The position numbers were made by a program, and so were the translations under genes. Positions 1 through 64,000 of a DNA stretch of 64,000 bases are shown here, one piece after another. The notes under the pieces are model-generated. The model was given only the letters and a program-made list of their open reading frames with translations, did not search any database and was not told the origin of the DNA. The stretch's first letter is position 1; every line of letters starts with the position of its first letter. Source of the stretch: Gonapodya prolifera JEL478 (taxonomy: Eukaryota > Monoblepharomycota > Monoblepharidomycetes > Monoblepharidales > Gonapodyaceae); contig KQ965739.1 in assembly GCA_001574975.1 (NCBI GenBank), positions 570,966 to 634,965 on the forward strand. Direction: 5' to 3'.

Positions 1-718
1 AGACGACCCGGGAGTGGTCTTTAAAGGGTCCTTGTCCTTGTCCTTGTCGTCGGCGGCGGCGAGGTCGGTGCTTCCTTCTCGACTGAGCGGGAACCCAGTG
101 GGACCGAGGAGGTGTCGCGCAATGATGTCGGCGTACACGTCCAGGACGCGGTCCTCGAATTCCTGCGCGGATTCGCCGCCATTGTCGCTGATGAACTCTT
201 CAAAGAGCTTGCCCTCCTCGTTGAGACGGGCTTTCGCTTCGGGCCATGCGAGGCCCGTGAGGTCGCCCAAGTTGCGCTCCCGCAGGCGGGGTTCATAGGT
301 GATGGAGCGTCCGGGGACAAGTTTGGTCAACTCAAGAGCGGTCTGTAAGCGTTTTGTATTGGCGGTCGACGAGAGTGGTTGGTCGTTGTTGGATCAACGT
401 GTGAAAGTGATTGTATGCAGCAAGACCAATAAGGACACAAGATACTTCATTGAACTGCAGTAATAATTGACGCACCTGCTTCGTCTGCCAAGCATCACTG
501 CAGTACACGGCGTCCCACTCCGTCTTCTTGAGCCTCTGGGATACGAGCGCTGCCTGCTTTATCCCGCGGTGCGAGAGCTGATGCTCGGACTGGCCGACGA
601 GCGTTCGCGGGCGGCACGAGGATACGCCCGTATCGGCGCTTGTGGGAGTGGGAAGAGACGAGTCAGCAGAGAGACAGCGCACGGCTTGCACTCTATCCCG
701 CCGCCCAATCGCTGCCAT
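1..718 (-). CDS. Histidine phosphatase superfamily (phosphoglycerate mutase-like), partial
   Basis: The protein is cut by the left window edge. Two exons can be read on the minus strand: about 590 down to 476, then an intron 475-343, then 342 to 1. The first carries GQSEHQLSHRGIKQAALV and EWDAVYCSD. The second starts TALELTKLVPGR and contains LRERNLGDLTGLAWPEA, the ERNxG segment typical of this superfamily (cofactor-dependent mutases, TIGAR and F26BPase-like phosphatases). The catalytic Arg-His-Gly normally precedes the GQSE-type segment, but the frame reads TLVGQSE, and no RHG is found in any frame back to about 1018. Either a small upstream exon splices in at a CAG just before SEHQ, or the site is lost. 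The ATG at 718 is one possible start. Family call fairly safe; substrate unknown. Confidence 0.6.
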
Positions 719-1018
719 CCACTCACTGCTTGACAACGGTGACAGCCAACACAACGTTTCCTCTCCGGTACTGGAGCGGCGCAGACTCTGGAAGCTGCAG
801 GCGAGGGGGCGACTGCGCAGACATTAAGGATGGACGGTAATCGTGTAGGGAATCGAATGCAACCGGCTGTTGCAATGGTGTAACTGTTGCGAACTCTTTG
901 TTGTTTTCTGGGACGATCGGTGCGAAGTTATCTTCGCACCCTTCGCACACCTGGTCTGACCCCGCAACACTCCTCAAAACTATTCTCATAAATACATTAC
1001 TACACATGACTCCGTTTG

Positions 1019-3463
1019 TCACGTTCGTGGCCGCTTCGTGGTCCCGCCTACGGTCCCCTCGCCAACACGTCGCGTCCCCGTTCGCCCACCCGCCCCACCT
1101 TCGTCGCTGTCCGAGGAGACAACAACCGCATCTTGGCTCACGACAAACGCACGCCGCGCAGCATCGCGTTTCGCTCGTTCGTTTTTTGCCGACGTGTGCA
1201 TGTCTCCCCTTGACGCATCCCATGATACAGACACGCTGGGTGCACCGTCAAGTGCAAGTGCAGGACTCATCACACCTCCCCGCCGCGTACCATCACCTCC
1301 CACGTCGTCCTCCGCACCCCCTTGCTGCTCCCACCCGAAATCCCACCCCGTATCGCCCCCATCCCACTCCCACGAATCCAACTCTGCCCACTCCTCCGCC
1401 GGTGGATCAGACCCAAAGTCCACACCAGGAGGTGCACGAGTGTTGTGTGAACCGGCCGGGTCATCTGCACGTGGATTCACTGGTCGACGACTAGCCCCAT
1501 TTCCTACTGAAGCGACCAGTCCATCCAACGCCGCGAAATCCATTTCTTCCATGTCACCCAGGTCGTCGTCAAAGTCATCCATGTCATCAAAGTCATCAAC
1601 CGTCTGCCCATCACCATTCCACGAGGCTGTGGCTGTGGCGTCTCTACTCGGCCCAGCGCCCACTGCACCCCATCCACCCGATCCCACTGCCGTCCTTCCT
1701 GAATCGCTCCCCTGCCACGGACCCGGTATGGCCCCGCTCGCACTCGCATCCATCCCAACCGCCGTTCGTCCAGAAGAGTCACCCCACGTCCCTCCAGCCG
1801 CGTTCGTGCCGCCGTGACCAGCACCACTCGTGGTAGTATGTGCGCCTTGTCCAGCGCCTGTGCCTACCACATGCGCACCCGCTTGTCCCGCGCCTGTGCC
1901 TGCCGCACCCGCTCGCGCACCCACCAACCCGTCCACCACCGCCCACACTTCCGGCGCAGAAAGCACCGCATCAAGCGAATCGTCCTCGTCGAAATCATAA
2001 TCACAGTCGCCCGGCGAAACTGGCCTCGGCGGCGGCGGGGGAGCGTGTGGTGCAAGGCTTCCATGGAAAGGTCCGGGCCGAGGTCCAGCTGGTGCCCCTA
2101 TCCTGTTCCTACCGGGAACGACCCGCGCGGCCGGGGGCGGGGCGTGCATGCGTGCAGTTTGAGTGTGCGAAGGAGGAGGAGGAGGAGGCTGTGACGGCGG
2201 GTTCGAGGGCGCATTTTGGGTTTGGGAGGGAAAGGGCGCAAGTGGGGGCCTGGAGACGTGCATGCGGGAAGACAGTGACAGTTAGAACCGAAGTTTAAAG
2301 CATAAGGTTTTGCTGTACCGCTCGCTGTCCGCTTGACGTTTGAATGAAACCGTGTTCATGCGCCGTTCCCGACGGTTTTCTCTGTCCTGACACCACACAT
2401 CCACAAACGAGCATACGATACGAGCACGGTCCGTGCTCCGTGATCCTTCCCAACAATGCCCCCAATGTAATATCGACAACGCTCATAAACCCACACTCTC
2501 CCTCCCATCTTTCCCGCCAGGGACTCCCTCAGCGCCTTGAGCGACTCCATGGCGACATCGTCTTCCGCCCCATGATCCACGGGTGATGACCCATCTCCGA
2601 GGACGGTGACCGCGGCAGGACGAAGCAAGAGGATTCCGCGGCGGACAGGGGTGGAGGTGAGTATGAGCTGGATGAGCGGGGGAGGGGAGGCATAGTGCCG
2701 GGAATTGAATGGTGAAGTGATGCCTTTGTGGGGGACTGGAGCGGGACGGACAAACGCGTGGGAACAACACAATGTGCCGCCTGCCGCCCACTGCACACAC
2801 ACCACAGCTCCGTCTTGTTTGAGCACACATGCGCACACGAACCTTGCACCCTTTCCTCGTCCACGCGGACAAATTCTGCACACGCTCCAGCTCGACGGCG
2901 TCGACCGTAGTGTGTCCGTCCGTCAGGGTGAGCCGCAGCGTGCCCCGTGGAAGAGCAATGGGCTCTCGCGGATCAAGTTGGCGCGGTGCAGTCGGCGGTG
3001 CCTGAGCTCGTTGTGTCTGAGTCTGGGTCTGCGTCCCACGCACGTCCCCGCGCTGCCCGTCCCCGTACTCGCCGTCGTCGCCCTCGCCGTCCAGAACGTC
3101 CACTCTGGGCAGTCCCCCGAACCTCCGTCGCTCAATCTCCTCGTCCACGGCTCTGAGTTGGGACTGCAGCGAGTGCCCGATCTCCGTGACGTCCACCACC
3201 TGCAGCATGACACGTTCACGACCGGCCGGGAAGGTCAAGAGCCGCCCAGTCTCGAGCTCGGCACGTGCGGGTAACACGGGTTCACCAAATTCCGCCAAAT
3301 CCCCACAAAGAAGCTGCGTGCGCACGAGATCCCGCAGACGGGCATCCTGAACGTCTGGTACTTCTTCACGAAGGAAGGCGACGCAGGCGGGGAGCCACTC
3401 AGGGACTACGCGAGCATCCAGCGACTTGAGAACGTCCTCGCACGAAGCGATACCGGGATCCAT
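1019..3463 (-). CDS. RMI1: RecQ-mediated genome instability protein 1 (RMI1) homologue
   Basis: Three exons join in frame: 3463-2843, 2667-2495 and 2249-1019, giving 674 aa. In the family, RMI1 holds the RecQ helicase-topoisomerase III complex together and helps dissolve double Holliday junctions in the nucleus. The N-terminus (about residues 1-60) is a small helical domain. MLQVVDVTEIGHSLQSQL is followed by an OB fold split by intron 1: GTLRLTLTDGHTTVDAVEL, then RRGILLLRPAAVTVLG. The last exon begins after a good branch site (CTAAC) and CAG. It is Pro/Gly-rich and disordered, with two acidic patches (YDFDEDDSLDAVL and DDFDDMDDFDDDLGDMEEMD) and Gly-Ala-Gly repeats. TDRD3 shares the N-terminal fold, but the absence of Tudor and UBA domains favours RMI1. 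No C-terminal second OB fold was recognised. Start is the first ATG of the exon. Confidence 0.8.
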
Positions 3464-3823
3464 TGTGGATGATGGGCAAGTCTGTCGACGTGAGGTAGAA
3501 CCGTGATCCACGAGCAACCGCCGCGGGCACGAAAAGGTGCGCAGAAGATGGGGATGATGCCAAACAGTGTAGCGGTGTTCAACTGCCGGGGAGACAAAAG
3601 GTCGGGTTTTCAAATCAATTCGTTTCCTTGAGTGGGTTTAGAAGTTGATGTGAAAGAACCACACATATCGTCCCCTCCCACAATTGTTGAAACAAATGTC
3701 AGTCGAACGTCATATAGAGAATGCCCGCGGGAGAAAGAGTAAAAAGAGATGGACATGCAATTATTACATTGAAACAAAAACCTCGTATATATAAAATGCC
3801 CCTTCTTTCCGGTATTCCTGGTC
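3464..3823. other. Intergenic region NDC80 3' end / RMI1 promoter
   Basis: This 360 bp gap lies between two minus-strand genes. It must hold the RMI1 promoter (right of 3463) and the NDC80 3' untranslated region. The part near 3780-3800 is AT-rich (tatatataaaat). No coding frame or RNA gene is supported. Confidence 0.4.
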
Positions 3824-6672
3824 CTACTTGCGTCCTCTCGATTTGGACCTCGGCGTCCTTGGTGTTTGCAGCTCCGGTAATTGTACGGAAACCCCCATCA
3901 TCGGAAACGCTCCCACACCCGTCCCTCCTTGCACAACAAGAGGTGCCCCCGGCATTGTGTCAGCGTACATGGCAGAACGCTCCGATTCCACATCGGCAAC
4001 AGACTCTACGGGATTTTCGACCCCACCGGCAGCAACCCGCAAAACGTCCTCGCCATCTGCTTTTACCGAGTCAATCAGCTGGTCCAGGCTACGTGACGTC
4101 CTATCACGATAGTCTATGATCGCTTCGACCAGGGCTGTCATTTTCCCGCCACTTTGAGCCAAAATTTCTTCTGAAAGTCGCTCGAGTTCCAGAAATCTTG
4201 GGAAGGCATTGCGAGCCAATGTGTCAGCTGCACGTAAATTCCACCAATGTGTGCCTCTTACTCACTCCACCATGAGGCTCTTCTTCCTTTCCTGAGCCTC
4301 TTTAAGTCCAGCGTTCAAGTCCGCTTTAAGCTTCTTCAGCGTTTCCTCCAACTTCTCTGCTTCTGCGTTTGCCGAGGCACTTTCCTCCTTGGAGACCTGG
4401 TGGTCGCACAGGACAGGTGCATCCAACGGAGCTTTGGGGTAAGTAAACCACCTGGTTGTCTCCTTCATGGGCACTTACTTCGAACTCCCGTGCATACTCG
4501 TCCGCAAGCCTCTTAAACTTCAGCTCCAGGTCGTGAACTTCGTCTCCTTTGACAGAGGTTTGCTCCAGAGTTCGGTCCCGCTTCTCCTGCAAAGCAAGCA
4601 CTTCTTCGTCCGCCTTTCGAATCCGCTCCTTCAATGCATCCATCAGCTTAAGCATCGCAGGCTAAGTGGAACAGTTGGTCGATATAATTGGTTTTCCAGA
4701 GTGGGGAAGGACAACATACCCGGACGACACCTTCCAAGTCAACACTTCCTACGTCTTCCTTAGATCGGGGCTGGGGATTCAGCTCGAGTTCATACCTTAC
4801 CCCAGCTGCATTTTTGGACGACGGATCCAGAAGATCCATTCGATCACACGCGGCATTGTAGTCTTGCACCTTTTTCTCCAACTACGGTCAACAGAAAGAG
4901 CCAAAATCATTGTATCGAAAGATGTGGTGAAAAGTCAAAGCAGAACGTACCCTATCAAACACTTTCTGGCCAGAAATCTCCGCGTCCCATGCCATTTGAG
5001 TCAGTTCCTCCCCTTTGGCTGTCGTCGCCTGAAACTGCCGCGCCAGACTGTCTTTCTCTGCGTTCATTCTGTCCACGTCCTCGGGTCGAATTTCTTGGGC
5101 ATCCACAATTGCCTGAACCCGTGTCCTTTCAGCAATAAGATTGGCGAGTTCATCCTCTGCGTCGACCAATGGAAAACGTTCCAGAAAGTCGGAAAAGGTT
5201 TTCGGGTGAGAGTACATACCTTTAGTTTTAGTTTCCAAAATCGACGCTTGAAGTGCCTCCCTTTCCGCAGCCAATTTCTTTTCTTGGTGCTGGTTGTAGA
5301 TGCTGTATTTGCCAATATCGACCTGCAGTGCATTCCCTTCAACTTGTAATTCGGCCAGCGGTTCCTACATCAACCACCATCAATTATTATTTCTCACAAA
5401 GAGGTTTCTGAAAAATTAGTTGACTCACCGCTCCATCTCCAAGCCTTGCAAGCGCTGTTTCGAAATCTTCCGACTGCTTTTGTAAACGTTCGATGTCTCG
5501 CAACACCGCCCCATTCCTCCTGTCTAGTTCAAAGAAGTCCAACACCAGATCGTAGCAAATTTAACCAAAGATGAGTCACTTACCAAAGAAGTCGGAAAAA
5601 TCTTGGTCCATTGGCTCAAAGTTGTCCCCCCCTGCGAGGAATACATCGTACGCCCGCAAGACATAATCAAAGAATGTCCGTTCGCTCATCACGGCGGGAT
5701 CCTGTGCGGTGCCGGAATCGAGAAGATCAGGTGGTTGCTGAAGGGGGTCTACATGTTCAGACGCCTAGCAAGGAAACGATGTCATCATTGGACAAAAGCG
5801 GATCCGTGTTGTAAATGATACCGACTAATGCAAGTTCGACCATCCACATCAAGATACCAAGGCAGGTTGGCCACGAATGCATGGATCCGACAGATATCAT
5901 GTGCGACTTCGTGATTTGATCGGCGAAAGGGTACCTAGCAATGCGGGTCTTTTAGCATTCATCGGTTTGATCGGTTGGAAGGCTTTCAAACAAACTTCAG
6001 ACTCTTCATGATCAGAGGAACTTCTTCCTCGAACTTTTTCGTCGGCGTGAACTCAAAGTGCGGGTCAATCATTTCGAGTATATGACGAAAAATGTTTTGA
6101 AAATCCTTCTGGCTGGGGGATTGAAGTTGTTTTTGGGAGATTGGGTGGGGGTATCCGGTAGTCAGGAGGAAATTGAGAAGTTGTTTAACGGAGGCCGACT
6201 GCCAGGCCTTATCCCGAAGATTTCTTGGGTCTTTGGTGAGTTGGGGACCGGCTGTGGGAAGCAGTGACTGGCGAGAGGCGAGAGAGGATGAGCGTCTTGA
6301 GCGAGCAAGGAAATCACAGTGAGTTCCAAAGAATCCAAGGTCCAAAGCACGATAAAATTCGATGAATTCCGACATGATACATTTTAAATACTGGTTAGAA
6401 ATGGAAAACGTGGCCCACAGAAACATCGAACCGAACCTGGAGTTTCCTGCGAACGAGCCGGTTTGCCGACCACCAGCCATCCCTCCCTGAGCGATCTGTC
6501 CTCCTGATGTTTGCCTACTTCCCGCGATCGACATTTGGGCGAATTGGTCGGCAAGGCCGCCAACGCCGCCCAGTCCGGATGGACGTAGGTTTGTAGCCGT
6601 AGAAGCGCGTAGAGGGCCAGCCATCGATAGACGGCCCTGCGGCATTGAGAATCGTGCGTTCGATTGGGACAT
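3824..6672 (-). CDS. NDC80: Kinetochore protein NDC80 (HEC1)
   Basis: NDC80 is the large subunit of the NDC80 complex and couples kinetochores to spindle microtubules. About nine exons can be followed. The start at 6672 (MSQSNARFSMPQGRLSM) opens a basic, disordered N-terminal tail. The calponin-homology domain follows: DPRNLRDKAWQSASVKQLL, GYPHPISQKQLQSPSQKDF, FEFTPTKKFEEEVPLIMK, then after an intron YPFADQITKSHMISVGSMH and SWPTCLGILMWMVEL. The remaining exons, from about 5800 leftward, are long coiled coil ending at 3824. The CH domain and the order of blocks match the family closely. The last exon adds a Gly/Pro-rich basic tail (TPRTPRSKSRGRK). Exons are short and introns are 60-140 bp. Identification is secure; exact junctions are partly inferred. 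Confidence 0.92.
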
Positions 6673-6829
6673 CACGGGTTGTTTCACGAAGGAATCGTGG
6701 TTTGGAATGTCCGCATCTGGCACTATTTGGTATGTGCACGATCCCTCTACACACAGCATGAATACAACAATCAATCATGCCATACCAAAAACGGTACACG
6801 CGGAGTAATAAGCGTGAATTCAATGATTT

Positions 6830-8739
6830 TCAAAGAAAGTAGCCATTTGTCCCCCCTCTTCCACCCGGTCGCTCCTTATTTTCGACCGCATCAAATATAG
6901 TAAACGATTTCTCGTCCACTGACAGGGCTTCATCAACCCTCATCACAGCTGCGACATTGCCACAACGGTAGCAGTAGTTGGGAGCACTCCAGACAGTCAC
7001 CAAGTTCTCAGAGGGAAACATGAATTTGTATCCCTCTTGCACCAACTGGTGCGCTCGTGCAATGAGGGTCAGGTCGTTCACCCGGTTGAACTTTATTTGC
7101 CGAATCGAAATGAGAGAGAGGCAAACGGCAAAGGGAGGTGGACCTACAGTACCTCTGCTGTTACTTGACTCCCGAATAACCACCCTGCCCCTCGCGGACT
7201 GACAGCCCATGTGTCAATGTCATCCGGGTCCGACCACATCAAATCTGCAAAAAAAAAGTTAAGAAAAAGCGATACACAGTCTGGCAGCAGTACATACCAC
7301 AGAAAGCACCCTCATGCGGAATTTCTTGACACCTTTGGACGGTTCGAATCTGGTCCAATGTCCTCACGTCAGGGGAAAGTCCCCCATGCACACAAAGCAC
7401 CCTTCCGTCCACGATCTAAAAACGTGGTTGTTGAAGCGGATGATATCGAGTAGTAGAAGAGGTCAGAATAATTGTAGAATGAACCAGTTCCAGACGGACT
7501 CACGGCAGCAAGCGTGAGGTAGTCAAACACCGCACAGCAATACTTCCACACGTTTGCATTGCCATACTTTTGCTGGCATTCATCTGCGTCAAGGGGGAAG
7601 GATATTTGATTAGATAGGTAGTGGAAGAACCACATCCACTGCGGACATCATGTCCGTCACAAGTCCATCCCGCTGCAGGTAAGCCTATTTGTTGCTCACG
7701 GTGCCTTTCAAAAGTGCGCCGCAGTTCAAGTCGGACCATGTTCTTGTTCACAACTCCTGGTGTGTTCCGATTTGTTCTGTTCTCACCATAAAACCCGTAC
7801 ACCTGCGTGATCTGTCTGCTTTCATGATTACCCCTCAATAATGTGATTTTATCCGGATATCTGGTCAACAGCAGGACAGGGCTTGGTGAAAAGAAATGAG
7901 GCACTGAAACTGGACTTGTCACGCACCGTGCTTTTAGCGCCATTAGAAGTGTGAATGTTTCGAGACTGTAGTAGCCACGGTCCACAAAGTCCCCCTAGCG
8001 ACAACGCGAACAGGGTCGGGGATTGATTTTAGTGTAGTTTGGAACCGTATCGACATGTCATCATCCTTTCCAACAGAACCAGCCTGCCCTGTAATACCCC
8101 ATCTTAATCCAACTATAAGCGCCATATCCCGCTCAAAATTAAGCGCAGGGCTCCGAGATATCGTGGCTCGAAAACAACAGTTATGCAGTCGTCGTGTGGC
8201 ATCGCTATGCCTCACCAAGAGATGAAGACCCAATCACGACATCCCGTCTGCTCCAATACACTTCTCTCCAACGTCAATCGTTAAGAAATCACCTCATCAG
8301 CCGGCGAAACACCACCGTCGCAACGAGTAAAGGAGGATTGTAGTTGTCCTTCCTCCCCTGCTCCCACAATGCAATCCTCACCATGAATATGTATCGCGTT
8401 GACGGTATCTCTCCAGCAACTCGAAACAGTTCCATCAGCTTCCGACAAAAGAGAGTGGGACCCATGAAAGCCAAGGCGATCGGAGGGATGGGATCAGACG
8501 TCTCTCGAAACACGGAACAAGCCCCGAGTCCAGTGAATCGGCCATCTCTTCCTCTTACCCACGTCCCAAAATTGTCCGTGAATGTCCCCGCAAACCGTGA
8601 CAGGGCTCTGCACAGGTTGAACATTTGACTCCTCGATGAGCAGCTCTTTGACGGTCTCACAAAGCATCTTCATCTCGTGCTCGGTTAGCGCTTGGCACTT
8701 TCGGATGCGTGATAGCCATTGGTCCGGGTTGGTCGACAT
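6830..8739 (-). CDS. Serine/threonine protein phosphatase PP6/Sit4-type catalytic subunit
   Basis: A PPP-family metallophosphatase in at least six exons. Start ATG at 8739 ([16 protein letters not shown]). Motifs in order: [20 protein letters not shown] (metal-binding GDxHG), [17 protein letters not shown] formed across an intron (GDxxDR), [20 protein letters not shown] (GNHE), [19 protein letters not shown], a [14 protein letters not shown] block and [15 protein letters not shown]. It ends in the conserved YFL tail. The residues around [20 protein letters not shown] and EGYKFMF fit PP6/Sit4 better than PP2A, PP4 or Ppg1. In fungi Sit4 acts in G1 progression and TOR signalling with SAP-type subunits. 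Exon 1 ends at GAC|GTGGGT and rejoins as FWDLMELFRV, confirming phase. Length is near the family norm of about 305 aa. Confidence 0.9.
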
Positions 8740-9125
8740 TAAGATTTGGGACAGACACAATTGCTTCTCTCCAACAAGTGAGACGACGTCAAATGTGAAC
8801 TTCCAAATCCGTTGTACCCCCGATTTTTCGTAGCTAGGATCGTGTTTACAGTTATCTCTATCAAAAATGATTATCACAAGAGATGGTCGTCCTCCCTGAC
8901 TTTTCCAAAACTAAATCAAGTAATTTAAAATGGTGCTTGTAAATCGGGGGGGCGAAGAAGGAAGAAGGACCGATGAATTGAGGAATTGAAATTGATATGT
9001 AATTTTTGCAAGCGTTGCACCACGTTCAGTTGTTCATCCCACCTGCGGTCACGAGTGACAACTCCTTCGATTTTCCTTTCCTGTTCAATCGGAGGACCAT
9101 TACACGTCCCAATAAAACTCCCATC
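8740..9125. promoter_or_regulatory. Divergent promoter region between PP6 and CBS genes
   Basis: This 386 bp gap separates two start codons that face away from each other, so it should contain both promoters. The sequence is AT-rich near 8860-8950 and holds no supported open frame. No specific binding site was recognised. Confidence 0.5.
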
Positions 9126-11596
9126 ATGTCTGACCAACCGCTGCACGTTCTGGATACTGTGCTGGATGCTATCGGTACGCTCTGATTGCCGTTTCATCGA
9201 CCACACCCAATCTTCATCGACCGAGCTCTGTAGGAAACACACCTCTTGTCAAACTAAATCGCATTCCACAGTCTCTGGGAATTAAGTGCACAGTTCGTGC
9301 GTTGTTCGCGTCGTTCGTGAAGTGTCACTTGTTCACTCACATTTTGTATCAACCCCATCACTGACTAAAATTCCTTTAATTTCAAATGAAAAGTTGCTAA
9401 ATGCGAGTATTTTAACGCGGGTGGCTCGGTCAAGGACCGCATTGGACGCAGAATGATTCTCGAGGCAGAGCGTGAAGGAATCATAAAGCCTGGTGTTACA
9501 ACGCTCATCGAACCCACATCAGGAAACACTGGTATCGGTCTAGCTCTAACGGGCGCTGTAAAAGGCTACCGAACAATCATCACGCTTCCGGAGAAGATGT
9601 CCAAGGAGAAGGTGGATGTGTTGAAGGCCCTGGGAGCTGAAATCATCCGCACTCCGACCGAAGCCGCGTGGGACTCGCCTGAGTCGCATATTGGTGAGTA
9701 TTGAAGTGGAGCTTGTAGACATTTTCGGTGGTGAGGACCTTGCCAGGACTACGTGCACTGTGAAAGGTTCTCGGCGAAGACTCCTTTCGTATGAGGCCTC
9801 ACTTAGGTTCCATGGTTGCGCCATCGCCAAGAAGTTAGAAACGACGGAATAATGAATATGGGCCCTAGACGTTTAGGTGTTGGATTGCGGAGGGACTCTT
9901 GTTTCTTCAGCGCTGTCCTTCAACATTGCTCAGCTTTACTTACGTTCCTTATTATCGATCGTACCCGTGACTTGTTTCGCAGGTGTTGCGAAGCGGCTCA
10001 ACCAGGAGATTCCAAACTCCTGGATCCCTGACCAGTACAACAATGTCAACAACCCGTTGGCCCATTACCTTACCGTACGTCATCAAAGCTAGTTCTATTG
10101 GACATGGCTTGACTTTCTCGCTGATTTTTTGCACGTCTATCTTCCCGGATTCACGCGTCCTCGTGTCCAAAGACTGCCGAAGAACTCCTCAAAGCTACTG
10201 GTGGCAAAATCGACGTTTTTGTGGCTGGAGCAGGTACGGGCGGTACTGTTGCAGGTGTTGGTAAGAAGCTCAAGGAGGCTATTCCAGCAGTGAAGGTGAG
10301 TTTTCTGTGCTACTGATATGCGACCTGGACAAATTGGATACCGTCGGCGGATTTGATTCATACTGAAGCTGTCTAGCTAGTATCGAGGAGACTGATTTTT
10401 GTCGTTACCGATGGTGTAAATGTTTCTGAGCATGAGTATTTCCTTCTTGCAGATTGTCGGTGCCGACCCAAATGGTTCCATTCTCGCTCTCCCCGACAAC
10501 CTCAACTCCGAAGGCATTCACTCTTACAAGATTGAGGGTATCGGATACGACTTTGTGCCAAACGTCTTGGAGCGACAATATGTGGACGAATGGATCAAAA
10601 CTGACGACAAGGAGAGCTTCATCATGGCGAGGAGACTGATCAGGGAGGAGGGACTACTCTGCGGTGGGAGCTCGGGTACCGCCATGGTTGCAGCCATGGA
10701 GGCTGCGAGGGGTTTGAGCGAAGATCAAGTTCTTGTGGTGTTGTTGCCAGATTCGGTGAGTCAGCGAGTGTTGTTTGGATGGTTCGGCTTTCGTGCTCAT
10801 TGTCGAATCGCTACACTGGAGCTTAGGTTCGCAACTACATGACCAAATTTTTGAGGTGAGGAGCTGTCCAGAACCGCTTTCTGGGAATACGCTCACAATT
10901 GTACTCATCGTTCCCAGCGATGACTGGATGGTTGAAAACAAGTTCATCGACACACCCACTACCAAGACCAAGGCCACCGCGAATGGCGCTCCTGCGCCTG
11001 CATCATCGAAGCCTGCTGCGGCACCTGTTCCTACAACGGCAACGACTCCACGTTACGGCTCTGCTAAAATCAGCGACCTAAACTTGCCGCAAGCGATTAC
11101 CGTTTCCGATAAAGCCACACTCAAAGAAGCAGTTGAGGTGATGGAAAGCAAAGGATTTGACCAAGTCCCCATCGTTGGACAAGGGGGTCGTTTAGTGGGA
11201 ATGGTGACATTAGGTGGGTGTTGGGTGAATGTGTCCGCTCCAACTTCAAAGGACCTTAAGTAAATGATTCATCACAGGCAATGTTCTGGCCCGCGTTTCC
11301 CGCAACCTGTGCAGTTTGACGGACCCCGTATCGGCATCTTCTTTCAAGTTCGACACCCGACCCGGCAAGTACATCGAGTTCACACCCAACTCATCCTTGG
11401 ACTCTCTGGGTGAATTTTTCGAGCGTCACTCGAGCGCACTCGTCACCGAAGGAGGTTCCAAAGGACGTATTTTGAATGTCGTTACGAAGATTGATCTTGT
11501 GAGTGCTCGTTCGTTCAATCTCTCAAAATTGCTCAATCTAAATCGCCTCTGGACTTATAGCTCAAGTATTTGGTTAAGACCTCTGGAAACGTGTAA
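9126..11596 (+). CDS. CYS4: Cystathionine beta-synthase
   Basis: PLP enzyme that condenses serine and homocysteine to cystathionine in transsulfuration. Ten exons join perfectly in frame: 9126-9174, 9234-9296, 9394-9693, 9983-10074, 10173-10295, 10453-10755, 10827-10855, 10918-11213, 11278-11498 and 11561-11596 (1512 nt, 503 aa). Visible motifs: [31 protein letters not shown] (Schiff-base Lys in SVKDR), [13 protein letters not shown] (phosphate-binding loop), [46 protein letters not shown] Pro/Ala/Thr linker leads to a pair of C-terminal CBS (Bateman) domains ([35 protein letters not shown]). The N-terminus starts directly at the catalytic core and lacks the heme-binding extension of animal enzymes, as in yeast. 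Length matches fungal CYS4 (about 507 aa). Confidence 0.95.
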
Positions 11597-11709
11597 CATT
11601 TATAGAGAAAGCGCGCCATACACGCTAATTTTTGAAAAAGAATTATAACTGCAATCTCCCGAAATCGCCATACTTGGCGCAAAATCACGACGTTCTGTAC
11701 AAAATTTCG

Positions 11710-14705
11710 TTATCGCTTATGTAATAGCGCTTTTCGCACGGGGGCCACCAAACATCCTGCAGGCCCAGCACAATCGGTCACAAAGGGGTGCCGCAAAAGC
11801 TCGTCGGCACTTAACCGGCGTTTTGGATCAACAGCAAGGCATTTAGATAGAAAATCGCGGCATTGAGGGGAGAGGCGTTCGGGGTGCTGTAATTGGAAGG
11901 GTTCTGTCAATCTGAGGGCGAAAAGAGTCATGCCAAGAGAAGCTTACTTTTAGTGTCGGTGTGCCGTTTGTGGCGATTAAATAGAGTGCTTTCAAAGGTT
12001 CTTCCTCGAGGTACGGAGGCTCGCCTTCAATCATTTCGATAGCCATGATTCCGAGTGACCAAATGTCCACCTGGTGCAAGAAAAATTGAGACGAATCACC
12101 AACAGAATCTTCTTTGTGTGGAAATATCAAGTGAATGTTACCTTGGCATCATACTGCTTCTGTTTGACAATCTCTGGACTCATCCAGTATGGTGTGCCGA
12201 CCATTGTGGATCGTTTCACTTTGTCGACTGTTAGTCTCGCAGAAAACCCAAAGTCCGCTGTTGAACGACCGGACATGATGTCATAAAGTAATCCATTCTA
12301 CACCTCCCCTTGACCGCAATAACATGCAAGGACTTACTTATTTTGACTCGACCGTCCGTATCCAGCAATATGTTGTCCGATTTGATGTCCCTGTGAATAA
12401 TGTTCTTCTGGTGGAGAAACGAGAGCCCCCTCAGTGTCTCGCCAACAACAGTGGAAATTTGAGGTTCCGAGAGTGAGTTGTTGTCGATGATGTCCGTCAA
12501 AGCACCTCCCTCCATATATTCTAGGATCACCCAAAGTTCGCTGCTTCTCACGAGATATGCATCGAGATAGTTGATAATATTGGGATGAGGAGATTCCTTC
12601 ATTACGAGGATTTCATTGACAAGAAGCTCCTTTCGAGGCTGGTGCGTCAGATCGATTTGTTTGATAGCAACCTGTGATAGTCACAGTGGTGTCGACTCGC
12701 CAATCTCACCACTTGGAGCGCAAGGTAACGCACCATTTTACTCGTTGTTAGCTGCTTCGCGACATACACGGAACCGCTCGCTCCTTGTCCAACCTTGCGG
12801 ACCTTTGAATAGAGAACGGTGGGTTCGCCTTTCGACACAATTGAACCTAATGCAGGTGCGTGTGCGCTAAGCAACATCAAGTAACACCTTCGACAATCCA
12901 AGCAATGCTCACGCAGCTTTTCCATTGCCTGCGAGTCCGAAGCGTTCGATCGCCCTTCCTTTTTGTCCTTTGTCCCTTCCGCTTTGCCCTTCGCCGCCCC
13001 ACCATTTCCACCACCACCAGCTTTCGGGGTTGCTGTCGACGCCGGCTGGGTAGAGAGCACACTTTTTGGGGCAGTAGCCGCAAGTGCGGCGGCATTAGCA
13101 GTCGCCTTTGCAACGAGGTGGTCTTTGACGGATGCGGTGATGTTCGAATTGCTCCCAAGATAATCCACCGCGATGTTGGGCGCTCGTAGCATGGAAGGTT
13201 CGGCGGTTGGTAATGCTTGTTTGAGGTTTTCTTGAGAGCCACCATTTCCAGCCAAGGTCGGACCATCTGGTCTTTTGGGTACTTGTGGAGGTTTTGTTTC
13301 CATTTTCTTTGCAGCATCGGGATCACCTGCATATGTAGAGGTTATTCCAGCAACTTATGTGACTTTCTGGGAATCGAAGCGTCTTTGAACGTTGCTCACC
13401 TCCTCTCGAGTTCGCGTTTTGTGAGGATGGACTGGATTCTGGTTGCCTGGTAGTATAGCTTGGGACAGGCTGACAGCCATCATGCAAAACCACCAATCAC
13501 GGTTCGCATCATTTTGAAAAACATGATTTGATCTCACCATGCCCTGCTGTTTTTCGTTCGGTTGTGTTGTGGGGATGGCGTGGGTTGTTGGAGGGAGATT
13601 CGGTAGATGAGGTAGAGCGCCATTTTGGGACCCCGCGGTTACAATAGAATGGTTTCCTTTCGAACCAGAGGTTTCACTTCATTATGCGTGGCGGGTGACG
13701 TCCGTTCACGTACTCGTTTTTGCCTCGGCCGCGACTCGAGTAAGATCACCAATGCTTCCGGTGATTGTGCATTTTTGTGGCGCATCTCGTGTCGAATCTG
13801 CATTTCCAACAATATTTTCATTGCTTTTTCCCGAATGGGAAGACTCTTTGGACGATGGCGATCGGGAAACGTTTTGGCTAGCGCCCAAAGTTGGTGCTTT
13901 CTCGTGACCCTTGATTGACAACGTCCCGTCCCCTTCACTATCAAACTCCGCACCACTGATGCTTTCTGCGATGCTGGCAGTCGTAGATGCAACAGAAGCT
14001 CGCGCCTGGTCTCGCTTAGATTTCATGTGGTCTGTGTAAAACTCCAGTGCCGTCAGTACGGCTTGTGGATCCCGCGTCATTTCATCCTTTGAGATGTTGG
14101 AGGTCTCCAGCAACGCTTGCCATTGTTTCGGCATGCCCTATTTATTTGAGTGAGACGTTTGAACGTCCTCCGTCTTGGCAAACACCTCACCACAAAGCTC
14201 CCGCTCTCTGCGTCGAATGCGACATGTGTCGTATGCACAAAATTGGTCGGATTCGAAATACCAAGGAGGGGTGCTCGCTGCAGCATGGGGTTTTGGCAAG
14301 GCTGGGGTTTCCTGGACGCGAGAACCCACCTGGTATATGCCGTCCAGCCATTCGTACAGCTCTGCATCACTGCTACAAGATACGTAGTAGCTCTTCCCCT
14401 TGGCGACCAAGTTGAAGCAGAACTCCTTGTGTTCTGTTCGCTGGACACACTCCACTTCCTTCAAGAACACCACCGACATTGGCTGGTAGGTACTCTAGCA
14501 CACCACGAAGGTAGCACCGCCAAGCACCAGCAGTCTTGTTGAGTAATGTACAGCCCAGGACATTTGGGCAAGCACTCACCTCGTTCCTGTGAATGGAGAG
14601 CGTCTCCTCCCGAAGCATCAGCCATCTGCGAGACCACATGAAGCTGGCAATAATCCCGTCCTCCCTGATGGACACGTATCCCCTCTTGAGAACGATTGCG
14701 CTCAT
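11710..14705 (-). CDS. CLA4: p21-activated protein kinase with PH domain (Cla4-type PAK)
   Basis: Rho-GTPase (Cdc42/Rac) effector kinase controlling polarity and septin organisation in fungi. Start ATG at 14705 ([16 protein letters not shown]). Domains in order: N-terminal PH domain ([31 protein letters not shown], then [20 protein letters not shown]); CRIB/PBD motif ([37 protein letters not shown]); a Ser/Ala-rich linker; and a STE20-type kinase domain. The kinase has [72 protein letters not shown] and LDPKRR-like [18 protein letters not shown]. The stop is at 11710. A PH plus CRIB ahead of the kinase separates Cla4-type from Ste20-type PAKs. The gene converges on CBS with 113 bp between stops. 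About nine exons. Confidence 0.9.
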
Positions 14706-14842
14706 TGTCGTCCGTCCCAACGTCCGACGAAGACACTTCCAAAACAGGACCTGCGGTCACTAGCTGTCCACAGCAGCCCTTCTTGGATTCAGACAACGTT
14801 CCCACAGAAAATGCAATTTTCCTTAAAACTACAATACAAGCA

Positions 14843-16159
14843 TTAAGCATTTCCACCCGATTTTACGTGCAGCTCCAGCTCATGGCGGTTGAATTCCTTC
14901 ACCTTGTCCCAGTCTTCTTTGGTCATCTGTTACGCAAGGAAGTAAACTCAACAAGCGAGCGAGCGAGCGAGTTCCCCAATCGCAAGACTTACGTCTTTCC
15001 AAGGACCAGCATCCGAGTGTTGGCATCCTTCCGGGCAGGTACAAGTTCCCCCGAGTTCAGCAGGAAGATTCTCGGCAGGTACTTGATTCAAGAGGGCATC
15101 CTTGTAGTTCGACGAAAATATGTGTATTTTTGCGACCGTGTTCTAAACGATGATTGGCATCAGGCCAAGTGCTCGCAGATGACTTCCCGAGTCTGTCCTC
15201 ACCTCGTCCAGGAAATGTTTAATGACGTTCCAAGCTCCACTAAACAGAGTCGGCGCGTTGATTATGTACATTTTTCCCAGAGTTTCAGGGTAGTAGTCCT
15301 GGGATATCGCGCTAATCTTTTTCACGACAGCAGAGGCTTGAGGAAACTGGGTCATTGGTACTCCTTTGAGGTCCAATATGGTACAAGACTGTTCGATATG
15401 CCTGTTGGATTTGTACGAGCATGCTGGTAATCGCTGACGGAGGAATTTTTCGAACTCGTGCACATGGTTCTGCATGAAGCGTTGCTCCGTGGTTGTCTTA
15501 AACACTTCTTTTGAGTTGAGCTTCCCAAGATGCTCAATCCAGAGAGGCCGTCCATCTTTATCCTGCATAGTTTTCATAAAGGCTAGAACACAACACTGAA
15601 GTGGATTCATCACAAACCTGCTTGTGGTAATATCGAGGATACAACTTGGCGACTTCCGCTCTCTCAGTGAACACAAAGGACTCATAGAGCTCATCAACCT
15701 TGAACTCTGTTCGCCATTCCAAGTAGTTCACAAACATCAACTTGGTCTTCGCAATATCGAATCGTCGCGCTCGCAGGAAGCGAAGTAATGTGTGGTCGTC
15801 CATAGTTGTTGGATCGTACAAATTCTCGGCCTGCAGGGATGGAAATTTTCACCGTCCGGTAGGTCTCGATGTGGCGACACGTTGGCAACACCGCACACTC
15901 ACCTTCAAAGCTTCCTTGAACTCATTCAAGCCAGCCTCCTGCTCGGCAGACTTTACGACAAGAATATGTGAATCATACATCAGTCTTTTGGGTGTTCTTG
16001 TGACAGGACATGGTGCGATCGTACCAGATGACCCAGCCGTCCTCGTAGCACAGAATCTTGAGAGTCCTGGCCCACGGAGTTCCTATGCTTCCTCGTCGAC
16101 GAGCGCCGTTGCGCTTGCTGCGAGTGGGCTTGCGTGTGATCCTTCCCTGATGCTGACAT
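14843..16159 (-). CDS. SEC14: SEC14-like phosphatidylinositol/phosphatidylcholine transfer protein
   Basis: CRAL-TRIO lipid-transfer protein acting at the Golgi. Exon 1 is 16159-16025 (MSASGKDHTQAHSQQAQR.., ending GRLGHL). It joins at 15950 to SAEQEAGLNEFKEALKAENL in frame. Then come the CRAL-TRIO N domain (DDHTLLRFLRARRFDIAKTK) and the lipid-binding domain: LYPRYYHKQDKDGRPLWIEH, CSYKSNRHIEQSCTILDLKG, SQDYYPETLGKMYIINAPTL. After an intron, VAKIHIFSSNYKDALLNQVP and AENLPAELGGTCTCPEGC carry the conserved Pro-Ala-Glu-Asn-Leu-Pro block. The last exon (MTKEDWDKVKEFNRHELEL..) ends at 14843. About 340 aa, close to the family length. The order of blocks and the AENLP..GG signature make the family assignment secure; whether it is the main SEC14 or a paralogue is open. 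Confidence 0.9.
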
Positions 16160-16479
16160 GGTGATGTGTAGGATGTGGATGTGGGTGAGATGGGGCTTCT
16201 TGAAGCTGAGTGAGGAGGCGGGGCCAAGGGCACAACTGTATTGCCCTCCCTCTTCAAAACTAATGCCCCGTCTCTTTTCTTTCCCTCAAACCCACTCACG
16301 AAAACCACCCTCGATTGCACACCAAACTGCACAACACACACGGGCCAGGAAACGTGAGGATGACAAGCAGGGGTGCAGCATATGCGCATAAAATAATCTG
16401 GAACATGATCAACTAGGTTGAGCACAAGAGCCTTTGTCATAAACTGAGTCTTCACTTTTCTTTTAAGTACAAGGAGGCT
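16160..16479. other. Intergenic region upstream of SEC14
   Basis: This 320 bp gap lies between two minus-strand genes. It should contain the SEC14 promoter and the 3' end of the upstream gene. No coding signal was seen on either strand. Confidence 0.35.
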
Positions 16480-17516
16480 CTATCTACCTACATTTGCCCT
16501 TGCGTCACACAGCTTCCTCTCACCAGCCCCACCCCACATCTCCTCGCCTAGATCTAAGCTCTCGGCGAATAAATTCGGGTGAAAATCCAACTCCTCCGCC
16601 TGCAGCCTCGATTCGTCACTGATGACTGGCATTCTTCTGTTGTCCTCGGTTCTTAAAACTGGCGTCTGTGTCCCGCCAACATCGCTACTTTCCTCGTCCA
16701 CCCTACTTGTGTCCCTGCGCGGTTCCTCAATCCTCTCCTTCTTCACTTCTCTGTGGAGAACCACCTCGTCGACTACTGTGGGCGGCTGCAAGTTCATCGG
16801 AACGGAGACGGTCAGGGATCTCCCACAAATCATAATCTGCAGCCTCCCAGCTCCGTTTGGACTCATTCCGCGGCCAGCCTTCGTCTCCGGGCGAGATTTG
16901 GTCAACCCTGACCGGGCGCGCTTCCGGGGGCGTTCGGCATGTGCAGACAAGTCCACGTTGGCATCAGCTGTGTCCGCTTGGTTTGGTTCCACTACTGCGG
17001 TAATGACAGCTGCGGTAGCGGGTTGGACTGGAGGAGCGGGCCCCAGGTTGGTCTCTTTATGGTCGGGTTCGGGGTTTGCGTTTGGTTGATGATGAAGGAT
17101 AGACTGTGATGCGCTGGCGAGGTAATGAGGAGAGTTGGGATCTGAGTAATGCGGAGAAGTCAGAGATGGATGGCATGTACCTCGGCACTTTGCGGTGAAC
17201 GAGAAGTAATTACATTCGGGGAGTGTAGGTAGTTTTGCGTGCAGAGTGCCCGCCAGAAGTTGGTGCACGGGATGATTACGCCCGAGAACGCCCGTTGTGT
17301 AGGTGGCGTGGCGTCAGCGGGAGCGGTATCAAGTACAGGAGTAGTTTCACGGGAAAGCGGGGCAAAGACGGGCGACGGAGGACTGAAAGGATGGGGTCTT
17401 GGGCGTGTTGCAATGGAGGAGGGTCTGCTCCTTGCGACGTGTCTGGTGGAGTACTTCGAAGGTGTATTGCGACGGATACGTATCAAGATTGCCCATAGCG
17501 GGGAGTCTTGAGTCAT
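16480..17516 (-). CDS. Hypothetical protein, unrecognised, disordered/basic
   Basis: Two exons, 17516-17181 and 17103-16480, join in frame across a 77 bp intron (GTACAT..ACAG) and give 319 aa. Not recognised. The N-terminal half is rich in Pro, Arg, Ser and Thr. The second exon has a basic, nuclear-signal-like run (ERPRKRARSGLTKSRPETK), then a more ordered block (GRLQIMICGRSLTVSVPMNL) and an acidic/charged C-terminus (EVVLHREVKKERIEEPRRD, EELDFHPNLFAESLDLGEEM). The basic run suggests a nuclear protein, which is inference only. It is divergent from the Fanzor relic. Upstream in-frame codons could extend the N-terminus. Confidence 0.55.
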
Positions 17517-17824
17517 GGAATCAGAAATAAACGACATTAGAATTCTGGATCGTGTTTCTGATGCAAGACATATCAATGTTGTGCTTCTGGGGTGTCACAC
17601 AGGTATGTCCGTTTCACGTGACTCCGCGTCCAGCCCACGAAACGGGCGCGTTTTTTCCAGTTTACGCAGAGCGGGGCGGAAGTTTTTCAGCCAATGACAC
17701 GTGTTTTCGTAATGAGCAGAAAGCATCCGGTGCTGCATCCCGTTTCGTAAACAGACTCCGCGTCTTGTCTCATCTGCACGCTGAATCTGCTTCCGACTGC
17801 ACACGCTAACCGCGCTCATCGCCC

Positions 17825-20800
17825 ATGCATGCCTCATCGCGAACTGGCAAACGGTGTCGCGACGACGGCAAGGATGACCCACAACGTGCCTGCTGTGGCC
17901 TAACCCTGACACCCGATCTGATCGTCAGAAATACCAATCCACCGTTCGCGGCCCCCCAATCGAACGCGTTTGGTGCGCGTGAGTCGCTATTTTCTCTTTC
18001 TCTTTTCTCGACATCGGGTACTCACGTCGTTATGGAATCTTCTTCATAGTACCCGCTGTATCACAATGGCAGCCACCGCATGCCAGCTTACTGCCCGTAC
18101 AACAGCAGCAGCAGCAGCTCCTACTCCCTCATCCTCATGAACCATGGCAACCGCATCTTGTGGAGCCGACTTGTCCGTCCACCACCCCCTCCCGGTCTCC
18201 TCCCTCCCCGACCGACGTTCGTGCCGACTGACGCGACCAGGCACACCACTGGCCTGGACATCGGTGATTCGAGAGTGTTTTCGCACTCATCTTTGCGATA
18301 TCGGAAACTCATTCGGTTTTGGTTTCTTCCCAAAGTCAGCCCTCAACCATCATGGCGACCGTCTCCGGTCAGTTTGCCCCAGCAGGGGCCTCAACACCCG
18401 CAAGTGATGCCCCACGCGCCATTGCAGCACATTCGCTTGGCATCTCCGCCTCCGCTGAACCCGTCCGCCGAATATGGGGATCTACCAGATCGACCAGCAC
18501 CACCTCCTCCCATGCATCCACCGCCACCTCGACCCGGCACTCCCTATGTCCAGTCGCCATTGCCCCCATCGCCGACACTTATGCAGCCGGGTCACCCGCT
18601 AGTTCGTCCGCCCCCTCCTCCCGGACTCCGCTCCCGATTAGCGTTCGCTCCCGCGGACCCGACCCGCCAGATTACCGGCATTGATGTTGGTGCGTTCGCT
18701 TTCTTCTTTGCGACATCGGAGACTCATTTGATTTTGGTTTCTTCTCAAGGTCTAACCACCACCACCTTCGCACCAGGCGTCGGCCGTTTTTCCGTCTGGG
18801 CAGCAACACCACCACTTGCAAATGCTGCCGCACGCGCCTTCGCGACAGATTCTCGTGCCACTAAGGCGGCTACCAGGTCACACGCCACCACCACCCCCCA
18901 TAAATCCACCGCCACCTCAACCCGACTCTGCCTGCGTCCATCCGCCACTGCCACCGGTTCCAATACACCTGCCGCACGGCAATTTGCCAATCCTTTCGCC
19001 ATTACAACCTCCCCCGCAACCACGGCCTCCTCAGCCTCAACAAGGTGGCTACCACCACCAACCACTCTGGTACCAACTACCGCTCCTTCCCGATGTAGTG
19101 GCTCTTCGACCTTCCGGCGAGTTTTCAGTGTCAAAACTACTATGTGCAATTTTTGCTCATCAGTCTTTCACGTTTGCAGCGGTTGATTATAAGCCAGAAG
19201 CGCAGCCCGCTGAAGACGCTGTACTGCTACCCTGCTCCGAGAGAAACTCCCAGTCGCGTACTTGGCGCGCCCTGAAGCGCAGCATCTTGGACTTGACGAC
19301 TTGGCTACGTGGAACACTTCCGTGAAGATGGGTATCCACCCGGACGTCAAGGACACACAACTCATCCCCATCATCCGCGATGTGTCAAAACAATTTACAA
19401 TCTTGGCAACGAACTTTTGGCATCGTGTTACATCGTGCCCTTGCACGATGTTGTGGCGACATTGGTCAGAATGTATTGCCCACAACGTTACTCAACGAGC
19501 TGTACCTTATGGTGAAGAACTGTAGGCAGAGATCGCCTGTTGGGGATATCTACGACCACGCCAAGGACCTGTGGATGCAGCCAGTTAACGATGGTGCTCC
19601 TCCTGTGCCCCATAATATGGAATTGGAGGGAACACGTCAAACGACATGTCCCAGTTGAATCATGCGGTGGGCCAAGTGGATGGTGTGGATGGCGTGCCCA
19701 AATCTCTCCCCGTAACGACGCTTTCGGGTCTGCCTGGAGTTTGTGAAGCAGTTCGGTGGTGCGGCTGATGCCGAAGGCGAAGATTCTGACGGTGGTGCCA
19801 TTGCGGTCGGGAATCAGCAGGCGTAGTCGACTTCGCTCAAAACCTCCTTGAACACCTGTCCGAGGCTCTCCGAGGCATGCTGCCCCCCCACGACCACCTT
19901 CTTGCTCCAGAGGCAATATCGGACTATTGGATCGCCTACGTGCCGGCGTTGTGGTACATAATGCACGACGTATCCACCACGCATGACGTCCCCCATACTT
20001 TCTCCGAGGCCCAGAAGGGTCGCAAAGTTGCCAAGCCCGCATTCACACTGTGTCCAATACCCTCCCGCCATCGAAAGTACGTTGTTATTGATGGCCCGTA
20101 GCTCATTAGGCTGTACTGGTGTTACAACCGGGCAAACCCCAAGGCTCACAATGTGCCAACTGCGAGCGCTGCAAGTTCCTACAACAAGTACTTCCCGTGG
20201 ATGCAGCGCGCTCTCACCATGACCGCACTACCCTCAGATGGACCCATTTGGTCGCCCACGGGACGGTTCTCTACAGATGGTTTCGGCGCATGCGTGTCTC
20301 GGGTTAAGATGAAGGTCAGCGTCAACAGCCGTCATCACCCCAACCACGTGCCACCAGACGAGCACGGGAAGAAGCTATTTGTTCCCGTGGCGATTGCAGA
20401 CAGTGACATCGTTCTTGGGGTGGACGTGGGTAAGAGCGAGATCCACATCACAGGCGGGCGCGTGGATCACGACCAGCGGCGGCCCGACCATGACTTTGAG
20501 TTCCGTTTCGGGCAGTACTATGAGCGCGCCGGGATCAACAAGACGCGCAAGGCAGCGGAAGCCCTAAAGACCAGCCACCACGCCCTTCAGGCAGCAGTCC
20601 TCGGACCCCATACTGAAGACGGTCGACGAAACGGATTTGGACACGTAAGTCTCTAGTCTTTCTTATTTTTAACTTGAATCGTGACTGATGTATTGATATG
20701 TTTTTCTTAGAGACTTCACCTGGTTCCTTCAATGGAATGACCCACTCGTCGAATTCGACACCGACCTCACCGGTGACATCCACGCTAGATGGAGATGGCG

Positions 20801-21373
20801 TACGTGGTCAGGTAAGCAGCTGGAGGTTGACAGAGCGGCAAGGTATGCTCTTCCGTGGTTTTTGTTTTCCCTCATTCGGCAAGTCTCACCTTGTCCTTCT
20901 AGCTTTATCGCGGGACTCGGCCCTTTGCACCGCCAGCGCTCACTCGCGAAACGTGACCTTCACATTGCCTGGGGCAGCGCGAATGTCAACCGTATACAGT
21001 GCATCCCGGGCAAGTCAGAACCGGCAAAGAGGATTATGATGCGGCTCCAGCCGCTCTTGAAGGTTCTGCGCCCAACGCATGAATCTTACACGAGCTCTGG
21101 ATGTCACTCATGCATTCTCGATGCCCTTCCTGGCTTGCCCCGCCAGCTCCCAAAGGTTGTCTACCCCACCATCCCCAACACACGGCCCAGGGATGAAGGC
21201 TGGACAGCGACCATCCAGCCGTGGGAACTGCTGAAATGCGGTGCTTGCGGTGTTATCTGGAATCGTGATCGAGTTAGAGCGTTAAACATCCGCCTGATCT
21301 ACATCCATCAACACAGGAACGGGGGGAGCGGCCTTGGGTGTTCAGGAGGGCCGTTTTTGTTGCGGGTTTATGA
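17825..21373 (+). pseudogene. Decayed Fanzor (eukaryotic TnpB/OMEGA-type RNA-guided nuclease)
   Basis: Fanzors are RuvC nucleases related to transposon TnpB, known from fungi (including chytrids), protists and giant viruses. Diagnostic pieces, in order: a Pro/Gln-rich N-terminus; RPEAQHLGLDDLATWNTSV and helical recognition-type segments (19270-19620); SYNKYFPWMQRAL; RuvC-I DIVLGVDVGKSEIHITGG (Asp near 20423) followed by FGQYYERAGINKTRKAAEAL; then DLHIAWGSANVNRIQCIPGK; and a zinc finger with SYTSSGCHSC (21103), LKCGACG and RuvC-III IWNRDRVRALNIR (Asp near 21267). Introns at 20646-20710 and about 20842-20901 preserve phase. The frame is broken near 18100-18170, 18750-18830, 19240, 19420, 19650-19740, 19825 and 21325, and an in-frame TAG lies at 20099-20101 (..VVIDGP-stop-LIRLYW..). 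Flanking genes show no such breaks, so this is real decay rather than poor sequence. Start at 17825 is a guess. Confidence 0.8.
17973..18749 (+). repeat. Tandemly repeated exon-intron units in the Fanzor N-terminal region
   Basis: Three introns, 17973-18049, 18264-18335 and 18690-18749, share their sequence. Each begins GTG, contains a cgacatcgg..actca-like core (gcgatatcggaaactcatt, gcgacatcggagactcatt) and the last two end ttttggtttcttc..aag. All interrupt after the first base of a codon. The exons between them (18050-18263, 18336-18689, then from 18750) encode related Pro/Gln-rich segments, e.g. VRPPPPPGLLPPRPTFVP against VRPPPPPGLRSRLAFAP, and MPHAPLQ against MLPHAPSRQ. The middle exon is 354 nt (frame-keeping). 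The first is 214 nt and so breaks frame. This looks like duplication of a whole exon-plus-intron unit. Confidence 0.8.
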
Positions 21374-21622
21374 AATTGTGCGGGTGGTAGGTACACTCTC
21401 ACAGGTGTACTGTTCATTGCTCGCTCCAGGGTGAAACAGTTACGTTGTCAAAAACAGTTTTATTTTTGTATTTGTTCCCCTCCCACCCCCCTCCTCCCCC
21501 TCCCTCCTCCCCATGCAATTAAATATTTGCATCGCATGTGGAAGTCTATGGGGACATCACAGGGTGTTCCCGGTAGCATTAATTCATTAATAATGTAATA
21601 AGTTTACGTCTGCCCGTTCGTA
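21374..21622. other. 3' flank of the Fanzor relic, possible guide-RNA/element end
   Basis: This non-coding gap lies between the end of the Fanzor relic and the convergent androglobin-like gene. It holds a short inverted repeat (gtacac..gtgtac, about 21392-21411), a pyrimidine tract (21475-21510) and AT-rich sequence. In active Fanzor loci the guide (omega) RNA overlaps or follows the 3' end of the gene. I could not identify terminal inverted repeats or a defined RNA here. Confidence 0.35.
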
Positions 21623-24600
21623 TTATTTTTTCTTCTTCCCTTTCCCTCTTTCCTCTTCCATATCAGCCATGGCAGACGCTGCATCTGCAGCTAACCTCCC
21701 CAACTCCAACTTCCTCATATTCCACTCATCCACAGCCCTGCTGAGCGTCACAAGATATTCTTCTCTTCTCTTCAAGTCAAGTTCCCGAAGTTTGTCCACG
21801 TCAGATCGTTTATCTTCCAGTTTTTGAAACTGCAGTTGCTTCAGGAGCGCGCGACGCTCTCTGTCGTTCGGTCTTGCTTGAATCAAGGCCTCCCGATTTT
21901 GCTCAAAGCTTGTCATCCGTGCTCTTCTTTCTGATTCACGACGTGTTTTCTCCTCAGGCGTGAGGACCCGGGGTGACGCCCCATCCTCGGAATCCTGAGA
22001 TAAAGATTTCATTTTCATTCCCATAACTTGTTCCTTTGGTTGACGAACAGGAGACACGGGAGTGGAGTTTGGTCCGGTCACGTCAGTCTGTTTCAAGTAT
22101 TGCTCACGAATTTCGCGAGCCTTGGCAGCACGGCCTGGGTTCTTTTGCTCCCACGAATCCTTAATCATCTTATACCGGTCCTCCTGCTCCGTGTCTTTTG
22201 TCAGCGAAACTGACGCCCCTTCGGATGATACCAAGCGGAGCTTCCACGTTGGTTCACTGGTTGCTGCAACCGATGGTGCTGCGGCGTTTGTCGCAAGCGT
22301 GAGACCATCTGTTCCCTTTTTCTTTTTCGCAGAGCTTGCATTCTTAGTGTTTCTGGATGACGAGGGGCGCCCAGCATCCGAGGACACGTTGGAAGAAGAG
22401 GACGGAAATACTTTCGACCAGTCTGCAGATTCTACTGTTCCTTGAATTATATACTTGTGCTTATAAATATGCCGAGGTAAGAGTGTGAAAGCAATTTTTT
22501 AGGTGTTTAACACCCACCGGGGCTCTTGCGCCTACTGTTGATGGCGGAGACTTCACGTCTGTTTGGTTTGCTTTCACATCTTTCGCTCCTGATGCCGAAA
22601 CTGCACTGTTGGTCATCGGTTCGTCAACTCTCTGAAGTGTTGCTGCATAGATGGTCGCAACGCCTCGCCCCTTTGCACGATAAACCTCGATGTCGCCATC
22701 AAATATCTGAAGCTGAACAGATAAATTTTGGTGATCGAATATCAGATGGGCCGAGACGACGTTCTCTGTGGCATCTTTGACTTTCAATACGGATCTGTTG
22801 TGGGAGAGAGGTGAGTGAACAAACTGGCGTTTTCAAGTTTGGCTCTAACCTGAAAAGAATATTATGTCGATTCGGTGCAAAGGGTTCTTCGAAATCCTGT
22901 ATGGTAGGCTTGATGGCCAATTCCGCAGGTATGCGATCAAAGAGGCTGAAAAATGCAGGCTCGGCAATAAACCGAAGCTTCCACTTGCACGAGGGGCGAG
23001 CAACGGGGTATTTGCAATCGGCAAGAAGAGTGTATCCGTTCTACAAAATACAAAGAAGCGTTATCCATGACCTCAACCCAAAAGGCATCACGTCCTTACT
23101 TTGTTTGGAAAATATCGCCTTGCTTGCGCATTTTGAATTGTTTCGAATATCTCTTCTCCGCTATCATTATCCACCACTCGCAACGCAACTGCGTATTGCA
23201 ACGCCTCTGCCATACGGACAGAGGCAGAAAAAAAGACAGGCTGCGGTTGAGTGCAACGGAAAGAAAATCTGGGGAAGGCGTTCTTCGATAACAACCAGTC
23301 TGTAAATGCAAGCTGAGACTCAAACGACCTACTTAAACAAAACCGTCCAAGAACCATTCAGGCTCCCGGGCAGAGTCTCATCAACATCCTTAACTTTCAA
23401 TCCCAATTTCTCTTGAAGATATTTTGCTTCGTCATCGACCACAAAGTCTTCATTAGACGCGAGCGTGACACAATATGCTGTAGTGCAGTCGACGTGGATC
23501 TTGTAGACTACAGGCCTGACGTTGAAAACCATTCGCTTAGCAACAATCCTGCAGTAATCTTATGCGAAACGTACCCGGGAGGAACTTTGAACAGCCTGCA
23601 AGCTGTTCCACCAGTTGAAATTCTTAGCGCCGTCGACTCTCGGCTGGGTGCGCGCCAGTCGTATCGAGCCAGGTCCACCGAGCACAGTTGTCGAGCACGT
23701 GATCCGGTTCGGAAGACAGACGATATGCAAACAACCACAGCAGCTTCTCGCGTGTCATCCGGAACATCTAAAGTTGAATCGAAACAATGAATAGAGTCTC
23801 TCTCTGAGGCAAAGAGCACCGAACAACAAACAGGGTGACACCCACACAGCACTGGTGCTAGTTTTGGTGTCTCTTGAGGCTTTGCTGGATCTGGAATGTA
23901 CAATAACTGTTTTAGAAACCGGAAACTTGAAGGACTTTGCACAACTTCGAGGTGCCTAGGAGAACGAAGTCACACAAAGCAGCCGCAAGGCTCTGTAATC
24001 GCCTGAGACTAGCACTAACCGAAACACCCGACAAAATTCACTCCACGATATCCAATGATCTGAGCCATCCAGCACCGCTTCAGGAGGATCATCGGAAGAC
24101 TTTGGACGTAGTGAAGAAGGTGTGCGAAGTCGAACGTTGCTGTCCCGACTATAAGTCAACGAATGGGATTTACCACATCCATGAATTGACTGTTTACATT
24201 AATGCTCTGATCCCCTTTACTTACCAACATGCGAAGAAGGCTCTCACGCGTACAACTTTCCCAGCCGGACAAGATGCCGAAGTTGGGCTTCCATCGGGTG
24301 GTGTCGAGGTGGAACTAGGTGAAGGATTTTCGCGAACTTCGACAACTCGATATGGAAAAGCGAGAAGAGTGTCATTTGACGAAGGCAGCCGATCAGACAC
24401 TGGGTGAGGTCTCGATGTGGACGCTGAAGAAGATCCAGTGGTGTCCTTGAAGGCCCACACTGTCGCAAAACATGCACTACTGGGTATGCCTCCAGAGACT
24501 CCAGAGGATGCGCCGACCGGTGGTGCCACTTTCGCCCCTGTAGTGCCATCACTCTTTGCACCAGGTTTTCCCGCAAGAGCAAGCGTGCTTGCAATGGGCA

Positions 24601-25941
24601 GTGCCGAGGTGCCCACCAGCGAACCCAAAGCGCTTGTCGTCGGACGTAAAACGGGCTTCATTGGGAGCGAGCTAATGTAGTTCCAGAAGCTCAAGTCAGA
24701 CTCATTTGGAATGCGCAACCGCTCAGGAAGGTGCGATGTGAGGCAATGAAGTGGATGAAAATCACTAGGCTCGGAAGCAGGATCGTTTTCACGATAGCTA
24801 AGGTGATAGAACAATTCGCTCGTGAAGTATGCACGCGTGACCTCCTTTCGTTTTCACGCACCTTGCTGCTGCAACCTTGATAACGGCCTTGCAAAGTATC
24901 AGGGGCCAAGATTCATGAAGTGATGGTGACCGAATGATAAGTGGTCTCCCCTTGGAATCCACGGGAACACGGTCGTCGACCACAACTTTCCGCCAAGCAC
25001 CCAAATGATAGAGCTTGACTGCATACTTTCCCGATGAGTTGTATGACGGAAAGCCGTCTTTTCCTTTGGGATATATTCGATCCCACGGTGCCGATGATGG
25101 GTCGTCAGGAGATAAGCTTCCTGCTCCTGGAGAACTCGCTGTCCCGGATTGGCCCGCAACACCTGCTCCAATCATCGAGGTTGATCGAAGGTTTCGGTGC
25201 TGATCCAACAAAAAAGAGAACGCAGAATATAAAGAGCGCATTAAAGTGCAATGAAAGAGGTGGCGGTTCGCAAGTAGGAAACGGGAGCATGCTACGGAGA
25301 AGTCAGAATCTGGTGTAGACGTACTCCGAGCTCCTGCGGAGTCCGGTCTACTGCTAGAGGCGTCCGTGGTGATTTCAGTCGTGACTGCAGAAGGTGTTAT
25401 TGCAATTGTTTGTGTCTTTGAAGACCCTGGTCGGTGCGTCGTAGAAGATGTAGCGAGTTGGGTTGCTGGGGGACTTGAAGGTATTTCTGCCTCTGATGTT
25501 CCCCCATCGGGAGGTGTTCCTCGCGTTGGAGGTCGTGGCAACATGCCAGAATAATGGTCTTCCGACGGTTGTGCGACAACCACAGCTGGTTGCTGCTGTG
25601 GATCTTGCACAAAATCAGCTAGTCGCTTGTAAGTATCCAGCTGAGCGCGAAGGCTCCCGGGAAGGAGCGGGTGGGTATCTTCAAACGGATGCTTTGTTGC
25701 CCACTTCTCTGCCTTTTCATTCACAGCCATGTTCACGTAAGGTAGAAGCCAGCCCGATATAGCGTCGGGGAAAAGAAATGGTCGGTCCCATGTGAAATCA
25801 TGGGAGAACATTCGATGAAACGGGGTGAATTGAATGCCAGTCGCAGTGATCACACACCGCAATGTCCTGTTCGCTCCATTCCGGGAATGCGATGAACGGA
25901 CGCCCATCCTTTGATGCGGTGGGGTTCGCAGAGCTCGCCAT
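21623..25941 (-). CDS. Androglobin-like protein (calpain-like domain), globin not visible
   Basis: Start ATG at 25941: MASSANPTASKDGRPFIAFP then EWSEQDIA, matching the conserved androglobin N-terminus. Exon 2 holds the calpain-like region: APWDRIYPKGKDGFPSYNSS, GKYAVKLYHLGAWRKVVVDD and SWPLILCKAVIKVAA. Later exons give DHWISWSEFCRVFR (end of the calpain-like part), then GSLNGSWTVLFK, CKWKLRFIAEPAFFSLF, EEPFAPNRHNILFR and VKDATENVVSAHLIFD. The C-terminal exon (22387-21623) has EPTWKLRLVSSEGASVSLTK, SWEQKNPGRAAKAREIREQY and a charged coil ending in GKGKKKK. All these blocks follow the androglobin order. Between DHWISWSEFC and GSLNGSWTVLF, where other androglobins carry an IQ motif and permuted globin, I see no IQ motif or globin. 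Animal androglobin is linked to sperm flagella; here a role in a motile cell is inference. About ten exons, roughly 1250-1300 aa. Confidence 0.75.
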
Positions 25942-26077
25942 TTAGGCTGGCGTTCACAACAGCACCTCTTCCACGCTCGTAGTTTATGTAAAATTCACAT
26001 CGCAGAAATCACCAAATTGATTTATCCAAACGTAATTCAAGGGAAGAAGATTTATGATGTAATATTTAAATGGCATA

Positions 26078-27272
26078 TCATTTTTGCAAGAAGGAGGGAA
26101 ACGAGATGTGAACCGTTATTCCAGGAACGGCGCCCTCCTCTGAAAGCGTGGCATCGTCATTCAAAGGTTGGGAGAGGGCACTGTTACGAGGTGCTTTGAG
26201 CTGGAAATTCGGTGCGAGGCTGGAGGGGAGGAAGGCAAGGGAAGAGGGAAATGACTCAATAGAAAAACAAACCGTAACCATACCTCAAACGAGAAAGAAG
26301 CTCCGCTTTGAGCTCTCGTACAGTCAACGTTGCATCTGCAACTACCTCACACCTCCCATGTGGGCTCAGGACAATGACCCTCGAAGACGGAATCGCAATC
26401 GCGGTGTCGTTTCGTCTCAGGTCAATCACACCGTCTGACACCAGGGACTGAGAATGCGTCGGAGACGTGTGACTGTGAGAGAGCACCGCTTCCCTCCTTG
26501 AAGTGTTACTATTAGTGGCACTGATACTCTCTTGGTGCAGCCATTTCATCGTGTGGATCCCTTCTCGTCTCGCTGACCCGACCTTGCGTCGGCCACTCGT
26601 CACCCTCCAGTCCCCACCAAACCGAGTATTTCTCTTGTCTTCCACAGAGAAGCGACATCCCTGCGGAAACAGGGAGCTGAGGCACCAAGGGGTGTACCCG
26701 TCTTCCAAATCTCGCGCGAACGAAACCGTTTCTTCCGTCCCGAATTCGTGAAACGAGAGAATGGGCGCTCCCAGAAAGTATCCATCGGCGTATACTGTTA
26801 TTGGCAGAGTGAGAACCGTGTCGAGCTCTTTGCTATTCAACTCCGACAACAATGCAACAAAGTGGTCGGGGTCGACAGCAGGCGAGGACGCTACGGGGCC
26901 GCTCAACCGCGCGAAATCTGCCACAATCTGTTCAAGCGCCTCCACCCGCATTTCAAGACTTGACTCTTCGTCTGTCCGATCACGTCCGTTCGTGTTCCGT
27001 ATCACAGTCTCGCACCGCCGTTCCAGCTCGTCGAGCCGCGAAGATAAGCGCCCCGTGTCTGCCCGCGACTCAGCTTCAAGGATCGCAATCCGTCGAGCCA
27101 GAGTGTGTGGATCGGTTGGCACCCTGGGAGTAGACGGTGCATGGAGGACCGGAAGGCGGCGCGGAGTTGTCGGCCGCCCGGCTCTTGGATGCGGAGCCGG
27201 ATCGGAGTCAGATGCCCCGACTGATGGCGATTTGATGGGTGGAAGAGGCTGGGGTGCAGAGGTCGATGCCAT
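26078..27272 (-). CDS. UBX domain protein 11-like (SEP and UBX domains)
   Basis: Start ATG at 27272 (MASTSAPQPLPPIKSPSVGA). A Pro/Ser-rich N-terminus leads to a coiled coil (LARRIAILEAESRADTGRLS.., EEESSLEMRVEALEQIVADF-like). Then comes DPDHFVALLSELNSKELDTV and a SEP domain (LPITVYADGYFLGAPILSFH, SSLFPQGCRFSVEDKRNTRF). After a linker, a UBX-type ubiquitin-like fold starts RVIVLSPHGRCEVVADATLT and is completed by a second exon joined near 26290: LKAPRNSALSQPLNDDATLS, GAVPGITVHISF. This order (coiled coil, SEP, UBX) is that of UBXN11. SEP/UBX proteins bind p97/Cdc48. The gene lies head to tail with the androglobin-like gene. Two exons; stop at 26078. Confidence 0.75.
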
Positions 27273-27506
27273 GTTTGGATGCCGAGTTGAGGTGCACAAG
27301 CTCCATTCCAATCGCTTGGCATTGCACTCATCAAAAGTAAAGAGGTGAGCAGTGCAAACGTGACAAGACGTGGCAGCATGAGGCCGATATATTTCTGAGT
27401 GACTTTCTAAACGTCTAGAGTGGGAATACAGACATAGCAAAACGTGATGCCAGACCAGTCAGTGGATTACTCGCGCGCCCCTCGACCTGCCTCTTGCAAG
27501 GCCACT

Positions 27507-29345
27507 TCAGGTCGTTTTCTTCACCGCCCGGCTCCACCTGCGCAGCAGCGTAACCGCCCGACCGAGCTTGCCCTCGGCCTTGACGATCGGCGGGGATGGA
27601 GACTCGAACGACCCTGAGCCCCGCTGGGAGTCCCCGGACCCTGTGGTAGATCCGGTAGCCACGCGGTTTCCTCCAAACAAGTGCGTCACCAGCCCCGGCG
27701 CATTGCCCGTACTGTGAACAGTGTCGTGCGCCAGAGTCTCCACGTCCGACAGGGAGTCGGGGAAGTCTCCAGCGCGGGTCTCGGCGTCGGAGTGCGTGGT
27801 GTCGCTCCGGTCCGACGGCACGACCGCCATGGAGAAGGGCCGCGGGAGGCGGAAGAACCCGCGCGGGTACCCGGGCATCTTGCCGAACGAGATCTTGGAC
27901 AGGCGCTTCTGGTTGGGCTCGGGGCTCACCGTGCTCGCTCGTTCGAGCGTTGATGGGCTAAAGGGTCTGAACCTCGCCGATCCGCAGTTCTGCTGCCGTC
28001 GAGCGTCTGATTGGACTTCCCTCCTTCGCATTTCCAGCATCTTCATCGCGTACCGCCGGCACACGTTCTCGGCTCGGGGCCAGTCGTCCAAAGAGACCAT
28101 CTTCTCCGAAACGTCGGTCGAGTCGCAGCTCCACGCGCTGCTTCGGCTCTTTCGCGGGGTGGTCGCGTATCGGATTTCCTCCGTGACGCCAACTACGACA
28201 TTGTGCTCGACAGCCGCTTCGGGGATATCCTTCCCGGCAAGGAAGGGGTGTCGCAGCATCTCGGTCGCGGTGACAGGGACCAAGGGGTCGAGCATCTGGG
28301 ACACAAAGTCCCTCGCGGCGCGGGACACATTGCTCTGCCACTCGAGTTTGGCGGGGGAGTTGCTCAGGATCTCACGGTGCAGCTTGCGCGGCTGCGTGTT
28401 CCGGAAGGGGAAGTACCCGGCCAGAAGGCCGTAGCAGACAACCCCCGCGGCCCACACATCTGGTGCCCCCCTATCGGCGCGGTATGGGTGGCCATCAGCG
28501 GCCAGGAGAAGGCCCGGGTTGGCGTAGTGGATGCATCCGACGGGTTCGGTCAGGGGGATGGTGGGGAGGAAGAAGGTGGAGAGGTTCTGTGGTTTGAAAC
28601 AGTGTGTGGCGTGTCAGGTTCGGTTTGACAGATGGAAGGCGACGCGCGCACTCACAAAGTCGATGACCATGAGGTGATATGTTACGGGGTCGATGATCAG
28701 GTTGTCCAATTTGATGTCGCGGTGCAGTACACTGGATGAAATCAAGGCCGATGAGAAGTCACGTCATGGCGTCAGTCGGAAGACGGATCGGACGATGTAC
28801 GAACCATCGCCTGTGCATAAAATCGAGGGCCGACAGCAACTGCTGCATAATGAGACGTACTTTGTCCTCGGGGAGTCGGCTGCCGGGCTGCTTCTTGAGA
28901 AATTCGAACTATTTTTGGAACGTGGATGTGGAACCGTGGTGACACATGAGATTCCGCCCGATGACGGCTTCGGCTTCGGCGATGGCACGCACCAGCTCCT
29001 CTCCCTCACACCGCTCCATGACGAGGTGGTACGCGTCGGCTGTCTCGATGTAGTCGTAAACTTTTGGAACGTTGGGGTGCGAGTCAACGTGGATCTGAGC
29101 TGCGACCTCGCGAATCATGAAGAGGGGCAGTCTTCCATTCTCCTTTTGCTGGGCGCGTGGAGTAGTCTTGACAACGCCTGGGTTGCATTGGGGGTGCATT
29201 TGAGGGTGTGTGCCACCATTTGGTTCCGACCGGTACGCTCACCTCGCACGCCGGACTCGTGTGAGCATTCCGAGACCGTCGAGAAGGAGCCGTGTCCTAT
29301 CCGCGCGCCAACAGTCCAGTTTCCGAACTTTGCGGAAGATTCCAT
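27507..29345 (-). CDS. Protein serine/threonine kinase with DFN in place of DFG
   Basis: Start ATG at 29345: MESSAKFGNWTVGARIGHGS has the glycine-rich loop. An exon near 29160 supplies the VVK lysine and REVAAQIHVDSHPNVPKVYD. Then follow YHLVMERCEGEELVRAIAEA, the catalytic VLHRDIKLDNLIIDP, and LMVIDF spliced (GTGAGT..CACAG) to NLSTFFLP, giving DFN instead of DFG. The activation segment GCIHYANPGLL replaces the usual APE. DVWAAGVVCYGLLAGYFPFR and ATEMLRHPFLAGKD complete the C-lobe. The tail of about 200 residues is basic and Ser/Thr-rich (PRKSRSSAWSCDSTDVSEKM, LLRRWSRAVKKTT). It is CAMK/SNF1-like in layout; no closer assignment. VVK, HRD and the metal Asp are present, so it may still be active. 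Confidence 0.75.
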
Positions 29346-30469
29346 GGTGAAAGTGGCAATGGCGATGGCGCCGGGCGAGAGCGGGTATGGCGCAGAGAGG
29401 TGGAGATGGCGTCGCGGGTTGTAGAAATCGTGCGGGCGAGGTAAGGTGAGAGGCAGAAGGCTTCCTCTCGCTGCAATCAGTGTAAATCAGTTGTGAAGGA
29501 AATATTATTGATTCCGGGGGCGGGCACGGTGCCCTCAGTCGCAGTCCCACTTTCTTCCGCGACCCAAAGAAAAGCGTTACTGCTCTCTACTGTCTGTCGC
29601 AGTCACATCCCACAAATAAAATTGCTCCTTCACTCGGAGAGCTTGTCTCGGTTCGCAGAAGAATGCCAAGAATCGGCGCCCCACTTCTGCAGCAAAATAA
29701 AACGACAGTTGACGGCTTTTCGAGTGTTGGAGAAATCTTTTTTGGACGATGTTGCTGTCGAAAAATGGGTGCGAAATTACGGGGGTCGGAGAATATGTTC
29801 CATGCGGACTCGGATCACGGTGTGGATGTGGAGCAACCACATTCCATCGCCCGTGTCTTACTGTCTGGAAGTCTGAAAGCTGAAAGACGCTTTTGTCGGA
29901 AAATGGGGGGAAAAGGGGGGGGGTGTCGGAAGTCTGGATATGTTCGCGCCTGTAGTCTTTTTATCTTCTCCATCGGCTGCGTCACACACCTGTCTGGAAG
30001 CATGGACACCGCTGCACACCACCGGATTTTACCACCTGGTTTCAGTGTATTTGAAGTTGACTCTTGACTCTCCGCTCGCCAGTTTATGTCGGAGTCGTCA
30101 GAGTCGGCTTCTCGTGCGTACACAGACGTATTCACAGAAAAATAAAGTTCAATGCCATTGACTTCACGAAAACAAACGCTTTTTCGTAGGTAGGGATTCC
30201 ACAAACGCCCTATGTAAACAAATTATAACAAAAGCAGCTGCCCAATCACACGGACACAACACAATGCACAGATCCAAAGTCCTCTTTACGTGTCCTGCAC
30301 CGCACTTCGAAGCACGCCCTTTTATGCAAAAAACGCAACCCCGTACTCTGTCTACGTACCGCTCTATCGCCAAGTCAATTACGAGAACCACCATAAGTCC
30401 CACGTTGCTGTTATGTACAAAAAGCTCCCTCCACCTCCGCCGTTCCAGTGCACCTACTCCTTCGCCTGT
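29346..30469. other. Intergenic region, no gene seen
   Basis: This 1.1 kb gap should hold the kinase promoter (right of 29345) and the 3' end of the bZIP gene. Frames on both strands look random. A degenerate duplication is visible: gtcgaaaaatgggtgcgaaa (about 29757) resembles gtcggaaaatggggggaaaa (about 29897), and ctgtctggaag occurs near 29861 and 29990. There is a run of nine G at about 29915. No RNA gene was recognised. Confidence 0.4.
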
Positions 30470-33400
30470 TCACACATCTTCCAACCACGAGTCCTGTTCC
30501 TGCTCCTGCACCGTCATCCCATCATCGCCCACATCCATCCCTCCAACATCCAGCACCCCATCCCCATCCCCGTCCCCCTCCGCCGCCATCCCGGCAATCC
30601 CGGCTCCAAGTAGCCCACCGCCCCGGGGCTCCGCTAGCATGAGATCCATCGCGCCTTGGTTGGACCGAAACGGCGCCGCAGGTCCCAGCCCCACGAGCAT
30701 CTGGCCCCCCGACCCCGCGGGTCCAGGCACAGGCATGCGTACGACAGGCACAGGCGTTCTCCCAACCACGTGCGCTTGTCCTGCCACCCTCTCCCGCCCT
30801 CCACCGCTCCCGCTGCTCCCACTCCAACTCCCACTCCCGCTCGAACCCGTGGTGTCCATCGCTACTACCAAACCCGCATCCGCACCCGTCCCTCCGTTGG
30901 CCCTTTGCGCGACCTCAAGCGCACTCCTATGCGCCGCAATTGCCGCTGCGGCTGCCTCGGACGCGCTCTGGGCCTGCATTTGGAGCTGCAAGAGCGCGAC
31001 CTGTTGTGCCTGAAGCGCCTGTAACTGCAGACTGTGCAGCCGGGCCAGCGTCGACGTCGCAGACGCAGATCCGTCGGGAAGCGCAAGCCCCGGAACAGGA
31101 ACTGAAGCGGGGGACTGCATCTGCACCGGCGCCTGTGCGGGGAATACAACCCCACGCGGAGTCGCTGGCGTGCCACTGCCTGCCCACACCGCCGGACGGG
31201 CTGTCGGAGGCACCACTTGGGCCGCAAAAGGGTCCACGGGGGTGGCAGGCGGGTACGGTGGGAAGTACGACGTGGCACCTTGGACCGGCGGGACGGGTCT
31301 GGGCATCGCAACTCCTACCGGTGTACTGGCCATTGGAGTGTTTGGTGGGAAGCTGAGGAACGCCTGGTACGCCGCTGGGGGAAACACGCCGTACAGCGGA
31401 GGCGGGGTGTCGACTTCGTCCCACTTGAGGGGTTTGGGCTCTTCTCCATCTTCACCCTCCCCGCCCTCGTCTCCTGGTCGGCCACTTGTCCCCATCGACG
31501 GCGTCAGCCGTGGGTCGAGCGATGCGGGCGTCACAGGCGCGCCATCGGATTCGGAAAGCGGTGCGTGGAAGGTAAATGCTGTTGGGTCATGGATCTGGGT
31601 TGAGGGGAAGTTGAAGTGAGTGTGGGTGTTGACACACATACGCAATGTAATCCGTGCCCTGACCACGAGCCCCCAACTCGCAACCGTTGAAATAATTCTA
31701 CACACCTGTCCTTGTAACACCGCCACAGCCGTCGCAAGCTCGACCTCCCTCTCCGTCCACTCCTGCCTCTGTTGTAAAAGGGCTGCGTTTCTGTTACATT
31801 CGTCGCGTGGAGCGCATGTGGAGAGAGTGCGTGCGTTAGGGCGATTGCATGGGAATCGGTGCACTACCGTCAGTCACTCCTCACTGCACAACTTCTCGAA
31901 CAAAACTCACCGCAACACCAAGTCCCGGTTCTCCCGTTCAAGTTCCTCAACCCGGCTGGACAGCTCCTCAAGGCGCAATGCTTTGCGTTGGCGGGATCGG
32001 CGGGCTGCTTCGGCTATTTGGTGGGTGTGGAGTAAGGGGGAGCAAAGGTCATGTTAGGTCACCGATGACACCAACAAAGCAAACCACATTCCCACATTCC
32101 CACGCACCCACGCCACACTCCCACCCCTTGCCCAACACTCACTGTTCTTGGCCCTCTTCTTGGCCCTTCGTTCCTCCACATTCATCCTTCCCCCTCTCTT
32201 CTTCCTCCCTCTCCCCCTTCCGCTCTCGCTTCCCTCCTCGCCGTACTCGCTGCTCCCAGACACGTCCGACACTTCGGGCTCGGACGGCGCTGTCGATCCG
32301 GGCTGCGCGGGCGGGGTGGGAGGTGGAGGCGGAGCGTGGGCGGTGGCGGTGGCGCCACTGGTGCTGACGGTGGGCGATGTCGCGGTGGACACGGACGCCG
32401 CAGACGCGGTCGATGTGGAGGTCGACCCCAACGCGGTCGTCACAGGTGCAGGCTTGTGCGCGCGCCGGCCCGCCCATTCGGCCTGCCTCGCCTGCGCCTC
32501 ACCGACCACATCCCCGCTCAGCGCGACCCACGGATTATCCGGATCCGCAATTGCCACCGCGCGCGGGTCCACCCCGGCGCTTGGCGGGCGGGGAGGCGGT
32601 AGCCCACCACCGACTCCGACTGCGGGGACGGACGGTGACCCCGGCACAGCAGGAGCAGGACGTGCGAACACGCGGGGCGGACGGGACGGCGGTGGTGGGT
32701 ACGGGTGGTAGGCTGCTGTGTGCGTGAGATGGAAGGGCACCCCACCAGATGGGGATAGTAAAGGGTGGGGTTGTGGGTGGGTTGGGAAGGGGTATGATGG
32801 GAATACGGTGGTGGGAGAAGTGGGTGGGAAGGTAGCCGTTGTTGTGGGAGGCTGGTGTGGGCAGAGGCGGGCGAAATTGTGGATTGAGTGTACGTGGGCA
32901 TTGCAAGTGAGCAGTGAAGAAAGACTTCGGGCGATCTCCGTTTGTGGCACCCAGAAGTGTCTCAAGTTCGACTTCGCACACTCCTGACCGACATTCCCCA
33001 TTCTTCAACGTCCACGCCGACGTGCTCACGTCAAACACTGTGCTTCACACTGCCAGCTCAGTCGTAGAACGACATCCAATCCGAGAGGGCGCACGCCTGA
33101 AATATGGGTGCTTCCCACGAGAACGTCTGCAGATCCATTTCCAACCCCACACCACACCCGCCGCCTCTACAAGCAGACCTGCACCACTTCCGATCCCGGT
33201 TTCCACTGTGAAGACTTCCCTCCTTGACACAGACTAGCATCCAAGCCCTTTACGCCTGACTTTCCCACACCCACTTCCCCCCCTTCAAAGCGCGAAACTC
33301 ACTGATGACACTACCGCCCCGACTGCATTCCCATGCCTATAATCCTGTTGCTTGATTTGCATCTGCTGGATCTGCAATTGCTGTGCGGTTGCGTTGTTGA

Positions 33401-33908
33401 ACTGCGGCTGTGCGAACTGCGGAATGTGGGGAGCTCCGGTCCCCTGTCCGTGCCCGTGCGGGTAGTACCGTGGGAAGTTTGGGTACGGCAAGCCCTGCTG
33501 CTGCGGGGGGAACTGGGTGGGGTACGGCATGTGCGGGAGGCTTGCGCCCACGGCCATGGATGAGTACACGCCGCCTTGGTGCCCATCTCCGGTCCCCGCT
33601 CCACCGCCGCCCCCACTTGGCGAGTTTGCGTCCACGCGTGTTTGTCGATTCCCGGTCCTGCGAATCCCAAGTGGGCCTGGCGTGTGATCGCCTGGTGACG
33701 ACGACGGTTGAGGTGTGGAAGTGGGTCCTAGGACCGGCACGTGGGGCAAGCTTGCGCGGAGGGATGGCGAGAGAATCGACAGCGTCGCGAAGGTCGATGC
33801 AAGCGGTGGGGAAAGCGAGGATGGGAGTGAAAGGGAGAGGGAGAGGGAAGGCGATGACGATGTCGACGGCGAGGTCGCGAATGAGCCGGGAGGCGAGCGA
33901 GAGGGCAT
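30470..33908 (-). CDS. bZIP transcription factor (GCN4-type basic region)
   Basis: The DNA-binding domain is split by introns. The exon ending near 32138 gives MNVEERRAKKRAKN. It splices (AACA|GTGAGT to ATAG|CC) to TEAARRSRQRKALRLEELSS then RVEELERENRDLVLR, a typical NTxAARRSRxRK basic region and leucine zipper. The next exon continues the coil (QQRQEWTEREVELATAVAVL). Long Pro/Ser/Gly-rich segments flank it, as in many fungal activators: an N-terminal exon 33908-33303 (MPSRSPPGSFATSPSTSSSP.., QQLQIQQMQIKQQDY) and a C-terminal exon with LQLQALQAQQVALLQLQMQA and an acidic end (EGDGDGDGVLDVGGMDVGDD). The link between the first exon and the exon near 32900 was not resolved, so the 5' end is uncertain. 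The bZIP itself is clear. Likely nuclear. Confidence 0.75.
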
Positions 33909-36466
33909 GCAGGGTGTGTCGTGCGGCGTGGGTGTGGTTTGGGTGTGGTGTGGCAGCGTGGGTAGGTGTGTAAAACTGGGAAGTTCGTGTGAGTGCAATG
34001 TCCCAGAGTGTCACCGGGCCTACTCCGATACCTCCATAGCTCCCCTATACCCATCCTTGTTCCACGAGCCCTAGCAAGGCTACTACCCTCTAACCTCTCT
34101 CTGCTCCACCCCCACTCCGCAATCCGTAGCTCCGTCGCCGTTCCGGCTGTCCCTCCCCTTTTATGCGCTCACGTCCCATCCGTGCATCTCCCCGCTTTCG
34201 CTTCCACGCTTCCCCGCTTTCCTGACCTCTTCCGTCCCACTCTCCACGAAATCCGCATCCATCCGAGCCCGCTCCCCTTTGTTCCGTTCATCTCCCGGCA
34301 GCGCGCATTCCCGAGCTCGACCCCGCAGTGAGACCCCGCGCTCACCCAAGCTCCGGGCACGTCGCTCCCAATCGGTTGCGTCCGTTGGACTCACTTTTGC
34401 AATCTTGTAAGTTGAATCGTGGACCCTCCTGTTCTGCCGTTAAAAGAAATGGGGGTCCCCGGGTAATGAGGGCAGCTCTGGGGCCTCAGGCATTTCATCG
34501 TGAGTCACGGTACGACTGAATCCCCCCTTTCTGCCCCGTTCTCTCTTCTTCTATTCCCCCTTTCCTTTCCTCTTTCTCTTCCCCAGTAACGTACATTCAT
34601 TCTTCACTCTTTTCCCACCACACCCGCAGTTCGTTGCCCTCCTTCGCGTCCGCATCCACACGCACTCCGGAGGAACCCTCCACCCACTCACCTCTCACCA
34701 GACCCCAATCCAGCTCCGACACCACATCCACCCTCCCCTCCTCTCCCAGCATCTTCCCTGCCCTCCCTCCGCCAGCTCATCGGTCCCATCCGTGCACCCG
34801 GCGAAAAGCGCGGCGTCAAACACTGGCCGCCAGGCAACGTACGCACCGGCTCAGCCTGCACTCGGCTCTGTGCCGCGTTGCCGATTTCCGATATTCATGT
34901 CCCCGGAGGGCAGTCCAGGATTCCCGTGTGGTGCGCGTGGGTGGGGAGGCAGATGCAATGTGTGTGTGTGTTTTTTTTTGTGGCCGTCACGGTGAATGTG
35001 TGCCGACGATAACGCAGGGTTGCACTCGCACGCTCCACTCTTCTCTTTTATTCTCACCCAAAACAAGTAAATACCCTCCCATACCACACTGCATTGTGTG
35101 GACATTCAGAATGCTCACTTTCAACTAACCCTTGCAACCGCACCCTTCGCACAACTCCAAGCCCACATGCCAGAGTGCAATCGTTTCATATACCATCCCC
35201 TTCCAATCCCCAGCCCTTCCGACCCCAAAAGAACAGATTCAAGGCTGACCCTTGGTTGTGGCACGTAGTCCAGACCGCTTTAGGAAGGGAGCAGCACCCT
35301 CTCTCATAGCACCCGCGCCCTGCCACGTCACGCAACCCCTGCATCCCTCGTCCCGCCCGGATCCCAAGTCTGCGGGTTGCCCTAGTCCCCTCCCGAGAAT
35401 AGAGCACACACCGCCACTCCCCTCGTCGGAGCAGGTCGGTGTAGCGGGGAGGCTGTGCTTCGGAAGGGTAGCCTGTCGATGGCGAAATGGTGTTGACCAA
35501 CATGGTGCCTGTGTTATGAAAGCTCTTACCGAAACCGATATCCGGCCGGCCTTTGTCGCTCCTCCCTCTTTTCAAACCCAACTATTTGTCGTTGAGTCTC
35601 GCATTCTGCCGATTCCTCCTCCCTGGCCCTCCACCTGATCGCGGCAACTGCTCTGCTTGGCGACCATCGGTTGCCGCGTCCTCATTGTACCACCTCACTT
35701 TCCACAACCGGGACCTCCTCAAGCATCGTCCTCGCTTCCCCCGCTCATCCAAAGCTCGAATTCCAGCCCCACCTTTCGCTTCTGCTCTTGTTCTCATTCT
35801 CATTCACTATCGCACGCACGCAAAGTGTCCGAACTGAAGTTTGAGTGTCCGTCTCGAGCGCGTGCTCCGGATGGATAGACAATCAGCCTCAGTTCGAACA
35901 CGCGGTTGTGGAGATGGCTTTCTGTGCGTGGGGCAGGGATGCGGTGGGAGGTGGACAGAGGAGGTCGCTAGAAGGGAAACGGCCGCCACCACGCAGTTTG
36001 TGGACAGCCTTGTTTCTTTCGGTATTGCAGTAGACAAGCTTCATACACGCTTCAGTACATCTTACTTAACAAATATTACACAACCGAACTCCCAAATGCT
36101 GCTGAGACTCGATTGCTCCATTCCCACCTCCACTTTCCAACCCGCCCCATGCAACTACAGCACTCATTTCTCCCTTGCCGTTCCACGCCGCTCACGCTCA
36201 CCGTGAAGCGTTCTTTCGTCCATGACACTTTGACGCCGTAACTGTCCTGGCCCAGGGCCAACGAACCTCTCACAAGGTTGGTAGGCTGCTCGCAGTTCTT
36301 ACCCCACTATCCCCCGCTACGGATCGTCGGTCTGTCGGTCTGTCACGTCCGGCCGCACATCGCTCGGGTCCACTTTCTCCCACCAACAAGGGCCACCCTG
36401 CCCTCTCCTCCCCTATCACCTTGCCCCTTCCACACCAACCCACCCGTCCTCTTCCTCTCCACCCCA
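33909..36466. other. Long gap without a supported gene
   Basis: About 2.5 kb upstream of the bZIP gene. It is C-rich on the plus strand with several pyrimidine tracts (34530-34590, 36300-36480), a gt/t run (34965-34980) and scattered TA-rich parts. Short open frames exist on both strands but none has a recognisable domain, a convincing splice pattern or conserved composition. It probably contains the bZIP promoter and 5' leader. A poorly conserved gene at 34460-35130 (+) cannot be excluded. Confidence 0.35.
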
Positions 36467-37183
36467 TCACCGCCCCTGCGCCTCCATCTCATTCTCCCTC
36501 CTCGCCGCTTCCAACACCTCCTTGGCCTTGGGATGCCACTTCACAACCGCCTCGCGCGTGACATCGCCCGCGGGGGTCTTCTCGTTGCGCACGAGGCACA
36601 CCAGGCACGTCGCGGACGCGTACCGCGATAGGTGGTATGCGGTGAGAAAGGCCAGCGAGGATACGGAGGCGAGTTGGAGTGCGAAGAGCCACTGGTGGTG
36701 GTGGGGGGGCCGGGTGGGGGGGCAAGGGCAGTGGGAGAGTGCCGTGATTGAAGAGGATGGGAAAGGCAGGATGGGAGAACGTCGGGCGAGAGTAAATGCA
36801 ATGCGGTGGTGGTCTGGTATCGACAATCGCACACGCAGCTCCATACCCTCCTTTCCAATTCCCCAACAATCCATCATCCAGTCCCAATTTCATTCTTATC
36901 ACTCCACCCTCCTCCTCTTTGCCACCTGTCGTCCTCGCACCACCCCACCCCACCCCCGTTTACGTGTACGCACCACTTTCCTCGGTTGCTGCACGACCAA
37001 CCGGGTATCCACAAACCGCCATCCGATGCCTCCAACGCCTGCAACAGCCCCTGCTGTTCCGATCCACATGGTTCTTCGATAGGTTTCGAGGCAAGTGCGG
37101 TCTGCTGGTGAAGGTTTGGGATTCGAGGTGGGAGAGTCGACGCGAGAGACCACGTGGGCGAGAATCCGGGTTTCGATGGACAT
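36467..37183 (-). CDS. Small membrane protein, two hydrophobic segments, unrecognised
   Basis: Two exons, 37183-36977 (69 codons) and 36691-36467 (75 codons including the stop), join in phase 0 and give 143 aa. Exon 1 starts MSIETRILAHVVSRVD and carries a Gly/Ala-rich hydrophobic stretch (MWIGTAGAVAGVGGIGW). Exon 2 opens with WLFALQLASVSSLAFLTAYH, a likely membrane span, then YASATCLVCLVRNEKTPAGD with a C-x2-C pair and a charged tail (KEVLEAARRENEMEAQGR). It could be a small mitochondrial or ER membrane protein. No family was recognised. The clean splice and hydrophobic pattern support a real gene. Confidence 0.55.
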
Positions 37184-37398
37184 GGTTGGTACAACGGGAG
37201 TTCGGATGGCAGGTGAGTGGGAGGGAATGAGCGATAGTTGGGAAGAAGTTCAATTTTGGGAGAATGGGAAGATTGGCACTGCTAACCGGCAAATTTACCA
37301 GTTCAGTTGGTCATCTGATTTGCTTGGGTGCATGCATGTATTTACACGTGAGAATAGTCTATGCCCACCACAAACAGGGCTCTCCTTGTCCCACAAAT

Positions 37399-40300
37399 CT
37401 ACCCCTTGGCGCCTGTGACAGTTGTACCCCAGTCCAGTGTCCACGTCGGGCCCTCCTCCTCCTCTTGGCGCGCCTCCATTGAGCCTACTCCTGTATCGGC
37501 CCTTCCGCCGGTATCAACCCCATCCGTGCCATCCCCAAGCAACGCCCCAATATCCCACATGGGGGTCAACTCGCCCCACCCAATCGGTGACATCCGCCCA
37601 GACATGGTTCTCCCAGGGGACGTTGCCACCGTGGACGTTGACGCAGACTGGACCAGTGGGTGGCCCCCCGTCCCAGGAGCAGCCCACACTGACGACAGGC
37701 CTGGTATGGTTTCCAGGATGGAGTAGGTGGCAGGAGGCATGTCCCTTTCGGAGTCCGCTGGATGGTACCCCGACACAAGCGGGTCGTAGAAGAGGTCCAG
37801 GTCGGACGGAGCGTACCGCCGGTCAGTGGGGTATTGGTAGTCGTCACGGGGTGACGACGGATGAGTAGCCGTTTGGCTTTGGTTTGTCCAAGGTCGTGGG
37901 TCCGGGGCATATGGTTGGAAGTCGCTGTACATGGACTCTCCATAGCCTGGATCCGGGTGGAAGGGCGAGAAGTCGGAACCACCAAACGCGCCCAAGGGGT
38001 CTCGTTGCTGGTACGGTTCCACGAAACCGTGATCGCCACCGTAAAGCGTGTCACTCTGGTACATTTCCGAATATCCGTTCTCGAATCCCGCCGCTCGAGC
38101 TCGCACAAGTCCAGGGGGTGGTGGTGTATCGCGGTTTCCGTTTCGACGAGTAGGGATCCTCCGGTCCGAAAGCAATACCTCGCCATCTTTGGTACCATCC
38201 GGGGAAAACAACTTGCCCGAATTCTCGGTCCTGGTATCAATCGGCGGTGACACTCGCGCCGCCTTGCCAGAGGAACGGTGAGGAGTCGCATGACGGGACC
38301 GATCATCCCCAGCCACGACACGATCCCTCGCCGTAGGACTCTCCCCGTAGTCGCGGGAAAGAGATTTGGTGTGCCGCTTGTGCGAGGCAGCCCCTGCCCC
38401 AGAGCGTGACTTGTGCGGACTCTGCCTCGCATTTCGAACAGCAGCTGGGACAGGTCCAGAAGCCATTGCCGTTCCCGACGCCCTAGCATCAGCAAGGGTG
38501 GTACGATTTTCCTCTACGAGACTCTTGAGAAGCAGACGCTTCTCTTGCACGCGACCAGACATAGCAGCAACCTCAGTCAGACGCCTTTCCAATACGTCCT
38601 TCAGTTCCTTGGTACGCTGTGCCTCCTCAGCTGCTACTGCTTCCAGTTCCTTTCGGCGGGCGTCGCTTTGTTCCCGAGCCCGCTTGGCAGATTCTTCGGT
38701 GGCTTTGATTTGTTCCCGAAGACGCTTTGCCTCAGCTCGCAAGTCCTGCGCCCTGACAGTAGCCTGTTCCGTGTCTTCAAGAGCCGCCTGTGGAGTACGA
38801 ATTGAATGAATCCGCCCCACAAACTTTCCATAGAGCCCACTCTTACCTGAATCTCCCTCTCCAATTTCATTTGCTGTGCTTCGACCTCTCTCCTGGCATC
38901 CTCCAACTCTCGCAACCGCTGTCTCACTTTCGTCCGCCCTCCTTCCTCCACTTTTCGGGCTTCCTTTAGTCGCACCAGCTCCGCTCGAAGTTCCTGCTCC
39001 TCTTTGGTGACCTGGGCGTCCAGATCCCGCGCAGTAGATTCAATCTCTAACCGGGACTGCCGTACCGAATCGATTTCGGCAACTAGTGTCGAGATCGTAG
39101 CGTCAGCGGGATTTGCGACTGGGGTGAGTGCCGGAGACGGGGGAGATGCAGCCGGGGGTACGGTGGTAGGCAGAGAACTGTTCGTGGGTGGAACAGGAGA
39201 AGCCTTTCCATCACTGGGAATGGAGAGTGGCGAGGTAGGAGAGGGTTCTGTAACATTGGATCGACGAATAGATTCTGTAGGGCTCGGCGGTGAGTGGTTT
39301 GGGATGAGCTCTCCACTTTCGTCGCGAGTGGATGGTGCCATGGAATCCGCTTTTGCCGTGTCCTTTGCTGGGGTGAGTAAAGGTGTCGGGGCCCTATTAG
39401 TATCACAAGCGTCTCCTAATACGCAAAACAGCTCACTTCGTTCCCACACAGGTCGTTCAGCACCCGACACTGACGTTCTCACGGACAAATACTTTGATGG
39501 GGTCCGAAGATTACCGGAACCCACCGCCCACACCCGCACCTTATATCTGAGAAAGGAACCGTCAATATCACATTTTCCAAAGCAAATGTAAGGTGCAAAT
39601 CTTGCAACTTACAATTTACCAGGTTCGAGCTTTTGCACCCGCACTGCAGTTTCACCCGCCCTTGTTTCACCAATAGTGTGTCCGTTGACTTCTACAATGT
39701 AACGCGTCGGCATATCCTCCACGGCACTTTCTTCGTAAGATAGCAGGAACGTTGATTTATCTCCCGGTGCACCTCCCGATTGCGAATTTCGTGACCAACG
39801 GACTTTGAAGTAGGTTTCGCCAACCTCTGCAACCGCGATGGAGGGGGCGGTAGGTGGTACAATCAGAAGGAACCGGCATATCGCATCGAAATTGGCGTAG
39901 ACACTGCAAGTTTCGCGTGATTCCATGTGTACAAATGATGAAATAAGTGTCCTTCCAAATTTCTCAAAAACATGCCCAATCACAAAACTCACATCCAGGC
40001 CACTCTATACGCCACCCACACGGCGCCAAAAGCAGCGCAGTGCGCAGCAACTGGTGCGAGGAAACCTGGTGGGCTGGAGATTCGCCAAGGATTCCAAATA
40101 GTGAAGCGGAACACAAGCATCGCTGCAAGCGCCAAGTATCCGCGAAGCTGCTGTATCAGAGACGAAAAAGAGAACGTCCCACTTCGTTGTGCTGAGGATT
40201 CGGAGGATTTCTCGGAAAGTGATATGCCCTGTATCCCGTACACGAGCTGGCGTGAAGACGACAATTGTTGAGCTCTTCCCACCTTCTCGACATCGCAACT

Positions 40301-40910
40301 TTCTACCCACCATGCTATGTACAATAAATGAGGCGAGAAAAGATGTTACGTGATACGGAACAAGGAGATAGACCTTGATTGGAACATGATTCAACCCAAG
40401 TTGGAGCAACTCCAGAATTCCGGTCTCTCACCAGCGCATCAACAGAAAATATTAGAGCAAGTAAGACAAATAGCACGCTGGAGCCCAGGTCCCACGCTTG
40501 CAGACATACAGTAAACGTGAAGTAGCTACAACCAGTCCCCCAGAGGTACACCGTGAGCTCTCTACGACACGACTCGGAAAGCCAGGGCGTAGCAGCCACA
40601 CAAACGTACAGGAATATGAGCCATTCCAGTGGAAATGCCGCCCAAAAGTTGAGCAGTGAAACCACACACCAAACCAACGTAACCTCTGTTCGAAGAGGAG
40701 CCTTGTCGATCAGTTCTGAGCTATCAGGCAGGCAGAAAGGAGTGCGGATGTCTCACCGAGTGACCTGTTGCTTTCTAAAAATGTCAGAAAGCGTTCCGAA
40801 AGAGTGACAGTGTCCACCGCTACTCCTCCGTCCTCCTCAGCTGCTGAATGCCGAGACGGGGAGGCGTTATACTCTCCCGGCGGTCGAGATGTCTTCCAGC
40901 GGGATGCCAT
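37399..40910 (-). CDS. Fibronectin type III, coiled-coil protein with multi-pass N-terminus
   Basis: Start ATG at 40910 (MASRWKTSRPPGEYNASPSR). Exon 2 is very hydrophobic (LVWCVVSLLNFWAAFPLEWL, YVCVAATPWLS, LGSSVLFVLLALIFSV). Exon 3 adds more spans (GYLALAAMLVFRFTIW, FLAPVAAHCAAFGAVWVAYR) and splices in phase 2 to WIVYANFDAICRFLLIVPPT. An FN3 domain follows: APSIAVAEVGETYFKVRWSR, TRYIVEVNGHTIGETRAGET, VRVQKLEPGKL, YKVRVWAVGSGNLRTPSKY. Then a Ser/Pro linker and a long coiled coil (39100-38500: LDAQVTKEEQELRAELVRLK, AKRLREQIKATEESAKRARE) lead to a disordered, Pro/Tyr/Asp-rich C-terminus. The FN3 plus coiled coil matches a fungal family usually having one N-terminal membrane span; here there appear to be four or five. 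About 1000 aa. Function unknown. Confidence 0.65.
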
Positions 40911-41186
40911 CCCGGTGGGACGGTGAGAGCTCCACTTTCTGAACTTTTTACTTCCAAGTGAAGGGCGTACCCGGCAGCACTTGTACTCCCATTATTCATG
41001 TAATGCCCTATGTACAATACAAGACCTTTTTCTTCTCCGTGCGGTTCTCAGCCTGCGAACTTTCGAGCTCCTTGCAAGGAGAAAGAAGGCAGAAGGTGAA
41101 AACGAAATCGCTGCAGGAAGTAGGTATGTAATCCCCATTTTATTGATGATGCCCTAGTGAAGAAAGTATGGTATCCATGTTCTGTA

Positions 41187-42424
41187 TCAAGCACAAAGCT
41201 CAATTATCCTCTGTTCCAAGTACGTCGGCACCCCCATGTCAGGCGGCCACCTGGATCGGTTGAACTCCCTGGCCATTTCCAATGGCGTCTTCCCGAAACG
41301 AGTGTCTCTTGCGGTGAGCATGGTGATCAGTATGTCCTTCGGAATGTTTGCGGTTGATAAAATGAACTTGAGAGCTTGGAGATTTCGCACACGTGCTGCT
41401 AAATGAACGATGATCGATCCGCACCACTGTGACGAAAGTCATAAACATTGAGAAGAACAGGGCAAAAGCAACGATTGCATCTACCTTCGGATTGTCTGCA
41501 TGATGATACGGCTCCACGAGCGCCCACACCAAATGTTCAAACATGCTCACATTCTGCACCAATTCCACAAGCTGAAAGAACTCCACATTCTTGTGCCTAT
41601 AAACCGCATTAGCCATCGCTGAAACGCGCCACTTGTTCGTTCGAGTTGCTGCGATCACTACAGCTCGGTGGTCGCAATAGAGGATAACACGTTTGAAGGC
41701 CTCAGTCAATGCTTCTTGTAATTATGGGTGTGAGTTGGTTGGCACGTCGACGTTCAAAAGAGTTTGAAGGAGATTGTTTCCATTATTGTCAACGGTCCCT
41801 ATGATGAGGGAGGATTGCTGATCAGTTTTACACATTCTTGATCTTTGCCAACCCCTTCACCCAGAATTCTCACGGAGTTGATCATTCCACGAATCCACAG
41901 GAACTTGATCAAACCTCGTCGTAAAATCATCTTATGGTACTCCACTTGCCACTGTTGTTGCGATCAACAATTGTGTGAACGACTTCCCATTCATGTATCG
42001 ATGATTGATCACACAGTCGAACAATTGCACACTGGAATCAGATGTCATTGCTGGAAACGCAAGTGCAGCTGTTATCCAGACACCGAATGATATCGTATCA
42101 CTCACACGGGGAACGTGCTGTCAATGTCTTCCCAGCAGTCCTTCCTTCCTGGCGCTTAGACGATTTCTTCCTGATGCACGAGATTCTCGGTAAACGAACC
42201 ACACCAACTCCCGCGTGAACAGAAACAAGAACAGGAGGAAACTTCTTGTTGCTGCCGCGGCTGCCTTCCGGTTTGGGTCTCTCATCGCGGGCCGTGAACT
42301 CCGCGCCTGGTTTTGAATCTCCAATCTTGATTGTCAAGTCCTCGGCTCCTATGTCGATAATCTCGCTGTTATAATGTTCAATGTCTGTGCGGGACATTTC
42401 GAGGGTTGGTCTGGCAAGTTCCAT
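41187..42424 (-). CDS. Hypothetical protein with ankyrin-like repeats
   Basis: Start ATG at 42424 (MELARPTLEMSRTDIEHYNS). Several short exons follow: SDTISFGVWITAALAFPAMT (about 42100), FLWIRGMINSVRILGEGVGK (about 41900), DNNGNNLLQTLLN (ankyrin-like, about 41780) and TEAFKRVILYCDHRAVVIAA. The last gives LQALKFILSTANIPKDILIT and RDTRFGKTPLEMAREFNRSR (ankyrin-like GKTPLEMA) and ends at 41187. Between about 41480 and 41400 the frame must change. An intron there (GTAGAT..AGCAG) would remove a hydrophobic stretch that otherwise looks like a membrane span, but the phase does not fit, so the model is incomplete. Ankyrin repeats suggest protein binding. No family assigned. Confidence 0.45.
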
Positions 42425-42689
42425 GCAAAGTCATCTGCACCGGGAACAGGAGATTGGATCTCGTCTCCGAGAGTGGTAAACATCTGGACACGTCACGAAT
42501 AGGCAGCATTGTGTCTTCCGACGGGAAGGGAAGAGAAAAGGAAACGTGAGCCTACATTGTCACGGTGTGAGCCGTGGTCAGTTGCGGGGAATATAATTTT
42601 CGTGACATCATCCGCCATGAACAGAAGTGGCGACAAGTCTACGTTTTCATGCAAGATAAATTTCATTTCATATTATACAGTGAAAATTA

Positions 42690-44433
42690 TTATTGCGTTG
42701 CGGGAGCCATATCTACACTCCACTCCCACCGTTTCACCGACCTGGCTGCGTTCTGAAGTTCCATTTCGACGCAGCGCTTGTCTCTGAGGACTTCCCCTAT
42801 TTCGCGTTGGAGCTCAAGTCGAACACGGGCGGATTCATCTATTTGCAGCTGCCACCGCTCACGATCGGCCTCGTGAGACTCTTTTATCCTCGCGAGATGC
42901 TGGGCAGACCTAAAGAGTATGGCACGGAAAGCGTCTATATTCTCGCAAGGTAAGAGCAATACGACAGATACCAACCTCTCCTTCTCTTCAGCGATCTCTT
43001 CCTCTCGCCTCCTCGCTTCCTTTTTCGCCTGTTCTTGCGCTTCACCAAGCTCCCGTGCAATTCTACGAGACTCTGCAGTTGCCGTATCTCGTGCGGCGCG
43101 AAGAGAAGACACCTTCGAAATTGAGCGAAAGCCATCATACTCGAAATGCAGCAAATGCACGGTCACTAAACAGCAGCTCACCTCTGTCCGCAAGTTGTCA
43201 ACCTCTTTGCGCAGAACAGTGACCTCTCCCTCTCTACGCTCGTATTCTGTACCGGCTCTCTCAATCTGCTCCATCCGCTCGCTTTCAAGTGTACGCACTC
43301 GAACCGTGAGGTTAGAAACCTGGGTCGTGAGACCTGTCATCCAACAATTAGATGGAGCTCCATGTTGCAGGGAACAAGTTCATTATGCTGAGGGTACTCA
43401 CGCTCTTTTTCTTCTCGAAGCCTCCACGCCCCTTCTTCCACCGGTCCACGTCCATCGAATCCCATCGCACCCGTTTCCTCGAGCGTTACACAAAATACCG
43501 CAGCTGTGCGTTGGTAGTCACGCCTGTGCTGTTCCCATTTATCCCGTCCCCTCGATTCTCTTTCGCTCCCTTTCCGCGTTTCACGGAGTTCATCTTCCGC
43601 GCGCTCTGCTCTTGCTTGCGACTCTTCTCTTTCTTTCTTGAGTCGAACAATCTGCTCTATTTGTGATTTCAGTTTCTCCTCGTATGCTGCACATGTAGAC
43701 GTGAGAGTTTCGAGAGTTTGGCCCTGTTGAGTAGATAGCATGCGGAGTGAATTGAGGGAGGATGTGAGTTGCTGGATGTGTGCAGGCAGGGATTGGGCTG
43801 ACGATGATTGCCTCACATCTAAGGAAACAACGCCGTGGGCATATACATGAGCCACATACCTTGTTGCGCCAGTGGAGAGATCCTTTCATTTTCTTGAGAA
43901 AGCTCGATGTTCCGACGTTCCAAGTCAGTGCAGCGGGTCTGAAGAGCGTCCATTCTTTCACCAAAACGTCAGCTTCCTCCTGTGACTCGTACGGAACACA
44001 GCTCACCGATTCTCGAGCTGTTCATTTTCTTTGACGAGAGTGCGCGCTTTGTCTGCGAGCGTCAGGAGATGTTTCTGACGGAGGCGTATGCCCAGCGGGA
44101 CGAGTTTTCGTTGCGAGCTAATATTCTTTTCATTATGAATCTCACCCTCATCGTCTCCATTTCCCCATCGTTTGATTGTGCGGGTTTGATGACTACAGCC
44201 TGAGATTTCTTTGTTCCCACGCCCCGAGGTTCGCCTCCATGCGTCCACTGCGGAAACTTTCTCTCGACCACGAAAGGAGGCTCTGTTGATGGCTGGTCAT
44301 AAGGCCGTCGTGACGCTGGTGCTCCTAGGTCGGGTCCGAAAGATCCTCTTGGAACCCCCGGGGGCAGCGGCGCAATAAACGACAGTGCTTGAACGACTGG
44401 AGATGATGAGATTGGAGCTGGGATGCTTGTCAT
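42690..44433 (-). CDS. Coiled-coil protein, unrecognised
   Basis: Start ATG at 44433 (MTSIPAPISSSPVVQALSFI), with a Pro/Gly-rich head (PPGVPRGSFGPDLGAP) and GTKKSQAVVIKPAQSNDGE. Exons then give a nearly continuous coiled coil: LGIRLRQKHLLTLADKARTL, MDALQTRCTDLERRNIELSQ, QQLTSSLNSLRMLSTQQGQT, EEKLKSQIEQIVRLKKEREE, LTTQVSNLTVRVRTLESERM, ESRRIARELGEAQEQAKKEA and a last exon with EADRERWQLQIDESARVRLE ending at 42690. Six or more exons. The layout resembles centrosomal or ciliary scaffolds in a general way, but I do not recognise the family. Divergent from the plus-strand membrane protein. Confidence 0.6.
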
Positions 44434-44735
44434 GAGTTTCGATAACAAAGAAAGAAATCGCGACTTTTTTGGGTATCTCAGGGTCGACTGCGGTCGCGAT
44501 GTTTCCTGGCGGATGTGGAGACTGGAGATTGCTTGCCTTGGTGTTTCTTTGGTTTCTTTGACTGCTAAGCTCAAAACGGGCAATCCTCTCCTGACGACCC
44601 ACTCTGAAGGGCGTCGTTTTCCCTGGTGGACCTCGGCGTGGCTATCCCGGAGGAGGCAACCGCACCTGCCGGTTTCCACCGCGCGTGATTGGACATACCA
44701 CGTTGCTTGATTTTACGGGAGACGCGTGATTGGAC

Positions 44736-46292
44736 ATGGGGGAAGTTACGCCAGAGCAGCAACTGGCAACGTGTAGCCTGCTTGTTCGGACGTGGGGTGT
44801 GTCTCCGAACGGAAGATGGGGCTCGCTCACGGAACCGTCCTTGCGAACATGGTGGACAAATAACAACTGCGACAATCTGGTTGCTGCGAACGGGGTAGTG
44901 CCCCCTACCACAGAATCGGACACCCCCAGGCGCGATACATGTGTTGGATTGCAGGCAATTTTCCGCCTCAACTCTCCCAACAGCGTATCCAGCATCGGCA
45001 CGCTGACCCAGTCTTACGCAAACCTCGGATGCAATTTTTATGTTGACCTCTCTGCACAAACAACAACCGGAAGCAAAGCCTCTTCCACAACTGTTCCAGC
45101 AACCACAACGACCGAAGCCGCTCTCTCTTCATCACCACGAGTCACATTAACTTCAACCTCCTCGCTTGCCGATGCATCTCCTCCCCCCTCAAATCTGCCT
45201 TCACCGTCTTCGTCGTTGCTCGTTGGAGTGACAACACCTACAATATCAGCGGAAGCATCCACCAATCAAGGAGACCAGAGCACGAGCAGAGACCCTCCAC
45301 CGAATAACAACACTGCCACGATTGCAGGTTCGGTTGTGGGTGTTGCACTCGCGCTGCTTCTTGTTGGCGGTGTCGCGGCTTGGCTCTTCCGCCGTAGACG
45401 GCGTTCAAAGGACCCATCGGCCTGGTCGCTTGCCTCTACAACCCTTGATAGGCCCGACGCGCCAATCAACTCGAGTTCTAATGCACACTTGGTTAAATTG
45501 ACGAAGGGGGAGTCGCCTGGCAGTGCGATACCCCTAGTCTCTCTCTCTTGCACAACCCATGAGCCCTCTGGGGATACGGCAGATATAATCACCGCAGTCA
45601 GCTCTTCCCCTGTACCATCAGACGACCTCTCTGCGCAGCCCACAAAGCCACCGAGCACCCTGGTTGCTGAAACATTATCTGTCACAACAGAAGAAGCCCA
45701 GCGGGCGCCTGTCCAAAACTCGCGCCCTCCTCAGCTTTCAGCTGGCCTTTACCACACAGCCACAGTGGCAGATCCGTTCTCTGGCCCGGACCCCTCCGGC
45801 GGACTAACCACACCTGCACAACCGTTTGAGTCCGTCTCACCCATCTTTGCGACCATTCCGGACCACGAGGATCCCGCCCACGGATCATTGGGTCGCCCGC
45901 CCACTGAGGCCTCGATTCAGTCCACACCTCAAATGATTGGTGATGCCTTTCGGAAGGCAATGCGGGCTGGTGTTGGGCTCCAACATTCCCCAAGCCTTGA
46001 ACAGATGCTCAGCGACAACGAAGATGACTTGGAGGACGACTTGCCGGAGAACGAGACCATTGGAAGACCGTCAGGAGGTTCTTTGGCAGTTGCAGCGTTG
46101 TCAGATGACGATGCGGGTGCGCTATCAGAGGGTACCAATTCAAGCTTTGGGAGGAGGTCGAAGCGGGAGTCATGGTTGGTGAAACGTGGCAGGAAAGACA
46201 GAAGAGTCGTTGTAGTGGAAGAGGAGGCAGTGAATCAGACCCCGGGCAGCGAGGAAGTTCTCGAACGTAGTACGAATGACTACCAACAGTGA
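44736..46292 (+). CDS. Single-pass membrane protein with Ser/Thr-rich ectodomain
   Basis: A long single frame. The outer part has LRTWWTNNNCDNLVAANGVV and a short Cys-containing block (TCVGLQAIFRLNSPNSVSSI, NLGCNFYVDLSAQ), then a mucin-like Ser/Thr/Pro stretch. A clear membrane span follows (TIAGSVVGVALALLLVGGVA) with a basic stop-transfer WLFRRRRRSKD. The inner part of about 290 residues is disordered, with an acidic patch (LSDNEDDLEDDLPENE) and basic end (RRSKRESWLVKRGRKDRR). This type I layout is common among fungal surface sensors and adhesin-like proteins. The frame has no signal peptide at 44736; a signal-like exon may start at ATG 44513 (MWRLEIACLGVSLVSLTAKL) and splice to about 44756 (phase fits if GTCGTT is the donor). 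Function unknown. Confidence 0.65.
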   Translation: MGEVTPEQQLATCSLLVRTWGVSPNGRWGSLTEPSLRTWWTNNNCDNLVAANGVVPPTTESDTPRRDTCVGLQAIFRLNSPNSVSSIGTLTQSYANLGCNFYVDLSAQTTTGSKASSTTVPATTTTEAALSSSPRVTLTSTSSLADASPPPSNLPSPSSSLLVGVTTPTISAEASTNQGDQSTSRDPPPNNNTATIAGSVVGVALALLLVGGVAAWLFRRRRRSKDPSAWSLASTTLDRPDAPINSSSNAHLVKLTKGESPGSAIPLVSLSCTTHEPSGDTADIITAVSSSPVPSDDLSAQPTKPPSTLVAETLSVTTEEAQRAPVQNSRPPQLSAGLYHTATVADPFSGPDPSGGLTTPAQPFESVSPIFATIPDHEDPAHGSLGRPPTEASIQSTPQMIGDAFRKAMRAGVGLQHSPSLEQMLSDNEDDLEDDLPENETIGRPSGGSLAVAALSDDDAGALSEGTNSSFGRRSKRESWLVKRGRKDRRVVVVEEEAVNQTPGSEEVLERSTNDYQQ

Positions 46293-46384
46293 TTCTTTTT
46301 GATTAAGGACTTATCCCCCTCATAATAATCGGACTTATGATCTTGAGTTTTGTAATTAAAAAATAATGCTTTTTCCTGTACCCA

Positions 46385-48752
46385 CTAAATTGCTTTGGAT
46401 GCAAGTGCTCTGTCACCGATTCTGTCCACCGTCACTCTTCCCTTCCCATTGTGTCCAACGTTCGGGGGCCCTGCCGCAGCGGCAACTGCGGCTGCAATCA
46501 CAGTTCTATGTCCGGTGCCTGTTTCATTTTTCTTTTCATTGCGCCATTCTCTGTTTTCATCACTTCGTCCGGGCCCGCGGTCAGACGGTCGTGACCCTCC
46601 CTCCACAACAGGTTGGTGTTCCACTTCTGCAGTCTTCTCCTCCCCAGTACTCGGGTCGTTGACCAAAATCACAAAGCTTCCCATCACAGTTGCGCCACTG
46701 ATTCCTGGCGGCTCCGATTGTGTCGTTGAGTGCGGCGGATCGGAAACGCTTGCTGTGTTCACAGAACGACGGCGCACAACTTTCAACGCAGTCGCAGCCA
46801 TAGACACTTTAGAGCGTGGTCCAGGGGGTAGAGCAGAGGTCGGTCCAGGAGGGTTCACTTGTAGTGAGGCACGGCGGTATGGGGGGCCCGGAGATTTGGC
46901 AGGTGCGGAGTCGGCAATCTGACCACCCTGCATAAGAGCAGCAGCACGATGTCGTAGATTGTTCTGCTGCGCGCTTGATTCTTGGTCAGGGGCAGCAGCT
47001 TGGTGGAAAGACAAACTGCGTCGAGAGGCAGATGAGGGAACTAACCCTCCAACATCTTGAAGCGAGTTAATGGATCGCTGCGAGCGAATGGAAGGTTGGT
47101 GTACGGGAGCGTTGTGCATTCGTCGCGACCCTGCGCGTGAAAGAGTGCCGGGTGGTGTGGGCGGTTGTTGGGGGTTCGTCGAGCTTGTTCGAGAGGAAAC
47201 GCTCGATTTCCGCGACGGCCTGAACACCATGGACGCTTCAGTAACTAATGACTCAACAGATGTGGAAGCTGACCGATCCTCGAATGAAAATGGTGCAACC
47301 GGTTGAGCGAACAGCACAGCAGCAAGGACGATCGTCATTATTCGCTAACGAGGAACAGATTCACTAGTCGTGCGAATAAACCTCGACAACATGCCTTACC
47401 CGAAGTCGCCGCTCTGTGTTGAAGCCCTTCATCATGTCCAGAACGTTCACTCGGTGGTGCGGTTGAATATCCTCTGCGGTGAGTGGATCTTTGCTGTCCC
47501 CAGTAACCCAAGGGTGATCCAGGATCTCTTGTGCAGTGATTCTCGCCGCCGGATCATACTTGAGCATTAATTCCAATAAATCAACGGCTTAAGGTCCTAG
47601 TTACGACGGCAACTCTTGTCATGTTACAAAATCAAAACACCAACCAGCGGGGGAGATGTTGGCAAAGTAACGACCAGGATAATCAATGGACTGCTTTCGT
47701 TTGATTGCAGCACCAAGAAATGCAATGGCGTGTTCTCGATATCCGCAAAGCCTAAAAAATCGAAGGATTCATACACCGCCGTGCCACATAAGCCTGAGAC
47801 TTACAAAAGGTAAAACATAACCCCCATACTCCAGACATCACATTGCTGCGAGTATCCTAAAGAGTTTTCTAGAACCTCAGGCGCTGGAGCGTTGGAGTGA
47901 TCAACAAGTTGTTCTGTACATCAAACCACTGACGAGGAACTCCCACCCATATAGTATGGTGTTCCAGCTGCCGTATCGACTGTCGAGGAAGCATCATTGA
48001 ATGTTCCTAAACCAAAGTCAGAGACTTTGAGATTCCAAGGGTCTAATGGGTCCACGTCTGAAAGGAGGATATTTGCAGGCTTGACAAAACTGAGCAGTTA
48101 CGAAACCAGTCTAAAAAGAGTGAATAACTCTTTGTGTACCTTTAAATCCCTGTGTACGATGCCTCGCCGATGCAAAAATGCGAGAGCATCAGAAAGTCGA
48201 GTGATGATAATACGGACATCGTCCTCCGTGAAAAGGGGCTTCTGTCTCATTCGATTGAGAAGTTCACCTCCTTGACAACTTAAAGCAATTATTGCATCCA
48301 CATTACTCTGCCGAGGACTTCTAATGAAATCGACCGTACTCACTATTCCATCACAAGATGGACTTTCTTGGGAGACTCGAAGACTTCAACCAGCTCCACA
48401 ATGTGAGGATGTGAGCTGACTCTCTTGAGTATCTCAATTTCCCTGTGAAGCTGCTCCATGATGGCGGTGGCTCCAGGGGTCTTGGATACGATCTTGCAGG
48501 CACACAACCGACCATTCTGGCGGTTGGTTGCAAGACGAACTACTCCAAATGATCCTCTGAGTAACGGTACAAAGCCATCGCATGTGCAATCACAACTCAT
48601 CAAGACAAGTCATCGCAATCGCATATAGACATGAACGCTCACTCTCCCAACTTGCGTCCCAGTTCCCAGCGCTCCTCAAATTCCTCGCCCGCATTCTGCC
48701 CTCGAACATGATCGTGGTGCGTTCCTAAGTCCGGGTTCTCATGATTGTCCAT
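46385..48752 (-). CDS. Calcium/calmodulin-dependent protein kinase-like (CAMK group)
   Basis: Start ATG at 48752: MDNHENPDLGTHHDHVRGQN then EEFEERWELGRKLGE. The exon at 48603-48343 gives RGSFGVVRLATNRQNGRLCA with CKIVSK (catalytic Lys), then QLHREIEILKRVSSHPHIVE. Next are CQGGELLNRMRQKPLFTEDD, ALAFLHRRGIVHRDLK, LKVSDFGLGTFN and a C-lobe ending MLKYDPAARITAQEILDHPW. After an intron the frame runs NTERRLRRIMTIVLAAVLFA, where CaM kinases carry their autoinhibitory/CaM-binding helix. The 300-residue tail is Ser/Pro-rich and basic (MVFRPSRKSSVSSRTSSTNP). HRD and DFG are intact. About eight exons. CAMK group is clear; CaM binding is inferred from position only. Confidence 0.8.
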
Positions 48753-48933
48753 GAAGCAACAGGTAGTGAGTGGTTGGAATGCCTTGGGTGACTGCTCACC
48801 GGGATGATGAACTTTGGAGAACCCAACCCATCACGTCGAATCCTTTCATGCTTTTGTTTACTCTTTGAGAGGACTAAATTTAAATGCATGTATAAATAGA
48901 GAAGAAAGATTGCATATGCTTTCCAAAATTATA

Positions 48934-50317
48934 TCACAACGTCATTGGTTCACGGTTCCTCATGTTATCCGAAAATGTTCCGCTAAATGAACTCCCAGTA
49001 GATTGAGACTGAGGCGGGGCGAAAGGGGGAAAAGGGTAGGAGCCTTCTGCATGCGGTTCTTCAACAGCAGCCAAAGTTAAATGTCCCAATCCCCGCAAAA
49101 CCTCTTCTGCACGCATAATCGCCGCACTTTGGGCACTCTCAACAGGATTTCGGGTACTGACAACTTCCATGAGAGCCGTCCGGAGTTTTTTGTTTTCTCG
49201 TTTCAGTTGCTTGATCACTTCTTCAAAGGAAGCGATCTGACTCATCTACAGTGAAGTGCATTGGATATGTGACAGCAGCGTTCGTGACTCCAGTTCAACG
49301 CATACCTTTTTTTGTCGGCTCTTCCGAGCAGCTGCCACATTCTGCTCCCTTCTCTTTTTTAAGTCCTCAGGGTTCAACATTGATGCAGGCAACTTTTTCC
49401 TTTTCCTCTTTTTTGAATGGAGTGCTGTAGAAGCGCTTCCAGAATCGGCACCAGACAACCATTCTACAGCGTCTTCGAGCTCATCAGCATCGCTTTCCGT
49501 GTGCTCATACACACCCGAGGGGCTAATTGCTTGATCCTCACGCTTGATAACGAAATCAAAGTCATTGTGAGACTCACGACCCCCTTGCAATTGACTGTCA
49601 TGGGAGACGGCAAGTGAGCTTCTGGACATTGCACGATGCACGCTTTGCAACATCTGAGCTTCCCCAATCAACATTTGGTGGGATCCGATCCCCTGGGGTA
49701 GAGCCCCAACCATGCCACCATGGAGGACGGATTGAACAATGTTTTGAGGTTGAAATAGTCCTGTTTGCCCCATTGACAATTCCATCGAGGTAAGATTGGG
49801 CGATCCAGGTCCTGCCATAGGCAGATCTCTGGGAACTGCGACGACAGACTGACCGTGCAGTGAACGGATGGGTGAAAATCCATGGTGCTGTGACATTGTC
49901 ATATGTTGAAATGAAGGGTGTACAGCAAGGTTGGTCGAAAATGGAATTTGGAGAACCTCAGGGGGTCTTGTAGGAAAAGAGGCCGTTGAATGGTGCACCA
50001 TCTGCTCGTAATGAGTCTGACGAGGTGAGAGCATTGGGAGCATGTGATTCATAGGGTCTGCCTCCACGAACGAATGCATTTGCTGCTGCCGCATCTCCAA
50101 TTCGACGCCGTCAGGCCACTGATGTGGAGCATCCATATCGATCCGGGGGGAGAGTGGGGGGGACTGCCAATGCTTCGGAATATATGTGCTGACTATTGTC
50201 GGCACGTGGGTCTCCCACTCCGTCCACTGGGCTTGAGCAACGTCGCTGGCAAGATTGAAGCCCCGCACGCAGGCGTGGAAGATTTCTGATCCTAGGTTTC
50301 CCAGTTGGCTTGCGTAC
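48934..50317 (-). CDS. bZIP transcription factor
   Basis: The main exon reads from a splice acceptor at 50318 (TTTTAG|G) with YASQLGNLGSEIFHACVRGF. A long Met/Gln/Ser/Pro-rich activation-type region follows, then DADELEDAVEWLSGADSGSA, a basic cluster SKKRKRKKLPASM, and the bZIP basic region LKKRREQNVAAARKSRQKK. A GTATGC..GTAG intron joins it to MSQIASFEEVIKQLKRENKK and LRTALMEVV (leucine zipper), ending at 48934 (NMRNREPMTL). N-x3-A-R-K-S-R is intact. The first exon was not resolved. An ATG at 50491 overlaps the SURF1 stop (ATGA), but its exon (MSEGSISGGKRNMG) does not splice in phase. Nuclear regulator by family; target genes unknown. Confidence 0.8.
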
Positions 50318-50487
50318 CTAAAAGAGGTGGGGAATACATGCCCGGAGAAACCCACACTGTATCTGGAAGCACCTCAACATATTACGAGGCCATATAGTCA
50401 TACATTCGGTAATTGTGCGATGTGGAATTGGGTTGTAGAGCTACCTCACCCCCATATTCCTTTTCCCCCCTGAGATTGAACCTTCGC

Positions 50488-51699
50488 TCATCTCAGACCA
50501 CGAGAAACGCGCAGTTTTCCAGTCTTGCGAGCGTACCAAAACAACACAGAGGTTGCAGAAAGAGAAAACCTGACAAAAATATGGATGTGACGATTGTGGT
50601 TGCGATGTCCACAGCTGTGGGGCAAGGGGACTCACCATGTCAATGCATAGCCTAGGTGTTTGTTCCTAAACTCTAGTACTTGCTCCAATGCCCTGGGGTG
50701 AGGTCCAGTTTGAAGCGCTTTGTAGTAAGGCGTATTTGTTCGCGCTGTGATCAATCGATGAAACCCCTTCAAGCGAAAAATCTACATTGCCGTCTTACTT
50801 TTAATCATTTCGAGAATCACGAGCTCGCCCCGTTGATCAGAAGAAACCGCATCGAGCTTTTCTCCTCCCAAGAATCGTATTTTGAGCTCTTCGCGTTCCA
50901 GCCAGTGCCACTCCCCGGACTCCGTCTTGTTGTGAATCATCATGCCCATATAGTTTTCTTCCGGACGGCGCGCCAAGCATTCGATGGTCACGGGAGAGGA
51001 TGGGTTGGGACGAATAAGATGTACCATTTGCTTGCCGTACTTTGGAATATACCCTCGAATCACAAGAAAAAATGGAGTTTTCTCCGCGACCTTGCTCCTT
51101 TCCTCAGGGCTGCCGAGCACAAACGGTGTCAACACCATATACCCAATATTTCCAGTCACGTTCATGAGTGTCGCGGAATTTTGGCTTTCGCCTCGCTCAA
51201 CTGCCAAAGCCGCAGAACGCTTCTGGACTTCCATCCAGTCTGGATCCTCCTCTGGCACTGGAACAGGTCGAGGACCAATGTAAAGCTCGTTATCGTAGTC
51301 GAAGGACCCAGTCAACTTCATCCTACGATACTCCAGTCCCGCCTCGTTTCCAGGGGCAAATGTGGATGCCGCATTCTCCGCTGTCACGTCCAACGCATCC
51401 ATCTTCCGCGTCCTGGTATTGGCGCGGTCGATAAGATCCAATTTCCACTGAAGGCGATACAGCTGCCAACAACCTAGCGCGAAAGTGGCGATAGGAAAGA
51501 AAAGCAGTCCACGATCGCTGGATTTTCGCTGTGACGATGAGCGCGATTGGTCCCCCGATGACGGATTGGAACGGGGAGTCGCTATCGCCGACGACGAAAG
51601 TTCTTGGGGCGTTGAATACAGCCTCCGTGCATTGTGCGTCGGCGCTAGTAAATTTTGTCGTAGGATTGGGTTTACGAAACGGGAGAGTTTCAACATCAT
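50488..51699 (-). CDS. SHY1: SURF1/Shy1 cytochrome c oxidase assembly protein
   Basis: Inner mitochondrial membrane protein needed for cytochrome c oxidase (Cox1) assembly. Exons 51699-50799, 50744-50636 and 50569-50488 join in frame (1092 nt, 363 aa). The start MMLKLSRFVNPILRQNLLAP with RRLYS is a mitochondrial targeting sequence. The first membrane span is LLFFPIATFALGCWQLYRLQ followed by WKLDLI, the family hallmark. Then come YRRMKLTGSFDYDNELYIGP, GYMVLTPFVL and FFLVIRGYIP. Exon 2 gives LEFRNKHLGYALTW and exon 3 the second span FSLSATSVLFWYARKTGK. A long Ser-rich linker separates the presequence from the first span. Splice phases all fit. Secure. Confidence 0.93.
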
Positions 51700-52024
51700 C
51701 CCCAACGAAGCTTTTCAATCGACCGCGAAAGCCCAATAGTCCCACAAAGCAACTGTGCCGCAGTTAACGGGAATAAATGGCTAATGTACAGCCGATGTGT
51801 TGGAGCGACGTGTCGCCGAAATCCAGTCATTACTGTGGTCACAGCTTGAGACATAAAAGAGAACATATGCTTTCACAATCCCGACAAAAGCGCTTGCGGT
51901 ATCATTTATTGATGCATGATGATTCAAAAACAAATATTACAGATGTAAGTATGGAATAATCGATGGTGTCCAAATAGCGAGTCCAAAAAATGCAATGTTT
52001 TAAGTGAAATGGTACGAGTGGCTG
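51700..52024. other. Intergenic region upstream of SURF1
   Basis: This 325 bp gap lies between two minus-strand genes, so it contains the SURF1 promoter and the 3' region of the ankyrin gene. No coding frame or RNA gene was seen. Confidence 0.35.
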
Positions 52025-53939
52025 CTATTCCCCTGTCACTAACGAGTTGGCGCGCTCCGGTGTTGGCGGCTCCGTCGGCGGAGGGCTGGGTAATGATTGA
52101 TTTGCATTTGCAGTCATTGAACGAACAAGAGGACCCGACGTGCGGCGAGAACGACCGCAGGCGATTTCCAGCTTGGGTTGTGGAGGTGAAGCATGTTTGA
52201 TTTGACTCGTGGGCCAGAATCCATAAGTCATGGTAAATGCAATCACCTGGAGGAGGAACAAGTTCAGTTTCGACGAGGGTACAGGTGGAACAGTTCAATG
52301 CTCACCCATTCTTCTTCCTCCGGGTGCACGTCTGTAGCCCTAGACTTCGTGTCAGCTTCCAAGACAGAGGTGCTATCAAAAGTCGGCTCCCGCCGAATCC
52401 TTGGTATTCGAGGTCGGAGAGGACGTTTGCTTGGGCTTGGCCCATGTGAAGGTGATCTCAATATCTGTCCGTGATTCGCATCAAAAGAGAAGAACTGCGA
52501 GGAATCTCGAGATTCATAGGTCGAAGATAGGGTGTCGCGACGGGTGTAGGAATGTGACGGCCCATCAGATGACGGAACTTCGGGCAATCGAATCGTGGGA
52601 ATGGGAGATTTTGCCACAGCACGGGGTGAGCGGCCGCGATGAAATGATGGCTCCGGTGATCCCCGGATGATTCTTCGAGGAGATGTGGCACTCAACGTCT
52701 CCGAGGCCTCCCCCATCTCCCGAATGAGCTCCACGGGAGATAAAGACGCTCGAGCAGTTGAGGAGAGGACCATGTGCCTGGCGTTGCTCTGTTGCTGATG
52801 TTCCAGGGAAATCTCGAGTTCAGCCACCTTGCCCGACAGCTCCAGGTTCAGGGACTCGAGCTCGGCGACTCTGTCCGATCTATGCCGAAGATCCACCTCG
52901 AGAACTGCAGTCTTCGCCACCAGCTCCTTGATGTAATCCAACTGCCGACACAGGACTTGGGAGTGGATGGTCTTTTGAAGGGACTCACTGGTCTGCTGGA
53001 GCTGTCCCATCTGATGGAGAAGCTCTGCGATTTGCTCCCGTTGCTCGGCGTTGGCGCGGGCCTGTTCTGCGCTGATGCGCTGCTGTTCCGACAATGCCGC
53101 GGTTAGTTTCGCAACCGAGTATTCGTTCTGCAAGGTTTGAGCTGTCCCATTGAGCCTCGTAGAAACGGGACTGGGTGTGCGCAGGGCGTGCATCGTGTGT
53201 GCCTCCAAGAGTTCCAAGATCTCGGGCATGGGAGTGCATTCCTGACCGAAGCTATCCTTGCCGACTTTCAAATCGCGGGCAAGCTCGTAGGTTCGGTTGG
53301 ATACGTGTGCGCCACTTTGGAGCAGAAGGCGCACAATTTCGAGGGTTGGAGTAAGGTAGAACACGTTGCTAACCTGCGGCGAAACAGGTGGTGTTCCCGT
53401 AGGTCAATACACATTTTTGTGGGATTGCAAAGAGACACGGATAGGTACCTGCTCGGCCGAGGATGGCTGATTGAGCACCACGTGAGAACCGTGAAGAGAG
53501 AACTCCCACGTCCCGGCCGAGAGGGCAAAGTCGAGAGCGGTGGCGAACGTGGATTGTTGTTCGCACCAGCGGTCCCGTTCCCACTCGGCTTGGGTCCAAG
53601 ATTCCCAAAACTGCGCAACTCTCCACTCTATCGGCCGATTGATGTCACAGCCTAAACGGAATTCGTGAGGCTCTATTTCGATTTGGTTGCCCCTTTCGGT
53701 CTCAACTCACCTGCTTCAATCAAGCATCGAACAACATCCCCTCGCGTGCTCAGAATGGCCAGCACTATCGCTGGCTCACCCATTTCGGTGTCCGTGCGCC
53801 GCAAGGTGCCCAGACGGACGCACAATGAGACACGTTTGCACACATTGGGATCCGCGCCGGCTTGAAGCGCGTTCTCCACGAGCTCCAGGTCCCCGTTTTC
53901 CAAGCCGTCAATGAGTTTCGAGTTTGGATCGTCGGCCAT
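52025..53939 (-). CDS. Ankyrin-repeat and coiled-coil protein
   Basis: Start ATG at 53939: MADDPNSKLIDGLENGDLEL then VENALQAGADPNV, an ankyrin-type repeat. It continues AIVLAILSTRGDVVRCLIEA. Exon 2 reads CDINRPIEWRVAQFWESWTQ.., ATALDFALSAGTWEFSLHGS. Exon 3 returns to ankyrin-like LTPTLEIVRLLLQSGAHVSN and then a coiled coil (AALSEQQRISAEQARANAEQ, LVAKTAVLEVDLRHRSDRVA, LELSGKVAELEISLEHQQQS). A Ser/Pro/Arg-rich tail follows. The last exon (52261-52025) is joined after EEEEW with a GTGAGC donor and reads VIAFTMTYGFWPTSQIKHAS. Four exons. Likely a protein-binding scaffold; no family recognised. Confidence 0.7.
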
Positions 53940-54214
53940 CGATGATAAATGGATGAATGGCGGGGAGGGCGCTGGCGGGGTGGGATATCGCGGTTTCCGC
54001 CACACTCTGTTTGGCTCAAAAGCGTTTCAGTCCGCTTTTCGCGCGAGGGTCCCGTAGATGTTTTATGTCTTCGATGGCTCGCAATGTCCTCTGATACTGG
54101 GGCGACGCCCCTCAGACTCTCCCGTTCTTGCTGGGCGGCAGAATTTCTGGGCGGCATTTTTGTTCAACCCGTTTATTTCACAAGGTTTTTTGCATCCAAA
54201 TGAAGAAAGAAATG

Positions 54215-55233
54215 TTAATATCGTTCCGTTCCCATTTTATTCTGCAGCGTTGCCGGTACGACCCGTAGCCTTAAAAAGAATATAAGTTTTGTCTCGCAAT
54301 CATACTGTGAGCAACGACTACCCACCTCCTCCACAAGCTCGCCTATCCCCACTACAACCTTATCCACAACGCCCACAATCCCACTTGCCAGAGATCTGCG
54401 ATGTGTGCGACACGACGTTATTGGATCTGACAGTCTCTTTTCCCAAACAGGAAAACTCACAATGCCCCTTCTGCCGTCACGTCCGCTCTTGTCTTCTCTG
54501 CTGTCTCATCAACCGACTTCAGAATACCCCCTCCACCCATGTTGACCTCAACGGCGGTCGCAGCCTTGACTTCCTGGGGCTCACGCTCCATTTCGTTCGG
54601 TTCAGACTGCATTTCCACGTCAGCCGTGATGTGTGGAACACTGGGAGCCAGTGCAGCTGCGAGTCCGAGGGGTGGCGGGTTCTTCGGGGGGGAAAGGGTT
54701 CCGTGCAGTTGCGGAAGAACGTCTGGTAGAGAGAGCTGCGAAAAACCCGTTCATCCGCACCTCTTAACGAACAAGTATGCCTTTTAAAGTATTCCAGCAA
54801 CACTCACTCCTTCACTCTTCTTTTCGACTGCTTCCGTTTTATCCAGACCTTGTTCTGACACCTCCACGCGGACCTTCCCCGCCTCCGTAACCGGTGGTAT
54901 TCCTTCACCTCCCTTCTCTTGAACATTTTTGTCGACATCAGCATCTCCTTTAGCGACAGAAGCGCTGCATTGCGAGAGCAATGACGTGTTACAAAGGACC
55001 CAAAAAAACTCTCACCCCACCGCGCTTGGGTCCTTTACTCACTACGATAGTCCCTTCTGTGGCTGATGGGGCTCCACATACGCCTCGTCGTCTGCTGGAA
55101 TGGGGACGTCCCCAACCTCCGCTCCGGACACGGGAGGAATAGCACTGGCTGACTCGGGCACGAGCGAGGGGGAGAGCGGGGGGTGAGCTGAGTGGAGCCC
55201 GGGAAAGTCGGTAGATGCGGAATCGTTCGACAT
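54215..55233 (-). CDS. Hypothetical disordered protein
   Basis: Four exons with matching phases. Exon 1 starts MSNDSASTDFPGLHSAHPPL and ends PHQPQKGL (55046). Exon 2 is acidic/Lys-rich (SVAKGDADVDKNVQEKGGEG, SEQGLDKTEAVEKKSEG). Exon 3 begins LSLPDVLPQLHGTLSPPKNP and contains MQSEPNEMEREPQEVKAATA. Exon 4 gives SLASGIVGVVDKVVVGIGEL with VEEVGSR, a possible amphipathic or membrane-seeking helix. The composition (Pro, Glu, Lys, Ser) indicates disorder. Not recognised. Confidence comes from consistent splicing rather than homology. Confidence 0.5.
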
Positions 55234-55404
55234 CGCGGGGCTGGATTGGAAAGTTGGGTGGATTCAGGGTATTTATCCGCGGTAAATTCATTACGTCACA
55301 AAATGTAATAAATCTATCTACGACCACCCTGCCCCCCTCCTCCGTTTTGCCGCCTCCTCACATCCAACTCGTGCGAAGGCGTGTATATAGGGAGGCTGTG
55401 TGAT

Positions 55405-57374
55405 TTAAATTAGATTCCAGAAGACAAACACAATTACAACAATTAAATGGCAAATTGGCGGTGCACCCCCGTTAAAACCTCGCCAAACGCACCTTCCGAT
55501 TTCTGCTTCTTTTCCTCCCCGGTCCGTGAACCACCAGTGCCTCAAACACCCTTCCGCAGTCCACCTCCTCTCCGGGTTCAACTCGAGGAGACCATCCAGC
55601 AACTCCACGACTCCTAGTCCAAACCTTTCGAACCTTTTCCGCACCTGCCGCCGGCGATACTCCATTTGGAGAACGTCCGGGTTTCGGCGGAAAAGCGGAA
55701 GGGAACGGTATCCGGGCCACAAATCATCTGTCGGCGTCCCCGTAGTTTCAAAAATGAGCCGCAGCTGGTCAATGTCGTCTCGGCCGGGGAATATGGGCCG
55801 CTTGAGAAGAAGCTCGCCAAAGACACACCTGAGGCGTGCGTGGTTGGGCTTTGTCAACGTTAAGCGCTGACTAAACTTGACTACTACTCACCCCACTCCC
55901 CACATGTCCACCGCCTGGTCGTATCTCGCACTCTCCATGAGCAGCTCGGGCGGTCGGTACCACCTTGTGACCACCTTGTCGGTGTACTCCCGATTTCGAT
56001 CCGATGTGTCCAAGGGCCGGGCGAGACCAAAGTCAGCAATTTTCACAAGGCCAGCGTCAGAAACAAGGATGTTGGCAGCTGGAATAGGATGTAAGTTTTG
56101 GGATTGAACAGGTCATAAATGTTGGTTGTCAATGGGGCGCAGCTCCACTTATAGTACAGTTCGCGGTCAGGTCCTACTCACTCTTTATATCTCTGTGCAT
56201 AATATTCGACGCGTGAAGGTACTTCATCCCTTCCATCACCTGTCGGATGTACATTTTTACCTGCGCCAGGTCCATCAACACCTCATTGTTCTCCAACAAG
56301 CCCGCCAAATCATGCGGGTAGTACTCAAACACCATGTATACGTCTCCTCGTGTGCGTGCTGTGCGGTTTGAGGGCGACACGGCGATAGAGAGGAGGCGGA
56401 GGATGTTCGGGTGTCGCAGGGATTTGAGGAGGGAGAGTTCGCGAAGCGCAGTGACAGGGAACTGGGAGGGGGAGGAGAAGACGGTTAGAAGCTTGTAAAG
56501 CGAGGTAGAGGAAGGTGTTTCGTGTGTCCAATGTACCAATGTGGAGGTATGGTGCCACTTCACAGCGGGCGTCACAAAGCCCATACGAGGTGCCGTCAAC
56601 ATTCCTCACATTCACAATGAGAGCGATTGCGCACTAGGTCCACCAACGCTGAAACCAACGTACCCCGTCCTTATCCCCCTCCGGTATAATGATTCGTTTC
56701 AAGGCGACAACCTTTCCCGTCGCCTTTTCTTTCCCGACTCTGACAACACCAAATGTCCCCTCTCCTACAGTGTCATAGAGGTCGTAGTCCGTCACTTGCG
56801 TTACGCCAACCAAAGGCGGGAGGTCCGGGGGTGCAAAGTGAGCCGAGGATGATGACGTTGCAGATGCAGTATGGGATCCATTCTCTTGGGTAGCTCCAGA
56901 TGCGGTTCCCGCTTTCACCGGGTCTCCAGGTCCTTCATACGGGGGCGAAAAGGGCAGCTCCCCCTCCTCGGCATCCTGTGTTTGTCGTCCGTCCCCTCCA
57001 TCAGCCCCTTCCTCCAACGCCCCATCCTCCGCATCGCTCGATTTCCCGTCTCGGGCAGAAGTCCCTCCGCCTCCATTTCCTCCGCGAAGAAGATCGTCAG
57101 CGAGCGGTGAGAACGAGTAATCGTCTGGTCCATCGACGCTCTCCTCGCCGTGCGATGGGCGTTCTGGCGCATTAGGTCGAGGGGGAAGCGGGGCATTTTG
57201 ATCCTCGGTCCAGCCTGGCTGGGCGGACGATGTTCCAGAGGCAGAGGCAGGGGTGTGGAGGGGAGATGATGAAGACGGGCCATCCTGCCTCTGACGTTTA
57301 AAATCGGAGGGAGATGAGGGCGTTGCTGATGGTAATGGCCGTTTGCGGGAGACGGCAGACGGGTCAGAGTCCAT
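55405..57374 (-). CDS. Cyclin-dependent kinase, CDK9/BUR1 type
   Basis: Start ATG at 57374 ([20 protein letters not shown]) with an N-terminal disordered, acidic and Gly-rich extension of about 170 residues. The kinase begins [20 protein letters not shown] and [16 protein letters not shown]. The cyclin-binding helix is [20 protein letters not shown] (PVTALRE, close to PITALRE of CDK9). Then [61 protein letters not shown] and [20 protein letters not shown] follow. The frame ends at 55405 after [16 protein letters not shown] and a short tail. CDK9/Bur1 phosphorylates the RNA polymerase II tail and elongation factors. CRK12/CDK12-type kinases are the alternative, but PVTALRE and the AGLLEN segment favour CDK9. 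About six exons. Confidence 0.8.
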
Positions 57375-57511
57375 GGTGATGTGTGGTGATGTGAAGTGAT
57401 GTGAAGAAGGCATCCTCTCACACCAACAACACAATCATGAACCCTTCTACCTTCTTTTAGCGGTTTCATTCTTTGGTGCAATTACATAGTGTGCCCACTC
57501 TTCCAAATAAT

Positions 57512-60500
57512 CTATTTCGACTTCCCCAACACATCGACCCAGAACTCCGGCTTCTTCCTCCCTTCCTTGGCCGCCTTGAGTATCCCAGACTCCAAAACCT
57601 TTTCCGAGGCATGTGCAATTCGCAGCAAAACATCTTCCCTCCACCAGCTACCATAAAACTGCACCGACAGCGGAAGTCCGTCGGCCTCGGAGTACCCCGA
57701 AGGGACCGACACGGAGGGGACGCCAATGAAGTTGGCGATGGGAACGAAGGGACTGAACCGCTGTTCGGTTTCGGGGTCGTCCTTGCCGTACCTTTAGGAG
57801 AGCAGCGAGATGTCGATGAGTGGGTGGAAGTCGCGACACGTCATCAGTCGGGTCTAACTTACACAGCGTCAAACTCCTCCACTTTGGGCGCCGGACAAGT
57901 CGTTCCGGGGAAAATAATCCCGTCGACACTTTTGAAGGCCTAAGAGTACGGGTATCACATTGTGAACATTTTGCCCCCTTCAAATAGGTGAACGGAAACT
58001 CACCTCCTTGAAGGCTCCGGCCACAATGGTCTTGATTTTCATGGACTGGAGGTAGTCCGCGTCCGACGTGAGGATGTGTTGGCCTGAAATACGAGACGTG
58101 TGACTTTTTGGTGAACATTCACTCCCGAAATCACGCAGAAACACGCACGCAAGAATTCAAGTCTGGTGGACTGGTCCTTGATCCCGTCGTACATTCCTTT
58201 CCCAAGCCTGTTCATGAACGCTTTCGACCCGGTGAAACATGTCAGCACTTTTAGCCACGAACCATCAAACAACATCAACTCAACTGTTCCTCATAGCGCC
58301 CCCGAACGTCAGTCTGTGCGCGGCCACGGCAGCCTTCACAGAGAAAGTCAGCGGGAGGTCGACAATCTGTGCTCGACCGGTGAGGTCAGAACAGCGGCGA
58401 TTTCGCGATGAGGTCAAGAGATGGTTACCGTGGCTCCACGCTTCTTCAGCCCCTCCAACAAATCCAACCCGGCGTCGACAACTTCCTTGTTGGCGTCCGC
58501 GAACCACTCGCGGAAAATGCCTACCAAAACAAGTCGTGTCGTTAGTTCATGCTCCCGCTCCCGCCTGTCACGCCGCTCCTCCAGCACGAACCAATTCTCA
58601 AATCCTTCAAGTCCTCCACCTTATCAAACAACCGCACCGACGCCGGTGGCGCGGCGGGGATGAGCTGCACGCTCATGGCTTTGTGCGCAATAGCCAGGTC
58701 GGCGGCCGTTCCCGCCAAAGGTCCCGACACGGAGTGCGGGGAGGACGTGAGCTGGACCCGCGCCCAGGTGGTTTTCAGCCCGAAGACGCCGCACCACCCG
58801 GCGGGCGTGCGGATCGACCCGGCGCCGTCCGAGCCGGCGGAGAAGGGCGTCTGAGGAAGGGGAAGGACAAGGGGTGAGAAGAGGATGGGGGCGAAATGGA
58901 AGTGGGAAGGTATTCACAAAACCAGCGGCTACGGCTACTCCTGTACCAGCAGACGACCCTCCCGTGACGTGACCCGCCTTGTACGGGTTGCGTGGGGTTC
59001 CATAGACAGGGTTGGGGCCAAAGTCTAGAAAGGGTGTTTGACGGGGCTATTGTTTTTGGGCGGGGATGAGAAGATAGCTTACCGGTGTTGGCAGTTTCGG
59101 TGGACACCGTGATGCCGATGATGACTGCGCCGAGCGATTTGAGCCTGTGGTGGGGGAGTGATAGAGTGTAGTGTCATCAACCAAGCCACAACGTTCGTCA
59201 CTCCACCCAGCACCCCGGCACCCGCCATGCCAACGCAGCAACAACTCACTGCGCAATGAACTCAAGGTCCTCCCCCTTCTGCCGATCCTCAATGCCATAA
59301 CTCCACGTGAACCCCGTCACGTAATGCGTATCCTTGACTCCCACAGGCACGCCATCGAACACACTGAGCGGTTTGCCCTGCTTGTACCGCTCCGTGGACG
59401 CGCGGGCCATTTCGAGCGTCAGGTCGTCCTTGAGCTCCACGAACGCCCGCAGCGGTGGGGTCGCGGTGTCGGATTCGCGGATCAGTTGGAGCACGCGTAA
59501 AGCGACGTCGGTGGGCGTCGTGGTGTGCGAGAGGTAGGCGCGGTGGTAGTCCAGTGTGGTGGGGAAGTGGAATGAGCCGGGAGGGGAGGAGGAGGTGAGG
59601 TCGGCGAGGTTGGGTTCCTGGTGTGGGAGAGGCGTGGTTGGGTTACTTGATATTAGGTTTTTGTTTTGAGGTTTGAATTCGGTGGTGGTGGGCGCTCGTG
59701 GAGGTTCAAATGGTAATGACAGACACGGCGACTGAACCATCTCTGATGGTCTCAAAGTGCCACCACGAACGCACCCATCCCAAAATCGGACCCATCCCAA
59801 ACGTCTCAAGTGCGGACGCTTTGAAGGAACACGTATGTATGTCTCAAGCACCTCATCGACCTTACTCATTCCAAATATCTCGAGAGCCCATACGTGGGCA
59901 ATACACACTATCTCAAAGTCCATTCCGCCTCCGGCGGGAATATGCTCTCCGCGCTGTGCCATTCCCGCTCCGCGCAGATCATTCGCCTCCGGCGGAGAGC
60001 CCCGGTCAGCGCCAATCGGCGCCCAGACCTCGGTGGCCTCCGCCCCACCCCCCAATCACATCCCCCCACCCACTCACATCCCTCCCCAATTCCTCCACCG
60101 TCTTCTCATCCAGCCTCTCATCCACAACAAACGTCGGCAGCACCGAGGCCGGTATGGGATCGTGCAGGGGCTCGAACTCGAAGGCGTATAGGTCGGCGTT
60201 TTGGTAGAAGGCGTCGAATGCGGCTGTGGGGGTGGGGCGTGGGTGGAGGTGGTACGGGGTGGGAGGGGGAGGGGGCGTCGATGTGACGATTAGGAAATGG
60301 TTCCGCGACAAGGGGCAGACACGACCATGATCGGGAAACGAATCCGGCCAATGCAATAGCCACGACCATTGGGAAACAATCCAGACAATCCACCGACCCC
60401 ACGATCACATTGATGCCGATATCGCAAGCCGAAAGAACAGACACGACACGATCACACTCTCCGTGGGCATTCGCACTTGGCGCAGATCATTCGCCTCCGC

Positions 60501-60697
60501 CGTACAGCCACGCGAGCAATCCACACACACCTTTGAGCCGTGCCCAGTGCTCTGGGAGGTCCTCTGCGGGTAGTCGGGGGATAAAAAGCGGGGTGAGGTG
60601 TTGGTAACACGCCACGGAGGCCAGTAATACAACATACTGCCTTGGATCCTTTGCCTGCGCGTGACCGATCCGTCGTATGAGACAGCGGGGGAGGACA
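57512..60697 (-). CDS. Amidase signature (AS) family enzyme
   Basis: Hydrolase of the amidase-signature family (Ser-cisSer-Lys triad). Motifs: GVPVGVKDTHYVTGF (Lys), GHVTGGSSAGTGVAVAAGF (cis-Ser loop), and after an intron TPFSAGSDGAGSIRTPAGWC (nucleophile Ser in GAGSIR). The C-terminus is VPSVSVPSGYSEADGLPLSV then WREDVLLRIAHASEKVLESG, ending at 57512. An N-terminal exon reads YVVLLASVACYQHLTPLFIP and LPAEDLPEHWARLK; a later one FEPLHDPIPASVLPTFVVDE. The exon at the ATG (60697, MSSPAVSYDGS..) is in a different frame from YVVLLASV, so a frame break or misread start lies near 60640. About eight or nine exons, roughly 620 aa. The substrate cannot be told (acetamidase, FAAH-like and others share these motifs). 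Confidence 0.8.
59921..60000 (-). repeat. Intronic repeat copy A (introner-like)
   Basis: Lies in an amidase intron (about 60078-59615). The 20 bp at 59972-59991 are identical to copy B. Read in the amidase sense it contains ccgccggaggcgaatgat, ctgcgcggagcgggaatgg and, further on, attcccgccggaggcggaatg, i.e. two related half-units. Confidence 0.6.
60466..60510 (-). repeat. Intronic repeat copy B (introner-like)
   Basis: Lies in the first recognised amidase intron, just downstream of the donor after HWARLK. The 20 bp at 60480-60499 match copy A exactly; similarity extends on both sides (cattcgcacttgg against cattcccgctccg). Same sense relative to the amidase transcript as copy A. Confidence 0.55.
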
Positions 60698-61179
60698 TTT
60701 TGGGAGTGGATGGGTTGGATTGGATGAGCAATTGGAGAGAGAGGAGGATTTTAGGAAAGTACGGGCCGACACGGATCGGAAGTTAATTTGTAGCAGATCT
60801 TCTTTTTTTTTTTCTGAGGAGGGTGCGGAGTATACGAAGACATTCGTGTGAGAAGACGAGAGAACTAAACTATGGGGAGTGTGAGTGCGGTGCGCTGTTT
60901 CTGGAATGGTTTGAGAGTGGGAGACACGTGCGGGGTAAAGACACAACGACCCACAGTGTATACGGCAGATGGCGAAACAAGCAAAAATACAAATGGAATA
61001 GAACAAAAGGAAAGTCTTCGCTTGGCCCCGCAGAACCAGGTGTGGCGCAGTCGCAGGTGGCCACAGCAGTGACCTCAGCCGCTGTTTCAGCTCAACCCAA
61101 ACACTCAACTCTCTCCCATTGAAATACATTCAGGCCCCCCTCTGCCCACACACTCATCCACTCGATTCCCCACCCACCC
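60698..61179. promoter_or_regulatory. Divergent promoter region between amidase and VIT-VWA genes
   Basis: About 480 bp between two start codons facing away from each other. It contains an A/T tract (aagatctt then ttttttttttc, 60800-60820) and a C/T-rich segment just before the VIT-VWA start (61120-61178). No specific sites were recognised. Confidence 0.45.
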
Positions 61180-64000
61180 ATGTCGTGCTGCGGTCTCTAC
61201 GTCGACGGCCCAGACTCCCATCCCGTCGCAATCCCCTTGAAGAAAGTCAACGCATCCGTCTCCCTCATCGACTGTCTCGCGTCAGTCACCCTCTCCCAGA
61301 CCTACGTCAACGAAGGATCGCTGCCAGTAGAGGCAATATACAAGTTCCCCGTCTACGAGAGCGCAGCGGTCTTTGCGTTCGAGGCAGAGGTCGACGGGAG
61401 TGTGGTGAAAGGGGTGTGTAAGGAGAGAGAGCAGGCCGCCAAGGAGTACGTCGAGGCCGTCGAGCAGGGCGATAGGGCGTTCTTGTTGGAGGAGCAGAAG
61501 GCGGACAGTGAGTTGGTGGTTGGGGGGGGGGGGGGGGTCGCTGAGACGGAACGAGCGAGGCGCGAGCGACGTGGAGCAGTATGATACACTCGCGGAGCGA
61601 GTATTGGACCGAGGAATCTGCCGGAGGCGAATGATTTGCGCGGAGCGCTTATTCCCGACGGAGGCGAATGATACATCGTGGAGCTTGCTTTCTTACACAT
61701 GACACCGACTCCCCTTCGCAGTCTTCCAAATCTCCGTGGGCAACATCCCGCCCTCCAAACCCGTCCTGATCCGGATCTCGTACATCCACGAGCTGCGCAC
61801 CGACGAGGAAAACGACGAAGCAAGGTTCACCATCCCCACCACCATCGCATCAAAAACCTATGGCACGTTCACACCTCCCGCGGGAACCAACCTCCTGCCC
61901 GGTGGAACAACATACGCCGCTTCCGTCGACTACACCCTGTCCGTCTCCATCGACATCCAAATGGCTTCGGGACCCGTCACAGAAGTCTCCTCCCCTTCGC
62001 ACCCGATCAAAATCGCCGTAGACGCCGCCAACCCTAAACGCGCCACTGCCAAACTCGCCCTAGAGACCGTGTACCTCGACAAGGACTTTATTCTTGTCGT
62101 CAAATCGCCCGGGCTCGACAAGCCCCGCTGCGTCGTCGAGCGCGACCCCACGACGGGCACCAAATGCTGCATGGTGACCTTCGTGCCCAAATTCAAGCTC
62201 AAGGAGGCCCGCACCGAAGTCATCTTTGTCCTGGACCGGTCAGGGTCCATGGAGGGCGAGAACATCACATACGCGCGATCGGCACTGCAGCTGTTCCTCA
62301 AGTCCCTCCCGGCCACGTGCAAGTTCAACATCATTGGGTTCGGCTCAGAGTTCCAGAAACTGTTCCTTACGCCACAGCCTTACAACGACGCCAACCTCGC
62401 CACGGCCGTCCATCACGCGCAGACCGTCCATGCCGACCTGGGGGGGACCGAGATTCTCGAGCCGCTCAAGGCAGCCTGTGCCACCCCGCTTGAGGAAGGG
62501 TGGCAGCGCAGTATTATCGTGAGTTTACTGCTTCTCAAAAGCTCGGCGTTTGCATGGTGCGATCGTCCGCTGACCGTCCCCTCCCTCTTCCCCCTTCCCC
62601 CGTCCACCAAACCCACCACACACCCCGCCCGGCAGGTCCTAACCGACGGCGAAGTCTACTCACCCGACGCCATCTTCGCCTTCGCCTCGTCGACCTCTCG
62701 TTCCCAAAACACGCGCTTCTTCACGCTGGGCGTGGGCTCGTCCGTGTCGCACCTGCTTGTCAACGGCCTTGCGCGGGCCGGGATGGGATCCGCAGAGTTT
62801 GTCGGCGCGGGTGAGAGGATGGAGGGCAAGGTTGTCAAGCTCGTCAAGGCCGGCGTGAGAGGGTTCGTCAAGGATTATAAGGTGAGACCCACCTCTGCCC
62901 GCAGGAGTCCCACCGCCTCGCTATACCCACAATTTCTGATTTCCGCTCTCCTGCCTTTTTTGTTCATCAGGTGACGTGGCTTCCGGAATCGACCGTCGCC
63001 AAGGCGAACGAGGCCAAGACCTCTTCCGTAAAGCCCGACACCGGGTCGTCGTCCTCCGGGGCTCCACCGGCGTACACCGAAGAGCCCGCCGCGGGGTCTT
63101 TCTTCGACGAAGCGCTCACCGACGACTCCCTCTCCACGCCCAAATCCATTCCCAGCGGCACACCGCTCCTCCAACAAGCGCCATACACCGCGCCGCCTCT
63201 GTACGGGGGCGCGCGGTACATCTGCTACGCCATCCTCGACGGATCCCTACCCGACCCCACCTCCATCACGATCGCGGGCGTGTCACCCGACGGCCCGCTT
63301 CAGCTCAGCGTGCCCGTCTCCGACAATGCATTCACGGTGCAGGAGGGCAAGAGCGCGTCCGTCCACGTCATGGCGGCAAAGAGGCTCGTGCAGGATATAG
63401 AGGAGGGAACCAGTTGGTTGCATGCGGCAGGGGTGGTGCCCGATGAGACGAGGGTGAGGAAGGAGGTTGTGAGGTTGAGCGTGGCGTGTGAGTGGTACCC
63501 GCCTATGCGTGGTTGTGTTCGTCGTTTGCTCACCCACTCGCTTCCGTGATGTGTAGACGGCATCGCATCAAAGTACACCTCCTTCGTCGCCGTCCAAGTC
63601 GTCGGAACTGAGGAAAAAGCCACGGGCCGGCCGCAGCGCGTCGTGGTGCCCACTTTGGTGAGTACGACGTCTTCTGTACCACCCCCGTTCGCCGATTCTC
63701 ACGCGACACCTCCACCACCTCCAGCCCGAATCGAACTCCATGCCAATGCGGCCAAATTACGTGACGGGCGCCATGCCCGCCCTTGCTGCCCCGCCACCGC
63801 CGGCGTACATCACCTCCGTGATGGCGGACATGCAGGCCAACATCCAGTCTGTGCTCAGCCGGGGCGAAAAAGTTGAAATGCTCGAAGAGAAGACGCAGAG
63901 CCTGGCTTCCTCGAGCGCGTCGTTCGCAAAGGCCAAGAAGAAGTCGTCGGCCGGGATCAAGTTCCCCTCCATCCCCTCCCTGGGGTCCCTCTTTGGGGGA
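61180..64000 (+). CDS. VIT-VWA domain protein with C-terminal R-SNARE-like motif, partial
   Basis: Six exons join in phase: 61180-61507, 61722-62518, 62636-62881, 62971-63487, 63557-63657, 63725 to the window end (at least 755 aa). The VIT domain comes first (MSCCGLYVDGPDSHPVAIPL, CLASVTLSQTYVNEGSLPVE, AIYKFPVYESAAVFAFE, VCKEREQAAKEYVEA). VWA follows with an intact MIDAS (VIFVLDRSGSMEGENI, FNIIGFGSEFQKLF, GGTEILEPLKAAC, VLTDGEVYSPDAIFAFASST). The tail has a disordered linker, then a beta-rich region (SITIAGVSPDGPLQLSVPVS). The last exon reads SVMADMQANIQSVLSRGEKV then EMLEEKTQSLASSSASFAKA, which lines up without gaps with the v-SNARE heptads of synaptobrevins, Arg of the zero layer at 63860-63862. 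VIT-VWA proteins occur widely in fungi with unclear roles. The 3' end, including any membrane anchor, lies outside the window. Confidence 0.85.
61616..61684 (+). repeat. Intronic repeat copy C (introner-like)
   Basis: Lies in intron 1 (61508-61721) of the VIT-VWA gene. 61622-61641 (cggaggcgaatgatttgcgc) matches the reverse complement of copies A and B at 19 of 20 positions, followed by cggagcg and a second half-unit attcccgacggaggcgaatg at 61651-61670. It is therefore in the same sense relative to its own host transcript as A and B are to theirs. The same intron carries a 14-base G run near 61522. Confidence 0.6.

Follow-up and report, generated by a model that had tools for sequence, protein, structure and literature searches.

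The locus lies on the + strand of a 64-kb stretch of DNA (G000:C9:570966-634965, hereafter the window) from an assembly of 47.56 Mb and 207 contigs, and consists of a probable first exon, a proline-rich N-terminal region, a set of conserved N-terminal blocks, an exon carrying a RuvC-I motif, two introns flanking a short exon, a last exon and a 3' tail (Table 1). The landmarks listed in a preliminary description of this DNA are found in the order claimed and on this strand: VLGVDVGKSE, the FGQYYERAG...TRKAAEALK block in the same frame, CHSC, CGAC and NRD. The CHSC motif at 21102 and the CGAC motif at 21237 constitute a C4 zinc finger. The rearranged RuvC-II glutamate at 21081 was absent from the earlier feature list.

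Table 1. Features of the locus, in window coordinates, with the observations that define them
Feature	Coordinates	Strand	Observations
Upstream stretch collinear with C120	17098..17795	+	blastn, 61.1 bits for 17098-17362 and 51.1 bits for 17619-17795; 150 dinucleotide shuffles reach 34.0 at most
Probable first exon	17825..17978	+	ATG 17825, basic GKRCRDD; end is the base before GTGAGT 17979, 3' limit inferred
Proline-rich N-terminal region	18050..19186	+	378 aa open frame; no Pfam family
N-terminal conserved blocks	19325..20098	+	19416-19823 matches C120, 142 residues, E 2e-35
RuvC-I exon	20102..20602	+	VLGVDVG, D codon 20423; FGQYYERAG block; 47% identity to C70, E 1e-45
Intron 1	20645..20710	+	GT-AG, phase 2; same site in C120, C1, C70
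Exon between introns (DFTWFLQWNDPLVEF...)	20711..20842	+	Within 52% match to C1
Intron 2	20843..20902	+	GT-AG, phase 2; same site in C120, C1, C70
Last exon	20903..21373	+	AWGSAN block, E 21081, CHSC 21102, CGAC 21237, NRD with D 21267
3' tail common to four copies	21374..21465	+	Homology ends there in C120, C1, C70

The earlier limits, 17825 and 21373, probably correspond to the ends of the former gene. The ATG at 17825-17827 opens first codons like those of a relative elsewhere in the genome, C120 (MHASSRTGKRCRDDGKD in the window and MLRASRGRKRCRDDDQE in C120; two short blocks in one frame and in the same order, E 0.003), and the TGA at 21371-21373 closes a Fanzor-like tail, GERPWVFRRAVFVAGL, that includes GERPWVFRR. 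Homology extends beyond both limits. DNA collinearity between the window and C120 runs, in pieces, from 17098 to 21386 by blastn, starting ~730 bp upstream of the ATG, and the 3' tail reaches ~21465 in the multiple alignment (21386 by blastn alone). The upstream stretch is either non-coding or a 5' part of the element. Within the proline-rich region, 18170-18567 and 18599-18955 form an internal duplication (63% alike), and 74 bp at 18178-18251 are 90.5% identical to C120. Each copy of the duplication contains a RuvC-I-like string with GT at its end (TGLDIG at 18248 and TGIDVG at 18674), a resemblance that is probably due to chance. The introns had been described as phase-keeping, which holds for the introns themselves, both phase 2 and at sites common to three relatives, but not for the surrounding reading frame, which shifts at ~20590-20601, before intron 1, and again at ~21310-21320.

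The gene is degenerate, as first described. Three in-frame stops fall within conserved blocks (19656, 19713 and 20099), a fourth, at 19824, lies at a frame change, and the frame shifts at least four times, near 19408-19422, 19797-19829, 20590-20601 and 21310-21320. The relative C1 is open in a single frame across the site of the second of these. A further frame change suspected near 19711 was rejected, since 19416-19823 is a single frame with two stops that gives the 142-residue match to C120. As the assembly reads, the full protein cannot be encoded by the window copy. A working Fanzor gene in which the breaks are assembly errors or unrecognized introns would account for the intact catalytic residues (D, E and D) and four intact zinc-finger cysteines, for the one frame change that falls on a run of six Gs and for the normal CpG content of the copy. 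Such a gene is very unlikely, given that the frame shifts at least four times and meets four stops inside ~2 kb, that the same assembly has long open frames elsewhere (759, 773 and 635 aa) and that three relatives, C120, C1 and C70, are broken as well.

Fanzor proteins are the eukaryotic kin of RNA-guided DNA cutters related to CRISPR-Cas12. With high confidence, on the reading of its sequence, 17825-21373 (+) can be assigned as a decayed Fanzor1-type gene, the dead copy of a small, old mobile element. The Fanzor layout proposed earlier is borne out by the comparison of the last exon with Guillardia theta Fanzor1 (GtFz1), by a profile search and by a published motif together with the rearranged glutamate. 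In the available text of Bao and Jurka (2013; PMC3627910), Fanzor and TnpB proteins are marked by the motif D-X(125,275)-[TS][TS]-X-X-[C4]-X(5,50)-RD. In the window, the distance from the D at 20423 to the TS at 21090 is 541 nt once the introns are removed, or ~180 residues with one frame change within, and the downstream part reads TSSGCHSC...CGAC-GVIWN-RD. The Fanzor RuvC-II glutamate is relocated to six residues before the zinc finger, according to the available parts of PMC10711439, and the window contains E-SYTSSG-CHSC at 21081. The pattern E-x2-[TS][TS]-x2-CxxC...C-x(2,3)-C...[NDH]RD has a single match, at 21081, in the six frames of the 64-kb window, and none in 200 mononucleotide-shuffled windows. 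The same parts of PMC10711439 give RuvC-I of Fanzors as near exclusively DPG, a typical rather than absolute feature. The window copy reads DVG and C120 has DPG; DPG is thus present in the family, and it is the window copy that departs from it.

Alignment of the last exon with the C-terminal fragment of GtFz1 gives a Smith-Waterman score of 71, compared with a shuffle mean of 30.6 and a maximum of 54 (0/500 as good). Two Fanzor2-like proteins of this genome (from C37 and C165) score at chance against GtFz1, with 226/500 and 163/500 shuffles as good. The RuvC-I piece of the window, taken alone, is also at chance level (157/500); its best alignment places VLGVDVGKSEI over LLGCDPGKRDI, and its link to Fanzor rests on the relatives.

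The comparison with Fanzor and TnpB profiles suggested in the preliminary description points the same way, with family scores below threshold. Profile A2, built from 10 pieces (two from the window, one from C37 and seven from the C114/C66/C102/C50 group described below, which dominates it), has GtFz1 as its top PDB match (E 2.2e-7), followed by a match at 0.32, and TnpB at 0.41; SpuFz1 is absent among its 13 PDB matches. Closeness to GtFz1 over TnpB is therefore seen in one profile search, and the last exon, in contrast to the two Fanzor2-like proteins, scores above all 500 shuffles against GtFz1. Pfam PF07282 (TNB) matches the last exon with E 1.5e-4 and 22.3 bits, under the 26.3 cut-off, which the relative C37 exceeds with 32 bits; the best E among the other window pieces in Pfam is 0.09 (seven pieces scanned in all), NCBIfam gives no match for two window pieces, and the RuvC-I piece alone has no match in Pfam or NCBIfam. 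A genome-wide TNB search returned 20 matches at 19 places, the window absent among them. A phmmer search of PDB with the last exon returned nothing up to E 1, and single-protein PDB searches returned nothing for C66 and no Fanzor for C37. Since the window falls short of the family cut-off, its assignment rests on the motifs, the last-exon comparison and the relatives. An unrelated RuvC or zinc-ribbon protein that resembles Fanzor by chance would fit the weak or absent single-sequence family matches; the chance of this is negligible with no shuffle in 500 as good as the last exon, a profile E of 2.2e-7, the rearranged glutamate in place and relatives that share the layout.

Protein searches with two window pieces recover eight other places in the genome: C70 (E 1e-45), C1 (5.4e-43), C37 (1.6e-32), C120 (6.8e-24), C143, C73, C7 and C83, the matches to C7 and C83 being weak and belonging, by inspection, to other Fanzor groups. 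Sixteen regions were fetched, and six (C70, C1, C37, C120, C143 and C73) were compared with the window at the DNA level. When two N-terminal pieces and the DNA of 17000-18400 are searched against the genome, C120 alone is recovered besides the window; by local tblastn, C1 is a further match, from ~19.65 kb onward. Intact copies with the same N-terminus, proposed earlier as something to look for, did not emerge: C120 and, in part, C1 were recovered, both broken. In the 3' half, C120, C1 and C70 are mutually 78-86% alike and 57-60% alike to the window. The window copy has its introns and one 3' end in common with these three relatives. The triad of D, E and D is kept in C120, spread over three frames, and the first D and the E are lost in C1 and C70. 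The family is already known, and the locus is one among several old, broken Fanzor copies in this genome; fungal Fanzor1, including Spizellomyces and Allomyces elements, has been in print since 2013 (available text of PMC3627910).

Several other Fanzor-like sequences were observed in the fetched regions. The window copy has a Fanzor1 relative at L031:4832-5800 (C37), open for 282 aa, that breaks off before RuvC-I directly beside an IS607-type element, as though the latter had truncated it; its missing half was not found with the window pieces in the fetched 9.9 kb. A second Fanzor1-like group comprises L038:3443-4882 (C114), L039:3282-4658 (C66), L043 (C102) and L042 (C50), with (A/G)MDPN at RuvC-I where visible and with frames that stay open for as much as 480 aa. 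Structure predictions for the C37 relative (282 aa, 8-row alignment) and for C114 (480 aa, 10-row alignment) had mean pLDDT values of 43.7 and 42.9, too poor to support a fold search. Among three pattern matches of a window piece to viral contigs, one apparent relative was rejected, as it consists of 24 residues (query 46-69) that are mostly translated intron 2; for C114, 39 pattern matches in viral contigs contained no relative. Finally, a 241-bp repeat, 93% identical between L029 (C70; reverse 4240-4480) and L034 (C73; reverse 4757-4997), adjoins the Fanzor remnant in both places, at differing points of the Fanzor sequence, and a portion of it (68% alike) is inverted ~0.6 kb off in C73.

Substitutions between copies retain a record of past selection. 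Between the window and C120, differences are concentrated at third codon positions (0.59, compared with 0.32 at first and 0.25 at second positions; p 1e-18). Between C1 and C70, the corresponding values for third, first and second positions are 0.16, 0.12 and 0.13 (p 0.22). These patterns indicate that the family was once selected as a protein and that C1 and C70 later decayed without constraint. The copies also differ in CpG content, with observed/expected ratios of 0.14 in C1, 0.24 in C70, 0.87 in C120 and 0.95 in both the window copy and the whole window. From C120 to C1, 53/115 CpG bases are changed, 46 of them by C>T or G>A, versus 82/423 other C/G bases, and from C120 to C70, 50/115 versus 81/422; from C120 to the window there is no CpG excess (41/115 versus 163/420). 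CpG was likely lost through cytosine methylation followed by deamination, and a RIP-like process is a possible alternative. Oddly, introns differ less between C120 and C1 or C70 (0.11 and 0.14) than third codon positions do (0.32 and 0.35), which may be explained by CpG loss mainly on coding sequence.

The depleted block of C70 is ~5 kb long and that of C1 at least 6 kb, each of them stopping at the shared Fanzor 3' end; the ratio is low in C73 too (0.14-0.54 across ~5 kb around the fragment). The blocks lie at L030:1-6212 (C1), L029 reverse ~700-5768 (C70) and L034 reverse ~2600-7600 (C73). Sampled stretches of the genome are otherwise mostly near 1, and the block edges in C1 and C70 are sharp. 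The depleted blocks are probable methylated transposon islands. Decay took two routes among these relatives: C1 and C70 lost CpG, and the reading frames of the window copy and C120 changed with CpG retained.

The survival of the triad in the window copy, set against the loss of the first D and the E from C1 and C70, and the lack of CpG decay are what would be expected of a domesticated fragment, one whose 3' half, with RuvC and zinc finger, or 3' RNA the host still transcribes and uses. A nuclease half or 3' RNA that is still active, for example against related elements, would explain both the surviving catalytic residues and the CpG sparing. However, the 3' half itself shifts frame at ~20590-20601 and ~21310-21320, and the triad is kept in the broken C120 also, which makes it weak evidence for domestication. 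We regard host use as highly improbable and favor a dead copy.

C120, C1 and C70 end at one place after GATTACGTCGTCAAACTT, which is exact in all three and present in a diverged version in the window, and the CpG depletion of C1 and C70 also stops at the end of the 3' tail. The end of 21374..21465 is therefore the probable right end of the element, and the tail, by analogy with characterized Fanzors, is a candidate guide-RNA scaffold. Extra matches to the 3' end pattern in C50 and C109, with two mismatches each, were dropped as being at chance level against one reversed-control match. RNA folds of the four 3' tails are not significantly above shuffles, with z values of -1.47 (window), 0.79, 0.75 and 0.48 and with 19, 160, 156 and 138 of 200 shuffles as good, and Rfam gives 0 matches at gathering score over 16500-22500. 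Pair counting for the window hairpin was discarded, the small alignment A3 putting the hairpin out of register.

Fanzor1-carrying transposons of Helitron, Mariner, Sola, MuDr or SPu-1 type are recognized by terminal repeats or a transposase gene. That the gene was formerly mobile, as the preliminary description had it, is supported by dispersed copies sharing one 3' end; neither a transposase nor an inverted repeat or target duplication came to light. Seven flanking frames were scanned and contained no transposase, and no recombinase adjoining the window copy was observed. The best inverted matches between end stretches score 7.0 in the window and 9.0 in C120, the 95% point of shuffles being 9.0 for both and the left end being approximate.

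How the element would have worked can be proposed by analogy with SpuFz1 and GtFz1, as characterized in the available parts of their descriptions. The element, ~4.4 kb in the window copy, would have had an intron-containing gene whose product joined a proline-rich N-terminal region and further conserved N-terminal blocks to a RuvC nuclease into which a zinc finger is inserted. Once loaded with an RNA transcribed from the element's own 3' end, whose guide part would extend beyond the right end, this protein would cut guide-matching DNA beside a short target motif. The conserved tail at 21374-21465 is positioned as such a scaffold would be. The guide RNA, the cutting and the mobility are all inferred in this scheme.

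Two IS607-type elements were also observed, at L035:2462-4430 (C165) and L031:5733-8009 (C37), each with a serine recombinase that carries a MerR-like helix-turn-helix and overlaps a TNB frame. The recombinases match NF033518 with E 3.8e-41 and 3.4e-42, above the cut-off, and the TNB frames are open for 635 and 759 aa. By reading, both elements appear to be of Fanzor2 type and intact-looking, with DPG, the rearranged glutamate and RD retained in each. Adjoining the Fanzor2-like element in L035, a single open frame at 4617-6935 (-) fuses a nicotinate phosphoribosyltransferase fragment to NB-ARC and TPR repeats (NLR-like).

What this locus contributes is a Fanzor1 subfamily with introns and a nuclease end resembling that of G. 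theta, in a genome where a second Fanzor1-like group and two seemingly intact IS607/Fanzor2-like elements are also present. The gain is in the natural history of these nucleases, with no new mechanism.

For Spizellomyces punctatus SPu-1, the available text on that element gives a single open reading frame, inverted repeats of 30-33 bp and, in the 2013 count, nine intact copies. The window subfamily, in contrast, has introns, no inverted repeat found and no intact copy found in the genome. The Fanzor2-like proteins of C37 and C165 share with Fanzor a PF07282 C-terminal domain, but their frames overlap that of an IS607-type serine recombinase, unlike the window copy. The window copy differs from GtFz1 in being broken, in having a proline-rich N-terminal region, in its DVG and in its third catalytic residue, which is D in the window and N in GtFz1 (available text of PMC11423790). 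Over the alignable C-terminal stretch of ~300 residues, GtFz1 (PDB 9CER) and the family otherwise present the same elements in the same order: RuvC-I, a GWG/AWG block, the rearranged glutamate in EHYTS/ESYTS, a C4 finger and WNR(D/N).
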